Below the pieces are notes generated by a model. The model saw only the letters and a program-made list of their open reading frames with translations. It was not told the origin of the DNA and made no database searches. The position numbers and the translations under genes are program-made. 64,000 nt of DNA, from positions 1 to 64,000 of the IMG/VR virus record IMGVR_UViG_3300049893_001984; one strand, given 5' to 3'. Source of the DNA: a virus. Below, piece after piece: positions 1 to 64,000 of the stretch (the stretch's first letter is position 1; every line of letters starts with the position of its first letter).

Positions 1-147
1 GTCTAAAACAGTCAGCACAGCGGTTGGCAAATTGTCATCCGCTTTAATTGTGACATCGACACGAGTGATATGGTCGATTGGCTTGCCTGTATCAACGTCT
101 ATCACGCTAACGTTGCTACCACTGCCTTTGATGTGCACTTTAGCCAT
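1..147 (-). CDS. Small protein of unknown function (C-terminus outside window)
   Basis: Forty-nine codons are visible from an ATG at 145-147, and the frame stays open to the window edge. A GGAAAGG ribosome site sits about 8 nt upstream. The visible part starts MAKVHIKGSG and alternates short beta-like stretches (VSVIDVDTG, ITRVDVTIKADD), which suggests a small beta-rich protein. I do not recognise the family. It is preceded by about 310 nt without a gene that holds a strongly folded RNA, so its expression may be controlled by its leader. Confidence 0.7.
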   Translation of the reverse strand, partial: MAKVHIKGSGSNVSVIDVDTGKPIDHITRVDVTIKADDNLPTAVLTVLD

Positions 148-356
148 GAGCTTATCCTTTCCGGAGTAACACCTTTAAGGCACAAAGACCATTTGCCGGT
201 CTTTCCCGGCTGTCAGCTTATCCCCCGCAGGATGTATCGGTAACAAGCTGCTGCGGATTCGGGTGATGTTCCCAGTGTGTGACAGCACTGCCGACTCCCC
301 TCGGTCGCCTCTCACAGCTTGGCAATACCTCTATAGTCGGTAAACCTTATGTATGT
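148..356 (-). promoter_or_regulatory. Gene-free leader of the first gene
   Basis: No convincing gene is seen here. On the minus strand the stretch runs from the folded RNA element at 357-451 to the ATG at 145-147. It holds a 7-bp hairpin (AAAGACC at 184-190 pairs with GGTCTTT at 198-204) and several GC-rich self-complementary patches around 285-320. No promoter matching the consensus found elsewhere in the first 6 kb was seen. Confidence 0.4.
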
Positions 357-451
357 AGGGGGCTGGTGTTGGAGTTGAGGGTGCGGGAATCGGACCCGCC
401 TTTGACACCAGTCTCCCTCGACGGGCGCTCCAATCGCCCCACCAGCCCCCT
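357..451 (-). ncRNA. Compact structured RNA with a tRNA T-arm-like hairpin and a predicted pseudoknot
   Basis: Read on the minus strand, all helices are mutually compatible. P1 is 12 perfect bp (451-440 with 368-357). Arm A has a 5-bp stem and 7-nt loop (439-435/427-423). P2 is GAGGG/CCCTC (419-415 with 381-377). P2 encloses a small GAC-TGGT-GTC hairpin and a 5-bp hairpin with loop TCCGATT (399-395/387-383), which matches 6 of 7 positions of the tRNA T-loop consensus. The arm A loop TTGGAG (433-428) is complementary to the CTCCAA linker (374-369), giving a 6-bp pseudoknot. No full tRNA cloverleaf or anticodon arm can be built, so I do not call a tRNA. It lies between the stop at 460 and the gene starting at 147. 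It could be an independent RNA, a 3' end or a leader element. Confidence 0.55.
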
Positions 452-459
452 GTTATGCC

Positions 460-744
460 TCAGGCTGACTTTGCCAGCGAATCATTGTCTTCATCAATGT
501 AAATGCCAGCTTCGCACAGCGTTCTCACCTGGCTTTCGGTTATTACTGCAGCCAGGTCTTCCAGGTCGACATCCAGCCAAATCTGGTCATGCTCTGCACA
601 GGCTATGATGTTATTCGTCCCAGGTACAAGCGCGTCCAACAGTGTGAACGCTGCCAAGTCCTTGCGCTGCGGCTTACCTGTGTTGGGGCTGCTCCGCTCC
701 ATGCCAAACTTCTGAAACAACGCCTTCATCTCATCGACTGTCAC
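460..744 (-). CDS. Small acidic protein of unknown function
   Basis: This 94-residue frame begins with GTG at 742-744, with AAGGAGG 9 nt upstream; an ATG six codons in is the alternative start. The product is acidic and mostly helical-looking at the N-terminus (TVDEMKALFQKFG). The C-terminal half is rich in Asp/Glu (LDVDLEDLAAVITES). No family recognised. A 10-bp inverted repeat lies just upstream of the ribosome site, and the folded RNA begins about 10 nt after the stop. Confidence 0.75.
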   Translation of the reverse strand: MTVDEMKALFQKFGMERSSPNTGKPQRKDLAAFTLLDALVPGTNNIIACAEHDQIWLDVDLEDLAAVITESQVRTLCEAGIYIDEDNDSLAKSA

Positions 745-757
745 TCGTGGCGCCTCC

Positions 758-1117
758 TTATAATATGTGTAAGTGTAGGATTTTCATACACTTACAATCG
801 CCATACAAAAAGATGGCAAATTTTGCCCACCTGACCCTCAAAGTGCCTGGGGTCGCAACCTGGGGCGCCAGCGTGTGCTCTCTCTCGCTCAATCGCCCCC
901 AGGTTCTCACCCACACCGCAAACATCTGCACCCGTTGAGACACCAGCTCCTGCCCAGCTTCCCGCCAGCTCCTGCTCAGCTCCTGCCCAGCTTCCCGCCA
1001 GCTCCTGCTCAGCTCCTGCCCAGCTTCCCGCCAGCTCCTGCTCAGCTCCTGCCCAGCTTCCCGCCAGCTCCTGCTCAGCTCCTGCCCAGCTTCCCGCCAG
1101 CTATCTGCCCAGGTCAT
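758..1117 (-). CDS. Possible repeat protein made of 11-residue units (doubtful gene)
   Basis: An open frame of 119 codons contains five near-identical copies of the 11-mer SWREAGQELSR, encoded by the 33-bp tandem repeat, followed by a less protein-like tail. The repeat would make an amphipathic helix. Against it: there is no good ribosome site before the ATG at 1115-1117, its 3' end runs into the inverted repeat and ribosome site of the next gene, and the opposite strand is also open through the repeat. It could equally be non-coding repeat DNA. Confidence 0.3.
   Translation of the reverse strand: MTWADSWREAGQELSRSWREAGQELSRSWREAGQELSRSWREAGQELSRSWREAGQELVSQRVQMFAVWVRTWGRLSEREHTLAPQVATPGTLRVRWAKFAIFLYGDCKCMKILHLHIL
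768..796. promoter_or_regulatory. Perfect 10-bp inverted repeat, operator-like
   Basis: TGTAAGTGTA (768-777) and TACACTTACA (787-796) are perfect inverted repeats separated by 9 nt. They lie just upstream of a TATTAT box (760-765) and the AAGGAGG ribosome site of the 94-residue gene. The TACACTTA half-site echoes the motif in the repeated blocks at 2991-3030 and 3564-3603, which suggests one DNA-binding protein. A hairpin in the transcript is the alternative. Confidence 0.45.
945..1103. repeat. 33-bp tandem repeat, about 4.8 copies
   Basis: Units start at 945, 978, 1011, 1044 and 1077, the last being partial. They are essentially identical, which indicates recent expansion. The period is a multiple of three, so both strands stay open across it. 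The core alternates AGCTCCTGC and CAGCTTCCCGCC. Confidence 0.95.
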
Positions 1118-1133
1118 CCCTGTGATACATCCG

Positions 1134-1433
1134 CTAACGCCCAGCCTCTGTATGTATCAGTGGCTCCTTGCCCTCGCCCCTATCCTCGAACACTGGCTTG
1201 TTTCTACCTATGAAAGCCTGCAGCTCTTCCTCTGTCGTAAGCACAGGCTCACCCACTTGAAACTGGGTATTGTCTTCCTGTCCTTGGGCCAGTCTGTATG
1301 CAAAGACCTTACGGTTACAGGCCTTATCCAGAGCCACAGCTATGGCTCTATCCTCGTCATCCGCCCTGACCAGGACCTCGCTCTCCCATATGATCTCCTG
1401 CACCATCTTCACCTTTATCTTGTAGTTTTGCAC
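1134..1433 (-). CDS. Small protein resembling DpnD/PcfM-type proteins
   Basis: The likely start is GTG at 1431-1433, with GGGGAG 6 nt upstream, giving 99 residues. An ATG five codons earlier (1446-1448) lacks a ribosome site. The N-terminus (YKIKVKMVQEIIWESEVLVRA) followed by an acidic helix (DDEDRAIAVALDKA) resembles the short beta-beta-alpha pattern of DpnD/PcfM-like proteins, whose role is poorly defined. Upstream, in frame, an ATG at 1503-1505 behind GGAGG is separated from this frame only by a TAG at 1494-1496. Confidence 0.7.
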   Translation of the reverse strand: MQNYKIKVKMVQEIIWESEVLVRADDEDRAIAVALDKACNRKVFAYRLAQGQEDNTQFQVGEPVLTTEEELQAFIGRNKPVFEDRGEGKEPLIHTEAGR

Positions 1434-1523
1434 TGTGTGCTCCCCCATCTGTGACGCCCAAGTTTGAGCTGTTTTCTTTCTTTTAGATATCAGCTAGCTG
1501 TCCATCTCAGGTAATCCTCCAAA

Positions 1524-1570
1524 TTAACTGATAGCAAAAGAAAAAGCACAAGCGCATATAGGCCTGTGCT
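1524..1570 (-). terminator. Repeated hairpin element, copy 1 (degenerate)
   Basis: Contains the family signature TAACTGATAGCAAAAGAAAA and a short AGCACA/TGTGCT stem. It lies in the 255-nt gap upstream of the DpnD-like gene, close to a second copy. Read on the minus strand the stem is followed by a T-rich run, as in intrinsic terminators. Confidence 0.6.
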
Positions 1571-1643
1571 GACAGGGGCTACAGGTAACTACCCATAGCC
1601 CAGGTTAATGCCACGCTTAATATGCATGGCTAACATTTGCTAA

Positions 1644-1694
1644 CTAACTGACAGCAAAAGAAAACGCACACGGACGTGTGTGCATTTTCTTTTG
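1644..1694 (-). terminator. Repeated hairpin element, copy 2
   Basis: The arms AAAAGAAAACGCACAC and GTGTGCATTTTCTTTT pair almost fully. The hairpin begins about 10 nt after the stop of the 172-residue gene. On the minus strand it ends in TTTTCTTTTGCTGTCAG, a good intrinsic terminator shape. Confidence 0.8.
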
Positions 1695-1704
1695 AAAGCC
1701 AGCG

Positions 1705-2223
1705 CTACTTCGCGCTGGCCTTCTTATTGGCCTCCGCCCAGGCGGAAGCGAGTTGCGCCTTGTACTGGCGAGGGCACAACGTGAAGACCTCAGCCCGCTC
1801 CTCCTCGGTCAAGGACAACAACACCTCGCCGACCTCTTTCGAAACTTTGGAGCCGCGAAGGAGCGATGCCCGGTAACTTCCGCGCACGTCGTGCGCGAAA
1901 TTCACCGCTTCATTCTTGAAGACTTCGATGATTCCCATAACGACCCTGCCCGTCGCCGTGGCGGCGTGCCAGGGGGCAACAACCCCGGCGACAGCCACAG
2001 CCTGCACCTGATCACCCCACCCAGCTTCCGCGCTGGCCTTCTCCGTGAGGGCCTTGCCGATGGCCTCGAGTGAGCGGATCTTCTGCTCCTTCGTCTCGGG
2101 CTCGATCTTGGCGCCGCAGTCGTAGGTGTGCACTTCCACCTTGGGCTCAACCTTGGGCTCAACCTTGGCAGCCCCGACCTTCGCCTTCTTCGCCTTCTCG
2201 TAAATCGTTGCTGAAATGGCCAT
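1705..2223 (-). CDS. Protein of unknown function with a KVEP repeat
   Basis: ATG at 2221-2223 with AGGGAG about 8 nt upstream gives 172 residues; the frame is open further upstream, but that part is promoter and leader. The N-terminal third is Lys/Val/Glu/Pro-rich (a VEPK repeat). A middle stretch (AVAVAGVVAPWHAATATG) is hydrophobic and Ala-rich. The C-terminal part is charged and helical. Function unknown. It has its own promoter at 2322-2349 and is followed by repeated hairpin copy 2, forming a complete single-gene cassette. Confidence 0.75.
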   Translation of the reverse strand: MAISATIYEKAKKAKVGAAKVEPKVEPKVEVHTYDCGAKIEPETKEQKIRSLEAIGKALTEKASAEAGWGDQVQAVAVAGVVAPWHAATATGRVVMGIIEVFKNEAVNFAHDVRGSYRASLLRGSKVSKEVGEVLLSLTEEERAEVFTLCPRQYKAQLASAWAEANKKASAK

Positions 2224-2321
2224 GGGCCACTCCCTTTCTGTCCCCCATTGGGGACCCTTCTGTTTGCCCCCATCAGAGGGCTTAAAAAGCGGGATCAGCG
2301 GAGTGCTAATCCTCACAACAT

Positions 2322-2349
2322 ATAATAACGCATATATGGCTATATTTAA
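2322..2349 (-). promoter_or_regulatory. Small-gene promoter
   Basis: On the minus strand, TTAAAT (2344-2349), 16 nt, then TATTAT (2322-2327), with TGCGT just before the -10. One of six near-identical promoters in the first 6 kb. It drives the 172-residue gene through a leader of about 90 nt. Confidence 0.8.
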
Positions 2350-2435
2350 GGTATAGGGGTACCCCCCCCTATATACGTGGGTATAGGCGTATAGGGGCGT
2401 ATACGTGTATAGGGGGTGTGCGGGGGGTATATAGG

Positions 2436-2487
2436 TAACTGATAGCAAAAGAAAACGCACACGTCTGTATGTGTATGCGCTTTCTTC
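2436..2487 (-). terminator. Repeated hairpin element, copy 3
   Basis: Signature TAACTGATAGCAAAAGAAAACGCACAC with an imperfect right arm (GTGTATGCGCTTTCTT). It directly follows the stop of the 116-residue gene and precedes a 90-nt GTATA-rich stretch and the next promoter. Confidence 0.75.
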
Positions 2488-2492
2488 CCCGG

Positions 2493-2843
2493 CTAGTCGC
2501 CGAGCAGGTCAGCGGGGCTAACTCCCGACGCTACGATTGCCTTTTCAATTTCTTTACGCCCATTAACCTTCATGTACTGGGCGAAGTAGAACAGCGCGGT
2601 TTTCAGCTGTTTGTATCCCTCACCACCGAAGAAGGTGATGCACTGCTGAGCGCCTTCTTCGGACATGTTCGACAACAGGCTGTCCGCCACCTTGCACTTC
2701 ATCTTTTCAATCACCGCCAAAATGGCCTCGACTTTGCGGTCGGAACACCCCTGAGCCTTTAGCAGGAAAACGAGCATATCGGTTTCCATCAGGCTTTCGG
2801 TGATTTGAACTACCGCTTCGACATTTTCACTTACCTGTACCAT
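2493..2843 (-). CDS. Small helical protein of unknown function
   Basis: ATG at 2841-2843 follows AAGGAGG by 5 nt and gives 116 residues; the longer frame lacks a comparable start. The sequence looks fully alpha-helical with two Cys (KAQGCSDRKVEA; KMKCKVADS). It ends in a short SPADLLGD tail. No family recognised. It is a complete cassette: promoter at 2941-2968 and hairpin copy 3 after the stop. Confidence 0.8.
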   Translation of the reverse strand: MVQVSENVEAVVQITESLMETDMLVFLLKAQGCSDRKVEAILAVIEKMKCKVADSLLSNMSEEGAQQCITFFGGEGYKQLKTALFYFAQYMKVNGRKEIEKAIVASGVSPADLLGD

Positions 2844-2940
2844 GACATCCTCCTTCTGCCCCCTAAGGGGCCATCCCAGCCCTATCCATCGCCAAGACCT
2901 CAAGGCCTTTAAGTCGATGGATAGGTAACATCATCAAGGG

Positions 2941-2968
2941 ATAATAACGCAAAAAGGAGGGGATTTAA
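2941..2968 (-). promoter_or_regulatory. Small-gene promoter
   Basis: Minus strand: TTAAAT (2963-2968), 16 nt, TATTAT (2941-2946), with TGCGT before the -10. Serves the 116-residue gene. The repeated 40-bp block at 2991-3030 lies immediately upstream of the -35. Confidence 0.8.
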
Positions 2969-2990
2969 GGTATGCGTATATAGGCATAAT

Positions 2991-3030
2991 GCCCAGGCTA
3001 TACACGTACACATAAGTGTATGGGTGTACA
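2991..3030. repeat. 40-bp direct repeat upstream of a promoter, copy A
   Basis: Matches the block at 3564-3603 at 37 of 40 positions. It contains TACACATAAGTGTA, an imperfect palindrome. In both cases it lies just upstream of a -35 box (about 22 nt away here, 5 nt at copy B), where an activator or repressor site would be expected. Confidence 0.8.
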
Positions 3031-3052
3031 TGACTTACACGTAAGCGCACTA

Positions 3053-3100
3053 CCTGATAGCAAAAGAAAACGCCCACGGCTGTGTGGGCGTTTTCTTTTG
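3053..3100 (-). terminator. Repeated hairpin element, copy 4
   Basis: Perfect arms AAAAGAAAACGCCCAC / GTGGGCGTTTTCTTTT around a short loop. The arms carry compensating base pairs relative to other copies (CCC/GGG in place of CAC/GTG), which supports selection for RNA pairing. It follows the stop of the 110-residue gene. Confidence 0.85.
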
Positions 3101-3106
3101 AAACCA

Positions 3107-3439
3107 CTACCAAATACCGGCAGTGGTCTTAATCACATAATCCCTGGCGAGCGCCAGGGTTCGATCATCGTACAACAACTCCATCTCTTGACAGGTAAGC
3201 CAACCACTGGATAGCTCCTTAGTGGTTAACTCTTGATACAGGTCGTAACTGATACGGGCCGCTTCCCGCTCCCAATCAGTCCCCGTATTGTCCCAACTTT
3301 CCCCGTCTTTGGGATGACGGGCCAGCCCCAGCCCGTCGTAAGACATTTCCGCAGCCTTTTTGGCTGCTTCCTGGAGGCTTTCCGCCTCGATGAAGTCGTG
3401 CCGGTCCTGGCACGACAGATATACTTCGTAGAGCCGCAT
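3107..3439 (-). CDS. Small protein with DpnD-like N-terminus
   Basis: ATG at 3437-3439, preceded by AAGGAGTG, gives 110 residues. The start (RLYEVYLSCQDRHDFIEAESLQEAAKKAAE) has the beta-strand, acidic hinge, helix layout also seen in the 99-residue protein at 1134-1433. This suggests a shared small fold. The rest is acidic with several Trp. Function unknown. Own promoter at 3530-3558; hairpin copy 4 follows. Confidence 0.8.
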   Translation of the reverse strand: MRLYEVYLSCQDRHDFIEAESLQEAAKKAAEMSYDGLGLARHPKDGESWDNTGTDWEREAARISYDLYQELTTKELSSGWLTCQEMELLYDDRTLALARDYVIKTTAGIW

Positions 3440-3529
3440 GATCGATCACTCCTTGTAAACATTCCCAACGCTTTCAACTAGCGACAGCCTCAAGGCTATC
3501 TAACCAATTGAAGTTTATTTCTTCAGGTA

Positions 3530-3558
3530 ATATTAACACCATAAGGACTTATGTTTAA
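3530..3558 (-). promoter_or_regulatory. Small-gene promoter (variant)
   Basis: Minus strand: TTAAAC (3553-3558), 17 nt, TAATAT (3530-3535), with TGGTGT replacing TGCGT before the -10. It is the most divergent of the six. Block copy B (3564-3603) begins 5 nt upstream of the -35. Drives the 110-residue gene. Confidence 0.65.
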
Positions 3559-3563
3559 GGCAT

Positions 3564-3603
3564 GCCCAGGTTACACACGCACACATAAGTGTATGGGTGT
3601 ACA
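3564..3603. repeat. 40-bp direct repeat upstream of a promoter, copy B
   Basis: 37/40 identical to 2991-3030, including the TACACATAAGTGTA-like core (here with CACACATAAGTGTA). A further palindrome, TATGTACGTACATA, follows at about 3609-3622. Confidence 0.8.
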
Positions 3604-3632
3604 GGGGTTATGTACGTACATACGCACGTGCA

Positions 3633-3682
3633 TTAACTGATAGCAAAAGAAAACGCACAGGTACATATGTGTGCGTTTTCTC
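3633..3682 (-). terminator. Repeated hairpin element, copy 5
   Basis: Arms AGAAAACGCACA / TGTGTGCGTTTTCT. It lies about 15 nt after the stop of the 81-residue gene and carries the same TAACTGATAGC flank as the other copies. Confidence 0.8.
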
Positions 3683-3697
3683 TGACAACCCCACCCA

Positions 3698-3943
3698 CTA
3701 GGAATTGTGGATGGAGTTGTCAAATGCATCCTCCTCTCTTTCAGCGCAGTATTCGTTCCACTGCGCTATAGCGCGGTGGCATGCCTCCAACTCGTCCTCT
3801 AGGACGAATATCCTGGTGTAATCCTCTTGACTAAGCTCTACTCGTGTTTCGTAGAGCTCTTTTAGCTCTGCCTTAATCTGGGGGCACCTCACCTCCGCCA
3901 CAATTGCTCTTGTTTCAACATCAAGCACATCATTGTGATCCAT
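3698..3943 (-). CDS. Small acidic helical protein
   Basis: ATG at 3941-3943 with AGGAGG upstream gives 81 residues. Most of it looks like one long charged helix with a possible coiled coil (ELKELYETRVELSQED, then VLEDELEACHRAIAQW). It ends in an acidic tail. No family recognised. Single-gene cassette: promoter 3998-4025, hairpin copy 5 downstream. Confidence 0.8.
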   Translation of the reverse strand: MDHNDVLDVETRAIVAEVRCPQIKAELKELYETRVELSQEDYTRIFVLEDELEACHRAIAQWNEYCAEREEDAFDNSIHNS

Positions 3944-3997
3944 GTTACTTCCTCCTGTTAGGGTTTCGAATTAGCAGACAGCTAATCCAATCACAGG

Positions 3998-4025
3998 ATG
4001 ATAACGCAGGTGGGTGTGTATTTAA
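3998..4025 (-). promoter_or_regulatory. Small-gene promoter
   Basis: Minus strand: TTAAAT (4020-4025), 16 nt, TATCAT (3998-4003), with TGCGT before the -10. Drives the 81-residue gene. Confidence 0.8.
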
Positions 4026-4056
4026 GATGAGCGTATGCAGGCAGGATTGGTTCCAT

Positions 4057-4107
4057 TAACTGATAGCAAAAGAAAACGCACACCTTGATCAGGGGTATAC
4101 GTTTTCA
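4057..4107 (-). terminator. Repeated hairpin element, copy 6 (right arm decayed)
   Basis: The left arm and flank (TAACTGATAGCAAAAGAAAA, then CGCACAC) are intact. The right arm is eroded to GTATACGTTTTC. It lies downstream of the broken small gene at 4204-4406, consistent with decay of that whole cassette. Confidence 0.6.
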
Positions 4108-4164
4108 ACACAAGCACTTTACCTGGCGGGTCAACATATGTCAGCCGGGTATCGGTGCTTGTGT
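4108..4164 (-). other. Long imperfect hairpin
   Basis: ACACAAGCAC (4108-4117) pairs perfectly with GTGCTTGTGT (4155-4164). TACCTGGC (4120-4127) pairs with GCCGGGTA (4144-4151) with one G-U, leaving a 16-nt loop. It lies between the stop of the broken small gene and hairpin copy 6. Role unknown; a 3'-UTR stabiliser is one option. Confidence 0.6.
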
Positions 4165-4203
4165 CAGCGTTCCGAGTATTATGTTACCGCCCCCTCGGTG
4201 GGG

Positions 4204-4406
4204 CTATTTGTTCACCATCACCTTCCCCTCACATCTAAGGGCCTGGTTCAATTCAGGAGTAGGCACAATGCCATTCTCCACGTACCATGGGGTGTAGTCT
4301 ATGTGCCGTATTTGTGTATCGGCCGAAGACTTTAACTCCCCATGGGTCTTACAAACTGAGTTTTGTTTGCTCGCCCCCTCAGCTAGGGCTCGAACAACGG
4401 TTCCAT
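4204..4406 (-). pseudogene. Small gene broken by a one-base frameshift
   Basis: A strong start (GGAGG, then ATG at 4404-4406) opens a frame that hits TAG after only seven codons (4383-4385). In the -1 frame the sequence is open for more than 65 codons down to TAG at 4204-4206 and looks protein-like (RHIDYTPWYVENGIVPTPEL). That frame has no start codon of its own at the beginning and is closed by TAA at 4409-4411. The gene has a promoter (4494-4521) and a downstream hairpin like its neighbours. A lost or gained base (decay or assembly error) is most likely. The junction has no canonical slippery heptamer, so programmed frameshifting is less likely. Confidence 0.6.
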
Positions 4407-4493
4407 TTTAATCCTCCTACGGATTGGAACCTCGATCAGCTACAGCGGCAACACTGCCACTACTTTCAGCTGACCGTTAACGACGATCACCCT

Positions 4494-4521
4494 ATTATAA
4501 CGCAGTGGTTCCGTTATTTTA
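4494..4521 (-). promoter_or_regulatory. Small-gene promoter
   Basis: Minus strand: TAAAAT (4516-4521), 16 nt, TATAAT (4494-4499), with TGCGT before the -10. It lies about 90 nt upstream of the broken small gene's ATG. Its intactness suggests the gene broke recently, or is still used. Confidence 0.8.
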
Positions 4522-4533
4522 GGGTGACCGCAC

Positions 4534-4800
4534 TTACTCCAACTCCGCCATGACTGCTGTGATCCTTCTCTTTATGTCCATCAGTCTGGCCTCGCCCTCA
4601 CGTAACCGCGCGATGATGTCTTCGGCGGTCCGAACGAGGGCGTTTAGTTCTGCGAAGCTCAACTTGCTAGCGCTGAGCTTCGCCCGCTCAATATCAGCGT
4701 CGTTGGCCTCTGACTCCTTCATGATGGCTTCCATCTCCATCATGATGGCTTCGCCTTGTTTAATCAGGGCGTCGACCTGCTCTTTCCTTCCTACTCCCAT
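4534..4800 (-). CDS. Small coiled-coil protein
   Basis: ATG at 4798-4800 follows AAGGAGG closely and gives 88 residues. The protein is almost entirely a heptad-like helix (EAIMMEMEAIMKESEAND; AEDIIARLREGEARLMDIKRR), so probably a homodimeric coiled coil. Function unknown. It has no promoter of its own. Repeated hairpin copy 7 ends only about 13 nt before its start codon, so it depends on transcription passing that hairpin. Confidence 0.8.
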   Translation of the reverse strand: MGVGRKEQVDALIKQGEAIMMEMEAIMKESEANDADIERAKLSASKLSFAELNALVRTAEDIIARLREGEARLMDIKRRITAVMAELE

Positions 4801-4813
4801 CTTGATCCTCCTT

Positions 4814-4860
4814 TAGCTGATAGTAAAAGAAAACGCGCACATGCCTATGTGCGCGTTTTC
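4814..4860 (-). terminator. Repeated hairpin element, copy 7 (between co-transcribed genes)
   Basis: Perfect arms GAAAACGCGCACAT / ATGTGCGCGTTTTC, with GCGC replacing the usual GCAC on both sides (compensatory change). It separates the 106-residue gene from the 88-residue gene with no promoter between them, so here it cannot be a complete terminator. Confidence 0.8.
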
Positions 4861-4888
4861 CATGTGAACGGCAGCTACAGCCCGCCGC

Positions 4889-5209
4889 TTATTCGTAATA
4901 AGTGTACTCCTTAATCGTGAGACCTTCCTTGTCACGGTCGATCGCAACCAGGTGCTTCTTCGCCTCTTCGGCGGACTGGTACACACCAATCCTGTTTCCC
5001 CAGATGTCATAGACCCCGGCCCTCTTTCCTTCTTTCCGTGTGTCGATAAAACTGTGTGCCTCTCCACAGTACAGAATGGAGATCTTTCCGTTCGTAGAAA
5101 TCCACTCCAAGGCCTGAGCCTCGGTTTCAAATGTAAAAAACTCGTCCTGACTCTCATACGTCTCGGTCATCGGGACGTACGCGGAATTCCTTCGAATCAC
5201 CCTGACCAT
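4889..5209 (-). CDS. Small protein of unknown function, mixed alpha/beta
   Basis: ATG at 5207-5209 with AAGGAGG upstream gives 106 residues; the longer frame starts inside a GC-rich leader. The protein has alternating strand- and helix-like segments (FFTFETEAQALEWIST; GVYDIWGNRIGVYQSAEEAKKHL) and ends in a Tyr-rich tail. The second half looks like a repeat of the first (aromatic strand, then a helix starting EAQA or SAEEA). No consensus promoter is visible between it and hairpin copy 8, so it is probably co-transcribed with the 77-residue gene. Confidence 0.75.
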   Translation of the reverse strand: MVRVIRRNSAYVPMTETYESQDEFFTFETEAQALEWISTNGKISILYCGEAHSFIDTRKEGKRAGVYDIWGNRIGVYQSAEEAKKHLVAIDRDKEGLTIKEYTYYE

Positions 5210-5330
5210 CTCACACCTCCTTGAAACATTTCCTTTTCCCATGGGGGTCACAGACCCCTCGATCCCCTCATAGTCGGGGCAACACCGGGCATGGGGTCCG
5301 GTGCCCTGAATGTTCAATAAACAACTGGTA

Positions 5331-5371
5331 CCAAAAGAAAACGCACACCCTTGTGAGAGTGTGCGCTTTCT
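5331..5371 (-). terminator. Repeated hairpin element, copy 8
   Basis: Arms AGAAAACGCACAC / GTGTGCGCTTTCT. The usual CTGATAGC flank is replaced by CAACTGGTACC. It follows the stop of the 77-residue gene. Confidence 0.75.
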
Positions 5372-5404
5372 GAGCCTTTTAACGTCATGCTCAGGACGTA
5401 CTTT

Positions 5405-5638
5405 TTATTCTCCGCTGATCTTCGCCTTAAATTTACTCTTGGCGAAGGTCACCAGGTTCTCAGGGATTTGCGCGGCGACCGCCACGCTAAACTGGGGGTG
5501 GTCACCCAGTCTAAAAATGTTTCGGTCGTCGATCCAACCATCCATTGGATCGAGGTTGGCGCGTTTGCACCAACCTTCAAAGCTGTCACGCCGACCATCA
5601 ACGTGATACCCTACGTACATCAATCTTCCCTGATTCAT
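5405..5638 (-). CDS. Small protein of unknown function
   Basis: The ATG at 5636-5638, with GGGAGGA about 8 nt upstream, gives 77 residues. The same frame extends 19 codons further, but that part overlaps the leader of the promoter at 5734-5761. The sequence (GRLMYVGYHVDGRRDSFEGWC) is basic to neutral with several Trp. It ends in a Lys-rich helix. Not recognised. First gene of a probable three-gene transcript with the 106- and 88-residue genes. Confidence 0.7.
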   Translation of the reverse strand: MNQGRLMYVGYHVDGRRDSFEGWCKRANLDPMDGWIDDRNIFRLGDHPQFSVAVAAQIPENLVTFAKSKFKAKISGE

Positions 5639-5733
5639 CTTCACATTTCCTCCCACGACTGGGAAGCATTCCAACACCAACAAGAAAACCCACATGGGTC
5701 CTCAATTGAGGTGATGAAATACTTCATCAACGT

Positions 5734-5761
5734 ATAATAACGCAAAAATGAGGTTATTTTA
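5734..5761 (-). promoter_or_regulatory. Small-gene promoter
   Basis: Minus strand: TAAAAT (5756-5761), 16 nt, TATTAT (5734-5739), with TGCGT before the -10. It is the most upstream member of the promoter family in this window and marks the boundary between the structural genes and the small-gene region. Confidence 0.8.
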
Positions 5762-5780
5762 GGCGCTTCGGGATGGCGGT

Positions 5781-6080
5781 TTAGAAGTCTTTTCGCTGCA
5801 CTTTGGTTCCATCATTCCAGTACAAAGTGGCAGTCTTGGTATTCAGGATGGCTTTTAGGCGGTTAAGGGTACCCTCGTCCATACGGGCGAGGGTACCTTT
5901 TACCCTACTCATTTCTTTAGCTATCAGCTGGCGATCAACAGCCTTGCGGTTGCACTTGCACCCACCCCTGGGAGTGGGCAGGTTAAGGCGCATGTAAGGG
6001 AATATGCGCAGTATATCAGCACGTTTGCTCAGCGTTTGAAGCAGGTCGTCAGTCAATACTATATGCTGCTGTTGAGCCAT
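5781..6080 (-). CDS. Small basic protein with a Cys-x-Cys motif
   Basis: ATG at 6078-6080, 99 residues. The N-terminus is helical (DDLLQTLSKRADILRIF). It is followed by a PTPRGGCKCNRK segment and a Lys/Arg-rich C-terminal half. GGCKCN is a pattern seen in several small phage virion or head-completion-like proteins, but two Cys alone do not define a metal site. It is the last gene of the structural run. Confidence 0.7.
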   Translation of the reverse strand: MAQQQHIVLTDDLLQTLSKRADILRIFPYMRLNLPTPRGGCKCNRKAVDRQLIAKEMSRVKGTLARMDEGTLNRLKAILNTKTATLYWNDGTKVQRKDF

Positions 6081-6121
6081 AGGGCACCTGCTTCAGATAC
6101 AAATCGGTTCCATGTAACTGT

Positions 6122-6556
6122 TTACGGTGTGCAGCTGGTTGAAGACAAGGACTCATTGGTATCACAAGCGCCAAACACCACAACCTCTTGCACCTCAAGG
6201 GTTTCCATCACACCCAAGGTATTAATCAGGGCGTCAACATCTTCCTTGATACACTTCCAAGCATCATCAGCCAAGGTTATGTTCCTGAATATCAGATCAA
6301 TGTGACAACCACGGAACCATACACCCCCAGGATTAGGCGCCCCTACAGGATACTCAGCCATATCAGCAGCACTGGCAACGTTTGTAAACGTATTCACTTC
6401 ACCCTGCGGAAGGATTTGGTTCTGGTAAACAAAGATATTTGGGTCCATGCCGCCACATTGAGCACTTGCATCAACCACCATGCGATAGCCTTGAATACGG
6501 TTGTTATCGTATATAGACATTCCGCTTCGCGTAAGCTGTATAGCCTTGCTTGCCAT
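6122..6556 (-). CDS. Probable virion protein of unknown function
   Basis: ATG at 6554-6556, 144 residues, with a good upstream GAGG. Largely beta-like, with several Cys and Gly-rich turns (VVDASAQCGGMDPNIFVYQN; PVGAPNPGGVWFRGC). The C-terminus is an acidic helix plus a CDTNESLSSTSC tail. It lies between the glycosyltransferase genes and the small-gene region. A minor structural role is inferred only from position. Confidence 0.7.
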   Translation of the reverse strand: MASKAIQLTRSGMSIYDNNRIQGYRMVVDASAQCGGMDPNIFVYQNQILPQGEVNTFTNVASAADMAEYPVGAPNPGGVWFRGCHIDLIFRNITLADDAWKCIKEDVDALINTLGVMETLEVQEVVVFGACDTNESLSSTSCTP

Positions 6557-6577
6557 AATTGGTTCCTCAGTAAGGGC

Positions 6578-6922
6578 TTAGAATTCCAATACCCCTTCGC
6601 CGCCATCCGCAAGTTTATACTGGATGCGCACGTTTATAAAGTCTTTGCCATAAATCCTTTTTGCTTCCTGTTTAAATAACCCCAGGTTTTCCGGTTTGGT
6701 TGCCTCTGCAACAATCAAGCTTGCCAACGCCTGTGCTATCTGCATGCCAACCTTCATAACCTTTCGTCTGGCACAAGCCGTACATGCAACCTTTGCCTTC
6801 TTAATCTTCTCATGCACGCTAAGTGTTGGTTCCTTAAGGGGTAATAGGAACGGAACATTATCGTACAAAGAGGGGTCAGCGGTTAGCTTGAGGGCTACTT
6901 CGTGATTTAGTTCGAGGTTCAT
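6578..6922 (-). CDS. Unknown protein with a Cys-x-x-Cys helix
   Basis: ATG at 6920-6922, overlapping the end of the large glycosyltransferase gene by four bases (ATGA), which suggests translational coupling. The 114 residues contain a Lys-rich helix with CTACARRK and an Ala-rich helical middle. A final beta segment follows (FINVRIQYKLADGGEGVLEF). Not recognised. Confidence 0.7.
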   Translation of the reverse strand: MNLELNHEVALKLTADPSLYDNVPFLLPLKEPTLSVHEKIKKAKVACTACARRKVMKVGMQIAQALASLIVAEATKPENLGLFKQEAKRIYGKDFINVRIQYKLADGGEGVLEF

Positions 6923-8394
6923 ATTGCCTCCAGGTATGCTCCAGCATCAGACAGTTTGGTTCCATCTTTTGGATCCAGTCCTCTGACCCAGTTGAAGCAT
7001 TCTTGCTTTCTTCCCGCAAGAACATAACGGGTTGAGTATGTACCATTTGTTTCCAAGCTGTGTACGCCACCAACCTTTCCTTCCGGCAGCGTTGCCGCAT
7101 AGTCAAACAAAGAAGCTTTTGGCATTACATAACTGTCAAGCCAAAGCACCCTTTCCTTATCCGTATTCTCTATCAAGTCCGCCTTGCCCCCAGGTTCAGC
7201 AACATGGATCTTGATCCCATTGCTGTCCGCGAACTCATCCAGACTGGCCGTGGTTACATCTGTCCGAAGTACCATGTTCCAATTCCCAGGCATTCGGCTG
7301 TATAGGGCTGTAAGGTATGGCATAGTTCTAAGGTCACGCGGATCGACTTCCACATAAACAGTTCCATTCTCTTTTATCTCCTCAACTGCCTGTAGCCCTT
7401 CTCCGAAGGTATACAAAACTACTGGCCCAGGATTCCTTGTAAGGATTCCTTTCTGATAATACCAGTCAACTTCCTGCAGAACCCTCTCAGGCGTAATCAT
7501 CTGCATGCACATTGGCAGTTTGGTTCCGTTGTGCACAACAGTCTTGTGGCAGTTTGATTTCCCAGGTCCGTCCACTTGGCTCCTCCAGCAACCGATACCC
7601 ATGCAGCACGGAAGCTGGTCCATCGTATCTATGAATCTATGCGGTATGAAATCGTCGTTCGCCGGTGGCTTCCAGTTCTTGTCAACCCTGGTCATTGAGA
7701 GTATCCGGCTACGCTCGTCGTACGCTTCCCACCACCATGGTTCCCTTCCGCCGCCCAGGACAACACAGGGTTTATTGAAGGCAGCAGCTACGTGCATCAG
7801 ACAAGTAACAATGCACAGCACGCCTTCGCTGTGATAGATCAGGCGCATGAGATCCCTGTAGGATGTCTTGCCAACCATATCAACAGCACCCTTGATCTTG
7901 GGGTGTACATGGCTGGCAGCGCCTACCTGTACCATCGGTACCTTTGAACCCAGGTCTGCCACAACTCTTTCCCAGCTAACTGGTTCCCACCATTTGGCTG
8001 TGTAGTCCTTCTTTCCACCAGAGGCAAATACCCAATATGGTTTTGGGTAAAGTGGTTCCCTCTTCTCTTCGTCTGTAAGGTAAAGATCAGGTCTGAACTC
8101 TGTAAGGTTTATCTTTAGATCAAGCTGCTTGTTTAGATCCTCGATAAACCCCCACATGAAGTGCGCACGCTCCTGGTTTGAACGCTGCACAAGCGGGTAT
8201 GCGGCTCTAACCACCTTTGCTCTGGAGGATACTCGTACGTTATAGGGATTGGCAAGGAACACTGCCTTCTGTGGCACTTCTATCTGTGTGTGAAACTCCC
8301 CAGGATAGCACCTATGCAGGTCACGTACTGCTGAGCTAAGGACAACGTAATCACCAGGCGAAAGGTTATTCCTTATTATTAAGTGCTTTCCCAC
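6919..8394 (-). CDS. Glycosyltransferase, heptosyltransferase (GT9)-like
   Basis: 491 residues. The N-terminal GDYVVLSSAVRDL (residues 14-26) matches the GD-hL-tP-A-R motif of ADP-heptose:LPS heptosyltransferases. The segment at 190-213 (LCIVTCLMHVAAAFNKPCVV) matches their donor-site DTGxMHLAAA-GxP-V pattern, with the usual Asp-Thr replaced by Val-Thr. Between these lies a GT-B-like domain (KPYWVFASGGKKDYTAKWW). The C-terminal 200 residues are not GT9-like and may be a second, Rossmann-like domain (PGPVVLYTFGEGLQAVEE). Adjacent to another glycosyltransferase-like gene and the adhesin cluster. The target (tail protein, LPS or other) is unknown. Confidence 0.75.
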   Translation of the reverse strand: MGKHLIIRNNLSPGDYVVLSSAVRDLHRCYPGEFHTQIEVPQKAVFLANPYNVRVSSRAKVVRAAYPLVQRSNQERAHFMWGFIEDLNKQLDLKINLTEFRPDLYLTDEEKREPLYPKPYWVFASGGKKDYTAKWWEPVSWERVVADLGSKVPMVQVGAASHVHPKIKGAVDMVGKTSYRDLMRLIYHSEGVLCIVTCLMHVAAAFNKPCVVLGGGREPWWWEAYDERSRILSMTRVDKNWKPPANDDFIPHRFIDTMDQLPCCMGIGCWRSQVDGPGKSNCHKTVVHNGTKLPMCMQMITPERVLQEVDWYYQKGILTRNPGPVVLYTFGEGLQAVEEIKENGTVYVEVDPRDLRTMPYLTALYSRMPGNWNMVLRTDVTTASLDEFADSNGIKIHVAEPGGKADLIENTDKERVLWLDSYVMPKASLFDYAATLPEGKVGGVHSLETNGTYSTRYVLAGRKQECFNWVRGLDPKDGTKLSDAGAYLEAI

Positions 8395-9163
8395 TTAAGG
8401 CAGCCTCCACTAGTGGCTTCAACCCGGAGGCAGCTTTTTCCAGGCTGTACTCTTTTTTAATGTAATCACACAGCTTATAGCTTGAGATACGAATGGCTTT
8501 TGATTTAGCCTGCTCAAACTCATCACTGCGCAGATAGGTGTAACCGTTTACACCATTCTTTACAGTCTCGATCAGTGATCCGTCTTCGAGCCCCACCACA
8601 GGGATACCTCTTCCCATTATCCAGAGGTAGTCCGAACAGTTCTGGTCTGTCACGTGAAATGGTTCCGAGTACATGTCCGCATAGGTGCAGCGTATATCCA
8701 CGTAGGGTGCCGACACGTTGCAGTAATCCGGATCCATTTCCGAGGTTATATCCGCCAGATGTCTTGCTGATTCACAGAAGAAAGATTTCCAATGTGCGAA
8801 TGGGTTTGAGTAATCTATCCACACTTCAATAACAGGAACATCTTCTCTTCTACCGTTATACAGTTCCAACATCCCCTTGAAGCACAATGAGTGCCATGCT
8901 TCAGTGGCCACGATAATGTCGCCTTTCACGCCTTTGTCCAGTATGGGTTGAGCCTTATCAATAAACTCAACCTGCCATCCATCGTAGATGCTTGTCTGGG
9001 TTCCAATGTTTGAAGCGTTTTCAGGGTTACAGATCTTGGATGTCAGCGCTGTTACTTTAAACCCAAGCTTTAACATAACCGCTATTAGTGACTTAAACCG
9101 ATCTGTTCGCTCTGGGCTTACATCCTTTGTGCTGACATCGCCTAGCAGGAAACAGGTTGCCAT
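8366..9163 (-). CDS. GT4-like glycosyltransferase
   Basis: 265 residues. The C-terminal segment at about 184-210 (GRGIPVVGLEDGSLIETVKN, then GVNGY) matches the nucleotide-sugar site of GT-B family 4 enzymes (G-x-P-V-x-...E-x-V-x-x-G-x-N-G). The N-terminal half has the alternating layout of a Rossmann-like acceptor domain (LIAVMLKLGFKVTALTSK). It is shorter than usual for GT4 (about 350-400), so possibly minimal. It overlaps the start of the GT9-like gene by 29 nt, so the two are probably made together. Confidence 0.7.
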   Translation of the reverse strand: MATCFLLGDVSTKDVSPERTDRFKSLIAVMLKLGFKVTALTSKICNPENASNIGTQTSIYDGWQVEFIDKAQPILDKGVKGDIIVATEAWHSLCFKGMLELYNGRREDVPVIEVWIDYSNPFAHWKSFFCESARHLADITSEMDPDYCNVSAPYVDIRCTYADMYSEPFHVTDQNCSDYLWIMGRGIPVVGLEDGSLIETVKNGVNGYTYLRSDEFEQAKSKAIRISSYKLCDYIKKEYSLEKAASGLKPLVEAALSGKALNNKE

Positions 9164-9165
9164 TT

Positions 9166-9573
9166 CTATTTATCCTTGTTGCCAGAATTAATCATCCTCA
9201 CCGGAAAGCTTTTACCTGAAAGCGCTTCGATCATCGCCTTTGCCTGCTCTGGGGATGACACCGGTATGCTGGTGGGGGCTGGCGCCTTAAGCGGCGGCCC
9301 GTCATTCAAGCTCCAAGTCCTCTTTCCAACAAGATTATGCGCGGCACACTGATCATGTATGGCAGCCAGGAGCATGAGCAGCTTGCCGCTGTTTGCTGTT
9401 TCTGGCGGCATGAACAGATTCCATTTGTTTGCAGGGTTATCTTTTACATGGTAACAGACGATCAATTCATCACATTTCTTGATGATTGAAGACATCTTGG
9501 ATTCGTCACCAACCCACACGTCAAAAGAAGCGCCCGTCTTCGCGGGCGCATTTTGGTCTTTATTGTTTTCCAT
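9166..9573 (-). CDS. Unknown protein, 135 residues
   Basis: ATG at 9571-9573 after GAGGTAG. An N-terminal Asn/Lys-rich tail is followed by an alpha/beta segment (MSSIIKKCDELIVCYHVKDN) and a helix (GKLLMLLAAIHDQCAAHNLV). A Pro-rich stretch (PPLKAPAPTSIPVSSPEQAK) completes it. Stop and start abut the GT4-like gene, so it belongs to the same transcript. Function not recognised. Confidence 0.7.
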   Translation of the reverse strand: MENNKDQNAPAKTGASFDVWVGDESKMSSIIKKCDELIVCYHVKDNPANKWNLFMPPETANSGKLLMLLAAIHDQCAAHNLVGKRTWSLNDGPPLKAPAPTSIPVSSPEQAKAMIEALSGKSFPVRMINSGNKDK

Positions 9574-9591
9574 TTGTAAACTACCTCAGCC

Positions 9592-11043
9592 TTAGATAGC
9601 CGAAGAGCAGCAGCACAAGCTAAGTCCCGGCACGTCATTATTATTACACTCTGTTACCTCACTCAGGAATCCAGCCCTGAACCTGAGTGTTCGGTAATAT
9701 ACCACCAGCATACAATTTATGTCTATCTCAAGATCGCAGATCATGTCCAAGTCAGAGGACTTAACGGTAGACGGTGTGCTAAGCGTTACGTTAAGTTCAT
9801 ATGTACAGTTAGAGGGAGTGGCTGTGGGTATAACAGTCACTTGACCATTAATGTTTGACTTAAGCGGGTACTCAATAATGTTCAGGGTTGGAGATGGGAA
9901 CTCATCACAACGCAAGCGCAATGAAGGAACTATGTCAAACACACAGACATCAGTACCAGCTTGAACCGTAGGTGTAATTTCCAGCTTTATCTCTGGCGGA
10001 TTCGTTGTGGTAAACGTAGGCGTCCTTGTCGAACCGTTAAGCACAGGGCACGGTATCACAAGATCCATAAATACATCATAATTACAACCAGTTGGATCCA
10101 AAGGATTTTGGTTATCAATTGTCAGTGTGGCGTCTAGTGCGGGCCCTCTTTCTATTATGGGCGTCGTGGTAAATGTAGGGCAACTGATGCCCAGAACTAC
10201 CTCAAACAGGTATTCACAATAGGCACCAACAGGGTTAACCGGTGTAACGTTAAAAGCCGTGAAGTTGTTGTTGTAGGTTACGTTAAGATCAGGAATGAAC
10301 TCACCACAAGCCAAGTCCAGCTGAGAGTCCACCTGATAAATACACTCGGCCTCATTACTGCTTGGCAATATGACTATTACCGGTTTTACGGTAACTGAAA
10401 GGCTTGGGACGATCGCGTTAGGATGATCCCATTTAACATTAGGCCCAGTGCTGTTATAGAAGGTAGGGCATTGCACGTTGATATCTAGATCAAGATTAAA
10501 AGCACAACCATTTGGTGTTGCGCTTTGACTAACCTCTATTTTACCAGACGTACTCATTAAAAAAGCAGTGTGAACAGAAATGGATCCAGTTATCTCAGGA
10601 CACGGTATATTCAGGTTCACATCGAACGTGTGTTCACACACCTCAGAATTTCGGCTTGAGGTTACGAGGTAAGCAGGCGGAACATTGGCAGGGAAGAAGG
10701 TGATATTACCCTTCTGGCTAATCGCTGTGCACGGAACTTTAAAATCAATATCAATGTTGGGTTCGCACACACCTGTTTCATCGAAGTGCGGGTAGAACAC
10801 ATTTGCATTCACAAGATTTGTAGGCAAAGGTGCGGTGTCTGTGTAAATGATACCAGTAACACTGGTTAACAGCTTGGTTTCATAACATCCGAAGTCAAAC
10901 GTAGTGGGAGGCACAAACGGAGGATCTATAATAAACGTCGGAGGAGGCGGGTTCTCAATGAGACACGACGACACAAGGCTACCAGAGACAGCTGGAATGC
11001 TGGGAACTATACAATCAGACCTCTCTGGAAATGCTCTCGACAT
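9592..11043 (-). CDS. Secreted-looking repeat protein with eight C-x11-C units, probable virion surface fibre
   Basis: 483 residues, almost all beta. Cysteine pairs with exactly 11 residues between them recur at 93/105, 136/148, 180/192, 234/246, 276/288, 320/332 and 367/379. An eighth unit starts at 413 but lacks its second Cys. Units are about 45 residues, each with a (F/Y)-x-h-x-h-(D/N)-h-x-h pattern between the cysteines and usually CP-(T/E)-(F/I) at the end. The C-terminus has an extra CDLEIDINC and a CCCSS cluster. The regular spacing implies one bond or metal site per small beta domain. Not a family I recognise; its place beside the adhesin paralogues suggests a fibre or decoration role. 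Confidence 0.7.
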   Translation of the reverse strand: MSRAFPERSDCIVPSIPAVSGSLVSSCLIENPPPPTFIIDPPFVPPTTFDFGCYETKLLTSVTGIIYTDTAPLPTNLVNANVFYPHFDETGVCEPNIDIDFKVPCTAISQKGNITFFPANVPPAYLVTSSRNSEVCEHTFDVNLNIPCPEITGSISVHTAFLMSTSGKIEVSQSATPNGCAFNLDLDINVQCPTFYNSTGPNVKWDHPNAIVPSLSVTVKPVIVILPSSNEAECIYQVDSQLDLACGEFIPDLNVTYNNNFTAFNVTPVNPVGAYCEYLFEVVLGISCPTFTTTPIIERGPALDATLTIDNQNPLDPTGCNYDVFMDLVIPCPVLNGSTRTPTFTTTNPPEIKLEITPTVQAGTDVCVFDIVPSLRLRCDEFPSPTLNIIEYPLKSNINGQVTVIPTATPSNCTYELNVTLSTPSTVKSSDLDMICDLEIDINCMLVVYYRTLRFRAGFLSEVTECNNNDVPGLSLCCCSSAI

Positions 11044-11054
11044 GGTCTATATCC

Positions 11055-11936
11055 TTAACCGCAGTTCTGTGCCGCACGTATATTTATAACCAGTTTGTTG
11101 TTGTCCTGGTCAGGCGTAACGTCAACATTGGAAGCCCCTGTAATAAGCAGCCTGCCCCTGTCGGCAACTACGCCGTTTATAGAGCTTATAAAAGAACTGC
11201 AGTTATCATCGCACAGCCCAGCCCCACGTTCAATGCCCATGCCATCTATAAGGGTATCCTCGCAGGTAACACCTTCTCCTGCCCCTATGATACCTCGTAT
11301 CTCAATTGAATTTGCTCTTGTGTCTGTCACAAGAGAACAGTTGTGTCCTTCTCTGAGCTTTATAGGTCCTGTAAGTATTGTTTGTACATAAGCATCAACC
11401 GTATCCACGGCGGGTGTTTCACAGCACTGGGCAGGGCAGTGCCTTGGTGTGTTGGCCACAACTATCTTTCTAACATACGTCTTGGCCAGGGGTTGTATCA
11501 AAGCAGGTTCCACTCTGGCAGGCGTAGACAACACATAGTCGCCATTAGCCAACGCACTTAGCTCGGACAGGTCACCAACAGTTAGAAACCCATAACCCAT
11601 TTCAGGGTTTGGGGTTAACAAGCTTACAAGCTGCGGTACTGTATAAAGAGTGCAGCCAAACGGATCCGTTTTTAGAAATATGAATCTAAAATGGTATGGA
11701 GCCATTCCAGGTGCGTCAGAGCGTATATCAAACACAATTTGGGTTGGTGTTACAGTTACGCCATACAGATAAACCAAATGGGTACCAAGAACAAACTCGC
11801 TATCAATACCCATAATAAACCCGGCATCCACCACGCCTGTCTTGGGCAGCAGGCCAAGGCCTGTGACCAGCGAATCGCCGTACACGAATGGATAGGCTAT
11901 GCTGTCAGCCACGTCCATGAAATCTAGTTCAGCCAT
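11055..11936 (-). CDS. YPF/INGxxPD paralogue 1, probable tail fibre or adhesin
   Basis: 293 residues. The N-terminus (DVADSIAYPFVYGDSL) is a divergent version of the W-x-N-x-x-R-x-YPF-x-x-x-A-S motif shared by the next four genes. Near the C-terminus, SSINGVVADRGRLLI is the paralogous INGVxPDxxGN motif, here degraded. The middle is beta-rich with a Cys cluster (HCPAQCCETPAVD). The INGVxPD motif is common in phage tail fibres, usually near a domain boundary. Fibre or adhesin role inferred. Confidence 0.65.
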   Translation of the reverse strand: MAELDFMDVADSIAYPFVYGDSLVTGLGLLPKTGVVDAGFIMGIDSEFVLGTHLVYLYGVTVTPTQIVFDIRSDAPGMAPYHFRFIFLKTDPFGCTLYTVPQLVSLLTPNPEMGYGFLTVGDLSELSALANGDYVLSTPARVEPALIQPLAKTYVRKIVVANTPRHCPAQCCETPAVDTVDAYVQTILTGPIKLREGHNCSLVTDTRANSIEIRGIIGAGEGVTCEDTLIDGMGIERGAGLCDDNCSSFISSINGVVADRGRLLITGASNVDVTPDQDNNKLVINIRAAQNCG

Positions 11937-11937
11937 G

Positions 11938-12708
11938 TTATGTCCCCGCCAGAGATATACGCAGAACCCCGTCCGTCTCTTGGCTTATGCGTATAATGTT
12001 GTCGAGCGTTCCGCCAGCTACGGTGTTTGCTCCGGCCGTAAATGTAAACTCGCCATTTTCGTCTGGCGGTATTCCGTTTATGGTTTTGAGACCACAATAA
12101 GTCTGTGGGTTGCCAGTCTCTTCCTCACACACCTTTACACTGGCATAGGGATCGCCGACTAGATCAATAACAATGGCATCTCCATCGAACTCAAGTACAA
12201 CGCCATTATCCCCAACCAGATAAACATCTTCCGTCAGAAATGATCCGTCGTTGAGTACAAGCCCCCGTAGACACACCTGAGGCATGGGGATTGCGCACGA
12301 AGAAACAAACTCCGTTGCCTTTCGACTAAATACTGTTTCACCTGTTGGCAACTGGTTCCTAAGAAGGCTGAACCTCTCTGAGGTGCTTACAAGTATCCCG
12401 GCAGGCCTCTCGTACGAGTCATAAACAGGGACCTCGTCCGGTATCGGAAGGTTAAAGTCAATAAACCCAGTGGCCCTGCTTCTAATGGCATCGTCCCCGA
12501 TATGAAATGTCATACCGGATGCGTCAAGACTAATTGAGCTTATATATAATCCAGCCTGACCCCCAATAGGGTAAAGCCTGGCGTCCAACAACAGGTCCGG
12601 TTCCAAGACATCACCAGACTCAGCTGTTAGCGTGGCGCTATCCACGAAGGGATACTTGATCCTCTCGTTACCGTTGCGCCACTCTGGATATATAATTTGT
12701 TGAGCCAT
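11938..12708 (-). CDS. YPF/INGxxPD paralogue 2, probable tail fibre or adhesin
   Basis: 256 residues. N-terminal EWRNGNERIKYPFVDSATL is a clear copy of the shared motif. C-terminal GLKTINGIPPDENGEFTF is a clean INGIPPDxxGE/N motif, after which about 45 residues complete the protein. The middle is beta-rich with the GLYISSISLDASG pattern also found in paralogue 3 (VIFVSSVSISPN). Two bases separate it from paralogue 1. Confidence 0.7.
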   Translation of the reverse strand: MAQQIIYPEWRNGNERIKYPFVDSATLTAESGDVLEPDLLLDARLYPIGGQAGLYISSISLDASGMTFHIGDDAIRSRATGFIDFNLPIPDEVPVYDSYERPAGILVSTSERFSLLRNQLPTGETVFSRKATEFVSSCAIPMPQVCLRGLVLNDGSFLTEDVYLVGDNGVVLEFDGDAIVIDLVGDPYASVKVCEEETGNPQTYCGLKTINGIPPDENGEFTFTAGANTVAGGTLDNIIRISQETDGVLRISLAGT

Positions 12709-12717
12709 AATTAAACC

Positions 12718-14745
12718 TTAAGGGTCAACCCTTACATCGAAGGTTCCAACAGCTTGACCATAACCTTCCACTTGTATAAAGAACACTTCACTAGGAACGG
12801 CTGGGTCAACAAAGGTAGATGTGAAGTCTATATTCACGCCGCTCTGTTGACCAAGGAGTTCCATGGTTCCAAATGATGGCCCATATCTGTACAAGCCCAC
12901 TGCCTTGGTAAACCCATTTCCACCATCAACCCTAACTCTGAACTGAACTTCGCCCCCAGTTGGCTGGAATACAAACCACACACTCGCAGTTCCACCGTTA
13001 ACCAGAAGTGGTTCCCCTAACTCCTTTGTACCATAGAAGTTATGCTGGTTGGTCAATGGCGTTGAGAGCACCATACCGTACGCATACGCTATATTATCGT
13101 TACCAGGACCAGCAGGATCTGCTGTGCAGTTCACCGCAAGGTTATCAAATTCAGCAAAGGCCAAAAGGGTTCCAAACCCAATCTTACCGTCCCTGTTACC
13201 TGGCTTTATTGAAGCGTTGATCGGTATGTTAAAAACCTGAGGGCCGGTTGAGCCTGCACCCCAGGTTACTTCGTAGTTAACAGTTATAAGCGGTCCTGTT
13301 TCACTAACAGTTATGTCAACCTGGTAGTCGTCCTCAACTAGTCTTGCGGCATAATTTGGCATGGCAATTACAGATAGGAACACGTAGCCAGAGCCAACAG
13401 GACCTATACCATTTGACCCGCCAGTCCCAGCAGTAGCGGCAACTCTGCGCCCCAGTGCTATAGCACCGTACGGATAGAGTGGGTGGTGTAGAAGCACTGA
13501 CAACCAGAAGAAGTTAACATTTGTGTCATAACCGAAGATGGCGTGACCCTCGCCCATGGCGGCATACGGGCGAACAATCATGGATAAAGTGTAACCATCG
13601 TTCGAGTAGTACCTGTACCCGTTGTTTATAGCAATCAACTCTTTACCTGCTGTCGTCGCCACTATGCGTTTGGTTCTTCCAGCGGCGTCATCCAATATAA
13701 ATCCGTCAGTAGGAGAGAAGGTCAGGTAGTGCGCATTGTCCTCAAAGTTCTCACAGTATATGGACAAGTCAGGCTGTGGGTCAGGTTGGTTAATAGACGA
13801 CGCTGACGAGTCGGATGGACTGCCTGAAGGTGTCTCTGATACAGCAGAGGTCCCAGTGTCACTTCCGCACGTTAAAGACGTTTCATACACAAGGTTTAAA
13901 GAGCCCTGAGGGCAGACATCTGCCAACCCAATAGGGCTGTCCAGAATGATCCCATCGCCAACTGTACCGACAATGTTTTCGCCTATAAACTCTATGTCGA
14001 TGTTTCCGTTACAGTCAGGTATTACCCCGTTTATGGAAGATATGGGCGTTCGAAGACACGAGCCTGAGGCTGGCCTCTTACCACATGGGCCTGCGTACCT
14101 TTCCTGGAACGCAACCTTTGACCCAGGCGCACCGTCCAAGGCAATAACTCCAACCTCTCGGGTATTGCCGTCAACGTTCATCGTGTCTTTGTAAGTCTTT
14201 ACGACACCTGCAGCACCCTTCAGCTTAACCTCCCCAACAAGCTGGGTTGCGCCGAACAGTTTACCAATGGATAGTACAGGCGGCTGCTCATACGAACGAG
14301 CGCACCTGTCTACGAGAAGGGTCTGGTTAGGCGCAGAGAACCGGTAAGTCACCATGCTTGTAGATGCATGTCTTAGTACCTTTGCCCCAGGTATAACCCA
14401 ACCTCCAACGCCTGGAATCATCGCCTGTATTGGGTAGTTTTTATACTTCACAATAGGCGTGCGTACGGAGCAGGCTGCCAGTGGCACGAAAGTGGTTACA
14501 ACCGGGTTGTTACAGAAAGGGGTATCCGGAGCAGCGCAGAACGTAACGGAGAACAGGTTTGGTGATATGGATACAGACGATACAAATATAACCTTACCCA
14601 AGGTGGAAGGGATCCACAGGTTTACCTCAGCCAGGACATCTTGAGGCATGACCGCCCCTGTATCATCAATCAGAGAAGCTGAAGGATGAAACGGGTAGCG
14701 ACGTTGCTCGTTACTATTGAGCCAATCCATGAATACGAGAGCCAT
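12718..14745 (-). CDS. YPF/INGxxPD paralogue 3 with extra carbohydrate-binding-like and PPC-like domains
   Basis: 675 residues, the longest of the family. The shared N-terminus is clearest here (DWLNSNEQRRYPFHPSASL). The INGVIPDCNGN motif falls near residue 240. After a Ser/Pro/Asp-rich linker, the protein continues with a LamG/concanavalin-like beta sandwich (about 335-540; GYTLSMIVRPYAAMGEGHA). It ends with a domain of the PPC-like kind found in bacterial exported proteins (about 555-675; TKELGEPLLVNGGTASVWF ... QVEGYGQAVGTFDVRV). This looks like an adhesin built by adding domains to the basic paralogue. Confidence 0.7.
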   Translation of the reverse strand: MALVFMDWLNSNEQRRYPFHPSASLIDDTGAVMPQDVLAEVNLWIPSTLGKVIFVSSVSISPNLFSVTFCAAPDTPFCNNPVVTTFVPLAACSVRTPIVKYKNYPIQAMIPGVGGWVIPGAKVLRHASTSMVTYRFSAPNQTLLVDRCARSYEQPPVLSIGKLFGATQLVGEVKLKGAAGVVKTYKDTMNVDGNTREVGVIALDGAPGSKVAFQERYAGPCGKRPASGSCLRTPISSINGVIPDCNGNIDIEFIGENIVGTVGDGIILDSPIGLADVCPQGSLNLVYETSLTCGSDTGTSAVSETPSGSPSDSSASSINQPDPQPDLSIYCENFEDNAHYLTFSPTDGFILDDAAGRTKRIVATTAGKELIAINNGYRYYSNDGYTLSMIVRPYAAMGEGHAIFGYDTNVNFFWLSVLLHHPLYPYGAIALGRRVAATAGTGGSNGIGPVGSGYVFLSVIAMPNYAARLVEDDYQVDITVSETGPLITVNYEVTWGAGSTGPQVFNIPINASIKPGNRDGKIGFGTLLAFAEFDNLAVNCTADPAGPGNDNIAYAYGMVLSTPLTNQHNFYGTKELGEPLLVNGGTASVWFVFQPTGGEVQFRVRVDGGNGFTKAVGLYRYGPSFGTMELLGQQSGVNIDFTSTFVDPAVPSEVFFIQVEGYGQAVGTFDVRVDP

Positions 14746-14747
14746 CG

Positions 14748-16136
14748 CTAGTCCTTAAAAAGTGGTTTCAGTAGTTCAAGCGTAAGTGTTCCGGATGAAG
14801 AGTATGGAGGAGCAGACGCCACACAGACTATTGTAGCCGTCCCTGTTCGCGGACTCCCTCTCGGATAACGTACCTCAAACGAGTAAGTTGCGATCTTGGC
14901 AGGCGCCAACGATGGTACGATAACCTGTAAAGATGGCGCATCTGCTTGCACATTCGGGAATCCAGGTGCATCTAGATAACCAGATCCGTCTATGTACTCG
15001 GCTCCCAAGGGAGTTATTGTAAACGTCAGCTTTATGTTAAACAGCGTTTTATCCGTATTGTTGGACAGGACTGCACCAACTGCAAAGGCGTAGTCAGGTC
15101 TGGATATTGCACGCACCTTAACGTTGATTGTGTAGTCGGCAATTATGTCCGTAACTATTGTGTTATAGTTTTTCCGTGCTGTCTCTATCCTTTGGGAAAC
15201 GGCTAAAGCTCTGTTCCACAGATCCGACAGCTTCTCGTAAGCCGCTTTGTAGTCTTCGCAGTCGCAGCAGGCTTTACAGTCTGCGTGTAGCCGCAGCATG
15301 GCTGCTTCAAGCGTACCTTTGTAATCCACGAAGTCAGGAATAGGTGGGGATATTGAATAAGTGCCTGAGTCAAACGGTGCCTCTACCCAGGTACACCCTT
15401 CGCCTTGGAGCAGCACATTACCTAACTTAGGACCCTGCCCGCTGATAGTCTTTATCTCACCAGCCGGATCAACGCACACAATATTCAAACCAGAACCAGC
15501 GCCTGCGATTGCATCAAACTGAAGGCGCACAGGCGATCGAACTGTTTTAAGAACAGATCCGTTAATGACAGCCGACAGTGGGTCAGCAGACTTGCCGATG
15601 GTCATATTGGTTCCAGCTTGCAAGATAACTGGACCTTCTGAAGGCGTTTGCAAACAGCAGGGGAATCCACTAACCCCCACGGCGATCCTTCTAACTCTTG
15701 GTATGTGGGGATTTACGACAGATCGCAGCAGATATGCGTCTGCAAGGTCAACCGGAGCTATGTTTAAAAGGTTGGCCTTTTCAGCCAGAATAACAAACCT
15801 GGCGACTATATCTTCATCCGTAAGCCCATTACCCTGCGTAGTTATTCTTTTCCATTGGTAGATGATATACCGGCCAAAACTTGTGGCCTGGAAAGAATCA
15901 GAGGTGGATGTCAAATAGGCAAGCAGACTTCCATTACTGTAACGGAGTTCAACCTCTTTTATAGCAGATACGGTGTCAAACTTTGAAACCCTGACAAGCA
16001 TCGGAGGGTCTGGTGTAACACTATTATGAGATATGTATGCGTCTGTGAATATCTCATGTATGGAGTTTGGCTGCGCCTTTATAAACGGATAAGGCGTAGT
16101 AGTGTTACTGGAGTACCACTCGTATGAAGCACCCAC
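14748..16136 (-). CDS. YPF paralogue 4, probable tail fibre or adhesin
   Basis: 462 residues, starting with GTG at 16134-16136 behind AGGAG. N-terminal YEWYSSNTTTPYPFIKAQPN keeps the YPF motif. The INGxxPD motif is replaced by IKTISGQGPKLGNVLL. A Cys-rich helical patch (DCKACCDCEDYKAAYEKL) precedes a C-terminal beta domain of the bacterial Ig-like/CARDB style (FAVGAVLSNNTDKTLFNIKL). Confidence 0.65.
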   Translation of the reverse strand: MGASYEWYSSNTTTPYPFIKAQPNSIHEIFTDAYISHNSVTPDPPMLVRVSKFDTVSAIKEVELRYSNGSLLAYLTSTSDSFQATSFGRYIIYQWKRITTQGNGLTDEDIVARFVILAEKANLLNIAPVDLADAYLLRSVVNPHIPRVRRIAVGVSGFPCCLQTPSEGPVILQAGTNMTIGKSADPLSAVINGSVLKTVRSPVRLQFDAIAGAGSGLNIVCVDPAGEIKTISGQGPKLGNVLLQGEGCTWVEAPFDSGTYSISPPIPDFVDYKGTLEAAMLRLHADCKACCDCEDYKAAYEKLSDLWNRALAVSQRIETARKNYNTIVTDIIADYTINVKVRAISRPDYAFAVGAVLSNNTDKTLFNIKLTFTITPLGAEYIDGSGYLDAPGFPNVQADAPSLQVIVPSLAPAKIATYSFEVRYPRGSPRTGTATIVCVASAPPYSSSGTLTLELLKPLFKD

Positions 16137-16145
16137 AGCAAACTC

Positions 16146-17057
16146 CTATTTCTTTAACACATTCACGGAGAGGTTAGATATAGCGCTGTCTATGCGGCTA
16201 GCTAGACTCTCCAGGCTGGTTATCTGTTGAACGATACTTTCCAATGTCGTTTTCACTATGTTAAGCTCATCACACCCGCAACAAGGAGTTGCGCAGCTTT
16301 CAACAATCTTCAGCCCGTTCGAGATGGCATCAAGTTGTATACAGTCGTCCCCATCCAGTTGAAAATTTCCATCGTTGTCTGGGGGTATACCGTTAATCGT
16401 TTTTACGCAGGGGCGATCGTCTCCCTCTGAGCACTCACACCCCTGGTCAAGGGATGTTCCATCTATAGCGTTAAACACAATCCGGTCAGGCTCTGCGCCT
16501 ATACCTGCAATAACGTTTATAAGGAAATTTCTTCCGGCCTGTAAGATTATGTCGTTTTGAAACGGACCGGATATATCAGTACCATTCTGAACGTACAAGC
16601 TGGACACGCCCCTTACCTCCGGGCGCAACACTGTTGCCTCTAACCTTCCACCATTAACATTAAATGTAAACGAACCTGAAAACTTCAGGGTGTCATCCAG
16701 ATCACCGATAGTGATCACACCAACGCTGTCAAAGAAGTCACCAGTGCACGCTATTCGGTGCACTGAGTTTCGCGTAAACCCTGTTGCGGGTATTGAAACG
16801 GATCCAATGGGAGATCCATTGTATCCGAGAGAAATAGTCAACCCCGAGCCAAACACAGATACATTCAATAGATGTATTAAGGTGAAGTCTATTGTAGGGT
16901 CGGGGTGAACTGGCAAAGACAAATCAACAATCAACGAATTTGGCAGCTGGAAGCTATTGGATAAGTCACGACAGCTGGCTCCCTCGTGCAGCGGATACTT
17001 CCGCTGCGAGTTCTCTGACAGCCAATCTAGATTCCATATCGGTCCAGCTGGAGGCAT
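16146..17057 (-). CDS. YPF/INGxxPD paralogue 5, probable tail fibre or adhesin
   Basis: 303 residues. N-terminal DWLSENSQRKYPLHEGASC and KTINGIPPDNDGNFQL place it in the family. Both are followed by Cys-rich turns (CECSEGDDRPC; CATPCCGCDE). The last 40 residues form a predicted coiled coil (NIVKTTLESIVQQITSLESL), the only one in the group, which could trimerise the fibre. Its ATG overlaps the previous stop (TAATG). Confidence 0.7.
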   Translation of the reverse strand: MPPAGPIWNLDWLSENSQRKYPLHEGASCRDLSNSFQLPNSLIVDLSLPVHPDPTIDFTLIHLLNVSVFGSGLTISLGYNGSPIGSVSIPATGFTRNSVHRIACTGDFFDSVGVITIGDLDDTLKFSGSFTFNVNGGRLEATVLRPEVRGVSSLYVQNGTDISGPFQNDIILQAGRNFLINVIAGIGAEPDRIVFNAIDGTSLDQGCECSEGDDRPCVKTINGIPPDNDGNFQLDGDDCIQLDAISNGLKIVESCATPCCGCDELNIVKTTLESIVQQITSLESLASRIDSAISNLSVNVLKK

Positions 17058-18913
17058 TAGCTTGTTATCCTAAAACCCATACGGAGTATGCCAACGTCTG
17101 CGGTATACCCGTCAGTTGATCCTGCTCTTGATAACGTAAAGAACACAAGGTCACCCTCAGAAATGCTTATATCAGGCGAACTTGTAAGTTCAGCATAGTC
17201 ATTAGCTGGCACAGCGCAACCACTTAAAGTGTCTATGGTAATCTCGCTACCAATGCCTGGAAGCGTTTGGGTTGTAGTACAATCCACGGGTCTCGACAGT
17301 ATTCGGTAAGACAGGGTTAGGTCAGGAATAGCACCGGTAGTCAGACCAAGCACCCAAAACCATACCTGGAGCTTTGGAGACACCACAAGACCCTCCCTAG
17401 GTATTTCAATCCTTCCACGGAGAGACGTATCCTCGCCAGCAGGCAGTGAAAGGAAGAATATATCGTCTATAGTGTCTTCTCGTACCCCGTTAAGGGCCAC
17501 CAGAGAAACAGCACCCTCTCGGGTGTCAGCTCCAGCTAGATCGGCGTCTATTGTTAGCTGTCCGTAATACACGCCAGACAGAAGCTCACCTTTTCCAGGC
17601 GTGGGTGTGATTGTCACATTGGTTCCAGCTTTGAGGCCGGAGACAATCTTGCCCTGCTTGAACTTCTGATCCTCAATAGTCTTAAGGGCTACGTACAGAT
17701 CATCCGTGTCCTGCTCGAGGGCCAGGTTAAGGTCCAGCGAAAGCTGAAGATCGCCTGTAGTTGCCGGGTTACCATCACAGTTCTCAACAATTATAGGCGA
17801 TCCAGTTTTGGACTTAAGACTAGTCACCATAGAGTCGCTGGTCTTGAATATCATCTTCGTGAAGTAGATACGAAGACCGCGACCGCACGGGTCTATGCGT
17901 ACAAACCCCTCTTCTTCAAGCGGGGCATCCAGGGCACAGCTCGAAGCAGCTACAGAGTCGTAAGAGCAAAACGAATTAGAAGACGAAGGGTTACCACAGG
18001 GATCTGGTTCAACCGGCCAAGGTCCGTGGCCATAACAAGCGTCGTACCACCAAATAGTTGTCTGGTCTACAGACCACGTACCTGGTTTAACGCCAACACC
18101 TTCCATTTCCAGATATACGTTGTTGGTCGGTATCGGGGGCCAAACTCTATCTAACTCTGGATGCTGACTGATGTTATAACCATAAACAGCACCAAGAGGA
18201 GCAAGCCCACCAAAGATCGGGTCGTTGGCTGGAAGCCACCCAGGCAACGAATTATCTGTGGACACAAACGCATACTTCTCGTTGCTGGTTAGCGGGCAGT
18301 CCAACACACCAGCAGGTGTGCTGTACAGATCGAAAGCAAAATGGACGTGATCTTCCAACACTTCCCTAGGTGTAGGGTTTATGTGTGCGGAGCCGTCTCC
18401 GCGCAGGAACCCAACGTAAATACCAACAGGCGGTTTTTGCTTAGTGCATCGCCCTGCCAGAAGCGGGTTGCTTGTGAGATAATATGCTCCAGCCTCTGGC
18501 GCTGTATTACCTGGCGTACCTATCAGGTTCGTAAAATCAAAGTCACGAAGGAACCCAAACAGAAGCACATCACCAGTTGTGCTGGTGAATTTCTGTGTCA
18601 CAACTCCGACTGCGAAGCTGGTAGGCGAAATCGTGTAAGCCCCCAAGCCAGGGTTGAACGTCACATTGGCATATGCGCTTTTATAGTCACTATCAACAGA
18701 ATCCCAATACACAACGTGCCCCACCTGAACTGGTGAGGCAAGTTTTACATTGTGCACATACAAGGCTTCACCAGCCCCTATGCTATCAAGGCGGTCTTTA
18801 AGGTGTTGGGTTCGCTGTTGCAACTCGCTCGGGTGTCGATTTGCAACCTGCGCCTTTACCTGTTCACCGTCCTTGATGGGGTGCGTCTTACTAACCCACG
18901 GAGTCGTGCTCAT
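17057..18913 (-). CDS. Large tail-fibre-like virion protein
   Basis: 618 residues. The N-terminus (HPIKDGEQVKAQVANRHPSE) is a short conserved-looking region. It is followed by a helix (LQQRTQHLKDRLDSI) and then beta-rich sequence with many Gly and aromatic residues and no obvious repeat. A Ser/Cys patch lies near the middle (PCGNPSSSNSFCSYDSVAASS). Position between the baseplate genes and the adhesin paralogues suggests a proximal fibre or tail-tip protein. Family not recognised. Confidence 0.65.
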   Translation of the reverse strand: MSTTPWVSKTHPIKDGEQVKAQVANRHPSELQQRTQHLKDRLDSIGAGEALYVHNVKLASPVQVGHVVYWDSVDSDYKSAYANVTFNPGLGAYTISPTSFAVGVVTQKFTSTTGDVLLFGFLRDFDFTNLIGTPGNTAPEAGAYYLTSNPLLAGRCTKQKPPVGIYVGFLRGDGSAHINPTPREVLEDHVHFAFDLYSTPAGVLDCPLTSNEKYAFVSTDNSLPGWLPANDPIFGGLAPLGAVYGYNISQHPELDRVWPPIPTNNVYLEMEGVGVKPGTWSVDQTTIWWYDACYGHGPWPVEPDPCGNPSSSNSFCSYDSVAASSCALDAPLEEEGFVRIDPCGRGLRIYFTKMIFKTSDSMVTSLKSKTGSPIIVENCDGNPATTGDLQLSLDLNLALEQDTDDLYVALKTIEDQKFKQGKIVSGLKAGTNVTITPTPGKGELLSGVYYGQLTIDADLAGADTREGAVSLVALNGVREDTIDDIFFLSLPAGEDTSLRGRIEIPREGLVVSPKLQVWFWVLGLTTGAIPDLTLSYRILSRPVDCTTTQTLPGIGSEITIDTLSGCAVPANDYAELTSSPDISISEGDLVFFTLSRAGSTDGYTADVGILRMGFRITS

Positions 18914-18935
18914 TTATGAGCCCCCTTTTTATAAA

Positions 18936-19667
18936 CTACTTATTTTCTTGTTCAGGAGTTTCCTTCTTAGGCTCTGCCTTTTCGGGGGTCTCCTTAGCTT
19001 TCGCCTTAGATTCTTCCTTGTTCTTCCTATAGTTTTCATATTGACGCTGACTTGCATAGCCTACGCCTGCACCTGCTCCGGCAACTGCTCCGCCACTTAT
19101 CATGCGCTGAAGAAGTTGACGCGCATTAACTTCGTCGGTCATCTTGCTTATGACGTCGTTTCTGTCTGCTATACGCAACATCTTCTGGTCAATAGGCGAA
19201 CCTGGAACATGTTTAGGCATATCAGCTCTTAGCTTTTTATTAGCTGCAGCAATGGAATGCGGCCGCTGAAGGCGCCAGAGATATTCACTAGCTGCTCCGC
19301 CGCCTGCACCTGTCAGACCGCCGAACAGTGCTCCGCGTCCGATAGACCCTATGGGGTTATCCTCGCGCTCTTCAGGAGAGGCTCCAAGGTAACCACCGAC
19401 AGCACCAGTGCCAGCCCCAATCAACCCACCTAGCAGTGTTCTTGACAACAGGGCACTATTGTAAGGGCGTAAGTGTTTAAACCTATGGCCGTCATCCGGT
19501 TTAACACCAGCTGCCGCAAAAGCGTCCGCAATAGCTTTCCCAGCGCCTCCACCACCTCCGCCAGCGGCACCAGGCGGGGGTGCGTCGATCGGAACAGTCT
19601 TAGCCGGTGACACGCCAGTAAGTAGCGGAGTTGAGGCTGTCTTTATCAGGTACTTTAGGTGGTTCAT
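18936..19667 (-). CDS. Glycine-zipper protein with MNHLKYLIK N-terminus
   Basis: 243 residues starting with the shared N-terminal peptide (MNHLKYLIKTA). It has a PPPGAAGGGGGGAG linker. Several Gly-zipper segments follow (LLGGLIGAGTGAVGGYLGAS; GALFGGLTGAGGGAASEYLW; ISGGAVAGAGAGVGYASQ) that could insert into membranes. The C-terminal tail is Lys/Glu-rich and disordered. This is the pattern expected of an internal virion protein ejected with DNA. Its location in the tail module, away from the other carriers of the peptide, is notable. Confidence 0.7.
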   Translation of the reverse strand: MNHLKYLIKTASTPLLTGVSPAKTVPIDAPPPGAAGGGGGGAGKAIADAFAAAGVKPDDGHRFKHLRPYNSALLSRTLLGGLIGAGTGAVGGYLGASPEEREDNPIGSIGRGALFGGLTGAGGGAASEYLWRLQRPHSIAAANKKLRADMPKHVPGSPIDQKMLRIADRNDVISKMTDEVNARQLLQRMISGGAVAGAGAGVGYASQRQYENYRKNKEESKAKAKETPEKAEPKKETPEQENK

Positions 19668-19678
19668 AGCACTTTCCT

Positions 19679-20305
19679 TTAACTAAACCGAATGGTCCAA
19701 GTCACGCCTATCTGGAAACCTGCTTCAGCTAATATCTTATCAGTCCACCCAGGTGAACCAGCGTAGTATCTAGAGAAAACTAAATCCTCAGACTGGCTAA
19801 GGGGATCCGGTGCAGCGATCAGAGCGGCACCATATACAGCTGAGTTAACAGAAGGTCCGAATGTCTTACCATGGAAACCAACCGAACCTTCTGATATCCC
19901 GAAGAAAGTAGCCTGGTTACCTTCGTACAAAACACCAGAGCTAGTTATGTTCGGATTTACCACTAGAGGTACACGCAGGAAATCTGTGTCCAAGGAGGAT
20001 ATAAGCCCGTTGTAATAATCAATCCCGTCCTCTCTGGTAAAGGATGGATTAACAATTGGGTCGGTTGGAAGTGGAAGATTCTTAAACTCCAAGTACATCG
20101 TGTTTACTGCGTAAGAACTTTGACCACCTAATAGGCGTGCCATAATGTCAGCGCCGCTGTACAAGACAAGGTTCTTTGACTCTATGACCTTCTTCACTAG
20201 ATTGGTTGCAGGATCGAACGAAAACAGACGTACAAAGCCTTGGGCGCTTTTACCAAGGCTGTAGTCATCAAGCTGTTCTTTAAGTTCTTTAAGCTTAGCG
20301 CTCAT
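19679..20305 (-). CDS. Virion protein of unknown function
   Basis: 208 residues. A charged N-terminal helix (KLKELKEQLDDYSLGKSAQG) is followed by a beta-rich body. Its place right after the gpI-like gene resembles the baseplate/fibre-connector positions of other myoviruses. No motif defines a function. Confidence 0.65.
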   Translation of the reverse strand: MSAKLKELKEQLDDYSLGKSAQGFVRLFSFDPATNLVKKVIESKNLVLYSGADIMARLLGGQSSYAVNTMYLEFKNLPLPTDPIVNPSFTREDGIDYYNGLISSLDTDFLRVPLVVNPNITSSGVLYEGNQATFFGISEGSVGFHGKTFGPSVNSAVYGAALIAAPDPLSQSEDLVFSRYYAGSPGWTDKILAEAGFQIGVTWTIRFS

Positions 20306-20314
20306 CGTTCGCTC

Positions 20315-21916
20315 CTATTGGCATGACATCGAGACAAGTTTAGCAGTAACAAACTGGTCGGCATAAGTTAGCACATTTGGGGGTGCACCTGCCGTAGGGT
20401 AGGCAGTTTCGACAATGGGCCCGCTAGTCTTGAGCAGGCCCAAGGTCTCACCACAACCAGCACCTTCCTCGTCCCCGATGTCGTCTAATGTAACTGTTTC
20501 GAGCACAGGTTCAAGCTCTAGGAATACAACATACGTCGTATTTGGCGGAGTTAGCTCCCGCAAGAATCTGCACACCGAAACTCCGGGCGCGTCTTCATTA
20601 AACGAGGCCTCTCTTAACTTTATGAGAAATAAGTTGTTCCGCATGATTTCATTGAGAACAAACTGCATTGGGTTAATCAGTGTTGGCAAGTTAGATGCTA
20701 CAGGCTCTGTAGTCGGATTTTCCCTGGTGTCTAGGTAATTGGCAAGCGTTTTGCCTGCAGACTTTCCAGCAGCATGGACTGCAGCCCAAAAGTCTTCTAC
20801 ATCACCAGGATAGCCCGAAACCTCAAACTGTACTATCGCCTTGCCATCACCATCAACCCCCATGTAATCCACTGTAACGTTATGATTCTTAACGGTAAGT
20901 GTTGAAAAATAACCACCGCTAAGAAAGTTGGTTCCAAGGGAAAGAGCAGGGAGCAAGGAGTAATCAGGGTGCTGACCGGATAATTCACTTACCATAACTG
21001 CATCAGACATCCTATCACCAGCATATAGAACATCCCCAACAGAGACGATTATATTCGCTGTGAGCGGGAAGCTATAGGAGTGCCCGCTAGTTACAACAAG
21101 CTTCCTGTCAGATTCGGTCTGCACAACCTCAACTGTTTCAACCGGGTTCCTGACCCTGGGATCGCCACTAAGTGCGGAAAGAAAAGACTCAAAGCCTAAC
21201 ATTGAAGGGCCTTGAACGTACATGTCAAACAATGCGTTTATCACTTCTTTTGAAAAACGACTGCTCTTAAGTTGTACGCCAATGGCGTATCCAAAATGTG
21301 TGTAGACATAATCAAGGTCGAATTGACCTCTATACACCCACACCCCCACTTCTATGTCCACCACGTTTCCTTTTGAGTCGTAGACTATTCTCTGGGGAAA
21401 CCTTGTATCTTTGAAAATATCGTTTCTGAGCCGTAGGTAACCTTCGTCTACTTCGTAATCAACCCCGTTCACCAGCACGCTCGTTGGGTACAAAACAAAG
21501 TTCTGCAGTGTAAACGGAAGTGCAACAAGCTTAGGCGGTAACTTGATCTGTACAATCCCAGGCTTATCCTGCCCTCCGAATGTCTGTATAAATCCAGCTG
21601 GCCTCTCTACCACGGATCCATCTTGGGGTCCGTACACAAGGTCGTCCGATCTGTACCTGGAAGCTGTTGCCGCTACCTCTTTCTGCGAGATGACAATAAG
21701 GTGCCAATCCTCCGTGTGGAACACAGGGACTGTCAGACGAGAAACGCAGGCTATGGCTTCGAGCGTATTTATATACGTCTGCCCTTGTTCATTACCCGAA
21801 GCTCTTAAAAACGCCTGAACACGATCTCGCTCTTCAAAGATGTTTACCCAGAAAGACCCGAGCTGCTCAAGCAACAGGCGACCCTGGTCAAAATCGTATG
21901 GAGGGTAGTTAATCAT
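20315..21916 (-). CDS. Baseplate protein, gpI-position
   Basis: 533 residues. The N-terminus (YDFDQGRLLLEQLGSFWVNI) is helical, followed by long beta stretches (YVYTHFGYAIGVQLKSSRFS). The order gp25-like, J-like, (small gene), this gene, fibre copies the P2-type W-J-I-H baseplate order, so a gpI-like baseplate role is inferred from position. Sequence similarity to gpI is not evident and the protein is much longer (P2 gpI is about 180 residues). Confidence 0.6.
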   Translation of the reverse strand: MINYPPYDFDQGRLLLEQLGSFWVNIFEERDRVQAFLRASGNEQGQTYINTLEAIACVSRLTVPVFHTEDWHLIVISQKEVAATASRYRSDDLVYGPQDGSVVERPAGFIQTFGGQDKPGIVQIKLPPKLVALPFTLQNFVLYPTSVLVNGVDYEVDEGYLRLRNDIFKDTRFPQRIVYDSKGNVVDIEVGVWVYRGQFDLDYVYTHFGYAIGVQLKSSRFSKEVINALFDMYVQGPSMLGFESFLSALSGDPRVRNPVETVEVVQTESDRKLVVTSGHSYSFPLTANIIVSVGDVLYAGDRMSDAVMVSELSGQHPDYSLLPALSLGTNFLSGGYFSTLTVKNHNVTVDYMGVDGDGKAIVQFEVSGYPGDVEDFWAAVHAAGKSAGKTLANYLDTRENPTTEPVASNLPTLINPMQFVLNEIMRNNLFLIKLREASFNEDAPGVSVCRFLRELTPPNTTYVVFLELEPVLETVTLDDIGDEEGAGCGETLGLLKTSGPIVETAYPTAGAPPNVLTYADQFVTAKLVSMSCQ

Positions 21917-21935
21917 CTTATCCTCTAGAAGGAAC

Positions 21936-22097
21936 TTACTGTTTCTTTAAGGAATCCTTGTACTTCTCAACCTCACGAGCAAATGTGTCTGCGTCAACAA
22001 CCTTGCCTTCAACTTCATACACTACCTTACCCGGCAGATAAGTTTTACTTCCATCTTTATTAATAAGTTCCTTGATATCCTGTGACGCACTAAACAT
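21936..22097 (-). CDS. Very small charged protein between baseplate genes
   Basis: The likely start is ATG at 22095-22097 with AAGGAG upstream, giving 53 residues; a longer frame overlaps the J-like gene's 3' end. The sequence (DIKELINKDGSKTYLPGKVV ... FAREVEKYKDSLKKQ) is Lys-rich, with a strand pair and a C-terminal helix. Possibly a baseplate assembly factor. Unknown. Confidence 0.65.
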   Translation of the reverse strand: MFSASQDIKELINKDGSKTYLPGKVVYEVEGKVVDADTFAREVEKYKDSLKKQ

Positions 22098-22107
22098 TTT
22101 AATCTCC

Positions 22108-23769
22108 TTAAACAGGTAACGCCGGTACGTTCTGTACCTCAACGTCTATGAATTCCTCTGTCAGGTAAAACACGGTCGTTCTGCTTGTAACCCCTATGGC
22201 TGGGCTATTGGGTATCACAAGCTCGTTCAAGCTGTGCAAGTTTATCGTGCTTCCATCCGGCGCCTTCACATATGCATTCATATCTAAAGGCGACACAACG
22301 AACACACCACTCTTGCCAACGACATCATGTGCAGCATCGTACACGATTGAAGAAGGGAGTCTACCCATATCGAAGTTCAAGGCATTTACTCTTTCAACAA
22401 TCTTCGTCTTAAGATTCTTGACCAGCGTGGTTATATCAGTCGGAATTGACTTCGCAGTGTACAGAACCTTAAGGCTCATTGTTACAAACGCCGGGATTGG
22501 GGCACGAACAAGGTAGTCAGCTGTGGGATTGTGAACCGCCCTTGACGTTGCGTTATCCTGCAAAACCCCGATGTTAGGCATGTGTAGTATGTACACATTA
22601 TAATCCTGAGTGCTAACTCCTTGGGTAAGAGACGTATGGTCAGTCTCTGTATCAATAAAGCGTATAACAGCAGTCTGATACCTAGAGTAAGCGCCCTCTA
22701 CGAGATTGTCCGCGTATGGGACAAACTCGTTTGCTGTCTGAGTCATATCAAGAGCTCGGCTCTCTTGCGTAATCTCAAACGAGTTCTCAGATTGGTCGCT
22801 GGTCGTGGGAAGAACCGCCTCTATTGAGTAGAACCCTGGTGCATCGTTTCTATTAATAGATATCTGCCACGTCTTATTTGGCTTATCTACCAGCAAAGCC
22901 GTCTTTTTAACCACAATGGTTTCAGGGTACGCTTGAGTTCTAGTATACAGGTCAGCCTTACCCCCAGTTGATATGGAGAATATGTTATGCCGATCCCGTA
23001 ACATCTCCGGGTCTCCGTACCCTACTTGGCTTATTGCCGTAGTAGTAGGAACCAATGCCTTTAACAAAGAGTCTACCTGAGCTCTTCCGGACAGGACTGT
23101 TTGCGTCAGTCCATTCTTAAACCTGGCTATAAGCTCCTCGTTCGTCTCTGCGTTTGATCCGCCTGAGAAGTCTTGCGCCGCAAACGAGTCAACAAACGAA
23201 ACCGGAGACGGTGTGATGGTCAGCTTTGTATTTCTTCTGAGCTTATAAGCATCCCCAACCAGCTCCGCTTCAACAGGCACGGTAAAGGCAAATGAGCCAT
23301 CGTTTCTAGCTAGTATCAACCGTTGCGTACTACTCAGCACCAAGGACGGGTCTGTCACTGCAACATAAGAGTCAGTAGTAAGGAACTTCAACCCGTTTGC
23401 TTCAAATATAGTTCCTACGTCTATCGCTGTAGGTGTGTTGGTCGATAGAATTATAGTGGCTATGCCTGACGCTTTTGTCCCAGGGCTTCTAACAATCCTG
23501 TAATTAGAAAGAACACCATCAACGATAGTATCGTCAGCTAGAGAAGGGTCCTCCTCTATAGCTTTCAGGGACATGGAACGACGAAGCCTGTCTAGATCTG
23601 TCTGCTCCAGTACATGAAAAAGGGCGGCTGAACGAAGCAAGATGTCACGAAGAACCCCACCCTCTGTCAGGTCCATCGAAGGGTACTCAGCTTTAAGCCA
23701 TCCGGCTAGAAATTCCTCAGCCTGGGTTACAAGGGCTGGATCCAGTTGGTCAATAGTAACGTTGGCCAC
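22108..23769 (-). CDS. Baseplate J-like protein
   Basis: 553 residues, GTG start at 23767-23769 behind AGGAG. The N-terminus shows the usual J-like opening: an acidic helix (PALVTQAEEFLAGWLKAEYP), the L-T-E-G-x-x-x-R-D segment (LTEGGVLRDILLRSAALFHV) and then the RRxMSL region. Strand repeats with ...DVGTIFEANGLKFLT follow. These features match the Baseplate_J family (P2 gpJ/T4 gp6 type), which forms the wedge ring around the central hub. Its gp25-like neighbour supports this. Confidence 0.8.
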   Translation of the reverse strand: MANVTIDQLDPALVTQAEEFLAGWLKAEYPSMDLTEGGVLRDILLRSAALFHVLEQTDLDRLRRSMSLKAIEEDPSLADDTIVDGVLSNYRIVRSPGTKASGIATIILSTNTPTAIDVGTIFEANGLKFLTTDSYVAVTDPSLVLSSTQRLILARNDGSFAFTVPVEAELVGDAYKLRRNTKLTITPSPVSFVDSFAAQDFSGGSNAETNEELIARFKNGLTQTVLSGRAQVDSLLKALVPTTTAISQVGYGDPEMLRDRHNIFSISTGGKADLYTRTQAYPETIVVKKTALLVDKPNKTWQISINRNDAPGFYSIEAVLPTTSDQSENSFEITQESRALDMTQTANEFVPYADNLVEGAYSRYQTAVIRFIDTETDHTSLTQGVSTQDYNVYILHMPNIGVLQDNATSRAVHNPTADYLVRAPIPAFVTMSLKVLYTAKSIPTDITTLVKNLKTKIVERVNALNFDMGRLPSSIVYDAAHDVVGKSGVFVVSPLDMNAYVKAPDGSTINLHSLNELVIPNSPAIGVTSRTTVFYLTEEFIDVEVQNVPALPV

Positions 23770-23778
23770 GGTTCACTC

Positions 23779-24252
23779 CTATTTAATAGCGTATGGAACA
23801 GGGAGCACTATATCCCTGGACTCACCTGCAGCTGAGTTGACTATAACATAAAGGGACAGCTTACTGTTCGCCTTATCTAGTGTGAAACGGCTTAATGTGG
23901 CTGAAACAAAGCGCTCGTCATCAGGGGTTACGTTATTGTCAGCTGACAAGGCAAGCACACGCCTGACCTTTTCAGCGGCTACACTAAACTCAACAACAAC
24001 GTCAGACTCGTCACGTATAGCCCCCTGCTGTACCCTTAGTATGAAGTCTGTTCCGTTGTTAGGGCTATACTGGTTAGAGCCTAAATCAGTAAGAAATAGT
24101 TGTGTGAATTTCTGACAAAGCTTCTGTATGCCAGTTGTCACTTTACCAGTGTTACCAAAGCCGAGGTGCACGCGCCGCTCCCCAGTTGGAGCTGTGTTTT
24201 GAAACGACAAAAGGTCTACAGTTCTGCCTGAGTAATTAGTTGTCACAGCCAT
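23779..24252 (-). CDS. gp25/gpW-like baseplate wedge protein
   Basis: 157 residues. The core segment (GIQKLCQKFTQLFLTDLGSN, then a PNNGTDF loop and ...VVVEFSVAAEKVRRVL) follows the helix-loop-strand order of T4 gp25/P2 gpW. It lies immediately upstream of the J-like gene in transcription order, the position normally held by gp25/gpW. Length is slightly above the family norm (about 110-150). Confidence 0.65.
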   Translation of the reverse strand: MAVTTNYSGRTVDLLSFQNTAPTGERRVHLGFGNTGKVTTGIQKLCQKFTQLFLTDLGSNQYSPNNGTDFILRVQQGAIRDESDVVVEFSVAAEKVRRVLALSADNNVTPDDERFVSATLSRFTLDKANSKLSLYVIVNSAAGESRDIVLPVPYAIK

Positions 24253-24276
24253 CTTAGGGTCCTCCGGCTATTCGTG

Positions 24277-24714
24277 TTAGGTGGATTTGGGCTTCTCATC
24301 CTCAACCATGATACGAGTAAGCCAATCCGTGCTATTCCTAGTCAAAGGCCCAAGAGGATTATTATTAGACTTAGCTCGGCATCCAGCGTGAATCAGAGAC
24401 CTTATCCTGGACCGCCTAAGCATACGATAATCACGTTCAAACCCAGCCAAGTAATCACCCGCCAACTTCGTTACCTGCAAGTCTTTAAGCTTACTCTTCC
24501 TTTCTTTTCTAACCTCAAGATAGTTCTGGTTAGCGTCGTTACGAGTAAATACAACATCATGTAGCGTGCTGTAATTGTAGTTTCCTTCACCGCCAACTTT
24601 GTCAAAATTCATCCAAGGACGTTGCCCCTTGGCGAATAGGCCATCGGCAACCTTGCCTTGAAACTCCCTAAGGTATTCAATAATCTTGTTTAACTGAGGG
24701 TCAAGGCTCGCCAT
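24277..24714 (-). CDS. Unknown helical protein in the baseplate region
   Basis: 145 residues, Lys/Arg-rich with several Asn. The N-terminal half is a helix (DPQLNKIIEYLREFQGKVAD). The middle has WMNFDKVGGEGNYNYSTLHD. The rest is basic and helical (ERDYRMLRRSRIRSLIHAG). It overlaps the end of the next gene. No family recognised. Confidence 0.7.
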   Translation of the reverse strand: MASLDPQLNKIIEYLREFQGKVADGLFAKGQRPWMNFDKVGGEGNYNYSTLHDVVFTRNDANQNYLEVRKERKSKLKDLQVTKLAGDYLAGFERDYRMLRRSRIRSLIHAGCRAKSNNNPLGPLTRNSTDWLTRIMVEDEKPKST

Positions 24715-24985
24715 TTTTGCCTTCCTTCCATTCTTCGCCTTCTTCGTTTTCCATATCTTCCATTACGCCCTTAACTACCATTTTAAGGTATACCATTTCG
24801 TCGCCAGACATGTAAGGAGTGGAAAATATTTCCACCTCAACATTTGAAGTGCCCACCTCTTTCAACGCCCGTATAGCTTCTGTGCACATACCAAAAAGGG
24901 CGCATAGCCCAGCTATGTTAACTTCAACAGAAGGTCCTGATCCTGTTTGAGTTACAACAAGCTTCGGTAGATCCTCGTCGGTCAT
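24701..24985 (-). CDS. Small acidic protein next to the sigma factor
   Basis: 94 residues. Beta-alpha-beta-like (LVVTQTGSGPSVEVNIAGLC; VEVEIFSTPYMSGDEMVYLK) with a very acidic C-terminus (EDMENEEGEEWKEGKNGEP). It overlaps the sigma-factor gene end by four bases (ATGA), so the two are translationally coupled. A partner or antisigma role is conceivable but unsupported by any motif. Confidence 0.65.
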   Translation of the reverse strand: MTDEDLPKLVVTQTGSGPSVEVNIAGLCALFGMCTEAIRALKEVGTSNVEVEIFSTPYMSGDEMVYLKMVVKGVMEDMENEEGEEWKEGKNGEP

Positions 24986-25686
24986 AACTCGATCCCCTGC
25001 AGATCACTCATTTGCTTGGCTATTCTCGCTGCCCGCTGCGACACAGCGGATGGTGTCAGGTTCAATCTCTTAGCAATGTCGTTAGTTGAAAGCTTTGACT
25101 TGCCGTTATACCCGGTACGCCACTCCAGTATCTTCTGATCTATTGGGTGTAAGTCGTGGTGCAGATACTCCATGAGTATTTGGTTATGATCAGGCTTCTC
25201 TGTTCCAGGGTAGAACACTCCTTCGTCACCTTCGTCGTTCTCTGTAAGCTGGCTTTCAATATACTCGCCACCTTGATGCTTACGGATGTGACGCAACCGT
25301 TTCATAGACAACCCAGAGTGGTCAGCTAGCTCCTGGTCGCTAGGCTCTCTGTTAAATTGGTCTTGGAACTTCTGGTAACTTTGGTTCATGTTATACAGGT
25401 CAGCCTGTATACGCTCTGGGACATGTACTGCTGTGGTCGACTCTTTGTGGATACGGGACAAGGGCTGAAGCTGCGTCATTAAATGCGTGTTAAGCTTTGT
25501 ACCCTTGGACGGGTCATAGCTCTTGAACGCTTTAATAGCCAGCATCTTGGCATGAGGTTTCATGGCGGAGTTTCCCTGCGCATAAGACTGCACACCAGAG
25601 TTAAGGGTGGGGGCTGCCTTGTCTAACAGCTTACCCATGTTTTCTGGCGTAGGGTTCTTCTTCCAAATTTCAAATTCTTGTTCCAT
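24982..25686 (-). CDS. Phage-encoded sigma-70-family factor (FliA-like)
   Basis: 234 residues, compact like FliA. Region 2 (about 43-92): KMLAIKAFKSYDPSKGTKLN then THLMTQLQPL, matching the F-DPS-G-x-F-x-T/Y signature of sigma region 2.2-2.4. HVPERIQ marks the start of region 3. Region 3 (about 105-138): FNREPSDQELADHSGLSMKR. Region 4 (about 165-230): a helix-turn-helix of the form STNDIAKRLNLTPSAVSQRA (200-219). Region 1.1 is absent. Region 2.1 is very short (about 40 residues precede the 2.2-like part). It sits inside the baseplate genes rather than with the polymerase. Confidence 0.85.
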   Translation of the reverse strand: MEQEFEIWKKNPTPENMGKLLDKAAPTLNSGVQSYAQGNSAMKPHAKMLAIKAFKSYDPSKGTKLNTHLMTQLQPLSRIHKESTTAVHVPERIQADLYNMNQSYQKFQDQFNREPSDQELADHSGLSMKRLRHIRKHQGGEYIESQLTENDEGDEGVFYPGTEKPDHNQILMEYLHHDLHPIDQKILEWRTGYNGKSKLSTNDIAKRLNLTPSAVSQRAARIAKQMSDLQGIEL

Positions 25687-25688
25687 TA

Positions 25689-27308
25689 CTAAGCCCCTTC
25701 AACCAAAGGACAACCATTAAAAACTGTACCGTACAACGGATGATCGCTAGCCGTGTACGCTTGCTGCTCTTCTTCGCAGCGTATATGGGTTAGATACAAC
25801 ACAGTAAAAGCTGTGTTGCTCTTTCCATCCATGACCAGTGTTACTTTATTAACACAGCCGTACAACGGGGCTGTGCTCTTTGAGAACTTGTCACCAACCG
25901 TCATAATCTTTACAAGGCTGCCAGGTGCAATATCCGCCCTGAACCTTCCCCAAAGCCTCATTCTCCTTCCGGCGAACATTACCTCGTGAAGAATAGTTGA
26001 GGCCAGCGCATCACCAAGACCTGACTCTAAATAAGCCGTCTCTTCAGACGACTGGTCGAACGGCGGTGGTTTACCTTCCTGGGGAGTAGTAGCGTCAGGT
26101 ACGCCATCGCCTGCGTTCAAAGATACTCTACCATTGGCACCCGGAGGAATAACCCAGGAAGGGGCTGGTAGTAGCAGAAGCCTTCCCTTGCCCAACAGGT
26201 TTGAGTTTCCACCTTGGTTATAGCTAAATATACCAATAGACCTTGCGCTCTTTGCGTCACCTTGCCAAGGGCTGGCCTGGAAGTTTGGTGCGTGTAATGC
26301 GCAGGTTGTTACATACGCCAGCTCTCCACTGAACGGATTCTCTGTTCCGCCGTCTAAACTCTCATCCTGTTCAATCTCCCAGTATTCGTCGGTTCCTATT
26401 ATTTTATGTGGAGCCGCATTTAACTGCGGGCACACAGGCATCATGTGGTCTTCAGTCGCCAATGGTACATAATAGAAATGGAAAATCTGAGACAAGTACA
26501 TCATCGATCCGAACAAATTAGAGCTCTTCCAAGTAGTGTACAATATGTCACTAATGGCCGTGGCAAGAGCCCTGTTTAACATACTAGGAAACTGGCTGCC
26601 CCCGTTAAAGCTGCCCAGAGGCATGATCCTGTGAGAAGTCACGCGTTCAGATTCAAAGCGCTTAAACGCAAAAGCTGCAAACCTTTCCTCGTCCTCGTCG
26701 TATCTAGGCGTACTTCTCTCCACCATCGCCTTAATAATAAACTGTATACCGTTGTTCCATATATCAGCTTGAAAATCCAAAGTGGAGAACACGTCCTGTA
26801 CAAAATGGGAAATCTCACCATCATCACCTAAGGATATGGCCTGAGGGTAGCCGCTGTTGTAGGTCTGAACAGTTGTCATTGACTGTACGAACTGAGTACC
26901 AGCTGCTAAGCCAGCCATTACCCCCTGGCATATCACGGTTATAGTAGCGACCCCACTAGCAGACACTTTTGACGACGGCACTCGGACATACCCTTGAAAG
27001 ATGATGAACTCACCAGCCGGGAACCCCAAGTTAGTGCCAGGGGGTGACTTCAACCCATCTCCAGACAAAGTAACCTTGGCTAGTATGTCCACAGCCGTAA
27101 ACGGCTTTAGCTTAGCGAGCAGGTCGTTAGCCTTTGACTCTTTATTTGTTAGGGCGTCTCTTCCCACAGCTATCTGAATAATGGCCTGAGGAATAGCGTT
27201 AAGTTGATAATCAACCTCAAACGAGGTAAGAGGCATCTTCACGCCATCAACAAGTGCGTAAGCCTCAAGGTGGTAGGCATACATGTTTATAAGGTTACTT
27301 GCCCCCAT
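25689..27308 (-). CDS. Baseplate hub protein, gp27/late-control-D-like
   Basis: 539 residues. The first 170 residues have the beta-barrel pattern of hub proteins: YHLEAYALVDGVKMPLTSFE then VDYQLNAIPQAIIQIAVG, as in the ...ItsfeV...GIpsatI-l...G signature of gpD/gp27/VgrG N-termini. Later parts are beta-rich with Gly/Ser loops (FNGGSQFPSMLNRALATAIS). Neighbours include a tube-like 152-residue protein and the spike. Hub is the best call, not certain. Confidence 0.65.
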   Translation of the reverse strand: MGASNLINMYAYHLEAYALVDGVKMPLTSFEVDYQLNAIPQAIIQIAVGRDALTNKESKANDLLAKLKPFTAVDILAKVTLSGDGLKSPPGTNLGFPAGEFIIFQGYVRVPSSKVSASGVATITVICQGVMAGLAAGTQFVQSMTTVQTYNSGYPQAISLGDDGEISHFVQDVFSTLDFQADIWNNGIQFIIKAMVERSTPRYDEDEERFAAFAFKRFESERVTSHRIMPLGSFNGGSQFPSMLNRALATAISDILYTTWKSSNLFGSMMYLSQIFHFYYVPLATEDHMMPVCPQLNAAPHKIIGTDEYWEIEQDESLDGGTENPFSGELAYVTTCALHAPNFQASPWQGDAKSARSIGIFSYNQGGNSNLLGKGRLLLLPAPSWVIPPGANGRVSLNAGDGVPDATTPQEGKPPPFDQSSEETAYLESGLGDALASTILHEVMFAGRRMRLWGRFRADIAPGSLVKIMTVGDKFSKSTAPLYGCVNKVTLVMDGKSNTAFTVLYLTHIRCEEEQQAYTASDHPLYGTVFNGCPLVEGA

Positions 27309-28098
27309 GTGCCCTTACCTCCTCTATTTTAAGTCCAACAGCAGCCACAAAAGAACCAAGCTTGTACTGGATCAACGCGTTCTCAAGCCACATCCTTTTC
27401 AGGGTGGGGAAAGGTTCTTCTCCGTCAAACAAAGCGTCTACCGCATTTTCTGTCATGTGGAACTGTATATTGTTCACAACCTGGTTTAGGTCATCACTTG
27501 GAAGAGTGAATGTTTCAACCTTCCATGTAGCACCAGGAGTTAGTGCGCCTGCACCTACGTAAACTCCAAAGTCCTTGAATCCAGCCAGGGGCGCGAACGA
27601 GCTTATACCGTTGGAGAACGTAAGACTGGTTGACACGCCATAAGTTTCGTTAGCTAGAACCGTTTCCAAGGTTGAGGCATCAATGGCTTTGACTATCCAG
27701 TTGTGAAAAATGCGCAGTGTCTCGTTTGGGTTTGGCATGGGTCCGAGGTTATAAAGCGTAACACCTGAAGCCTGTACGTTAGTAGGGGTAGAAATAAAAT
27801 AATCACGACTAGCCACGTGGTTGTGGCGATCCAAGTAGGTCACACGCGGATCCAGTCCTGTGGCGATCAGCCCAAGCTCAGTGGAGTGTATAAGCTTTAG
27901 GTACTGGTTAACTCTAAACCGGGCGAAGGCGTAATCAGACCCGTCCCCAAACAGTATCTTATGCGAAGCTAAAATGAAACGAGGGAGCTCAAGCGCCACG
28001 TATTCTGGGTCAGTGTATTCCATCATGAAACCATTGGGGTTTCCGGCATAGATGGAACCGCTCTGGTTTAACAGCAATGTTCGTAGATGGTTTATCAC
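27295..28098 (-). CDS. Virion protein next to the hub
   Basis: 267 residues, beta-rich with a helical N-terminus (INHLRTLLLNQSGSIYAGNP) and C-terminus (TLKRMWLENALIQYKLGSFV). It overlaps the hub gene by 14 nt. Position between hub and tube-like gene suggests a baseplate hub component. Its MINHLRTLLL start superficially resembles the MNHLxYLIK peptide but has a different spacing, so it is not counted there. Confidence 0.65.
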   Translation of the reverse strand: MINHLRTLLLNQSGSIYAGNPNGFMMEYTDPEYVALELPRFILASHKILFGDGSDYAFARFRVNQYLKLIHSTELGLIATGLDPRVTYLDRHNHVASRDYFISTPTNVQASGVTLYNLGPMPNPNETLRIFHNWIVKAIDASTLETVLANETYGVSTSLTFSNGISSFAPLAGFKDFGVYVGAGALTPGATWKVETFTLPSDDLNQVVNNIQFHMTENAVDALFDGEEPFPTLKRMWLENALIQYKLGSFVAAVGLKIEEVRAHGGK

Positions 28099-28104
28099 AG
28101 TGGT

Positions 28105-28563
28105 TTAATCCTCGTTAGGAAGAGCAGAAATAGTCAATGAGAAGTTACTGGTAAGAGTTCCAGGATCGTCTCCAGTTGAATTTGCAAATAGCTCCAATCC
28201 TGTCAGATACCCATTGATAAGCTTGTCTGCCACAAAAACAGTAATAAGCACATTACGTTTGGATAAACGATTTGACTTGTAATAGTTTAAGACATCCTGC
28301 ATGCCGGATGCGCCACCTTCGCAGGTGGCTAAAAGGATCATGCCTTTGACCCTGACTTGTCCTATGTTGTCACCAAACACATAAACGTAAACAGAACCTT
28401 GCAGTGAGTTCTGAAACGACTGACGTGTGCTCTGTAAATAGTCAACGCCAGTGATAAGGGCTCCCCTTGGCTCGAAGCCTTCCAACGCAACACGACCCGG
28501 TATGGCCTTCTCTTCTTTGAAGGTAGCTACTGTACCTGGTGTTGATTTAAATATGTTAGGCAT
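28105..28563 (-). CDS. Tail-tube-fold-like hub/cap protein
   Basis: 152 residues. The body (VDYLQSTRQSFQNSLQGSVY ... VLITVFVADKLINGYLTGLE ... NFSLTISALPNED) has the strand pattern of tube-fold proteins, in which a terminal ...F.F.lt.sal closes the sandwich. This fold recurs in tube, tube-cap and hub proteins, so a T4 gp48/gp54-like connector role is possible. The main tube protein is the separate gene at 34235-34684. Confidence 0.55.
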   Translation of the reverse strand: MPNIFKSTPGTVATFKEEKAIPGRVALEGFEPRGALITGVDYLQSTRQSFQNSLQGSVYVYVFGDNIGQVRVKGMILLATCEGGASGMQDVLNYYKSNRLSKRNVLITVFVADKLINGYLTGLELFANSTGDDPGTLTSNFSLTISALPNED

Positions 28564-28571
28564 GGTTACCC

Positions 28572-30404
28572 CTACGTCTTCTTCATAGAAACGCCGTCAA
28601 ACTTTAAAGCAGGACCGCCGCCCTCTTGAACAACGCGCACAGTACCCTGCATTTCAACCCTTTCTGACTTGGAGTGCGATGATCCGACAGGATCACCACC
28701 TGAACCTCCCTTCATGGGGGTTACGCCAGGAGAACTCACAGTACCCATTGATCTCGAAAGACTACCTTCGGACCTTCTGGCAGCAGGGGTCGCAGCTGGC
28801 GACTCTGCCTCACTATAAACATCTCTTGGGGTACTACCTCTTATCTTAGACATAAGACCTTCCAAGTGCTGCTCATCGTTATTGGCTTGCATATTCTTTA
28901 GCGATGATTCGAATCCGCTGGAACCTGCCCCGACGAGGGAGGAGGTGGAGTGACTGTTAGACCCTTTGGCACTTGCGACGGCGGCGGACGCGGTATACGT
29001 CTTCGAGTCCATTCTGGGGGTATGCACGACGCCACCGTTAGAACGAACCCTATCAGCGACAGAAAAACCATGAACCCCCAGTCGTCTATCTCCTCTCTTG
29101 AAAACACTTTTGCCCCCTCTATTCGCCGCTCTATTGCCTGCTTGTGTCACACGCTCGCGCAGCTCCTCGTGAATTGCCTTTGTTCTATTGTTGTGTTGAT
29201 TAACAATAGAAGCATAGAGAGGTGTGTTGAACAGTTGGGAAGCGTTGGATTCACCACCAGCCGCCTTGTTGAGCATAGCGTTTACTTTCTCAGGAGGTAT
29301 ATCCGCTATCTCCCTAAGCCTTCCTTCTTTTACGGCCTGAGCCATTCCGTAAAGCTCATTATCCTTTTCCAGCTTCCCCGCATCCATTAGCTCGGCTGCC
29401 CTTGATATCTGGGCAAGACGTGCAGGAGCTGGTAGCAGTTCAGGCTGGTTAGAGGCGTGGCCTGACATTACCTGCATATAAGCTTCTCTGTCAGCTACGC
29501 TTATAAGCGGGTAATTACGCATATCACCCTCTTTGTGTTGGAAGGATGACGTGTCAACCCTAGGGGCAGATGCAATAGCTGGACTTCTAACTGTTGTGTC
29601 GACAAAAGAGCGCATAGGCTTAGGGTCTACTGACAGTGGTTTGGGGTAAACACCTGCGCTTGAAACGGAGTTAACCTGGCGCTCAACCTTTTCTTGGCCT
29701 GGCTTATTAATTCCAGCATGTTCCTCACCACTGTCTTTCGGAGACTCTAGCTGTGCTGCTGGCGCAGACACACCAGATTCAGTAACAGAAACTTGATTCT
29801 TAGCTGGTTCAACCTTTTGTGTAGGCAACGTAACATCCGGCACCTTAGGGGCTGTGCTTGCCATGTCTTTATTAATGCTTTTATGCAGTTCTGTATCCTG
29901 AACCTTTTTGGATAAGAATTCTGTAAAGCTTTTTGAATCAATTTTGTTTTGAGTTACCTGTCCCTTACCACTTGTGTAGATATGACGATCGCTTAAAGCC
30001 TGGCTAGTCTTTAGCGACCCTTCTATCTTTGCTGTATCGGTTTTAGGAGCATAAACTTTTTCAGCTTTTTGTTCACTGTGTGGCTGTTTGACAGTACCAG
30101 ACACATGCTCACTCGCCTTATACGCTTGTTCCGCTGAAGTTATCTCAGGTGCGCTTGCCAAAGAAGAAGACCACTCCCTGTATGGAATGGCAATTGTGTC
30201 TCCTTTGTAAAACTTGTCCTGGATAACGTTATTAACCTTTTCCTTAACCAGCGCGGTTGTATCAGCTTTTACTTTCGAAAGGCCATCAACACGTCTGCTA
30301 AGGTCAAGCAGCATCTTGCGGAATGTTTTAAACGGATGTTCTTGTTTAGCCCCGCCAGGGTGTGCTCCAGAAGAAGAAGGTATTTCTCTGTTCTTATTAG
30401 ACAT
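28572..30404 (-). CDS. Long, mostly disordered virion protein (tape-measure position)
   Basis: 610 residues from the ATG at 30402-30404 (AGGAG upstream; a GTG three bases earlier is also open). Rich in Ser, Lys, Gln and Pro with few hydrophobics. Short helices occur at 30-55 (FKTFRKMLLDLSRRVDGLSK) and 310-420 (RLAQISRAAELMDAGKLEKD). The C-terminus is Ser/Gly-rich. It occupies the place between putative chaperones and hub where the tape measure normally lies, but it lacks long transmembrane or coiled-coil segments, so I do not call it a tape measure. Confidence 0.6.
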   Translation of the reverse strand: MSNKNREIPSSSGAHPGGAKQEHPFKTFRKMLLDLSRRVDGLSKVKADTTALVKEKVNNVIQDKFYKGDTIAIPYREWSSSLASAPEITSAEQAYKASEHVSGTVKQPHSEQKAEKVYAPKTDTAKIEGSLKTSQALSDRHIYTSGKGQVTQNKIDSKSFTEFLSKKVQDTELHKSINKDMASTAPKVPDVTLPTQKVEPAKNQVSVTESGVSAPAAQLESPKDSGEEHAGINKPGQEKVERQVNSVSSAGVYPKPLSVDPKPMRSFVDTTVRSPAIASAPRVDTSSFQHKEGDMRNYPLISVADREAYMQVMSGHASNQPELLPAPARLAQISRAAELMDAGKLEKDNELYGMAQAVKEGRLREIADIPPEKVNAMLNKAAGGESNASQLFNTPLYASIVNQHNNRTKAIHEELRERVTQAGNRAANRGGKSVFKRGDRRLGVHGFSVADRVRSNGGVVHTPRMDSKTYTASAAVASAKGSNSHSTSSLVGAGSSGFESSLKNMQANNDEQHLEGLMSKIRGSTPRDVYSEAESPAATPAARRSEGSLSRSMGTVSSPGVTPMKGGSGGDPVGSSHSKSERVEMQGTVRVVQEGGGPALKFDGVSMKKT

Positions 30405-30406
30405 CA

Positions 30407-30871
30407 CTATCTCCTTTTCTTCTTAAACCCACCCTTTTTAAGCTGGTTCAATTCTTTAACGGCTGTGTCAATATCGCCTCCACCCATAGCCTGGGCTCGG
30501 TAATCATTGATCCTTTTCCGTTCTTCCCTCAACCATTTTGCATACTCAGGGTTCTTCTCGGCTTCCTTGAACCTTTTCCATAGCTCTGCCAAGGACCTTT
30601 CGTCGGGTTTCGTCCATTGTTTATACCAAGGTAGGGTCAGCTTTCCTATGGCCTTGAATGTTTTACTGGCCTCTTTACGGTGGAACTCAAACTGCTTACC
30701 CTGTTCGTCCCAAGCAGTTAGCTGGGCTGCAGAACAATGCCACTGGTGAGCCAGCGCATTAAGCTGGCTAGCCCTCTCATCTTCTATGGCGCTTAGCACC
30801 CATTCCTCTTTAAGCAGGAAACGAACATCGTGTACTGGTGCATTCCGGTAGTCCAATGCACCTCGTTTCAC
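30407..30871 (-). CDS. Small helical protein, possible tail assembly chaperone
   Basis: 154 residues, helical and Lys-rich, with repeated Trp (WVLSAIEDERASQLNALAHQ; LPWYKQWTKPDERSLAELWK) and a basic KKGGFKKKRR end. Together with the 208-residue gene just upstream it occupies the slot where gpG/gpGT-like tail chaperones lie (after the tube gene and before the long protein). No slippery-sequence frameshift joins the two. Confidence 0.65.
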   Translation of the reverse strand: MKRGALDYRNAPVHDVRFLLKEEWVLSAIEDERASQLNALAHQWHCSAAQLTAWDEQGKQFEFHRKEASKTFKAIGKLTLPWYKQWTKPDERSLAELWKRFKEAEKNPEYAKWLREERKRINDYRAQAMGGGDIDTAVKELNQLKKGGFKKKRR

Positions 30872-30882
30872 CGCCTCAACTG

Positions 30883-31509
30883 CTAAGCAACTCCACCGGT
30901 CTTCCAGAAATTTGGTTCTTGTGCCTTTTGAATCATAGTGGAGACAAGCTGCTCAAAACACCTGTTGGCGTCCAACAGTGCCGCAAACAAAGGCTTGTTA
31001 ACCGATAACTGTTTAACACGATCCTTTAGGCTGGATGGGACCGGATGCGTTGTCCTGTCTTTGCCTGCCTTTACCTCGCGCACGTTAGCCGCTGTCTTGT
31101 ACCGGTTAAGCCAGTCCAACCATTCAATCTCACTCAACTCACACGTGCTAAAGTCATTTTCAAGCTGAGCGTACAGCTGTTCGTCTAGTTCCGCATTACG
31201 ATCTACGAACAAGACCTCCACCTGGCCAAAAAGAACGTATTTCTTAGAGAACTCAGATCCACTTAGAACTGAGCGTATAAAGGCTTTCTTGTCTTCGTCC
31301 GTTGCCTCAGCGTATTCTGCTAGTTCCTGGCTAGTCATCCCAGGCAAAGGCGTAGGTGTTGCTCTAGCCTTTTCGCTGCCTTTGGTTTCAACCTCTGGCT
31401 CCTCTAGAACATCGGAGTCGGGGTTATCTCTTAGACCTTCGTACAAAGCTCTTCTTTCAGGGTCCAAAGAACTAACAGGAACTGGTTTTGGTACCTTCGG
31501 GTTTTCCAC
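30883..31509 (-). CDS. Acidic protein, possible tail assembly chaperone
   Basis: 208 residues. The N-terminus is a disordered Pro/Glu stretch. Then comes an acidic helix (MTSQELAEYAEATDEDKKAF), a short strand (KYVLFGQVEVLFVDRNAELD) and a helical body ending in MIQKAQEPNFW. It begins just after the spike gene ends. Chaperone call is positional. Confidence 0.55.
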   Translation of the reverse strand: MENPKVPKPVPVSSLDPERRALYEGLRDNPDSDVLEEPEVETKGSEKARATPTPLPGMTSQELAEYAEATDEDKKAFIRSVLSGSEFSKKYVLFGQVEVLFVDRNAELDEQLYAQLENDFSTCELSEIEWLDWLNRYKTAANVREVKAGKDRTTHPVPSSLKDRVKQLSVNKPLFAALLDANRCFEQLVSTMIQKAQEPNFWKTGGVA

Positions 31510-31514
31510 CTTGC

Positions 31515-34118
31515 TTACTCCTGAACGTTGACAATGTACCCACTACTAAGTGTAGTCGGCTGCTCCGAGCTTCCTTGCGATGTAACCTGATCGTGCCCCT
31601 TGGCTATGCCTTGTACGTCATCGTGGTTAACGCTGTTGTCTATCTTCTTATACGCGCTCCACGACTTCCAAGCATCCTTACCAGGCCAAGGTAAAGTATC
31701 TCCGCCACTACCCGGCGCTTCAACCACAGGTTCATCCCACGGTATTCCACCTGCGTTACGGAGTAGTTGCTGCCATCTTGTTTCAAACAACGCGAACGAG
31801 GCCTGATCGAGCTTCAAGTCTTTAACTGTATCTCTGAACGAGAACCCAATTGACTTAAGGAACTCAGAGTTACCAGGGCTTTGCTCGCTGTTTTCAAACA
31901 GATCCTGTTTTATCACGCCGTTAGCCGTAGACGTGGTTTCAATTATGGTTGTTATCTGCGCTCCGATCGTTGAAGCGTCAGGCTCTATGGGTATGGGGTT
32001 GTTAAGGTCTCCAACAAAAGGAGCGCCATCAATTGATGCAAATCCTTTGTTTGTGAGGATATTACCATCAGCCAGTACTGACTTATGGCAAATAAGCTCT
32101 CCGCCAACGATCAGGTTGGCTTCATTAGCACCAGTAGGAGCAATAACAACCGACCCGCCTACTAACATCCCTGTTGACACGACCGTATTGGACTCGCTCA
32201 TCTGAATTAGGCGCTGTTCACCTGTACCACCAGAACTCAAGACTGTGAACGCTCCACCTTCCAGGGCATTTATGATGTTGTCACCGCGAACGTAACACAC
32301 GCCCTGTTCACCGGCGTCTATGGTAACTGGGTTACTACCAGTCATACCACCGGTCCCCAGGTAAGCCCCCTTACCATAAAGGTACAAAGGCGCCTTCTCG
32401 CTCTTCAGAACAATACCCGATGCGTTCGCCTGCTCACCAGGCTGGGCCCAGTTACTAGCAGCTATACCACCTTCTGACCTGGACTCTAGGAGAATGCCGC
32501 CGTCCTTCTTGTTGTTACCCGCGAGGCAGTGCAGATTCTTTTCGGCTTTAATGCGCACGTCACTCTTAGCAGCGGAGATATCAACCGCGTGACCAGCTCT
32601 AACGACAGCGTCAAACGGAGCCAGGGTTATGCAGGATCTTCCTGGTTGCATAATTACATCGCCGACGCAGGACAGATGGATGTTTCCGCCTTTCATGGCT
32701 ATCTGTGATCCGTACCCGTCTTCGATCACAATAGAGCCGTCGTCGAACTGTTTAATAAGAGACCTGCTTTGATAGTAACGTACGGAGTGACCTTGCCGTT
32801 GGTCCACCACAAGAGTAGCAAAATCCGGTAGGCTAGCTATAAACTTGTGACCTATGTTTATAGAAGATGGGTTGACTTGCCCACGACTACCCAGGTCAGT
32901 CAGCTCATTCTCATTGGGCACATACCAGTCATTCTCGTGTTCTACAAGCCCACGCATGTAGTACTTGTTATTCAGGTAAGCATGGTAGTCTGGCCATTGG
33001 GCAGTTCTATGCCCAGGATCGTTATCACTTGCCCAAGTGAACTCAGGCATATCGTGAGCTTGCCCGGATCCAAGTTGCCCAGCTGCCTTGTAGTTAGGGG
33101 ATTCACCCGCAGAGGAATCGCCCTCTGGATCGCTAGGCCCCTTCAGCTCCTTGGGTACAGGTATTCGTATATACTTTTCGAAACTGATCTCTTTAGCCGA
33201 ACGAATTGAATAAGCCCCGTTTATGTGCTTAACAATTTCCATAAGGCCAATGTACTTATCGCGGTCACTGTGCTTAGCCGTTGTCAGACTGCTGGGAGGA
33301 GCACATATAAACTCGTGCTCTATGTCTCCGAGGTAACCACCCAGCTTAAGGTGGCGGAAGATCATTGTCTGATCATCTTCCTTTGGTTCAAAGGGAGCTT
33401 CCTCGCTGCCCAGCTTAAGCACGCCATTCAATGATTTTGTGGCATTACCTGTTGAGGTGGATATACCCAACGCTTCCCATAGGAACGGCGTGGAACGCTC
33501 AACCACCCTATACTCACCCTCGTCAGCATGATGGTGGTACTCTCCACCGGCTGTGTGGGTCTCCAGATTATACCCTGTTATACGGGTAAGATCGTCACCC
33601 CAGAAGCACTCTAGTTTTGAACCGTCCGATGCTTTAAGCGTTGCCATAATTCGGCCGATAAAAAGCATAAGGCCAAGATCATTAGCAACGCCCCAGTCTC
33701 CAGGAATAATGTCAGCTGGTCTTCCAGCCGAGTGATTGGAGATGATTGACTTCTCACTAACAAAAGGTTTGAAGTGCATTGGATCTTCGTGGATACCAAC
33801 ACGCGATCTGAGCACCACCGATTCAGGAAGTATCATCCTTGGGTCAAACATGTTATGGGTGGCTGGTCCCATAATAAGTGCGTAAGTAAGACCTGGGATG
33901 AAGGCAAGAAGCACACGTGTTTTGATTGCGTACTGACCGGCTGGTCTGGCACCTAGAGGTACATTCCCACCTGACAACATATCAACCCCCAAGCAAGGAG
34001 GTCCGCCAGGTATATGCACTATGTAGGCACCAGTATGGGCGAATGAGTCTTCGATCGTTCCAAGTGAGAGCCTAAATTCCGTGATTGGATCTTTGTTGTA
34101 ATCTGAATCGCTGCTCAT
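31515..34118 (-). CDS. gp5/VgrG-like tail spike protein
   Basis: 867 residues. The N-terminal half is a mixed beta region with an OB-like look (YIVHIPGGPPCLGVDMLSGG ... QYAIKTRVLLAFIPGLTYAL). From about residue 445 a repetitive beta-helix appears: SLIKQFDDGSIVIEDGYGSQ, IAMKGGNIHLSCVGDVIMQP, then VRIKAEKNLHCL and further strand repeats, as in the gp5C/VgrG needle. The spike forms the membrane-piercing tip at the end of the contractile tube. The gene lies just downstream of the tube gene. Confidence 0.7.
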   Translation of the reverse strand: MSSDSDYNKDPITEFRLSLGTIEDSFAHTGAYIVHIPGGPPCLGVDMLSGGNVPLGARPAGQYAIKTRVLLAFIPGLTYALIMGPATHNMFDPRMILPESVVLRSRVGIHEDPMHFKPFVSEKSIISNHSAGRPADIIPGDWGVANDLGLMLFIGRIMATLKASDGSKLECFWGDDLTRITGYNLETHTAGGEYHHHADEGEYRVVERSTPFLWEALGISTSTGNATKSLNGVLKLGSEEAPFEPKEDDQTMIFRHLKLGGYLGDIEHEFICAPPSSLTTAKHSDRDKYIGLMEIVKHINGAYSIRSAKEISFEKYIRIPVPKELKGPSDPEGDSSAGESPNYKAAGQLGSGQAHDMPEFTWASDNDPGHRTAQWPDYHAYLNNKYYMRGLVEHENDWYVPNENELTDLGSRGQVNPSSINIGHKFIASLPDFATLVVDQRQGHSVRYYQSRSLIKQFDDGSIVIEDGYGSQIAMKGGNIHLSCVGDVIMQPGRSCITLAPFDAVVRAGHAVDISAAKSDVRIKAEKNLHCLAGNNKKDGGILLESRSEGGIAASNWAQPGEQANASGIVLKSEKAPLYLYGKGAYLGTGGMTGSNPVTIDAGEQGVCYVRGDNIINALEGGAFTVLSSGGTGEQRLIQMSESNTVVSTGMLVGGSVVIAPTGANEANLIVGGELICHKSVLADGNILTNKGFASIDGAPFVGDLNNPIPIEPDASTIGAQITTIIETTSTANGVIKQDLFENSEQSPGNSEFLKSIGFSFRDTVKDLKLDQASFALFETRWQQLLRNAGGIPWDEPVVEAPGSGGDTLPWPGKDAWKSWSAYKKIDNSVNHDDVQGIAKGHDQVTSQGSSEQPTTLSSGYIVNVQE

Positions 34119-34139
34119 TTGTACCTCGCACTAATGGAA

Positions 34140-34176
34140 AGAACCTCGGTGCATTGCTTTCAGCAACCGAGGTTCT
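34140..34176 (-). terminator. Strong hairpin after the tail-tube gene
   Basis: AGAACCTCGGT (34140-34150) pairs perfectly with ACCGAGGTTCT (34166-34176), 11 bp with a 15-nt loop. On the minus strand it is followed by a weak TTTCC tract, so termination is likely partial. It lies between the tube and spike genes. Confidence 0.75.
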
Positions 34177-34234
34177 ACCACAGCCTATGTATTACGGTAC
34201 ATCGTTTTCAGTACCGGGCCTTGCCTATCCTAAA

Positions 34235-34684
34235 TTACAGGTCAAGGCGTGCAAACATAATGGACAGATCCTCGTTGATAATCATGTCCTGGGCCGCAAC
34301 CACATAGGTAATGCTGTTAATAACCACACCGGAAGCCTTCAAGCTACCAACGCTCTGGCCAGTCGTACAACCAGCGGTGAAGTCCAGCGTCATGGTGTTG
34401 CCCTTCATATTACACACATCAGCGTACTTCTGAATAAACTCGCTGCTGATGCCTTTGTTACCGACAATACGCTTGATGGACATCGTACCAGCTGTTCTAC
34501 CTGCAATGAAGAACGTCTTGGCCGAGCCAACTTCGTAAACACGATTAATGTTCTGGGTGTAGGTGATGGTGACATTCTGCACCATGAGGTCTGCATTGCC
34601 TGTTCCACCTATGAGAAGTCGAGTGGAGTCAGCTGCAAGCGGATCACCAATATCTACCTCTCGTTTAAAGATGTCTCTGGCCAT
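34235..34684 (-). CDS. Tail tube protein
   Basis: 149 residues, the right length for a contractile tail tube. Beta-rich throughout. The C-terminal part (GVVINSITYVVAAQDMIINE, then DLSIMFARLDL) has the final-strand pattern of gp19-type tubes. A helical insertion at 70-95 (GNKGISSEFIQKYADVCN) is typical of the family. It follows the sheath gene directly in transcription, the canonical order. Strong hairpins flank it on both sides, consistent with high expression. Confidence 0.75.
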   Translation of the reverse strand: MARDIFKREVDIGDPLAADSTRLLIGGTGNADLMVQNVTITYTQNINRVYEVGSAKTFFIAGRTAGTMSIKRIVGNKGISSEFIQKYADVCNMKGNTMTLDFTAGCTTGQSVGSLKASGVVINSITYVVAAQDMIINEDLSIMFARLDL

Positions 34685-34716
34685 ATCTATTCTCCTTTTT
34701 AGCTATTTATTAGTTG

Positions 34717-34743
34717 AGTGGGCCGCATAAGGTACGGCCCACT
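34717..34743 (-). terminator. Strong hairpin after the tail-sheath gene
   Basis: AGTGGGCCG (34717-34725) pairs perfectly with CGGCCCACT (34735-34743), with a 9-nt loop. No T run follows on the minus strand, so a 3'-end stabiliser or processing hairpin fits better than a full terminator. Confidence 0.7.
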
Positions 34744-34762
34744 CCAATATAGTTTGTTTGGT

Positions 34763-37522
34763 TTACGCGATAAGGTGCAGCTCAACATTGTTCAGCGGGA
34801 AGGGCAGGTCAACCGATATGCGTGCAACGATACGATCCAACAGTGTCGGATGTTGCTGCAGCTCTATGATAACCGCGTCCAACATCTGCGGCCCCAAGCG
34901 CGGAACAAGAATCGTATTCTTGAACTCTTCCACCAGGTCGATGATCTCGGTCTTGATAATACTAATCATCGTCGGCGTCACGTTACCTCTACCGATGAAC
35001 GGCTTGATACGGAGCAAGAAGTTCTTCGATATATTATCGAGGTTGGTCGTGATGTTCTGTTCTTTCTGCGTCAGGTCCGTCTGGTCACCCGTGGACAACT
35101 GGTGCCGAGTGAACACCGTGCCGTTCTTCTTGTCCTTGGTCACGATCCAGTAACCACTGTCGGCCAACACATTCAGCTGCGTGGCAGAGAAGTAGTCAAC
35201 CGTGCGGGACAGGTCGTCGAACCCGGTTATCTCGACGTTGGTCAACCCCTGGTGAGGGAGCGAGGCAGCCCGGAGGCCTGCCAGCGCCGCGCACAAGTGG
35301 AACCCTTCGAACACCATTCCAGCGTTGCCAACCTTATCCGGCCACACCAGGAAAGTACGTCGGCTGCGGAAGAGACCAGGCTTCTGAGCCAAGTCGGCCG
35401 CAATCTCGTTTCTAGTAAGAGTCCGGTGAATTTCGATCTTGGAGGCAGTGATAACCGGGGAAGCAGGCCCAGTAAGCAGGCGCAGCGTTTCCTCAGACAG
35501 AACCGCATCAATCTCGTATTCACTGTAGGACACGTTACCGAAACCATCGGTAGTGTAGAGCGCGCGCAACGTGTCACCGGCACGCACACCCTTTGTAATG
35601 AACTCACCACCAGCAAGGTCCACAATCGTATACTGTGTACCGCTGGTGTTGACGTCATCACTAATTGTAGCAAGGAGAGCCTGGTCCAGGGCATCTTTGC
35701 TGTAAACGTCCAGCACTTCAGTGGGGTCCTGGTTGATCCAGCAGATCCGCCAGCGGCCGTTGAAGGGGCTAGATTCGCTGTCACAGTGAGCACTGAAAGC
35801 ATCAAGCACTTCTTTGTTCTTAGTCAAAGGCACCAAGGAGTAAACATCCTCGTTACCCGTAAGGATATCAATTGCATCAAGCCAGTTTTCGAGGTCGTCA
35901 CCGCACACCCCAAGGTAGTAGCAGTCTTCGCCATTACCATTGAGGAGAGAGTTATACACGCCAAACACCAGCGGGTTGTCAGGATGAACCACTGCGCCAG
36001 GGGCGAAGACACTGTCAATGTCCCCCACGCTGTTGATAGACCCGAGCACGTTGCAATTTGTAGACAAGCGATCCCGGTGCTGCACGAAAACCTTACCAGC
36101 TTCCACCGGAAGGTTAACCGGAACGTTCGCAACAGCCCAACTATCGTCTGTGGCTTCAATTCCGTCCTTAATGCAGATCTCAGTATCGCTCTGAGTGTAG
36201 TTAACCAGCGGAGCAGAACCGATACGGTTCTCGCTGACTTCAATGTTCTTCTTGATATACAGCGTAGGAGCAAGAGCAGGCGCAGCACCTTGAATTCCGC
36301 CGCAGAACCCTCTGAGATCGTCAGGAAGGTTATTAGCCAGCGTAACCGTTCGCACAGCACCCTCAGCTGCAGCAACCACAGCGACGTCCCACTTGTCGCC
36401 AATGTACAATCCACCGCCACCGATCGTGAAGGTGATAGTCACACCAAGGGAACCGATCGCCACAGCCACACCGGACGTTGTAACGTCAGTCGGGCCGCTA
36501 AGATCGATGCCAGTCGTAGTGGAGACAGTGATCTGCGGTTTCAGTACATCAGAGAACTTACCACCACGCGTAACCTCAACCACGTAAGTAGTGTCGGAAT
36601 CTCCTACATACGTACCAGCCGCAGTCACGGTTGGAGCCGTATAAGGCATGGTGACAGTCACAGTCCATTCCTGGCCTGCAACGAAGTCATCAGCAGTGTT
36701 GGACCAAGTAACTGTCAGTCCACGGGTACCAATGGTCGTAGGGGAAGCGAAGGCCGCAGGCGTATTACCTGTGGACTCGTCGTTTCCGCTGGCTGTAGTA
36801 ACGTCGAACAAGGCAACACCAGGAGCACCACCGAGGGTGAACGTAATGGTGTAAACCTCGCTGGCGTTGCCGTCAGCATAGGCGTTAAAAGAAGCCGCAG
36901 ACGCAGCTTCAGTAATGTCATTTGCAGTACCCGCTGTCTGAGTAATGACAGCAGCCGCAGCCTGGCTGGCCAGATTGGCGGCGTAAGCATCCGGAGTGGC
37001 GTCGATCGAGGAGCTGATAAGATCAGCAACCAGGCCGGTAATAGTGGAGGTGAACTCCATAGTGGCGCTGGAGCAGTCAAGACCAGACACCTTGAGGACG
37101 TCGCCAACCTTCACATCACGCAGGAAAGCTCCAGAGCGTGTGAAAGAGTTAGCGGTCTTCAGCACAAGGCTGGCAAACCGAACACGGTTCTTAGCAGGGG
37201 TAACGCCGTTGGTCGTAGTGACCACCGCCAACCCACCACTGCCAGACGTGTAATAACGGAGCAAGGCGTCTTCCATAAACACCTTGGTATAGTTGAAATC
37301 AACCTCGGCACCGGCTTCACGCCCAGGCCACGGATAACAAGTTTCCGTGGTATAGTCGTAAACATCCGTTACCTTAGTCCCGGCTTTTTCATCGGAATCC
37401 GTATACCGATGCAAGTCGTACTGATGTCCTATAATACAGGCGTTCTGCGGCTGTGCCAAAGCAACAGGCTGAGACGCAAATTCCTGGAAAACAAGAACCT
37501 GAGGCAATACATAGTTAGGCAT
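34763..37522 (-). CDS. Tail sheath protein
   Basis: 919 residues, larger than T4 gp18 (659). The N-terminus (PNYVLPQVLVFQEFASQPVA) has the short conserved beta opening of sheath proteins, including a P-G-V/Q-x-x-E-like element. The C-terminus matches sheath domain IV: DYFSATQLNVLADSGYWIVT, FTRHQLSTGD, and the KFL/FIGRGNVT stretch. Middle domains, probably on the outside of the tail, are Thr/Ala/Val-rich beta repeats (TTASGNDESTGNTPAAFASP). Defines the virus as a contractile-tailed phage. Confidence 0.85.
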   Translation of the reverse strand: MPNYVLPQVLVFQEFASQPVALAQPQNACIIGHQYDLHRYTDSDEKAGTKVTDVYDYTTETCYPWPGREAGAEVDFNYTKVFMEDALLRYYTSGSGGLAVVTTTNGVTPAKNRVRFASLVLKTANSFTRSGAFLRDVKVGDVLKVSGLDCSSATMEFTSTITGLVADLISSSIDATPDAYAANLASQAAAAVITQTAGTANDITEAASAASFNAYADGNASEVYTITFTLGGAPGVALFDVTTASGNDESTGNTPAAFASPTTIGTRGLTVTWSNTADDFVAGQEWTVTVTMPYTAPTVTAAGTYVGDSDTTYVVEVTRGGKFSDVLKPQITVSTTTGIDLSGPTDVTTSGVAVAIGSLGVTITFTIGGGGLYIGDKWDVAVVAAAEGAVRTVTLANNLPDDLRGFCGGIQGAAPALAPTLYIKKNIEVSENRIGSAPLVNYTQSDTEICIKDGIEATDDSWAVANVPVNLPVEAGKVFVQHRDRLSTNCNVLGSINSVGDIDSVFAPGAVVHPDNPLVFGVYNSLLNGNGEDCYYLGVCGDDLENWLDAIDILTGNEDVYSLVPLTKNKEVLDAFSAHCDSESSPFNGRWRICWINQDPTEVLDVYSKDALDQALLATISDDVNTSGTQYTIVDLAGGEFITKGVRAGDTLRALYTTDGFGNVSYSEYEIDAVLSEETLRLLTGPASPVITASKIEIHRTLTRNEIAADLAQKPGLFRSRRTFLVWPDKVGNAGMVFEGFHLCAALAGLRAASLPHQGLTNVEITGFDDLSRTVDYFSATQLNVLADSGYWIVTKDKKNGTVFTRHQLSTGDQTDLTQKEQNITTNLDNISKNFLLRIKPFIGRGNVTPTMISIIKTEIIDLVEEFKNTILVPRLGPQMLDAVIIELQQHPTLLDRIVARISVDLPFPLNNVELHLIA

Positions 37523-37541
37523 GAGGTAGCTCTCCTTAAAA

Positions 37542-38252
37542 CTACTTTGGTCTTACGTCTACAGCAATTGACTTTAACCAAGGCGCTTCCATGTCAACGC
37601 GCCAAGATTTAGAGTATGCATAGTTTACAACAACCGGCACAACAAAGTGTTCCGCAGATTCATCTAGAATAGCGGGATCTTCCATCGTAATCTCGTCAAA
37701 AGTCATAAAGTTTAGTGCACGTCTTATAACAGGACCAAACTCCATGAGATGATGGAAAACTTCGTCAGCTAACAAGTCCGACTCTGCGGCTGAAAAGGCA
37801 ACGCAGTATATAGTGTGCGTTCCTCTTACAAGCCTAGAGTGGAACTCCCCAGGAACGCGAACAAGCTTTTTAGTATTCTTATCATAAATAGCGCCGGTAG
37901 TCATCCCGTTATCTATACATCTCTTTTCTGGGACTTGCTTTCCACGCTTTACGTAGATTGCAGCTCTACGCTGTATGTCTTGTGCAATATAACGGTAAAC
38001 AGGCTCAATCTGTATCGTTGTGAGCTTAGCGTCTTTGTTCCAGACAAGGTCCTCCAGCTGTCTTTTGTGCTGGCGTGTCTCGTGGTTTATAAACTCGTTA
38101 GAGCCTTCAAACTCTAGCTGCTGCGGGTTAGAGAAATGCTCCTGCAGCATACGTACAAACAAACCAGTCAGGATATTACCAGTAAACCGCGTAGTGCATA
38201 GACTACTGGCTGTGTCCAGTCCGATGTTTGTCGTGTTCAGGCTTAGATTCAC
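37542..38252 (-). CDS. Neck or tail-completion protein
   Basis: 236 residues with GTG start at 38250-38252. An N-terminal beta segment (LSLNTTNIGLDTASSLCTTR) is followed by a helical middle and a C-terminal strand set (HFVVPVVVNYAYSKSWRVDM). Position just upstream of the sheath gene fits a tail-completion or tail-terminator protein. Family not recognised. Overlaps the small 49-residue frame by 50 nt. Confidence 0.7.
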   Translation of the reverse strand: MNLSLNTTNIGLDTASSLCTTRFTGNILTGLFVRMLQEHFSNPQQLEFEGSNEFINHETRQHKRQLEDLVWNKDAKLTTIQIEPVYRYIAQDIQRRAAIYVKRGKQVPEKRCIDNGMTTGAIYDKNTKKLVRVPGEFHSRLVRGTHTIYCVAFSAAESDLLADEVFHHLMEFGPVIRRALNFMTFDEITMEDPAILDESAEHFVVPVVVNYAYSKSWRVDMEAPWLKSIAVDVRPK

Positions 38253-38352
38253 GTTTAGGCTCTTCCTCTTCGTATAACTTATCTATCATACTTATACGGT
38301 TGAAGAAAGGGTTCTTAACTTTCTTCTTCTGCTCTTCAGCTTTGTTTTCCAT
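38203..38352 (-). CDS. Small overlapping charged protein (49 residues)
   Basis: ATG at 38350-38352 with AGGAAG-like upstream bases opens a 49-codon frame ending at TAG 38203-38205. The product is Lys/Glu-rich (ENKAEEQKKKVKNPFFNRIS). The frame overlaps the end of the 64-residue gene and the start of the 236-residue gene, filling the only gap there. Its start and length are plausible but there is no homologue to confirm it. Confidence 0.5.
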   Translation of the reverse strand: MENKAEEQKKKVKNPFFNRISMIDKLYEEEEPKRESKPEHDKHRTGHSQ

Positions 38353-38530
38353 CTTCACGACTTCCTAACCAGTAAAGGATAGCCTGGCTCAACTTATCTG
38401 GATCTTCGACACCAACAGCGTTAGCCATCGCCTCCTTGGTTATACCGAGCTCGTTAAGTGCAACATCCAGCCCGAAGTCAAAGGCCCTTATTCTATTGTC
38501 AATCAGAATTGCTTCTGCTTCTTTAGTCAT
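38336..38530 (-). CDS. Small helical protein before the neck genes
   Basis: 64 residues, ATG at 38528-38530 with a purine-rich upstream region (GAGGAAAC). Acidic and helical (RAFDFGLDVALNELGITKEA). Probably the partner of the adjacent neck genes. Not recognised. Confidence 0.65.
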   Translation of the reverse strand: MTKEAEAILIDNRIRAFDFGLDVALNELGITKEAMANAVGVEDPDKLSQAILYWLGSREDGKQS

Positions 38531-38566
38531 GTTAGTTTCCTCGCATTGGTCAGTGTAGTCAATACT

Positions 38567-39487
38567 TTACCAATCGCCATCTATATCTATCCCAATAGAA
38601 GCTGAGCTCAAGCTGCTGTAAGAAGAAGAACTGGAGGAGCCACCGTACTCTGGGATCAGATATATGATCTCTGAAACTGGGGCTAGTCGTAGTTCAACTT
38701 CGTAAATAAGCGGTATACCGCCTAGTTCGGCTACATGCTTAATCGAGTTTACGAAATAACGCTCGCCGTTGTCCCGTCTAACCCAAACATCGTTAGTGTC
38801 TAGATGAGGGTAAGCTACGCAACGCCCCATCCTTGTTATGTCATTATGTATACCAGAGTTATCAGAGAACTTAAACTCCCGAGTAGGGGCTGTCAGCGTC
38901 ATCGTCATATCAACTGCTTTGAAGTAACCACCAACAAAACCAGTGCTAAAGCAAGTTTCACACCACGACTGCGGTTCTCGTGTATCGTATTCCTGACAAA
39001 GTTCGCAGGGCTGACCCCACCTTCTTCGTTTATGGACAAACCCTACGCAGGTCTTGTTAGTACCCTTGCGCTGCTGCAGGTATTCCTTACGCACTATCTC
39101 TTTGGCAACTAGCCAGTCACGTTTACTCCAAAGACCATTCGCTTGTTGCGGTTGTGATACATAAGCAGTGTTATTCTGGTTTGGGAGTAAGAGTCTTACA
39201 CGATAATAGAAGTCTGAGGTCTGGTCGTAATATCTTTGCTCTGGATCTATTAAGGTGCATTCGTCTACCACAGGCGTTGTCTGCACCATCTTCCATTCGC
39301 TTGTTCCAGCCCTGCCAAAATCAACGTAAAAGTGAAAGGGCCCTGGGGCCTTAAACCCAGGCTTAAGCCCCCAGGATATACGTGTTCCGCCTAATGGTTG
39401 CGTAACAACCTGTATACGTGAGAATACGTCGCAGCTTCCAAGGCGTACCGGATCACCCTCATTAAATATGGGAATATTAAGCCCCAT
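38567..39487 (-). CDS. Virion protein with a zinc-ribbon-like Cys cluster and Ser-rich tail
   Basis: 306 residues. Residues about 155-185 contain CELCQEYDTREPQSWCETCF, a C-x2-C...C-x2-C pattern typical of a structural zinc site. Strands on both sides carry conserved-looking turns (TRMGRCVAYPHLDTNDVWVR). The C-terminus is Ser-rich (GGSSSSSSYSSLSSASIG). Located between the neck and head genes; a neck or head-to-tail role is inferred. Confidence 0.7.
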   Translation of the reverse strand: MGLNIPIFNEGDPVRLGSCDVFSRIQVVTQPLGGTRISWGLKPGFKAPGPFHFYVDFGRAGTSEWKMVQTTPVVDECTLIDPEQRYYDQTSDFYYRVRLLLPNQNNTAYVSQPQQANGLWSKRDWLVAKEIVRKEYLQQRKGTNKTCVGFVHKRRRWGQPCELCQEYDTREPQSWCETCFSTGFVGGYFKAVDMTMTLTAPTREFKFSDNSGIHNDITRMGRCVAYPHLDTNDVWVRRDNGERYFVNSIKHVAELGGIPLIYEVELRLAPVSEIIYLIPEYGGSSSSSSYSSLSSASIGIDIDGDW

Positions 39488-40139
39488 GGTGCCGCCTCTT
39501 CATAATGTTCATTAGGTTTTCACGGACCTTCTTTTGGTGTGGGGTTACGATCCTTACACCCTCTTCGTCAGACGGTTGAGCTGTGTCATCACGGCGAGGT
39601 GCGGCATTGGTTTTTGCTTTGCGTAAAGCATCGCGCATTCCATTCAGCCCATCAACAACCTCACGTGGCTGCAACTCCTGCATCATCTTGTCGTTAGGCG
39701 GCGGAAGAGGCGGAGGCGGCATGACTTGCTGAGGCGGCGGCAAGCCAGCCCCAAGCGGTGGATTTGGGTCTGGTGGCGGGGGAGGCGGCATTGCCCCAGG
39801 AGGCGGCATTGCCCCAGGTGGGGGCATCCCACCTGGGGGTGGGCCACCTGCTCCAGGTGGGATGCCCCCTGCGCCTGGAGGAGGCGGACCATCGGCCCTC
39901 TTCCTCATAGCGTACGCACTCTCCTTGTACAGCTTCTCTTTTTCTTTCGCCGGATCGTTATAGTGTTTTGCTGCGTACCCAACCACAGGCGCTACTGCTG
40001 CGGCACCCATTACATATTTAAGAGGGGTTGGCACAACATCACCAGCAACAACACGACCGACAGACCTTATGGCCTTGTTCTCCTCTGGGTTCATCCCCAG
40101 AATCTGCATAATTCTATCGGCCAACATATGGTTACTCAT
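39477..40139 (-). CDS. Proline/glycine-rich virion protein
   Basis: 220 residues. N-terminal helices and a short hydrophobic stretch (PLKYVMGAAAVAPVVGYAAK). Then a long GPPPPGAGGIPPGAGGPPPG-type low-complexity linker at about 84-145. A basic C-terminus follows (HQKKVRENLMNIMKRRHHGA). Compositionally similar to the other Pro/Gly-rich proteins at 58919-59806 and 45403-46428. Internal or scaffold role inferred. Confidence 0.6.
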   Translation of the reverse strand: MSNHMLADRIMQILGMNPEENKAIRSVGRVVAGDVVPTPLKYVMGAAAVAPVVGYAAKHYNDPAKEKEKLYKESAYAMRKRADGPPPPGAGGIPPGAGGPPPGGMPPPGAMPPPGAMPPPPPPDPNPPLGAGLPPPQQVMPPPPLPPPNDKMMQELQPREVVDGLNGMRDALRKAKTNAAPRRDDTAQPSDEEGVRIVTPHQKKVRENLMNIMKRRHHGA

Positions 40140-40141
40140 AA

Positions 40142-41041
40142 CTACCTCTGAGGATTAAACCGGTAGCCGCCAAGGTCTGCGAAAGCACCCAGGATGTTAA
40201 TTTCGATCTTCTTCTGTTTAACAAAGTCCTGGTACGCTTTCCATCGTTCCTGTCCCATCTTTAGGTAATCAGGCCATTTCTTAGTGTCAGCCACAGAGAC
40301 TCCACCAGCGTTATAATCCAAATCGTTTCTACGCATCCAGTGTGCAACTAGAATCAGGAGTTGACCCACTGTAGCCTCCAGCCAGTGATACCGGTACGGG
40401 AACGTGACAGCAGTAAACTCACCTATAGGCGGCGGGACTTCGTTCCAATAGTCTATGGGTCTACGCATAGCCCAGGCTATTTCGTGTTCTTTGAAATCAA
40501 CCGTATCAATCAGGAAGTTTATCTCTGGGCAGGTATCTCTAACAGCCAAGCGTACTTCGAACATCGTAAGAGGACCTGGATCGTTCTTGAATTCAAGGTT
40601 AGGCATAACCTCGTAGTAAAACGGGTAGATCTTCTTTCTGACGCCCATCTCGTAGATAGTAGCAGTGCCTACCCATATACCTGCGTATGAAGTTGCAGTA
40701 GCGTCAAAGTTTATCTTAACAATACCTTGCGCGGCGTCTTGATCTGAAACTATTTCAGCCATGCCTTGGTGCATAGGCAGGTGAGACCATTCCATTTCTT
40801 TAATGGTGATCATGACTCCATTGGTAGGACATTCTATAGTAGAAGTGCTGGAGTTCTCTGAGCAGGAAGAGGAGCTTGAAGTTGCCCCAAGTCCATATTG
40901 AGTAAGGTCAACGGGTGTTCCAGTCTTTACGTCAACCAGCTGGAAGTAAACAGAGTCTACTGTGCCCTGGCCAACGGATAGGACCTTAAGCTCATTCAGG
41001 CATGCGCCCAGGTGATCCAGGCAGTCGTTTGCAAAAGCCAT
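40142..41041 (-). CDS. Virion protein of unknown function
   Basis: 299 residues. The N-terminal third is beta (LKVLSVGQGTVDSVYFQLVD) with a Ser/Cys stretch (SSSSSCSENSSTSTIEC). The rest is beta then helical with many Trp/Tyr (RYHWLEATVGQLLILVAHWM). It is the last head-region gene before the terminator at 41053-41094. Not recognised. Confidence 0.65.
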   Translation of the reverse strand: MAFANDCLDHLGACLNELKVLSVGQGTVDSVYFQLVDVKTGTPVDLTQYGLGATSSSSSCSENSSTSTIECPTNGVMITIKEMEWSHLPMHQGMAEIVSDQDAAQGIVKINFDATATSYAGIWVGTATIYEMGVRKKIYPFYYEVMPNLEFKNDPGPLTMFEVRLAVRDTCPEINFLIDTVDFKEHEIAWAMRRPIDYWNEVPPPIGEFTAVTFPYRYHWLEATVGQLLILVAHWMRRNDLDYNAGGVSVADTKKWPDYLKMGQERWKAYQDFVKQKKIEINILGAFADLGGYRFNPQR

Positions 41042-41052
41042 AAAGAGCCCCC

Positions 41053-41094
41053 AATAAAAAGCCGCCCTGGCAGGAATTCATCCGTCCGGGCGGC
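41053..41094 (-). terminator. Intrinsic terminator between head genes
   Basis: GCCGCCC (41061-41067) pairs with GGGCGGC (41088-41094). On the minus strand the stem is followed directly by TTTTTATT (41053-41060). It is the best-formed terminator in the structural region and lies after the 124-residue charged protein. Confidence 0.85.
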
Positions 41095-41118
41095 ATTATC
41101 CTGTTTTACAAATACATA

Positions 41119-41493
41119 CTACTGGCGAAGCGGAGAAGAGATGGGCTTTGATCCATCGCCCAAGAACACGTTACCCTTGTTACGGGCGTTACGCATCTTG
41201 GATAACTTCTCTTCTTTGACAACCTCCGGATCTTTAACTTCTTCCTTGGTAACAACTTCTTCTTTAACTGCAACTTCTTGTTTTTGTGTAACCTTTTCCG
41301 GGTTAGTAACAGTAACAGTAACGGAAAGCGGATCTTCCTTCTGGTGAAACACAGCGTCAACAATCTCAACCTTGCTTTCGCTGATAGTTGAACTGCTTTC
41401 TTTTACTTCTTCCACCTGAGGCACCGGTTTTCTGGTGCCGTATCTATTCCGCTTAAAATCACGTTTGTGCGGTTTTTCGTACGCGATCGACAT
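41119..41493 (-). CDS. Highly charged Lys/Glu protein
   Basis: 124 residues. The start is basic (YEKPHKRDFKRNRYGTRKPV). The middle is a Val/Lys/Glu repeat (AVKEEVVTKEEVKDPEVVKE). The end is a short basic patch. No fold is predicted from sequence; a head-associated or DNA-binding internal protein is plausible. Confidence 0.65.
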   Translation of the reverse strand: MSIAYEKPHKRDFKRNRYGTRKPVPQVEEVKESSSTISESKVEIVDAVFHQKEDPLSVTVTVTNPEKVTQKQEVAVKEEVVTKEEVKDPEVVKEEKLSKMRNARNKGNVFLGDGSKPISSPLRQ

Positions 41494-41508
41494 CGTTCTC
41501 CCTTTCGG

Positions 41509-41982
41509 TTACGGCACGTTTATCACAATCGCCTTATTTGCACCCAGGCTACCTGCAGCTCCAGGGGCTGGCAATGTGAGTGAAACAGCGACACCGTCCC
41601 TGTCAATTAGAGTACCACCATTCAGCTCAAGAGAGCCTGTGGTTTTGTAATCAAGGTCAGCGGAGGTGTCACCTGAGACCGTCGTATAGTTGAAGGTCAA
41701 AGTTGCACTCCCTGTACCAGACGCATAAGTAGCGTAGCGGTCAGTCGTACCAGTTTCTAGCAGTATTCTAGGCGTCCCTGTCACATTCACAATTTCGCTA
41801 AAAGTAACGAGAATCGGGACAACCGTAGCGGCACTGGTTATGGTTCCGTTTGCCGTCGAAGAGGTTACGTTACTCACGACAGCAATCTTCCAAGCATCAG
41901 CCTCCCGATAATGGCGAGTTGATGGTCTGCGGCGAGCAGGCTGAGAAAACCTAGAGGTGCGGCGAGGTCTATAGTTGGGCAT
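41509..41982 (-). CDS. Ig-like domain head-surface protein
   Basis: 157 residues. After a basic N-terminal 30 residues, residues 55-155 form one bacterial Ig-like/SwmB-type domain. Its VTFSEIVNVTGTPRILLETG, TLTFNYTTVSGDTSADLDY and GTLIDRDGVAV-type segments are the repeat signature of bacterial adhesins and phage head fibres. It lies among the decoration genes, so a head-surface fibre is inferred. Such domains are thought to bind carbohydrates or mucus weakly. Confidence 0.75.
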   Translation of the reverse strand: MPNYRPRRTSRFSQPARRRPSTRHYREADAWKIAVVSNVTSSTANGTITSAATVVPILVTFSEIVNVTGTPRILLETGTTDRYATYASGTGSATLTFNYTTVSGDTSADLDYKTTGSLELNGGTLIDRDGVAVSLTLPAPGAAGSLGANKAIVINVP

Positions 41983-41991
41983 GGTTCCCCC

Positions 41992-42471
41992 TTAACTGGC
42001 ATGCTGCTCTAGAATACTCACGAGCCCAGTGCCTGAGAAAGCGCTTACGTATACTTTATAATAGGAAGGCGGTATGTCTTTAATAACCCACAGTTCCGAG
42101 AACGTCAGAACCTTAGTGGTGACCCGCACCCATGTTCCTCTATTAGCTCTGCTAGCGAGGGTGGGTGCGGGTGTCACCGGATTAGTAATAATGGGTGTTC
42201 GTTCTATTTCTGCTTTTTTCCAGAGTTCAAGAGTTACCGAAGTAACGCCGTCTCCTACTATAACCGACAAGTCCAACTGGGCATTACGCCCATACTGCGC
42301 GATATCGTTGGTCGTGTCGTTTATCTGACCAGCACCGTGCGTGTAGGTGTTAAGGACTGGAACTAACTCGTCATCAAGGAAGTCAGCCGTGGAATCCACA
42401 GCTATAGCCTCCCGGAAGAACGCAAGTCCTGTAACAAAGTCCGCTCCCTGAACTGCTCGCTTGCCAGCCAT
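41992..42471 (-). CDS. Virion decoration-like protein
   Basis: 159 residues, beta-rich (LDLSVIVGDGVTSVTLELWK; WVRVTTKVLTFSELWVIKDI). Position beside the Ig-like protein and near the capsid gene suggests a capsid decoration or head-surface role. Family not recognised. Confidence 0.65.
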   Translation of the reverse strand: MAGKRAVQGADFVTGLAFFREAIAVDSTADFLDDELVPVLNTYTHGAGQINDTTNDIAQYGRNAQLDLSVIVGDGVTSVTLELWKKAEIERTPIITNPVTPAPTLASRANRGTWVRVTTKVLTFSELWVIKDIPPSYYKVYVSAFSGTGLVSILEQHAS

Positions 42472-42496
42472 TTGTCTACTCCTATTACGCTACTTA

Positions 42497-42826
42497 TTAA
42501 GCCAAGACACTGGCCAGGGCCGCTTCACGAATTTCAGGATCACCGGACAGGAAGTAAGAAGCTTCCTTAACAGCCGTTTCTGCCAACTGCGCTGTTTCCG
42601 CCTGATGCACTCCCAGCATGTTCTTCAAGGCATAGTTTGCCTGTTTAATCACGTTATTCGTATTGCTGGCGCTCATCTGCTTTACATACGCCGCAGTCTC
42701 CAGCGCAGCATCCAAGCTTTCATTATCCGGGATGTTGACACCGAGCTCCGCGCACTTCTGAATAAAGACAGGCGCGTAAATCTTTTGAATGAGAACCGCT
42801 TCCTGCGGGGTAAGTTCGTTACTCAT
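42497..42826 (-). CDS. Small helical protein next to the capsid gene
   Basis: ATG at 42824-42826, preceded by TTGGAG, gives 109 residues. Helical throughout with a hydrophobic start (SNELTPQEAVLIQKIYAPVF). The C-terminal tail (EIREAALASVLA) is Ala-rich. Possibly a head-assembly factor. Not recognised. Confidence 0.65.
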   Translation of the reverse strand: MSNELTPQEAVLIQKIYAPVFIQKCAELGVNIPDNESLDAALETAAYVKQMSASNTNNVIKQANYALKNMLGVHQAETAQLAETAVKEASYFLSGDPEIREAALASVLA

Positions 42827-42858
42827 GGCTAGCTCCAATTGCTGTTTTATTTTTCACC

Positions 42859-42892
42859 ACAAAGAAAAGGGACCAGGCCAGTGACCTGGTCC
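42859..42892 (-). terminator. Intrinsic terminator after the major capsid gene
   Basis: GGGACCAGG (42868-42876) pairs with CCTGGTCCC (42884-42892), a 9-bp stem with a 7-nt loop. The minus-strand sequence after it is TTTTCTTTGTGG. It lies just below the capsid gene's stop, as expected for a highly expressed late transcript. Confidence 0.85.
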
Positions 42893-42904
42893 CTTGCACA
42901 CAAC

Positions 42905-43840
42905 TTAGTAGAAGTCCACGCGACCAACAGCAGCCACGTTGGCAATAGCCGCGCCGATGGACTCGTACGCGAAGAACTCAAGCATGTACGCACGCCGATC
43001 AATGTACATGGTCGTGTCTTCGAGCACGTAGAACTTGCCATGGAACTTCGGTTCGGCAAACAGGAAGACCGTGTCGTCCGGAACCAGGTCGCGCTTGATA
43101 GTGATGATCCAGCGACGGCCCATGAGCTCCTGTTCAGAGAACCCAGTCTTGAACAGTTCCTGAGACATGTCACCGCCGACCTCATCACGTCCAAACTTAA
43201 CGATATCCCAAATCGTCACGTTGTTGATGAGAACGGTTGCCACGTTCAGGTGGTACGGCGTCTTAGGCAGCGTCTTCATGGCCTCAGCCAGGTTGTCACG
43301 GGTAACGCCACCAGTGATCGAGCGCCACTGAACCGTATTCGTTTCAGTGACTGTAGAACCAGCGGAACCGCCCAGAAGGCTGTTCACAACCGCGATGTAC
43401 TTACCATCTTCCTCGGCCAGCATGTCCTTCACGCTGTTGTCAGACAGCACCTGGCGGATGTCGATGTTGTACGTGCGCAGTTCATCCACGTCCTTAATGA
43501 ACTTCGGAGTAAGGATGCGGTCGAACATAACCCGGAAGCGGGGTCCCTTGATGTACCGATTGGACGGCATCGTACCAAAAGGCACGCTGACGGCCGCAGG
43601 ACTATCCGGTTCCTTGTCCACAACCTTCACCGGCTTGTCCGTATCAACCTGGCGATCAAGTTCATCGTTGGTGATAGTGACGGGCGGGAGAATGCGGCGG
43701 AAGAAGCCGTCTTCGCGGATCTTGAGGCGGATATAATCATTCACCGCATCTTCGGCCTGCTTCTGAATACCAGAATCCTTAGACGTGAGCTTGTCCAGGA
43801 CGGTGTTGTTAATCATTTTAACTGTAGGATCGTTACTCAT
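42905..43840 (-). CDS. Major capsid protein (HK97 fold, inferred)
   Basis: 311 residues. The N-terminus is helical (NTVLDKLTSKDSGIQKQAED). After a short linker the core shows the P-domain/A-domain order: an elongated helix (YIAVVNSLLGGSAGSTVTET), then strand-helix elements (RRWIITIKRDLVPDDTVFLF). It closes with the KFYVLEDTTMYIDRRAYMLE stretch typical of HK97-like A-domains. Its length, central position in the head module, dedicated terminator and codon bias support the call. Confidence 0.75.
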   Translation of the reverse strand: MSNDPTVKMINNTVLDKLTSKDSGIQKQAEDAVNDYIRLKIREDGFFRRILPPVTITNDELDRQVDTDKPVKVVDKEPDSPAAVSVPFGTMPSNRYIKGPRFRVMFDRILTPKFIKDVDELRTYNIDIRQVLSDNSVKDMLAEEDGKYIAVVNSLLGGSAGSTVTETNTVQWRSITGGVTRDNLAEAMKTLPKTPYHLNVATVLINNVTIWDIVKFGRDEVGGDMSQELFKTGFSEQELMGRRWIITIKRDLVPDDTVFLFAEPKFHGKFYVLEDTTMYIDRRAYMLEFFAYESIGAAIANVAAVGRVDFY

Positions 43841-43955
43841 TTTAACCTCCGTTTTAGCTTATACGGGATGCACTTCATGGCAGATGCCCGCTTCTTTGTT
43901 ACATGGAACTATAGTTTTCTCTACAGAACCAATCTTTGTCAATCAGTTGCTTTAC

Positions 43956-44357
43956 TTACTTGCCCTTCTTTTTGTCTCTTTGTGCGCGTTGCCAAGCTAG
44001 AAGCGCGAGTCCGGAAAGTCCTGGAGGGGGCGCTTCAGGAATTGGCTTGCTGCTGGGGTAAACAGAGAACCCACTGCTTCCGGTTCTCGGTTTTGGTTCT
44101 GGGACGTATTTACTTCCTTCCCAGTTTGGCGTTGGTGCCATAGACACCGTTCCGCCTGCGACAGAAGGCTTGTCCCCGCTGAAAATAGGGTTGTTCAGTT
44201 TTGCGCGCAAACCTTCAGGAAATATACTGGCAACACCTTTACCTGTTGCAGCTAGCGTCCCTCTAGCAACGTCATATAGAGCCCCAAGAGGAACCATGCC
44301 CTCTTTTTGGAGCCCGCTATTAGTGGCTTCTTTAATCAGATATTTAAGGTGGTTCAT
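43956..44357 (-). CDS. Protein with MNHLKYLIK N-terminus, probable internal head protein
   Basis: 133 residues starting MNHLKYLIKEA, one of five proteins sharing this peptide. The rest is a Pro/Gly/Ser-rich mostly disordered chain (PRTGSSGFSVYPSSKPIPEA) with a short helix. It lies between the decoration and capsid genes. Internal-protein or scaffold role inferred from the peptide and position. Confidence 0.65.
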   Translation of the reverse strand: MNHLKYLIKEATNSGLQKEGMVPLGALYDVARGTLAATGKGVASIFPEGLRAKLNNPIFSGDKPSVAGGTVSMAPTPNWEGSKYVPEPKPRTGSSGFSVYPSSKPIPEAPPPGLSGLALLAWQRAQRDKKKGK

Positions 44358-44379
44358 AGCTACAACCTCGTCGTAGGGT

Positions 44380-44415
44380 TAAGGGTGGTTATGCTTAGCC
44401 ATAACCACCCTTAAC
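44380..44415 (-). terminator. 15-bp perfect hairpin after the decoration gene
   Basis: TTAAGGGTGGTTATG (44380-44394) pairs perfectly with CATAACCACCCTTAA (44401-44415), with a 6-nt loop. It lies just after the stop of the 169-residue gene. There is no downstream T run on the minus strand, so it may protect or process the 3' end rather than terminate. Confidence 0.75.
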
Positions 44416-44421
44416 ACTAGT

Positions 44422-44931
44422 TTAGTACTTCGGAATAAAGACCGGCCAGAAGCGAACCACACTCTTGCGATAGGAGTTCGTGAACGGAGCCGTAATATCC
44501 GAGACTATTCCAACGATGGTCTTAGCGTAAGAACCAGTGTTAACCACTTCAAGCTTTCCAGGAGTGGCGCCAGCCGGATCCGAACCAAGCGCAGCGTTCG
44601 GAACGAAGCCTGTTCCGGCGTATTCCGTGCTTTCCAGTTCATAACCACCGGTAGCAACGAGACACATCCATTTTCCACCAGAGATGTTACCGACGTCCGA
44701 ATTGGTATCGAAGTCGTTAAGATTCTGGAAAACAAACATCGGCATTGCAAAGTTAGCAGCGCCAAGAACGCCCTTCGCGCTCGAGTTAAGGGCAACCACC
44801 ATACCCGCGTTCATAGCGGTGACAGACGCGTCCATGGTGACAGCTTTGTCGAGAGCATAGGGTGACGGCCAACCCTTAACAGGGTTAAGCTCGTGGTCGA
44901 ACATTTGGGCGGGTGTAAGAGTACCTGGCAT
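44422..44931 (-). CDS. Capsid decoration protein
   Basis: 169 residues, beta-rich. The sequence (MTSALDKAVTMDASV-like N-terminus, AMNAGMVVALNSSAKGVLGA, ...VGIVSDITAPFTNS) has the Ala/Val/Gly-rich loops of small decoration proteins. It lies directly upstream of the capsid-cluster genes. Hairpin-protected 3' end suggests abundance. Decoration role inferred. Confidence 0.6.
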   Translation of the reverse strand: MPGTLTPAQMFDHELNPVKGWPSPYALDKAVTMDASVTAMNAGMVVALNSSAKGVLGAANFAMPMFVFQNLNDFDTNSDVGNISGGKWMCLVATGGYELESTEYAGTGFVPNAALGSDPAGATPGKLEVVNTGSYAKTIVGIVSDITAPFTNSYRKSVVRFWPVFIPKY

Positions 44932-45007
44932 TTTGAATTCCTCCGTTTTCGTTTATAGCGGCATCCTATAATAGGTTTTCCGCGTTTAGTGTTATTTGCT
45001 TTTATTC

Positions 45008-45358
45008 TTACTGAATAAGTCCGAAATCGCGCAAGAACTTATCGTCAGCAGCACTACCTTTTTCCGCTTTTTCAGTTGAAGCCGACTTGGAAATCATCGG
45101 TTCACCCAAGGGAGCAACCATGGAAGTTTTGCGGTGGAACTCAGCCGCAGTCTTCTCAAGACTCTCTAGAGCACGCAAGGGGTCTTGCAATGAAACTATA
45201 GCCTGAGAGCGCTGATTCTCAAGCAGGAAACCAGCCTTAATCAGAGCGTCGACAGTGCTCGGCGCTTTATTAGCAATCGATCTTTCAAGCTCAGCAGCCT
45301 TTGCAAGCAAAGGTTGTGTAGCTTTCACGTACTCAACGTATTTCTTTTCAACACTCAT
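45008..45358 (-). CDS. Small helical protein in the head module
   Basis: 116 residues, largely helical with Ala-rich heptads (EYVKATQPLLAKAAELERSI). The Lys/Ser-rich C-terminus could be disordered. Immediately downstream of the large scaffold-like gene. Possible small scaffold or internal protein. Confidence 0.6.
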   Translation of the reverse strand: MSVEKKYVEYVKATQPLLAKAAELERSIANKAPSTVDALIKAGFLLENQRSQAIVSLQDPLRALESLEKTAAEFHRKTSMVAPLGEPMISKSASTEKAEKGSAADDKFLRDFGLIQ

Positions 45359-45402
45359 TTTATACCTCCGGGATGTTTTGTCAGGTGTTGACCTAACTTA
45401 GT

Positions 45403-46428
45403 TTAAGCACCAGGCATGCCGGGAGGCATTCCGCCAGGAGCTTCTCCGCCGCCACCACCATGTTCGGCTTCAATCTGCTGAATGGCCTGAGCGAGTTCCT
45501 CAGGAGTTACGCCAGCTTCCTGCAAAGCCTGAGCAAGCTGTTCAAGATGCTCGTCAGCTCCGCCGCCTTCGCCACCTTCGCCGCCCATCATATGCGGGTT
45601 ACCAGCCTCATCAGAGGCGGTTTCCTCTGCACTACCCGCTGCCATAGCGTCGTTGGACATAGGAGCGCCTTCGCCAGGCTGTTCGTCTCCGTCAGGTTCG
45701 CCAGCTCTCTTCATGTGAACCTTGTTCAAGCCTGCAATGTGCCCCGCAAGAAACTGAACATACCGTTCGGCATCCTCCTCAGCACTCTTGATGATAGATT
45801 CTACCACGCTTTGCGCGACTTGAGTCTGGGCTGTTTCAGCCTCGGCTGACTTGGAAAACCCCAACTGCTCAGCCAGATGGCAAGCTGCCGCGTAACCAGC
45901 CTCGGCGTCTTCTCTGTACTGTTCAGCCGCAGCCTCTTTGCTAAGCCCCTGTTCTTCCGTGCAACCCTCTTCATGTGAAGACTGCTTCTCCAGCTCAGCC
46001 AGCAAGTCAGCACCTAGTGCCGCCGCTGCAGAGAAAGAGGAGTACTTTTCGCTGAAGGTAGAGTTGCTCGGATGACCGGAAGATTCCTGAGGCTTGTCCT
46101 TACCCGACTTAGGGTGAGCGACATTGCCCTTAACTTCCCCGGCTTCCATCTTCTGCGTTCCAATGGAATCGGCCGGATCTTTTCCGTCGACAGAGTTGGC
46201 GTCTTCCTGCCCGCTGACATTGCTATTAGTATCAGCCGCGTCACCCTTATTCTCAGCGGAACGGGCACCTTCACGCGCCTTCATTGTACCGTCATCCGCA
46301 TCCATGACCGGGTGGGTCGTGGGTTTGGAGGGATCGGTAGCCTGCTTAATAGAGGCACGCTTCTCGGTGCGGACTTCTGTCAGAAACTTGTCCATAAGGT
46401 CAAGCACATCAACGTTCATCTTACTCAT
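45403..46428 (-). CDS. Large scaffold-like acidic protein
   Basis: 341 residues, Asp/Glu/Ala/Gly-rich. N-terminal helix (MNVDVLDLMDKFLTEVRTEK), then disordered acidic stretches. Helical Ala-rich middle at about 140-240 (AAAALGADLLAELEKQSSHE). Gly/Pro/Met-rich C-terminus (GGGGGEAPGGMPPGMPGA). The composition and position beside the protease gene fit a head scaffold or core protein. No family recognised. Confidence 0.6.
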   Translation of the reverse strand: MSKMNVDVLDLMDKFLTEVRTEKRASIKQATDPSKPTTHPVMDADDGTMKAREGARSAENKGDAADTNSNVSGQEDANSVDGKDPADSIGTQKMEAGEVKGNVAHPKSGKDKPQESSGHPSNSTFSEKYSSFSAAAALGADLLAELEKQSSHEEGCTEEQGLSKEAAAEQYREDAEAGYAAACHLAEQLGFSKSAEAETAQTQVAQSVVESIIKSAEEDAERYVQFLAGHIAGLNKVHMKRAGEPDGDEQPGEGAPMSNDAMAAGSAEETASDEAGNPHMMGGEGGEGGGADEHLEQLAQALQEAGVTPEELAQAIQQIEAEHGGGGGEAPGGMPPGMPGA

Positions 46429-46464
46429 TTTATGTCTCCTACGTTATGCCCCGTTTGTGAGCGT

Positions 46465-47916
46465 TTACACTTTAATGTAGTTACGCATTACAAGCAAGGT
46501 GTTAGTTATTGGATCGTTACCCGTGAGACTAGCAAACGACAGCTGATACTTTACGTACTCCTTGGCCAGCTCAGCCGCTTTCACGGAGCAAGAAGCGGTT
46601 TTAACTGATCCAAGGTTCTTAAAAGCAGGCTCATCTCCACGTACCGTGGCGGCTAAAACCCTGCGCTGAACTTTATTCTCTGCGATAGAGTAGTCGTTTT
46701 GCAACTCCTCGGCTACCTTTACCGCCGACAAAGGGTATACATTAGTTGGGCTGTAAGCACAACTATCTATACAAGTTTCCAAGTCGAAGTTGCTTATATT
46801 AGAGTACATACCAGGAAGCAAAGCTTCAACCTCTGAAGCTTCTTTATAACTCCCTTGGCCTGTAAGGGTAAGGAAATCCATTACAGATAACGGAATCTTA
46901 GCAGAACCAAGAGCGCTAAGGGCGTGGGCAGTCTTGTGCGACTTCAACTCTTCCATAGCTTTACTTGGTATGTTCTTGGTGCAACAGCCCAAGGCTAGCT
47001 TGTTTGCCAGGTGCTTGTTGTCAGCACCAGCAGCTACGGCTTCGATCTTCTTCTCAATCTCAGCCAGCTTTTTGGCGGCAGAGAGCTTAACGGCGGCGTA
47101 CTTGGAAGATACGCCAAGGAGTTCGACTGGAGCCGATACCCCCAGCTCTTCTGCCAGCTCAGCTCCGCCAATTGGCCGCTCCAAAACAGAAGCAACCTTC
47201 TGCAGGGACCAAGCTATTCGGTCTGCAGGGCGGACTACCTTTGATATATCAAAGAAGGTGGGCTGGTCGTTAATAGCAAAAACCTGGTGCCCACTCTTAA
47301 TAATAGAAGTCATGTGGTCTCGCAGGTGCTCGCAGTATTCCCCGCGATGCTTTGCTTTGTTACCACAGATAGAACAAATATCGTAAGGAACCTTGGCAGC
47401 CATCGAGAATGGGATGTCTTTACCAGAAGCAAGCTTCTGCAAGTCACCTTCCCACTCTTTATCGTGAGGAACCTTTATGACAAGTTCGCCGCGATGCATG
47501 TCTTTATTATAAGCAGCCGCCTTTATCTGTCCGATAGACTTGGCAGGGTCGTCGTTCTTGTGATGCTTATAGACATGCCCGTGCTTCATAAACGTGCTGT
47601 CGTGCCGACCTATTAGGCCGTCAACCATGTCGTAGTACCCAGGCTGACCCGGCTTAGGGAAAGGGATGGTGAAGCGAGCTTGTTTCTCGTTGAACCCGTC
47701 ACCATTCCTGTTATTGCCGAACATCTCCATAGCACCAAGGGAGATCAAATGAATAAGGCTGTGACCAGGCTCTGGCCGAAGCTCGGCCATCTTAGGAGTG
47801 AACAATGCAGCACGTTTCTGCATCCACGATCGATCTACGCCCCTGGAATGCACATCCATAAGACGTGCAACCGGGGTTCCAAAATCGAATGAGTCGCTGG
47901 TTATAACCTTGATCAT
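46465..47916 (-). CDS. Prohead-protease-like protein (HK97 S78 family, inferred)
   Basis: 483 residues, long for a protease. Residues 67-75 are GNNRNGDGF. H118-H119 (VYKHHKNDDPAKSIGQI) fit the catalytic-His and DP-x-x-S-IG region. S171 (KDIPFSMAAKV) fits the catalytic Ser in the KGVSIG-like strand, as in HK97-type proteases. Two Cys pairs follow (CSICGNKA at 181-188; YCEHL at 194-198), a zinc-knuckle-like addition. The C-terminal 270 residues are helical and probably another domain. The call rests on motif order; no active-site test is possible here. Confidence 0.65.
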   Translation of the reverse strand: MIKVITSDSFDFGTPVARLMDVHSRGVDRSWMQKRAALFTPKMAELRPEPGHSLIHLISLGAMEMFGNNRNGDGFNEKQARFTIPFPKPGQPGYYDMVDGLIGRHDSTFMKHGHVYKHHKNDDPAKSIGQIKAAAYNKDMHRGELVIKVPHDKEWEGDLQKLASGKDIPFSMAAKVPYDICSICGNKAKHRGEYCEHLRDHMTSIIKSGHQVFAINDQPTFFDISKVVRPADRIAWSLQKVASVLERPIGGAELAEELGVSAPVELLGVSSKYAAVKLSAAKKLAEIEKKIEAVAAGADNKHLANKLALGCCTKNIPSKAMEELKSHKTAHALSALGSAKIPLSVMDFLTLTGQGSYKEASEVEALLPGMYSNISNFDLETCIDSCAYSPTNVYPLSAVKVAEELQNDYSIAENKVQRRVLAATVRGDEPAFKNLGSVKTASCSVKAAELAKEYVKYQLSFASLTGNDPITNTLLVMRNYIKV

Positions 47917-47927
47917 GTTTAACCCCG

Positions 47928-48569
47928 TTAGTAAGTCATGTGGACCTTGTCAACACGCTTATCTCCTGTGCTTGCGATTGTTGCAAGCCTTCTTTGCATG
48001 TTGTCAATGTAGCTAGATAGGTACTGGGACCTCGGTATGTTAGGCAGGTCACCTATAGCTGGGCCTGTGTGATGGTTGTGTATATACGCGCCAGGTGATC
48101 GCAGCTGATAGGCAGGCTCAGCAACATGGCTAAGGCTGATAGGCCCTGGCATTATACCTGGTTTTACCACCCTTTCAGAAACGAGCTTATTAACAGTCTT
48201 ACGCGCATCAGATTTCGCCGTTTGTAAGGGATCTCCGCCATAATTATTCCACCCTGTGGCCATGTTTTTATTAAGCGCCTCAAGGCCTGGCTTCAAGGAT
48301 AGCGTAGCGCTACGGTCTCCAGCAGCAGGTGCCATGGTGTGGCTCACCATGTTCATAACGCTTTTAACTCTATCGGATGGAAGGCTAGATATTGCGTCTA
48401 ACTCTCTTTCTCTGCGCCACTGTGGGCCGTACCTGTGATGTTCGTCTCTATACTGGATTGGAACTGGTTTACCTTTGTTAGCTTCGCTCATAAGACGAGA
48501 GCGCATGGCGTGAAATATGACATTATCAGGGTTTAGCGCCGTTTTGATAAGATAGCCTAGATGGTTCAT
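47928..48569 (-). CDS. Protein with MNHLGYLIK N-terminus
   Basis: 213 residues starting with the shared peptide (MNHLGYLIKTA). The rest is charged and helical (KGKPVPIQYRDEHHRYGPQW ... DNMQRRLATIASTGDKR). No other motif. Located just upstream of the protease gene in map order, between head genes. Confidence 0.65.
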   Translation of the reverse strand: MNHLGYLIKTALNPDNVIFHAMRSRLMSEANKGKPVPIQYRDEHHRYGPQWRRERELDAISSLPSDRVKSVMNMVSHTMAPAAGDRSATLSLKPGLEALNKNMATGWNNYGGDPLQTAKSDARKTVNKLVSERVVKPGIMPGPISLSHVAEPAYQLRSPGAYIHNHHTGPAIGDLPNIPRSQYLSSYIDNMQRRLATIASTGDKRVDKVHMTY

Positions 48570-48570
48570 C

Positions 48571-49869
48571 CTACATGCTCCTTTGTTTCAAGGCATCCCT
48601 GAGTTGCTGCATCTGTTCCTGATTAAGTATAACCGCGTTCTGATGTAACCCACTCTCATAAGCAGGCACTGGCCGTTTAATAAAAGAAGTGACCGGCGAC
48701 CTTCTGATTAATTGAGCCTTTTCAACCATATTTGCCCCTGGGCTGAGGAACATGGCATTCCCTTCGCCAGCAGACAGTATGTTTCCTGGGAGTCGGTATA
48801 CACCACCGTCACCAGGGCCTAGTTTACGCGGAGAAAATAGGGGACCTGTAACTGAGGCTTTCTTCAGCGTAGGAAGCTTCTTAATTAACTCATCCCGTTC
48901 CTGTGCTTTGCGCTGCGCCTCTTCTTCCTGATCCTGGGCGTTAAGTCTTGCCCGGACAGCAGCTTCGCCACCTTCTGACTTACGCCACAAAGCGCGTGCA
49001 GCGAACGGAATACCGCTCAGAACGGCACCGCCTGCCATACCTAAGGCAGGTCCGAGCCATTTATACTTCGGAGCCTGGTAAGCCGCTTGAGGCGGGGCGT
49101 CTTTCTTGCCCTTACCACTATCGCCGGGTTTAAACGCTCTTGCCTCATTGTTAATGGCTGCCACTGCGCCAGGACCATACCGTCCTACCAGATCATCCCT
49201 GATCTTCATTGCTTCAGGGCTTGGTTTACCAAACCACTTATTTTCAGAGAAGGCTTCAGCTATTAGCTCAGGGCTTTTAAACCCAATTGAATTGACTACA
49301 TTTTGGGCTAGCTCTCCGCGTAGCTTCATTAAGCGGCCCATATGAGCTTCGGCTTGAGCTGGCGTGTAATGAGGGTACTTATGCTTTATCAAAACTTCTG
49401 CTGGGGCTTGGAAATGCTGCTTAAACTTATACTTTTCAAGTTCGGACAATCGGTCCTGGAACTTGCTGTCCATAAACAATTTCTTAGCAACATCACCGCT
49501 AACCGGTGCGTACTTCTTAGCGAGATGGTGGCCATACACGCCGCCAGCAATAGCAGCGCCTCCACGAATAGCCGCCTCGCCCAAGGTCTGGGGAATAGGA
49601 ATAAGCGTTCGCCCTACGCCAGTACTTATGTATCCAGACGTAGAAGTGTCCTCATCGCTAGCCCGCGAATCTGCCAACTCATGAAGCCGAGCAGCGTGGC
49701 GACGTGCAATTTCTTCTTGAGCGGCTAGTGTCTCAAACTTACTACGCGTTTTAGCCAGCTCTTCGTGATTAGGATTTGCAGCAGGAGGGGCCTCAGCTAA
49801 TGCACCTGCGGCCTGCTTTTGCATCTTAGCCGTTATGCACATTCGTGCTAGTTTTTCACTGATGTCCAT
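48571..49869 (-). CDS. Ala-rich virion protein with a Gly-zipper segment
   Basis: 432 residues. The start (SEKLARMCITAKMQKQAAGA) is an amphipathic helix. At 95-130 are Gly/Ala-rich stretches (AIRGGAAIAGGVYGHHLAKK). A second hydrophobic Gly-rich stretch lies near 285-315 (LGPALGMAGGAVLSGIPFAA). The rest is charged helices. These two patches could insert in membranes, as in ejection proteins. Not recognised. Confidence 0.6.
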   Translation of the reverse strand: MDISEKLARMCITAKMQKQAAGALAEAPPAANPNHEELAKTRSKFETLAAQEEIARRHAARLHELADSRASDEDTSTSGYISTGVGRTLIPIPQTLGEAAIRGGAAIAGGVYGHHLAKKYAPVSGDVAKKLFMDSKFQDRLSELEKYKFKQHFQAPAEVLIKHKYPHYTPAQAEAHMGRLMKLRGELAQNVVNSIGFKSPELIAEAFSENKWFGKPSPEAMKIRDDLVGRYGPGAVAAINNEARAFKPGDSGKGKKDAPPQAAYQAPKYKWLGPALGMAGGAVLSGIPFAARALWRKSEGGEAAVRARLNAQDQEEEAQRKAQERDELIKKLPTLKKASVTGPLFSPRKLGPGDGGVYRLPGNILSAGEGNAMFLSPGANMVEKAQLIRRSPVTSFIKRPVPAYESGLHQNAVILNQEQMQQLRDALKQRSM

Positions 49870-49878
49870 AACTTCTCC

Positions 49879-51270
49879 TTAGTCTGATTTGGCCTTAGGC
49901 TTTGAGGAGGCGCCTGCTATAGGGGACATTAGCGGGATGTCTTCCTGCATGTCGCGCAAACGTTTCTCAATCTGAGATAGCTGGTGGGCCTCAAAAGGTT
50001 CCATTACACCTTCCTGCTGGATAACCTTATGCAGAACTCCACGCATCAAAGCAGGATGCTGACTTGCCAAAGGCGCAAACTGAGCCACGTGGTTGTACGC
50101 ACCATATACTTGGTGCGGCTCGTACGCAGACAGTATAGGGTCATTCGCCACAAAATCATTCAGCATTGTTTTAGTCTTTGCAGCCTGTAGTTCTGCTTCA
50201 TGCGTGGGGTCAAATACATCATTAATAGCGTCCATACGTGTCTCTACGCCTTTAGGCTTAAGCCCCAAAGCAGAAGTCACGCTAGACCCAACGCCACTAA
50301 TAATGGGTCCCTTAAGATCTTCAACATCAAGCGCGGACTTGGCCATACTCTCTTCAGCATCTTCATCGGAAGCGAGTAAAGAACCAAGCAAGGAGGAAGG
50401 TTTTGTGTTTTGTCGCCTTGCTGCTTGTTTAATGGGAGAACGTGCCGCCGCAGAGGCTGCTTCAGCACGGGCGTTAGCTGCTTTCTCACTTTGTTCAAAT
50501 AGAGTGTAGGCTTCGTCGATCACGCGTTTGATCTGACCGTAAGGCTTTTTAGCCTCGTCAAAAGTCATGTGACGACGAGGGTACTCCTCGGCTCGCTTCT
50601 CTTTTAGTTTCCCGACCGCGTAGATCATGTCCATGCAGGTCTTGCCTACGCTGCCGAATGTAGCAACCGCTCTTTTCTCAACCTCAGAGAACGGAGAGTG
50701 CCCGATCGTGTGGAAATATTCAGATGCTTCTTGAGCCAAGGAAGCGACCTTCAAGAACTGGGCTCTATATTCACCGTCGGCGTAGTTAGCTAACTTCTCT
50801 AACCCCTTGGCCTTATCTATGCTCTTTCCGTCAGCCCATTCTTTATCTCTGTCGTATGCGCTCGGTTTAAGAGACCACTCAGTGGGAAGATCGTTGCGGG
50901 CGTAGGATTTCTTGGTGAAGTCAGTGCGCTCAGCAGCAAGGGCGTCAGAGTGCAGCTCAAAAGCCGCAGACTTCTCAGACTCCCACATTGGCTTTTCAGG
51001 ATACATACGCTCAAGAATAGCAGCGGGGTCAGCGAGCGGGAAGTTCTCCGCCCGATCCACTCCGCTAGCTTGCTTCATGTGTGCAAGCGTGCGCGAAACA
51101 TTGAATGCCTCGCACGCACGCTTTATAAGCTGCGGGTTAAACTTGTTAAGGCTAGCCACCTTATGGATAGCATCGGTTGGGTGCGTGCCGCTGTTGCTGT
51201 CACGAATAGCGGATTCAATAGCCTTGACGATTCTTTCTTCGTCAACCTTGCTCAACTTCTCTATACTCAT
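49879..51270 (-). CDS. Large helical virion protein
   Basis: 463 residues, helical with Ala-rich runs (RAEAASAAARSPIKQAARRQ). Start at ATG 51268-51270 overlaps the next gene's stop by four bases. It includes a SEKSAAFELHSDALAAERTD-type helix and a Lys/Asp-rich N-terminus. Function unknown; internal head protein is one possibility. Confidence 0.65.
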   Translation of the reverse strand: MSIEKLSKVDEERIVKAIESAIRDSNSGTHPTDAIHKVASLNKFNPQLIKRACEAFNVSRTLAHMKQASGVDRAENFPLADPAAILERMYPEKPMWESEKSAAFELHSDALAAERTDFTKKSYARNDLPTEWSLKPSAYDRDKEWADGKSIDKAKGLEKLANYADGEYRAQFLKVASLAQEASEYFHTIGHSPFSEVEKRAVATFGSVGKTCMDMIYAVGKLKEKRAEEYPRRHMTFDEAKKPYGQIKRVIDEAYTLFEQSEKAANARAEAASAAARSPIKQAARRQNTKPSSLLGSLLASDEDAEESMAKSALDVEDLKGPIISGVGSSVTSALGLKPKGVETRMDAINDVFDPTHEAELQAAKTKTMLNDFVANDPILSAYEPHQVYGAYNHVAQFAPLASQHPALMRGVLHKVIQQEGVMEPFEAHQLSQIEKRLRDMQEDIPLMSPIAGASSKPKAKSD

Positions 51271-52121
51271 GATCCGCCTCCGCCTGTAAGTTCCGGAACT
51301 GGCGCTTGATATCTCGGGAGCACTGCTCCACCCATCAATTCACTGGCTCTAGGTTCGTCCACAATAAGTTCAGCACGTGCAGAGATGATAGTCGTCTTGC
51401 AATGGTCAAGCAAGTGGTTGAGTTGTGTCATCATCTCGTCTTTTTGAGCTGGCGATTCATTCTTCTGCTCAATCTCCTTCAACTTCAGACAAGCATCCAG
51501 GAGCGCCCCTGAGTTGAAGTTGTTAGGTTGGACCTTATGAGCAGTTATCCACCCCAGCTTAAGCATCCTATCCTTAAAGTTATTCTGGAGGAAAGCGTAT
51601 GAATCTTCTGACATATTGCGGTTGTCAATAAACTCACAAAAAACCTTCCATCCTCCACAGTACGCCAACGTCTTATAGAGAAAGTCGTAATCTCTCTCAT
51701 GTATACCATTAGTAACAGCCGGTATCAGTATCTGGTTAAGTATGTAACCTCGTGATCCCAGCTTAGGTCTTACGTCGTAGAAGTACTTCTCGTACGTTCG
51801 TATAACCTCTACATGATGACCAACGTACTCAGAAAGCTCCTCATGGGATACATCTGTGAGCAAACCAGCTTCAATAATCCACCGCTCACTTTGAGGGTTC
51901 GCATAGAGTATATAGGCGCTGGTTAGATGCGGGTAATCCTGCTTGAGGTACGGAAGATCAGCTTCTGTGGACTTTCTCCAGCGCTTGAAGAACCTCCATC
52001 CATCCCGCACATGGCTATCCCTAACAGCACGGCCAGGATCCCGTTTTTCTACTACAAGGGACCGGACTTGCGACCAACGCCAGTCCGGTCCGTTGTCTAG
52101 AAACCTAATTATTTCTTCCAT
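51267..52121 (-). CDS. Unknown alpha-helical protein in the head module
   Basis: 284 residues, strongly helical with many Trp, Tyr and charged residues (RWSQVRSLVVEKRDPGRAVR; RDYDFLYKTLAYCGGWKVFC). The C-terminal tail is Gly-rich (ELTGGGGS). Its four-base overlap with the 463-residue gene suggests a coupled pair. Not recognised. Confidence 0.65.
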   Translation of the reverse strand: MEEIIRFLDNGPDWRWSQVRSLVVEKRDPGRAVRDSHVRDGWRFFKRWRKSTEADLPYLKQDYPHLTSAYILYANPQSERWIIEAGLLTDVSHEELSEYVGHHVEVIRTYEKYFYDVRPKLGSRGYILNQILIPAVTNGIHERDYDFLYKTLAYCGGWKVFCEFIDNRNMSEDSYAFLQNNFKDRMLKLGWITAHKVQPNNFNSGALLDACLKLKEIEQKNESPAQKDEMMTQLNHLLDHCKTTIISARAELIVDEPRASELMGGAVLPRYQAPVPELTGGGGS

Positions 52122-52126
52122 TTTCC

Positions 52127-54406
52127 TTATCCGTTAGCCAGGTCAACTTCGGAGTTGGCGTCGTTATCCGGCTCAATAGTCTTCTGCTTCAAGAACAACG
52201 ACAGCTCGCCCAGGTTCTTAAACACATTACGAAGGTTGTCCTCGAGCTCAACCATGTCCTGACGGCCATAGCGGTCTTTGAACTTATCGTTATGCCAATA
52301 GAACATAAACAGGATTCTACCAACCCGGTCAAGGCCCAACAGCAAATCACCGATGTAGCTGTCGATCGTGGAGTCGGTATCAACCGTCTTAACCAACCCA
52401 GAGATGACAGACGTATCGAGAATTTCCTTCTGGCCCATCTGGCTGGCCTGTTGTGCGTTGTTACGGGCATCTTCGTCAATATACATGCTCCGCGTATAGT
52501 TATCACGGTTTCCAGAGGAGTTGATAGTGCCAAGCCCCTGAAGCATGGTTTGCGGATAATGCGTTTTGACCTGAAGCCCAGGTTCGGACCCGTACAGCGG
52601 GTCAGGGAAACTTGCCTGATTAGGCACATCGCCGCTGGCTGTATAGGTGAATGCGTATTTCAAGAAATGAATGTCGCTCTTGCTTCGCCCGCCCTGCACC
52701 TGGCTAACAAGGTAATCAACGCTGTCCTCAGACAAACCCTTATTCTCAATAAGGTCCTGATACAGGGCTGATTTTGTCAGTCTGGCACTATGCTGCCCGT
52801 CCAGAACAACAGTATACCGTACCCCGTCGCTACGAACCTGCAGCTGATGGTAACCTTCCTTCAACTCAGCGGATTTGTAGATGTCAGCAACGATGTTAGA
52901 AGGATTGCAAAGGTTCAGTTTGGGCTGGAACCAGTTGTAACCCTTGCTCTTCTCGTTCTTAAGCTTGATGACCTTGACCTTCTTGCCAATATAGAAAGCG
53001 CTTCCAAGGTGTTCAATGGAATCGTTATCCTTGTCGGTCAGATGGATCGTGGTGTCGTGATTACCGCAACAGAATCTAGGGGTCGTGCCATAAATGCCCT
53101 GCCGCTCGTAGTTTACACGGGGGCTGAACACCTGCGTAGCGTCTGTATGGGTTCTGACAGTGAAGTCGGTCGTGCCTTCGCTGTCAGTCCACTTGGAGTC
53201 AATACACATAGGCATCGTGCCGGTACCGTCTTCCCGTACCAGAACAAAGAAGTCGCCCATGGAAAGGCTACTGGGGCCAGACAACCCTTCAAACTTCTTC
53301 TGCCAATCAGAGAAGTGCTGCTTGGAGGTCATGATGTCATGAGGCGCGAAGAGGCCGTAATCCTTCGTGTCCCAGTCTATCACAAGGGCCAGGTTTGAAC
53401 CTCTACCAGGCTCCAATGCATGCTTGGGCCCGATAATTACCAAGGCTTCAATAGTGTCGCTCTTGGAGTTGACGACGTCGTAAAACCCTGTCTGACCTGG
53501 GTTTGTGTGGGCAGCTGCAATCTGTGTCTTGTACAGTCTGCTCTTTTCGCCGTCTTTACGTTTATCTCTGACAACGAAGCCGCTACACAAGACCTTGGAC
53601 TTCTCGGCCTCTGTGAGCTCTTCTTCGCCGTTGCTGCCATTGAAGGATGTGATAACGCGCACCTTGGGGAAGGTGTGCTCACCTTTACGCATCTTCTTCT
53701 GCAGCTCTTCCTGATCCACAAGGTCCTGAGCGAGCTTAGTGCTGAGCAGTTCGTCAGGGTCGTAGAACTTCAAAATAGCATCAGCAAAGTCATGATCCTT
53801 GCGCATAGTCTGCACAAGATTAATAGCTGCCTTCTTGCCCAGGATCTTAAGGGCGGCAGGGATTGTGAACTTCTCTTCAAGAGAAGCAAACTTCTCAGAT
53901 CGCGGGCTAGTCAGGAAAGCGGAGTCCATAAAATCCTGCATGTCAGGATCCATGCGCGCTCGTATTTCCTTGAAGCTCGGGCGCTTAGCTGAGGCGTACT
54001 TTGACCCGATATAAGGCGTGCGTGCCAGGATATCAAAGTCAGGCTGCCTCAGGCCCAGGCGATGCCTAGGCGTTTTCTCTGTAGACCCGAGGATCTGGGG
54101 TCTACGGTTAAGAATATAGTTAACCCATTCCTCCGTAAGCGGAACGAAGGCGTCCTGACTCTTGATAAACAAGAGTTCATGACCTTTGAGTTCTCCATTG
54201 ATGAAGAACACAGGGGCATACACTAGCTCCGAGCCTACTTTAAAGCCGTAAACACCTACGGCATGGGTTTCCTCGTCATTCTTGTCAATCAACTGGAAAC
54301 CCAAAATGTAGTCGAGAAGGGTCGGAGCCTTGTCACGCATGCGGGCGTAGGCAAGGTCCGAAAATGTCTTCTCATAATTACTTTCTGTAGATTTAGGACC
54401 CGGCAT
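52127..54406 (-). CDS. Large conserved-looking virion protein, head module
   Basis: 759 residues. The N-terminus is helical (EKTFSDLAYARMRDKAPTLL) followed by beta-rich segments (HAVGVYGFKVGSELVYAPVF). The C-terminal 150 residues are helical with a KDRYGRQDMVELEDNLRNVF segment. A portal protein is expected in this position but the fold pattern here is not portal-like. I leave the function open and note that it is the second-largest gene of the head module. Confidence 0.65.
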   Translation of the reverse strand: MPGPKSTESNYEKTFSDLAYARMRDKAPTLLDYILGFQLIDKNDEETHAVGVYGFKVGSELVYAPVFFINGELKGHELLFIKSQDAFVPLTEEWVNYILNRRPQILGSTEKTPRHRLGLRQPDFDILARTPYIGSKYASAKRPSFKEIRARMDPDMQDFMDSAFLTSPRSEKFASLEEKFTIPAALKILGKKAAINLVQTMRKDHDFADAILKFYDPDELLSTKLAQDLVDQEELQKKMRKGEHTFPKVRVITSFNGSNGEEELTEAEKSKVLCSGFVVRDKRKDGEKSRLYKTQIAAAHTNPGQTGFYDVVNSKSDTIEALVIIGPKHALEPGRGSNLALVIDWDTKDYGLFAPHDIMTSKQHFSDWQKKFEGLSGPSSLSMGDFFVLVREDGTGTMPMCIDSKWTDSEGTTDFTVRTHTDATQVFSPRVNYERQGIYGTTPRFCCGNHDTTIHLTDKDNDSIEHLGSAFYIGKKVKVIKLKNEKSKGYNWFQPKLNLCNPSNIVADIYKSAELKEGYHQLQVRSDGVRYTVVLDGQHSARLTKSALYQDLIENKGLSEDSVDYLVSQVQGGRSKSDIHFLKYAFTYTASGDVPNQASFPDPLYGSEPGLQVKTHYPQTMLQGLGTINSSGNRDNYTRSMYIDEDARNNAQQASQMGQKEILDTSVISGLVKTVDTDSTIDSYIGDLLLGLDRVGRILFMFYWHNDKFKDRYGRQDMVELEDNLRNVFKNLGELSLFLKQKTIEPDNDANSEVDLANG

Positions 54407-54449
54407 TTTCTACCCCTTTCAGCTAGTGTGTTATTTGGTATCAAACCTA

Positions 54450-55163
54450 TTAACGGAACATGCCACCCATCGGCATACCGCCAAACCCACCGCTGTACAT
54501 ACCGCCGCCACCAGACCTGGCCAAGTTGCCCATCATTTCATTCATTTCAAGATTACGCTGCTGGTTCTTCAGCGCCATCTGATTGACCTGCTGCATGGTG
54601 CGCGGGTCCTGTCCACCCCACGAGGTGGTGCTACCCATACCAGCGCCGGGGGCTGTGTTCATCCACCGATTATACAGGTGACCGAGCCCAGCTGCTCCAA
54701 CCAAGCCACCAGCGCCAAGCCCGAGCATGAGGGGCCAACCGGCTTGTTTCTTGAAGAACTCTGCGCGAACACGCCCAACAGGCAGCTTGTTGTCATTAGC
54801 CACTTTAGCAAACAACTGATGCGGTATCTTGTTGACGTTACCGGCGTAACCATGGTGGGCAGCCAGAAGCTCGAGCTGGTGAACAGCCAAAGCAGTGTCA
54901 GACGCCATTTTTGGCATCTCCACTTCATTGTTAGGAACTCTACCCTTATCAGTTGCTGGTGCAGTTATGTTGGTGTCGTGCTTAGGAACGTCCATTTTAG
55001 ACGTGAGTGAACTGTTAGGCTTTGTAATCTTCGGAGCACTTTTAGCCCCTTCAGACTGCTTTGCCTCTGGCGCCGCACCTTCATTAGCCTTTTTCTGCAT
55101 CCAATAGGACAGGAGGCTCTTAAGTTGAATGTTTTCGGCTTGTTTTCTCATGCTCTTACTCAT
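54450..55163 (-). CDS. Basic protein with a hydrophobic Gly-rich core, possible internal head protein
   Basis: 237 residues. The Lys/Gln-rich N-terminus and Pro/Thr-rich linker lead to a helical region. A hydrophobic stretch at about 140-165 (WPLMLGLGAGGLVGAAGLGH) follows, then a Met/Gly-rich C-terminus (GGGGMYSGGFGGMPMGGMFR). This is similar to the other Ala/Gly-rich genes around the polymerase. Membrane-active or internal role inferred. Confidence 0.6.
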   Translation of the reverse strand: MSKSMRKQAENIQLKSLLSYWMQKKANEGAAPEAKQSEGAKSAPKITKPNSSLTSKMDVPKHDTNITAPATDKGRVPNNEVEMPKMASDTALAVHQLELLAAHHGYAGNVNKIPHQLFAKVANDNKLPVGRVRAEFFKKQAGWPLMLGLGAGGLVGAAGLGHLYNRWMNTAPGAGMGSTTSWGGQDPRTMQQVNQMALKNQQRNLEMNEMMGNLARSGGGGMYSGGFGGMPMGGMFR

Positions 55164-55187
55164 TTTAAAGTCTCCATTGACTAAGGG

Positions 55188-57032
55188 TTAGTAACCAACG
55201 CCATCAGGCGGTTTACCAAACTCGGTGCCTTGTGCCAGTGCTGGTATATACGAAGTTCCGTGCACATTGGAATCTCTGCCGCGATGGGTTGACTCAAGCA
55301 ACCCTTTCTTAGACTGCCATCCGCCCAACCTGACCATCCAATCATCAGCGTGCGACAGTGTTTCCATCGCGCGCTGCATTTCAGGTTGAAACGATGGCGG
55401 GTCCACGTGCGCCTTAACAGTTCCGAACTTATGCTCGTCTAAAGTCTTTATTACACTTGGTGTTATCTTTGTTCCTATAGAGTAATGTAACGCCGGTTGC
55501 TCTAGATACAAGCCTCTGGCTTGTTTAGGCTCCAGTGTTTTATGTCCAAAACGAGGTTTGTAGTCGCGGACAAGATTATCGTACTCAACGACGTCATCAG
55601 GAACTGTGTCATGTGGGCCGTCAATATCAGTAACCTGTACGTGATTTATAAGCCCCCTCGATAACAATTCCACGTTCCGTCTATGTGCAGCGAGTCCTGA
55701 CTCCTTTAGTGTTTTGTGCAGGTAATCAGTGAAGTAACGTCTCCCTTCACCAATCCCTTTGTGACGGACAATGTCTGCTGGGTTAGGTATGCCTGTAGAC
55801 ATAATGTCACCAGCTTCCACTTCATCACCTTTCTTTACGTGAATATTTTCATCCGCAGGTGCCCAGTGCTGTGTGTTACCCACATAAATGTAGTTACCGC
55901 CTTGGGGGGCTGGCTCAATCCTCTCTACCCTGCCTTCTACCTGTGAAATGGCGGCTGCCCCTGCAAACGTTTTAGGAACTTGGACTAACTGAGTAATAAG
56001 GTCTAAGCCTTGCTTCGTCTGCTTCTTTACACCAGATACAAGACCGCCTCCATGCTTTGTTCCAAGTTGGCCCTGTCCGATCGGTTCACTTATTGCCTGC
56101 GCGGCTGCGATTCCGGGGTTATCACCGATTGGTGAAAATCCGTTTCTTTCGTGAATGCCAACACACTTCTGGCAAACACCGTGAGAAGACTGACATGAGA
56201 TAGGTGAGCGTACAACTATTTTCTTGTCGCCAAGCGTCTGAAGGTGCTTCGGAGTCAATATAGTTCCAGCCGCAAGTCCACCTGCTGGAAAAGCTAGAAC
56301 AGCCCCCTCATTCTCGGGGTCGCTAGCACTAACTGGCATACCATTAACTGTTCCACAATCCTTCTCGGTAATCATGAGCCGGTGTGCGGCCAAGGCCATC
56401 TGTTTACCAAGGAACCCCGCTTTAGGGGTGGCAAACTTAGTGGCAACGCTGCCCTTTCTAGCGCCGTAAGAACCAGCCCAGTACTGAACAGGGTCAAGCC
56501 CCTCGGCATAGCTGGAAAGAATGGGGATGGGGATAGGCTGATCCTTATGGTCAGCCACCATCAAATCTCCAGCTGTCATAGACCGAAACTGTGCTTTATT
56601 ACCGCGTGACCCGGAGTGGACCTGGACTGCCAATGAGTTATTGTTCTTGAAGTGTTCTTCAAAGTTGGCCTTTTCTACAGGATCCACATACGGGACTACA
56701 GTAGACACAATTTCCTTATCTTTGGCAGTCTGGTCTATTGGTTTGGTTAAAATATTATTTATCTTACCCTGCAACTCATCGCGTAACTTCTTTACGCCCT
56801 CTGGCGGCTTAAGGTTAGAAAGGGAGAAAGAAGTCTCTCTCCCGTGCGTAGTTATGATCTTTGTGGCTATGTTATGCAGCTTCTGATTGATCTCTGAGTA
56901 TTTGTCTGGATAACGTTCGGCCACCTGGGTCATCAAATTCTTGAGACCCTTTTTATCAATAACGCGGCTGCTGTCCCGAAGGTCTTCGGGCAGTGCCTCG
57001 TTAAGCATAAGCTGGCCTACAGTCATTTCCAT
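55188..57032 (-). CDS. RNA polymerase beta-prime, C-terminal half
   Basis: 614 residues, beginning at the position of E. coli beta-prime TVGRALL (here MTVGQLML). Bridge-helix region: SGSRGNKAQFRS (140-151) and GARKGSVATKF (190-200). Zinc site: C226, then C280-x6-C287-x2-C290, the four cysteines of the beta-prime zinc site. Trigger loop: AAQAISEPIGQGQLGTKHGG (310-329). Beta-prime normally continues from the NADFDGD part; that half is instead on the separate gene at 60657-64000. The split falls between the catalytic double-psi barrel and the bridge helix. Confidence 0.9.
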   Translation of the reverse strand: MEMTVGQLMLNEALPEDLRDSSRVIDKKGLKNLMTQVAERYPDKYSEINQKLHNIATKIITTHGRETSFSLSNLKPPEGVKKLRDELQGKINNILTKPIDQTAKDKEIVSTVVPYVDPVEKANFEEHFKNNNSLAVQVHSGSRGNKAQFRSMTAGDLMVADHKDQPIPIPILSSYAEGLDPVQYWAGSYGARKGSVATKFATPKAGFLGKQMALAAHRLMITEKDCGTVNGMPVSASDPENEGAVLAFPAGGLAAGTILTPKHLQTLGDKKIVVRSPISCQSSHGVCQKCVGIHERNGFSPIGDNPGIAAAQAISEPIGQGQLGTKHGGGLVSGVKKQTKQGLDLITQLVQVPKTFAGAAAISQVEGRVERIEPAPQGGNYIYVGNTQHWAPADENIHVKKGDEVEAGDIMSTGIPNPADIVRHKGIGEGRRYFTDYLHKTLKESGLAAHRRNVELLSRGLINHVQVTDIDGPHDTVPDDVVEYDNLVRDYKPRFGHKTLEPKQARGLYLEQPALHYSIGTKITPSVIKTLDEHKFGTVKAHVDPPSFQPEMQRAMETLSHADDWMVRLGGWQSKKGLLESTHRGRDSNVHGTSYIPALAQGTEFGKPPDGVGY

Positions 57033-58696
57033 TAATGCATCGCTCCCATGGATCCAGGTACGGTACCTAAGTGTTTAGCACCCGGAGCCGTCCTACCAAT
57101 TGTGGTAGTTTCCTTCGAAGTTCCACCAGGCCCGCTGCTCTCGGTTGTAGTTGATGTGCCAGTGACCGGCGTGTTTCGCATCCTCTGTTTATCTTTGTAA
57201 GCCCGCTCAGCCTCAGATCTAAGGCCTGGATTGCTTAACCTGCTGAGGTCAGGCTTTTGTGTTATGTTACTTCCTATAGGCTTGTTGTTTATCTCCGTCG
57301 TCGTTGTGGTCGACTTAGCCGCTGGCGCTTGTGTTTCCGGTGGAGATGACATAGGCGCCGTTGCTGCCGCTGGTTCTTGTGTGGCTGCGGGTGCCTGCAA
57401 AGGAGCGGAAGGGGCTGCTTGCGCTCCAGCCATACCGCCAGTCATACCAGTAGCAGTACTACCCGCCATACCTCCAGTCATGCTAGCAGCTGTACCACCA
57501 GCCATACCGCCAGTCATGCCAGTAGTCGTACTACCGGCTGCACTACCCGCCGTACTACCAGCCGTACCACCAGCTGTGCTTCCCCCAGGACCTTCCGGCT
57601 TAGGTACAGCCGCATCAGCAGGTTTACTAGCCGTCGCACCTGAATTCGTCGGTGCTCCTGCCATACCAGACATACCACCCATCGCAGCGCTCATGCCAAT
57701 ACTCTTACCCTTTGCCTGGTTATTAGCCAATGGGGGGGTTGGCACTACGCTTTCTCTAGGATGCCCTTCATGCTCTTTCTCTGAGATCCCAGGGCGGGTA
57801 TACCGTTCTTTCAGTGCAGTTTTCAACTCAGGGAACTTTGCGGCCAACCGCTCTTTCTCTTTCTGGCTAGCTCCACCGTACATACGAAGAACCTGTCCTG
57901 GGTCCATATTATTGGCCAAAGCAGTTTCAATCTTTTGATCTATGCCACTTCTGCGTGCGTCACGCATCTTCAGCATTTCATCTCTTCCGCCTTCGTTCCA
58001 TGAGCGATCTATCTTCTCGGCGGCAGTATGCGGATCTTTACCGAACAGACCCTGCCAGGCCATTGAACCTAAGCCTTTTACAGTTCCTGTAATGGGAGAC
58101 AACCAACCGCCACCCATCGTTGTGTCTTTGTATGTCTTCTGTCCAGCTTCGAACGCGTCTCTAAAATCCCCATCACCCCAAAGAAACCCAGCCAGCTTGC
58201 TCATTGCTTCTGCGTCTTCTTTGTCGAAACCATTTTCAGCGCAAAATCTGTCAATGCCAAACTGAAAAGCGGCCATCTTGTTGGCTAAAACTATTGGGTT
58301 TAAAGGAGCTGAAACAGCTCCAGTAACTGGATCTTGAACGATGACCGGCTGTCCACCGTTAAGATCCTGCATTTTTGCTTGCTCGTAAAGCATTTGTCGC
58401 TGACGTTCTTTAATAATCTCTTTTTGCATCTTATATGTATCTTCGTACATCTTAGCTGCTTGGTCGTGCATCTGCGCAACATTAGCTACCTGCTGCTGAG
58501 TCGTGTCCATGCCTACTGCTTTATTGGCCATAACCTGCATACCAGTTCCGAGGCCAGTTTGTACGGCCAAGGTGGGGCCTTGCTCTTTAGTGATGCTCCA
58601 AATAGCAGCGGGTGCCTTTCGCACGTTTTTAATAATATCACGTACGAAAGCTTCCTTGGTAAGGTTTAGCTTTGAGATCTCGTATGGGTTATGCAT
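57032..58696 (-). CDS. Low-complexity Gly/Ser/Ala/Met protein between polymerase genes
   Basis: 554 residues. A helical N-terminal 240 residues include coiled-coil-like runs (QMHDQAAKMYEDTYKMQKEI). From about 345 come long low-complexity repeats (MTGGMAG-S/G-T-A at about 405-445, and STAGGTAGSTAGSAAGS). The C-terminus is a Ser/Thr/Pro-rich tail. It is the only protein in the window with this Met-Thr-Gly repeat. Internal virion or scaffold role is possible. Confidence 0.6.
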   Translation of the reverse strand: MHNPYEISKLNLTKEAFVRDIIKNVRKAPAAIWSITKEQGPTLAVQTGLGTGMQVMANKAVGMDTTQQQVANVAQMHDQAAKMYEDTYKMQKEIIKERQRQMLYEQAKMQDLNGGQPVIVQDPVTGAVSAPLNPIVLANKMAAFQFGIDRFCAENGFDKEDAEAMSKLAGFLWGDGDFRDAFEAGQKTYKDTTMGGGWLSPITGTVKGLGSMAWQGLFGKDPHTAAEKIDRSWNEGGRDEMLKMRDARRSGIDQKIETALANNMDPGQVLRMYGGASQKEKERLAAKFPELKTALKERYTRPGISEKEHEGHPRESVVPTPPLANNQAKGKSIGMSAAMGGMSGMAGAPTNSGATASKPADAAVPKPEGPGGSTAGGTAGSTAGSAAGSTTTGMTGGMAGGTAASMTGGMAGSTATGMTGGMAGAQAAPSAPLQAPAATQEPAAATAPMSSPPETQAPAAKSTTTTTEINNKPIGSNITQKPDLSRLSNPGLRSEAERAYKDKQRMRNTPVTGTSTTTESSGPGGTSKETTTIGRTAPGAKHLGTVPGSMGAMH

Positions 58697-58896
58697 CTTG
58701 CATTCAATCCTATACCAAGGCCCTTTAATACATTAACGAAGTCGGGCTCCCCGGCACTACATGTATATATACTACCCTTATCTAGCTTCTGCACAACGAG
58801 TATCGGGTTATTGAAATCATCGTAAACTACAATGGAGCGTAAGTCATTCAAAATGACCGGCTCCGATAGGTCGGAGCCGGTTGTCCGTGTGTGCAC
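58666..58896 (-). CDS. Small protein between internal-protein genes
   Basis: 76 residues, GTG start at 58894-58896 with AGAGAGGTG 5 nt upstream. It overlaps the start of the 554-residue gene by 31 nt. Beta-alpha pattern (DLRSIVVYDDFNNPILVVQK then EPDFVNVLKGLGIGLN). Not recognised. Confidence 0.65.
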   Translation of the reverse strand: MHTRTTGSDLSEPVILNDLRSIVVYDDFNNPILVVQKLDKGSIYTCSAGEPDFVNVLKGLGIGLNARCITHTRSQS

Positions 58897-58918
58897 GATT
58901 ACACCTCTCTAAACCGGG

Positions 58919-59806
58919 TTAACCGCGTATAGCTCTCAGTATGTTCTTGATAGTTTTACGCCGGTCCTGGTCATGCTCGTAGGAAGCTTGAACCTGCATT
59001 CCGCCAGGAGCAGGCTGGCCACCTGCACTAGGGTCTGCCGGAGGAGCAGCGCCCATTGACGGGTCTCCGCCAACCATAGGAGTAGGTCCAGCCATATCAG
59101 GGGAAACCCCTGCCCCAATTGGGGCTGGCGCACCGCCAGGTTGATCTTGTCCACCAGCCGAGTCCTGACTCCCACCACTAGACTGGGGGGCAGAACCGCC
59201 TCCAATAGGGAGACCAAGTGCGCCAGCAATCTGCAGCATAATCTCTTTCATGGAGCGCACTTCTTTTTCTACGGCTTCCATGCGTATGTCGTTCTTGGCG
59301 CCCTTACCAGCTCCTTTAGCTCCGCCAGAGTTGGGGTCGTTAGGTGCACCTCCGCCTCCACCCTGCTGTCCGCCCATTGCTTGAGCTGCTTGCATAATTA
59401 GCTGCTGAAGATCCTGAGGCTGAAGCATAATAGGGGCGCCCGGTCCGCCACCTATCGCTGCCGGGTCTCCACCTTGGCTGGGGTCGGCTGGGGCTCCGCC
59501 GCCTTGACTGGGGTCGGGGGGCATCCCACCTGCTGAGGGGTCTTGGGGCGGCGGACCTCCAGGACCAGGAGGCGGCCCACCACCCATAGGGCCAGGAGCA
59601 CCACCACCAGGAGGCATGCCAGCAGGAGGCGGTCCTCCGGCCCCCATTGGGACGAACGCCCTTTTCTGGAGAGTTTCAGCTGTCTTTGCCGCGTTTGTTG
59701 CTGTTGCTGCCACAGCTGCCGCTGCAGCCTGCTTTGTGTGCTGCTGTGCGTAAGCCATTCGTGCTGCGAGTCTGGCTTTTTGGAATACATCGAATTCGCC
59801 TTTCAT
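58919..59806 (-). CDS. Gly/Pro/Gln-rich protein, probable internal protein
   Basis: 295 residues. The N-terminus is a helix rich in Ala and Gln (KARLAARMAYAQQHTKQAAA). From residue 55 come Gly/Pro repeats (GGPPPGPGGPPPQDPSAGGM). A helix at 130-205 (LQQLIMQAAQAMGGQQ ... EAVEKEVRSMKEIMLQIAGA) may oligomerise it. The C-terminus is basic (HDQDRRKTIKNILRAIRG). Similar low-complexity style to the 220- and 341-residue proteins. Confidence 0.6.
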   Translation of the reverse strand: MKGEFDVFQKARLAARMAYAQQHTKQAAAAAVAATATNAAKTAETLQKRAFVPMGAGGPPPAGMPPGGGAPGPMGGGPPPGPGGPPPQDPSAGGMPPDPSQGGGAPADPSQGGDPAAIGGGPGAPIMLQPQDLQQLIMQAAQAMGGQQGGGGGAPNDPNSGGAKGAGKGAKNDIRMEAVEKEVRSMKEIMLQIAGALGLPIGGGSAPQSSGGSQDSAGGQDQPGGAPAPIGAGVSPDMAGPTPMVGGDPSMGAAPPADPSAGGQPAPGGMQVQASYEHDQDRRKTIKNILRAIRG

Positions 59807-59809
59807 GTC

Positions 59810-60061
59810 TTACCTTTCAAAACGGTTTAAGTTTCTGGCAATCCCTGCTCTAACTGGCGCGCGGCGCGCACCAGGTTTCTCGTTTGCAACAAGCTGATCT
59901 ATCGTCTTCTGCTTATCTGCATCCCACACATCCTCTATTGGATTACCATTACTGTCTTTGGCCGTCTGGGTCAAGGTATGATCCATAGCGGCACGACGAG
60001 CCTTCCAAGCCTCAGCCTGTTTCTGTAGTGCCATGCTTATAAGGTATCGGCAGTGGTTCAT
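59810..60061 (-). CDS. Small protein with MNHCRYLIS N-terminus
   Basis: 83 residues starting MNHCRYLISMA, the most divergent copy of the shared peptide (Cys for Leu, Ser for Lys). The rest is basic and helical (EAWKARRAAMDHTLTQTAKD; RRAPVRAGIARNLNRFER). The Arg-rich tail could bind DNA, fitting an internal head protein. It overlaps the next gene by four bases (ATGA). Confidence 0.7.
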   Translation of the reverse strand: MNHCRYLISMALQKQAEAWKARRAAMDHTLTQTAKDSNGNPIEDVWDADKQKTIDQLVANEKPGARRAPVRAGIARNLNRFER

Positions 60062-60654
60062 TCTTGTCTTCCGCTAGCGCGCAGGGATTCAGCTATGAGC
60101 TTAGCTCGCTCTTCCTTACCATATCGTTGGGCGAGGTAACCAAGGCCTCCGCCAGCAGCAGTGCCTATCAAGGCGCCAATGCCTGGACGGCTAGAGTGAA
60201 GTTCGCCTAAAACTGCACCCAAGCTGCCCCCTGTTCCAGCGCCAAGGGCTGGTATTAGCCAAGGATTACGTGAACTTTCAGCTGCTTCGCCTAAAGCCAT
60301 AATTTCCTCTGGCTTATACTTGTGTTTCTTGTCTATACGCCCTTTGAGATGGTCGTTATATAGCGTGTCTACGTTATGGTCTTGTAGTTTGTTTTCTAGA
60401 TAACCAATACCAGCGCCAATACCTCCACCTACAGCCGCTCCAAGCCATGGCTTAGGATTGTCAAAACCATGGCTGGCGATGGCGCCTAACCCAGCACCTG
60501 CAAGTGAATTACCTCCAATGGTTAAAGCACGGGATAGGGGAGGGTTCATTTTATTCCGCATATACTCAGCAGCAGCGCCTTCGTCCAAATACAGGTCTGG
60601 TTCGTGAACAAACCCACTAACTGCGGATTTAATTAGATAGGACAAGTGTTTCAT
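60058..60654 (-). CDS. Glycine-zipper protein with MKHLSYLIK N-terminus
   Basis: 198 residues starting MKHLSYLIKSA. Gly-zipper segments: SLAGAGLGAIASHGFDN, GAAVGGGIGAGIGYLEN, GAGTGGSLGAVLGELHS and GALIGTAAGGGLGYLAQ. This is the same design as the 243-residue protein at 18936-19667 (N-terminal peptide plus Gly zippers), though the two share little else. Possible membrane-active ejection protein. Immediately downstream of the polymerase fusion gene. Confidence 0.7.
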   Translation of the reverse strand: MKHLSYLIKSAVSGFVHEPDLYLDEGAAAEYMRNKMNPPLSRALTIGGNSLAGAGLGAIASHGFDNPKPWLGAAVGGGIGAGIGYLENKLQDHNVDTLYNDHLKGRIDKKHKYKPEEIMALGEAAESSRNPWLIPALGAGTGGSLGAVLGELHSSRPGIGALIGTAAGGGLGYLAQRYGKEERAKLIAESLRASGRQE

Positions 60655-60656
60655 TG

Positions 60657-63600
60657 TTAACCTTTCACCACGACCTTATCGTGGATATCAATATCGCCAC
60701 GCTGGTATGCGGCTATAACATCCGCCTTTGAGCGGAAAACCCTGGGCGGCTTATCGTTCTTTGAATTGCTAGCCAAATACAGACCCATCAGGAACTCATT
60801 GCGCGGCAAATAATGTACACCAAAGTCACGCGTAGACTTCAGGTTAACACTTGGCAGCATTTTCTCTCGTGCTTCTTTTACCGCTTCTTCAGTCACAGGT
60901 ACATGATAATTCATAGCGTCGCCGTCAAAATCAGCGTTGAATCCATTACACACGACTGGAGGAAGCTGCAAAGTGTGGCCTTTACTAAGTTTAGGGAACG
61001 CTGCCATGAAGCCATACCTGTGGTAAGTTGGCGCACGGTTAATCATAACCGGTCGCTCTTTCATCTCTTCCAACATCGTCTTACGAGCCAGGTCTGTCTG
61101 GTTGGCAACTGATTTAGCTGCCTCAACGGCGGGCAAACCTTGCCGAATAAGGCGGCGTACAATAAACGGACGGTAGATCGTCCAAGCCTTAGGCTCCGGC
61201 AACCCCACCTCATCCATACTCAGGTCAGGGTTAGGTGTGATAGCTGCGCGGCCAACCATGTCCACAGGCATACCAAGGACACGGCGCTGGAACATACCCA
61301 TCTTGGGGCTGTTTCCAAAGACGTGGGCCAACAGACCCTTAACCTTCTTCTCCTGCGTCTTCTCCTGCACAGGGTCACCCAAGCCTGACACAGCCTTAAC
61401 AGCGTTATAAAGCTGCAACCGTTCTTCGTTAAGGTGCTCATCGCCAACCTGACCAGACAGGTCCTTAAGGGCCTGGTTAGAGGTCATGAGATCCTTGTAC
61501 AGAAGGTTAGCGTCGGCAACCAAAGGAAGATCCTTGAACTTGGTGATTGGCCTGAAGTTAGGGGGTATCACCGGAACCTTATTCATCATAAGTTCCTTGG
61601 GGTGTGTACCTTCCTTCTTCAAGGTCTCCAAGTAACCCAGGACCTTTACAGCGTTATCACGCTTACTCTTGGCACCGTCTTTAATAATGCTCTTATAGCG
61701 TTCAATTTCACCATCAACGTTTATGCGCCCCAACGCAGCTTGAATAGCTTTTGGTCCAGTTGCACCACCAAGCTGTTCTTGCCCGCCCAGGATTGCCTCA
61801 AACTTCTTTCCAGTCAGTCCAAGCATGCGCCTAACCGGTTCTTCAAACACAGGGTTAGGCATGGGTTCGTGCAGGTTGATGTGTCCCCATCTATTACCAC
61901 CGTGGCCACCAGTAATAGTACGGTCAAACAGGCCACCAGGAATCTCAGTCATGTCGTTCTGATCGACAGTCTTGTTTTCCTTGATCTCACCACTGCTCAT
62001 CTCGTCTACATGCTTGTCTGTAAGAGCGAACAGATGCAGCTTGTTGCCGTCCTTTTCCACGTTTATGCCTGCGCCCTTCAGGTGGGCTAGGAACTTATTG
62101 TAGATCAGCGGTTCCTTAGGTGAAGGAGGGGTAAGCCCCATACGGAAGGCTTTCCAGTAGTCGTCATTGCGCTGACCACGGATAACCTGTGCTTCCCTAA
62201 GAACGTTAGGAACGCCGTGAGACAGCAGGGAGAAAGTCTCCATCTGGGAGATTCTCTTCGCACCCTCATCGCCGCCCCTGGCGGGAAGGCCCTCACTTGT
62301 GTACCCACCAACGTCTCTACCTTTACCTTTACCTTCTGCCAGGTGGTGCAGCTTCATCATGAAACGCTCACCAGTCAGAACCCCAGGTATTGACTTCCCT
62401 GTTTCAGGATCAACCAGGTCCTCTGTGTCCTTAAGCCCATGCTTAGCCAGCTCTTCTTGTACGTGGTCAACGCTAGCCTTACCTTTAAGACCAAACCCAG
62501 GCAGAAGAACAGGTTGTCCTGTCTTACGAGCGATCTTACCGAGCAGCGCTTCATACACCTGGCTGGGGTTGATACGGGAGATGATACCCAGGGAGTTAAG
62601 GATCAGTTCCAAGGGTTTGCCGTCTTTGGAGTGAGGCATCTGGTGGTCAGGGATAACCCGGCTGATAACACCCTTATCACCGAAGAACCCGGCCAGCTTA
62701 TCGCCCTCTTGGGCAGGGGCATGGCTCTTGACAGTGATGTTCCAATCACCGTTCTTGTTCTGTGTGACGTCGGTTACAACACCATCGTGTACGTGATCCC
62801 ATTCCATGGCTCCGTTGGAGAACATGGGTTTATGCCCTTTATGCACAGCGTCCTGCTGGCTGCGTCTAAGGGACAAGAACAGAGGATCTCCATGCTTAAC
62901 GACCGTGCCAACCTTCACCACACCGTTTTCATCGATAGGCTTCAGCTGGTTTGGTTTATAGGCCCCAGGATATAGTGACAGAAACTGTTTTCTGCCTAAC
63001 ACTGTTTCACCCGGAGTGTGTTCTAGCACGCGCTGATACATGTGCTCACTACGCAGGCGCTGGGCGGCTGACTCACTGATGATCACACCGTCTTCGAAGG
63101 CCAAACCCTTGTACGGCATATAGCCAGTACGCAGGTTAGTGCCCATGGCTATCTGGCCTTTGTCGTCCGTGTAGTTACTCTTGGCCAGGAGCTGGCCTTT
63201 GCCAACTGCGTCGCCAATCTTAACAACGGGCGTGTTGTGCAGGAACGTGTTATGGACGATCAACCCACCGCACACTGCAAAGTTCTCGGAGCCTTCCACA
63301 CAGAGGTCATAAACGAAGTCTTCGTTAGGGTGTGGGGTGATGTCCGTAATCAAATCCCACATAACATCGGACCTGCCCCACTTGCCGTAGGTGCCAGAAC
63401 CTTCTCTCAACCTATCCTTAGCTACAAATCCCAAAGAAGCGGTTTTGTATCTAAACATTGAAGCCGACTCAAACTCCTTGTACATAGCCTTTCTACCAGC
63501 TTTAGTTACTGGCACAGACTCAAAAGGAGATGCCCTGAACTTCTTCTTGAGTTTACTGGCAAACCTGGCTTGTTTGTCTGCGTAGAAGAACCAGCTATCC

Positions 63601-64000
63601 AACTTTCCAAGGTGTCTGCTAATTACTCTCAGACTGTAAACATCGCGCCAATTGGTATTTTCCAGGCGCTGCTCTTTATGTGCTCTGGTAGTGAAAATAC
63701 CAAGAGAAGCTAGTAAATCACACAGGTCGTCACGCAGCTGCTTGGAGACAGACGCGGCCCCTAGTTGTATGGCTCCATTGCTATCCGACCAAACACAACC
63801 ATCCCCGCCAAAGTACCCGCTGATAAGGCCTTGTTTAAATTCATTAGAGGCCGACAAGTACTTTTCAGGTATCCGCTTGTTGTGGGCAAGGTGACCGAAC
63901 GAGCTAGTAAGCCAATCGCACAAGGCGTGATCCGTCAAACACACAGAACCGCCATTGCGATAAGGCTCTCTACCGTTGGTTACTTTTCTAAGCAGGCTAA
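60657..64000 (-). CDS. RNA polymerase beta/beta-prime fusion protein with intein (N-terminus outside window)
   Basis: The frame is open to the window edge. Counting from a GTG at 63942-63944, which is not the true start: residues 1-232 are an intein. Residues 233-605 are beta: NLRTGYMPYKGLAFEDGV (270-287), GDKLAGFFGDKGVISRVI (414-431) with both active-site Lys, and the MMKLHHLAEGKGKG end (529-542). From about 636 the chain becomes beta-prime without a stop: EIPGGLFDRTITGGHGG, RPVMINRAPTYHRYGFMA (964-981), and catalytic NADFDGD (1003-1009). It ends at VVVKG just before the part encoded at 55188-57032. The beta-prime N-terminal zinc ribbon is missing. The rest of beta should lie to the right of the window. 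Confidence 0.9.
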   Translation of the reverse strand, partial: SLLRKVTNGREPYRNGGSVCLTDHALCDWLTSSFGHLAHNKRIPEKYLSASNEFKQGLISGYFGGDGCVWSDSNGAIQLGAASVSKQLRDDLCDLLASLGIFTTRAHKEQRLENTNWRDVYSLRVISRHLGKLDSWFFYADKQARFASKLKKKFRASPFESVPVTKAGRKAMYKEFESASMFRYKTASLGFVAKDRLREGSGTYGKWGRSDVMWDLITDITPHPNEDFVYDLCVEGSENFAVCGGLIVHNTFLHNTPVVKIGDAVGKGQLLAKSNYTDDKGQIAMGTNLRTGYMPYKGLAFEDGVIISESAAQRLRSEHMYQRVLEHTPGETVLGRKQFLSLYPGAYKPNQLKPIDENGVVKVGTVVKHGDPLFLSLRRSQQDAVHKGHKPMFSNGAMEWDHVHDGVVTDVTQNKNGDWNITVKSHAPAQEGDKLAGFFGDKGVISRVIPDHQMPHSKDGKPLELILNSLGIISRINPSQVYEALLGKIARKTGQPVLLPGFGLKGKASVDHVQEELAKHGLKDTEDLVDPETGKSIPGVLTGERFMMKLHHLAEGKGKGRDVGGYTSEGLPARGGDEGAKRISQMETFSLLSHGVPNVLREAQVIRGQRNDDYWKAFRMGLTPPSPKEPLIYNKFLAHLKGAGINVEKDGNKLHLFALTDKHVDEMSSGEIKENKTVDQNDMTEIPGGLFDRTITGGHGGNRWGHINLHEPMPNPVFEEPVRRMLGLTGKKFEAILGGQEQLGGATGPKAIQAALGRINVDGEIERYKSIIKDGAKSKRDNAVKVLGYLETLKKEGTHPKELMMNKVPVIPPNFRPITKFKDLPLVADANLLYKDLMTSNQALKDLSGQVGDEHLNEERLQLYNAVKAVSGLGDPVQEKTQEKKVKGLLAHVFGNSPKMGMFQRRVLGMPVDMVGRAAITPNPDLSMDEVGLPEPKAWTIYRPFIVRRLIRQGLPAVEAAKSVANQTDLARKTMLEEMKERPVMINRAPTYHRYGFMAAFPKLSKGHTLQLPPVVCNGFNADFDGDAMNYHVPVTEEAVKEAREKMLPSVNLKSTRDFGVHYLPRNEFLMGLYLASNSKNDKPPRVFRSKADVIAAYQRGDIDIHDKVVVKG
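63249..64000 (-). other. Intein with LAGLIDADG-type homing endonuclease (N-terminal part outside window)
   Basis: The coding sequence at the right end is intein: a dodecapeptide-like motif (LISGYFGGDG), the KRIPEKYL segment preceding it, and the C-terminal splice block VYDLCVEGSENFAVCGG then LIVHN, ending with Asn at 63249-63251. The +1 extein residue is Thr. It is inserted in beta just before the PVVKIGDAVGKGQLLA segment (E. coli PCVSLGEPV), close to the active centre. The N-terminal splice half and first endonuclease motif must lie beyond the window. Confidence 0.85.

What the first reader, a model, noticed from the sequence alone, without database searches (positions are those of the whole stretch)
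55188..64000. RNA polymerase with beta fused to the front of beta-prime and the rest of beta-prime as a separate gene
Seen: one continuous frame carries beta C-terminal motifs (GDKLAG, DKGVISR, MMKLHHLAEG) and then beta-prime N-terminal motifs up to NADFDGD, with no stop. The bridge helix, trigger loop and zinc cysteines are in another gene about 3.6 kb downstream, with five genes between. Known: phiKZ-like and AR9-like phages also have split beta and beta-prime, but as separate beta and beta-prime pieces. Fusions of beta to beta-prime are known only in some bacteria such as Helicobacter and Wolbachia. I do not know of a phage with a beta-C/beta-prime-N fusion plus a beta-prime split at this position.
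Basis: partly seen in the sequence, partly recalled or inferred. Interest (0 to 1): 0.9.

Follow-up and report, generated by a model that had tools for sequence, protein, structure and literature searches.

The report
Fused, re-cut RNA polymerase in phage
This large phage carries its own bacterial-type RNA-copying enzyme in which two normally separate chains are joined into one and the joined chain is cut again at a new place; hundreds of related phage sequences and at least four isolates carry relatives of it, and one studied isolate packs the enzyme into its virus particles, yet the arrangement itself seems not to have been described.

Summary
On the minus strand, one ORF (contig 60657-66608, 1983 aa; window 60657-64000) reads through full-length beta into the front of beta' past NADFDGD. 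The rest of beta' is a separate 614-aa gene (55188-57032), 3.6 kb downstream.

The arrangement is not unique. Salmonella phage Arash and Vibrio phages D69/D181/D148 have it, as do about 94 loci examined. Another 86 loci carry beta and the whole of beta' as one chain, mostly about 2000-2260 aa. Rooted on bacterial RNAP, the fused-and-split form is one well-supported clade nested among single-chain forms. The likeliest history is fusion first, then one clean break in a short loop after the catalytic barrel.

Arash proteomics finds fusion, C-terminal piece and sigma in virions at similar counts per residue. The best reading is an alpha-less, sigma-directed RNAP packaged in the virion for early transcription. 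Neither the Arash paper nor the mReC paper mentions this fusion or re-cut. Verdict: real, a new variant of known phage multisubunit RNAPs, not categorically new.

The parts
60657..64000 (-). RNAP fusion gene (beta + beta'-N), part inside the window; gene continues to contig position 66608 (1983 aa in all)
63249..64000 (-). LAGLIDADG intein in beta (residues 715-1120; contig 63249-64466), part inside the window; Ser at the N-splice side, HN|T at the C-splice side
   Evidence: Pfam PF14890 E=2.7e-14, PF14528 E=6.2e-11; absent at the same site in Arash and D69; same site occupied in L022-L024
62049..63248 (-). beta C-terminal half (Rpb2_6, active-site lysines GDK and GDKGV)
   Evidence: K184 and K192 of the modelled segment invariant in 65 rows
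62013..62054 (-). beta / beta-prime junction KDGNKLHLFALTDK (residues 1519-1532)
   Evidence: alignment to Salmonella beta end and beta' start; ordered in the model, pLDDT 84-96
60660..62021 (-). beta-prime N-terminal part (residues 1530-1983), up to E. coli beta' ~550
60918..60938 (-). catalytic NADFDGD (residues 1891-1897)
   Evidence: the three Asp invariant in 65 rows
55188..57032 (-). separate beta-prime C-terminal gene, 614 aa, starts at E. coli beta' ~573
56385..56492 (-). bridge helix (residues 181-216)
   Evidence: AF2 model helix H181-216
55980..56117 (-). trigger loop helices (residues 306-351), invariant Gln320 and His327
24982..25686 (-). sigma factor, 234 aa, orthologue of Arash gp10, which is found in Arash virions
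   Evidence: PF04539 over cut-off, phrog_351; 26% identity to gp10; present in 26 of 28 related genomes, own included
57032..60654 (-). four genes between the two RNAP pieces (57032-58696, 58919-59806, 59810-60061, 60058-60654); 60058-60654 is a Gly-zipper protein, the others have no named domain (59810-60061 not searched)
   Evidence: not conserved as a set in relatives

Best explanation
It is the catalytic core of a phage-encoded, bacterial-type, two-barrel RNA polymerase made of two chains: a beta/beta'-N fusion (about 1577 aa after the intein is removed) and a beta'-C protein. With a dedicated phage sigma factor and without alpha subunits it forms a holoenzyme that is packaged in the virion, delivered with the DNA, and transcribes early phage genes. 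Historically beta and beta' fused end to end in an ancestor of this phage group; in one clade the fused chain then broke once in a short loop just after the catalytic double-psi barrel of beta', moving the chain boundary. The two pieces would fold back into a normal crab-claw enzyme. Shown: the gene arrangement, intact catalytic residues, fold, conservation, sigma presence, no detected alpha, phylogeny. Taken from the literature for a relative: presence in virions. Inferred: assembly, promoter recognition, early-gene role, intein splicing, direction of the history.
For: Uninterrupted ORF and domains. Full-length homology, same junction and same break in Arash and D69. Architecture survey of 238 loci: 94 fused+split, 86 single-chain, 4-5 three-piece. 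Fused+split clade nested in single-chain forms, with 4, 5 or 8 outgroup rows, support 99-100. The break replaces a ~4-residue linker seen in single-chain relatives. Catalytic Asp, Lys and trigger-loop His invariant. Confident models matching bacterial beta' and cyanobacterial gamma. Sigma orthologue in 26 of 28 genomes, alpha in none, cellular controls ring. Arash fusion (gp206), C piece (gp216) and sigma (gp10) in purified virions, 2.3, 2.0 and 2.0 spectra per residue (PMC10585845; division).
Against: No biochemistry on any member. Virion presence is shown only for Arash (35% identical), whose authors also allow carry-over of abundant proteins. Spectral counts are a rough measure. The AU test does not reject single-chain forms as one clade (p 0.22), so nesting is favoured, not proven; the intact beta' of bacteria still makes the break the derived state. 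In vivo intactness of the fusion chain is not shown by tryptic peptides.
Confidence: 0.75

Rival explanations
1. It is a non-virion RNAP, made after infection for middle or late genes; its detection in Arash particles is carry-over of an abundant protein.
For: The Arash authors themselves raise this possibility (PMC10585845). Many non-structural enzymes were also detected in the particles.
Against: gp206 has the highest spectral count of all and matches gp216 and the sigma per residue. The second Arash sigma (gp196) is not in the table. The window's RNAP genes and sigma lie among baseplate-wedge, protease-like and other structural orthologues.
Confidence: 0.2
2. The split form is ancestral and the single-chain forms arose by re-joining beta'-C to the fusion.
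For: AU test does not reject a tree with all single-chain rows together (p 0.22). The C gene lies downstream on the same strand wherever measured, so re-joining is physically possible.
Against: Outgroup bacteria have intact beta'; single-chain lineages surround the split clade in three trees; this history needs one more event.
Confidence: 0.12
3. Assembly error, frameshift or pseudogene.
For: A few related loci do show frameshift-like breaks (L090, L115, L151).
Against: Same arrangement in isolates and about 94 loci, uniform break point, catalytic residues invariant.
Confidence: 0.01

Closest known systems
Salmonella phage Arash gp206 / gp216 / gp10 (OQ632216; PMC10585845)
   Same: Beta+beta'-N in one ORF, beta'-C in a separate downstream gene, same junction and break, orthologous sigma; all three found in virions
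   Different: 35% identity; no intein at this site; catalytic loop reads YAADYDGD instead of FNADFDGD; the paper annotates the genes as beta and beta' and does not mention fusion or split
Vibrio phages D69, D181, D148 (OZ195729, OZ196140, OZ196545)
   Same: Same two-gene arrangement
   Different: Annotated as hypothetical proteins; in D181 (and D148 by its matching coordinates) an insert with a homing endonuclease interrupts the fusion gene, a group I intron in D181
mReC, multi-subunit RNAP-encoding Caudovirales (Weinheimer and Aylward 2020, PMC7481178)
   Same: Tailed phages, some over 200 kb, with bacterial-like beta and beta' branching outside Bacteria; NADxDGD present
   Different: Paper does not report fusion or re-cutting of this enzyme; its detected capsids are PF07068, which is not found here
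phiKZ/AR9-like jumbo phage vRNAP and nvRNAP
   Same: Multisubunit phage RNAP without alpha; beta' split after its DPBB; one version packaged in the virion
   Different: Beta is also split and not joined to beta' (PMC7598289, PMC7824862); no sigma is found in that group (PMC7824862)
Natural rpoB-rpoC fusions of Helicobacter and Wolbachia
   Same: Beta C-terminus joined to beta' N-terminus (own knowledge, not tested here)
   Different: Full beta' retained, alpha present, cellular; resembles the single-chain relatives rather than the window
crAss-like phage and YonO single-chain RNAPs
   Same: Two barrels on one chain; a virion RNAP is described for a crAss-like phage
   Different: Highly divergent, no detectable COG0085/0086 similarity for the crAss enzyme (PMC7481178)
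Cyanobacterial gamma / beta' split (rpoC1/rpoC2)
   Same: beta' broken after the catalytic barrel; gamma is the top structural hit
   Different: Break lies further downstream: the first ~21 residues of the phage C piece fall in gamma; beta is separate

Membership tests
Arash-like fused-and-split RNAP group | beta and beta'-N in one ORF | tested here: met
Arash-like fused-and-split RNAP group | beta'-C as a separate downstream same-strand gene with the same break point | tested here: met
Arash-like fused-and-split RNAP group | falls in the same clade of the concatenated RNAP tree | tested here: met
   SH-aLRT 99
Arash-like fused-and-split RNAP group | orthologous sigma, portal and terminase | tested here: met
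Arash-like fused-and-split RNAP group | RNAP in the virion | not testable with these tools
   known only for Arash (PMC10585845)
mReC | RNAP clade separate from Bacteria | tested here: met
   but no sequences named as mReC could be placed in the tree
mReC | NADxDGD and length of at least 800 aa | tested here: met
mReC | capsid of family PF07068 (all 8 mReC capsids detected in that paper) | tested here: not met
   0 in own genome, Arash, D69 and 27 relatives; T4 control rings
mReC | TerL of PF03237 (all 17 mReC TerL with a Pfam hit) | tested here: inconclusive
   own TerL hits PF05876 and phrog_675, not PF03237; Arash and some relatives hit PF03237 weakly
phiKZ/AR9-like jumbo phage RNAP | beta split and not joined to beta' | tested here: not met
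phiKZ/AR9-like jumbo phage RNAP | no phage sigma | tested here: not met
Class 1 LAGLIDADG intein | splicing domain, homing domain, C-terminal HN and following Thr | tested here: met
   sequence; empty site in relatives
Class 1 LAGLIDADG intein | protein splicing occurs | not testable with these tools
   needs expression

The most novel reading that the evidence does not exclude
A large phage group ancestrally encodes a full-size bacterial-type RNAP as one continuous beta-beta' chain, with its own sigma and no alpha, packaged in the virion; the chain boundary was then moved by fission at one site in one clade and at a second site in a sub-clade. This would be a natural evolutionary series of fusion then re-cutting in a universal enzyme, undescribed until now.
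Probability: 0.6. Interest if true: 0.75.

Novelty: new variant of a known kind. Interest (0 to 1): 0.62.

Why it matters
RNA polymerase subunit boundaries are usually treated as fixed. This phage group shows them joined, re-cut at a new loop, and cut a second time in a sub-clade, without loss of the catalytic residues checked. It gives a ready series for testing how the enzyme assembles without alpha: joining beta to beta' may take over the assembly role that alpha has in bacteria. It also points to cultivated phages (Arash, Vibrio D69) in which a sigma-directed virion RNAP could be studied.

Tried and rejected
Records L014-L017 ('phage' contigs from wastewater or faeces) looked like unfused phage RNAP, but their beta' reads like ordinary bacterial beta'; used only as outgroup. 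The genome-contig scan gave mostly bacterial rpoC plus one phage fragment binned with a Flavobacteriales MAG (L239); it does not identify a host. The first single-sequence search found only one weak hit, so alignments were used. The joint alignment of the junction came out blank for Arash and D69 but worked for the window against Salmonella; the three-way alignment A1 covers the junction for Arash and D69. Literature searches for a described beta/beta'-N fusion in phages found none in the held library; subscription journals are mostly not covered and supplements could not be read. L151, a fused+split locus outside the main clade, breaks at the catalytic-loop intein and may be a frameshift.

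Full report
CHECK OF THE OBSERVATION. The window is positions 1-64000 of a 192,334-base IMG/VR virus record. Pfam gives Rpb2_3, Rpb2_6, Rpb1_1 (below its cut-off) and Rpb1_2 in order along it, plus an intein splicing domain and a LAGLIDADG domain. The second gene, 55188-57032 (614 aa), carries Rpb1_5. Between them lie four same-strand genes of at least 83 aa and one doubtful 76-aa ORF.

THE INTEIN. Residues 715-1120 form a LAGLIDADG intein (FNRK|SVTGN...IVHN|TFLHN; boundaries from the sequence). Arash and D69 lack it at the same point, and L022-L024 have an insert there. Inserts of more than 150 aa, many with intein-like ends, occur in 40 of 195 classified loci at eight or more places, including directly after NADFDGD and in the trigger-loop region. 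After splicing the window's fusion would be about 1577 aa.

JUNCTION AND BREAK. The join is short: beta's final GINVE (Salmonella GINIE) is followed by 11 residues and then the beta' stretch TDKHVDEMSSGE (Salmonella SPDMIRSWSFGE), so about the first 20 residues of beta' are missing. Beta' between the N-terminal motif and about residue 148 (B. subtilis numbering) is not matched, so the N-terminal zinc region is missing or unrecognisable. The fusion ends at about E. coli beta' 550 and the C piece starts at about 573. In 90 single-chain loci the same place holds a linker of median 4 residues; in 100 fused+split loci the fusion ends a median of 3 residues after the conserved part and the C piece starts at a median model position of 6. 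The break is therefore a clean cut in a short loop. The cyanobacterial gamma/beta' break lies downstream: A8 positions 22-358 match cyanobacterial beta' from residue 5, so the first ~21 residues belong to gamma there.

STRUCTURE. AlphaFold2 with 65 rows gives the 863-residue post-intein fusion a mean pLDDT of 88.2, with the junction at 84-96. With 64 rows the C piece reaches 91.1, with a long bridge helix and trigger helices. Foldseek matches the fusion to cyanobacterial gamma and bacterial beta' (E 2e-33) and the C piece to Thermus beta' (E 2e-29, TM 0.73 by query). The Asp triad, two active-site Lys and trigger-loop His are invariant across the alignments.

RELATIVES. Four deposited phage genomes encode the same arrangement: Salmonella phage Arash and Vibrio phages D69, D181 and D148. 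In D181 the fusion gene is interrupted by an Rfam group I intron (E 2e-26), beside which lies an annotated homing endonuclease gene. IMG/VR holds at least 331 loci similar to the fusion. Among 238 loci examined, 94 are fused+split, 86 are complete beta-beta' single chains (some loci overlap on the same contig), and 4-5 have a further break inside beta'-N. In three single-chain genomes checked whole, the beta'-C match lies in open frames of 2056, 2188 and 2152 aa. Single-chain loci carry orthologues of this phage's portal (64 of 90) and terminase (51 of 90) nearby, so they are phages of the same wider group.

HISTORY. Trees of the concatenated, insert-free parts, rooted on bacterial RNAP, put the main fused+split and three-piece forms in one clade (support 99-100) whose sister is single-chain (L161, L213, also L162 in the larger tree), with other single-chain lineages outside. 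One fused+split locus, L151, falls elsewhere and may be a frameshift. The AU test does not exclude all single-chain rows being one clade (p 0.22). Under both topologies the outgroup has intact beta', so one fusion followed by one fission is the shortest history. This is an inference.

FUNCTION. In Arash, the fusion (gp206), C piece (gp216) and sigma gp10 are all in purified particles, with 100%, 89% and 100% coverage (PMC10585845). Dividing spectra by length gives 2.3, 2.0 and 2.0, against 4.3 for the capsid protein and 1.5 for the portal; this is rough but fits a packaged 1:1:1 complex. The window encodes the orthologue of gp10 (24982-25686), found in 26 of 28 related genomes of both architectures. 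Alpha (PF01193) is found in none of 28, with 13 of 14 cellular controls positive. Omega was not tested. The RNAP genes lie among virion-protein orthologues. Best reading: an alpha-less, sigma-directed virion RNAP for early genes.

NOVELTY. The Arash paper names the genes beta and beta' without comment on fusion (PMC10585845). The mReC paper mentions fusion only for crAssphage (PMC7481178). Jumbo-phage reviews describe split, unjoined subunits (PMC7598289; PMC7824862). I found no description of the beta/beta'-N fusion or of the single-chain relatives in the held library, which lacks many subscription papers. Membership of mReC is plausible from the RNAP but not claimed: the PF07068 capsid test is negative with a working T4 control.

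Noticed in passing
window 18936-19667, 47928-48569, 59810-60061, 60058-60654: Four proteins share an N-terminal motif M[NK]H..YLI(K).A; it may be a capsid-targeting or cleaved propeptide (compare the T4 capsid targeting sequence, from memory). A head-maturation-protease-like gene lies at 46465-47916 (weak phrog_18299 match).
   Followed up: partly
L011 and L012 (Arash, D69): The catalytic loop reads YAADYDGD / FAADYDGD: the Asn before the Asp triad (E. coli N458, which I recall as a contact to the ribose 2'-OH) is Ala. The window keeps NADFDGD.
   Followed up: no
L013 9446-9726: Group I intron, with a homing endonuclease gene beside it, inside the fusion gene of Vibrio phage D181; L142 is interrupted at the same model position (betaN 488/489).
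   Followed up: partly
L226, L228, L234, L210, L222, L124, L208 and others: Intein-like inserts sit directly after NADFDGD, after TPE in beta, inside GDK in beta and in the trigger-loop region; this RNAP family is an insertion hotspot.
   Followed up: partly
L297 4332-8143: A Roizmanbacteria contig has rpoC in two overlapping frames near the same place as the phage break; may be a frameshift or a real split.
   Followed up: no
L127, L135, L146, L156, L157: A sister clade of Arash has a second break inside beta'-N, giving three RNAP pieces: beta plus ~110 residues of beta', the catalytic barrel part, and beta'-C.
   Followed up: partly
L021 (PV081573, Acinetobacter phage vB_AbaM_3098): A 55.6-kb phage record carries a beta'-C-like gene; its partner pieces were not looked for.
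   Followed up: no
L239: A fused-and-split RNAP phage fragment is binned in a Flavobacteriales MAG; a weak hint of a Bacteroidota host for one relative.
   Followed up: no
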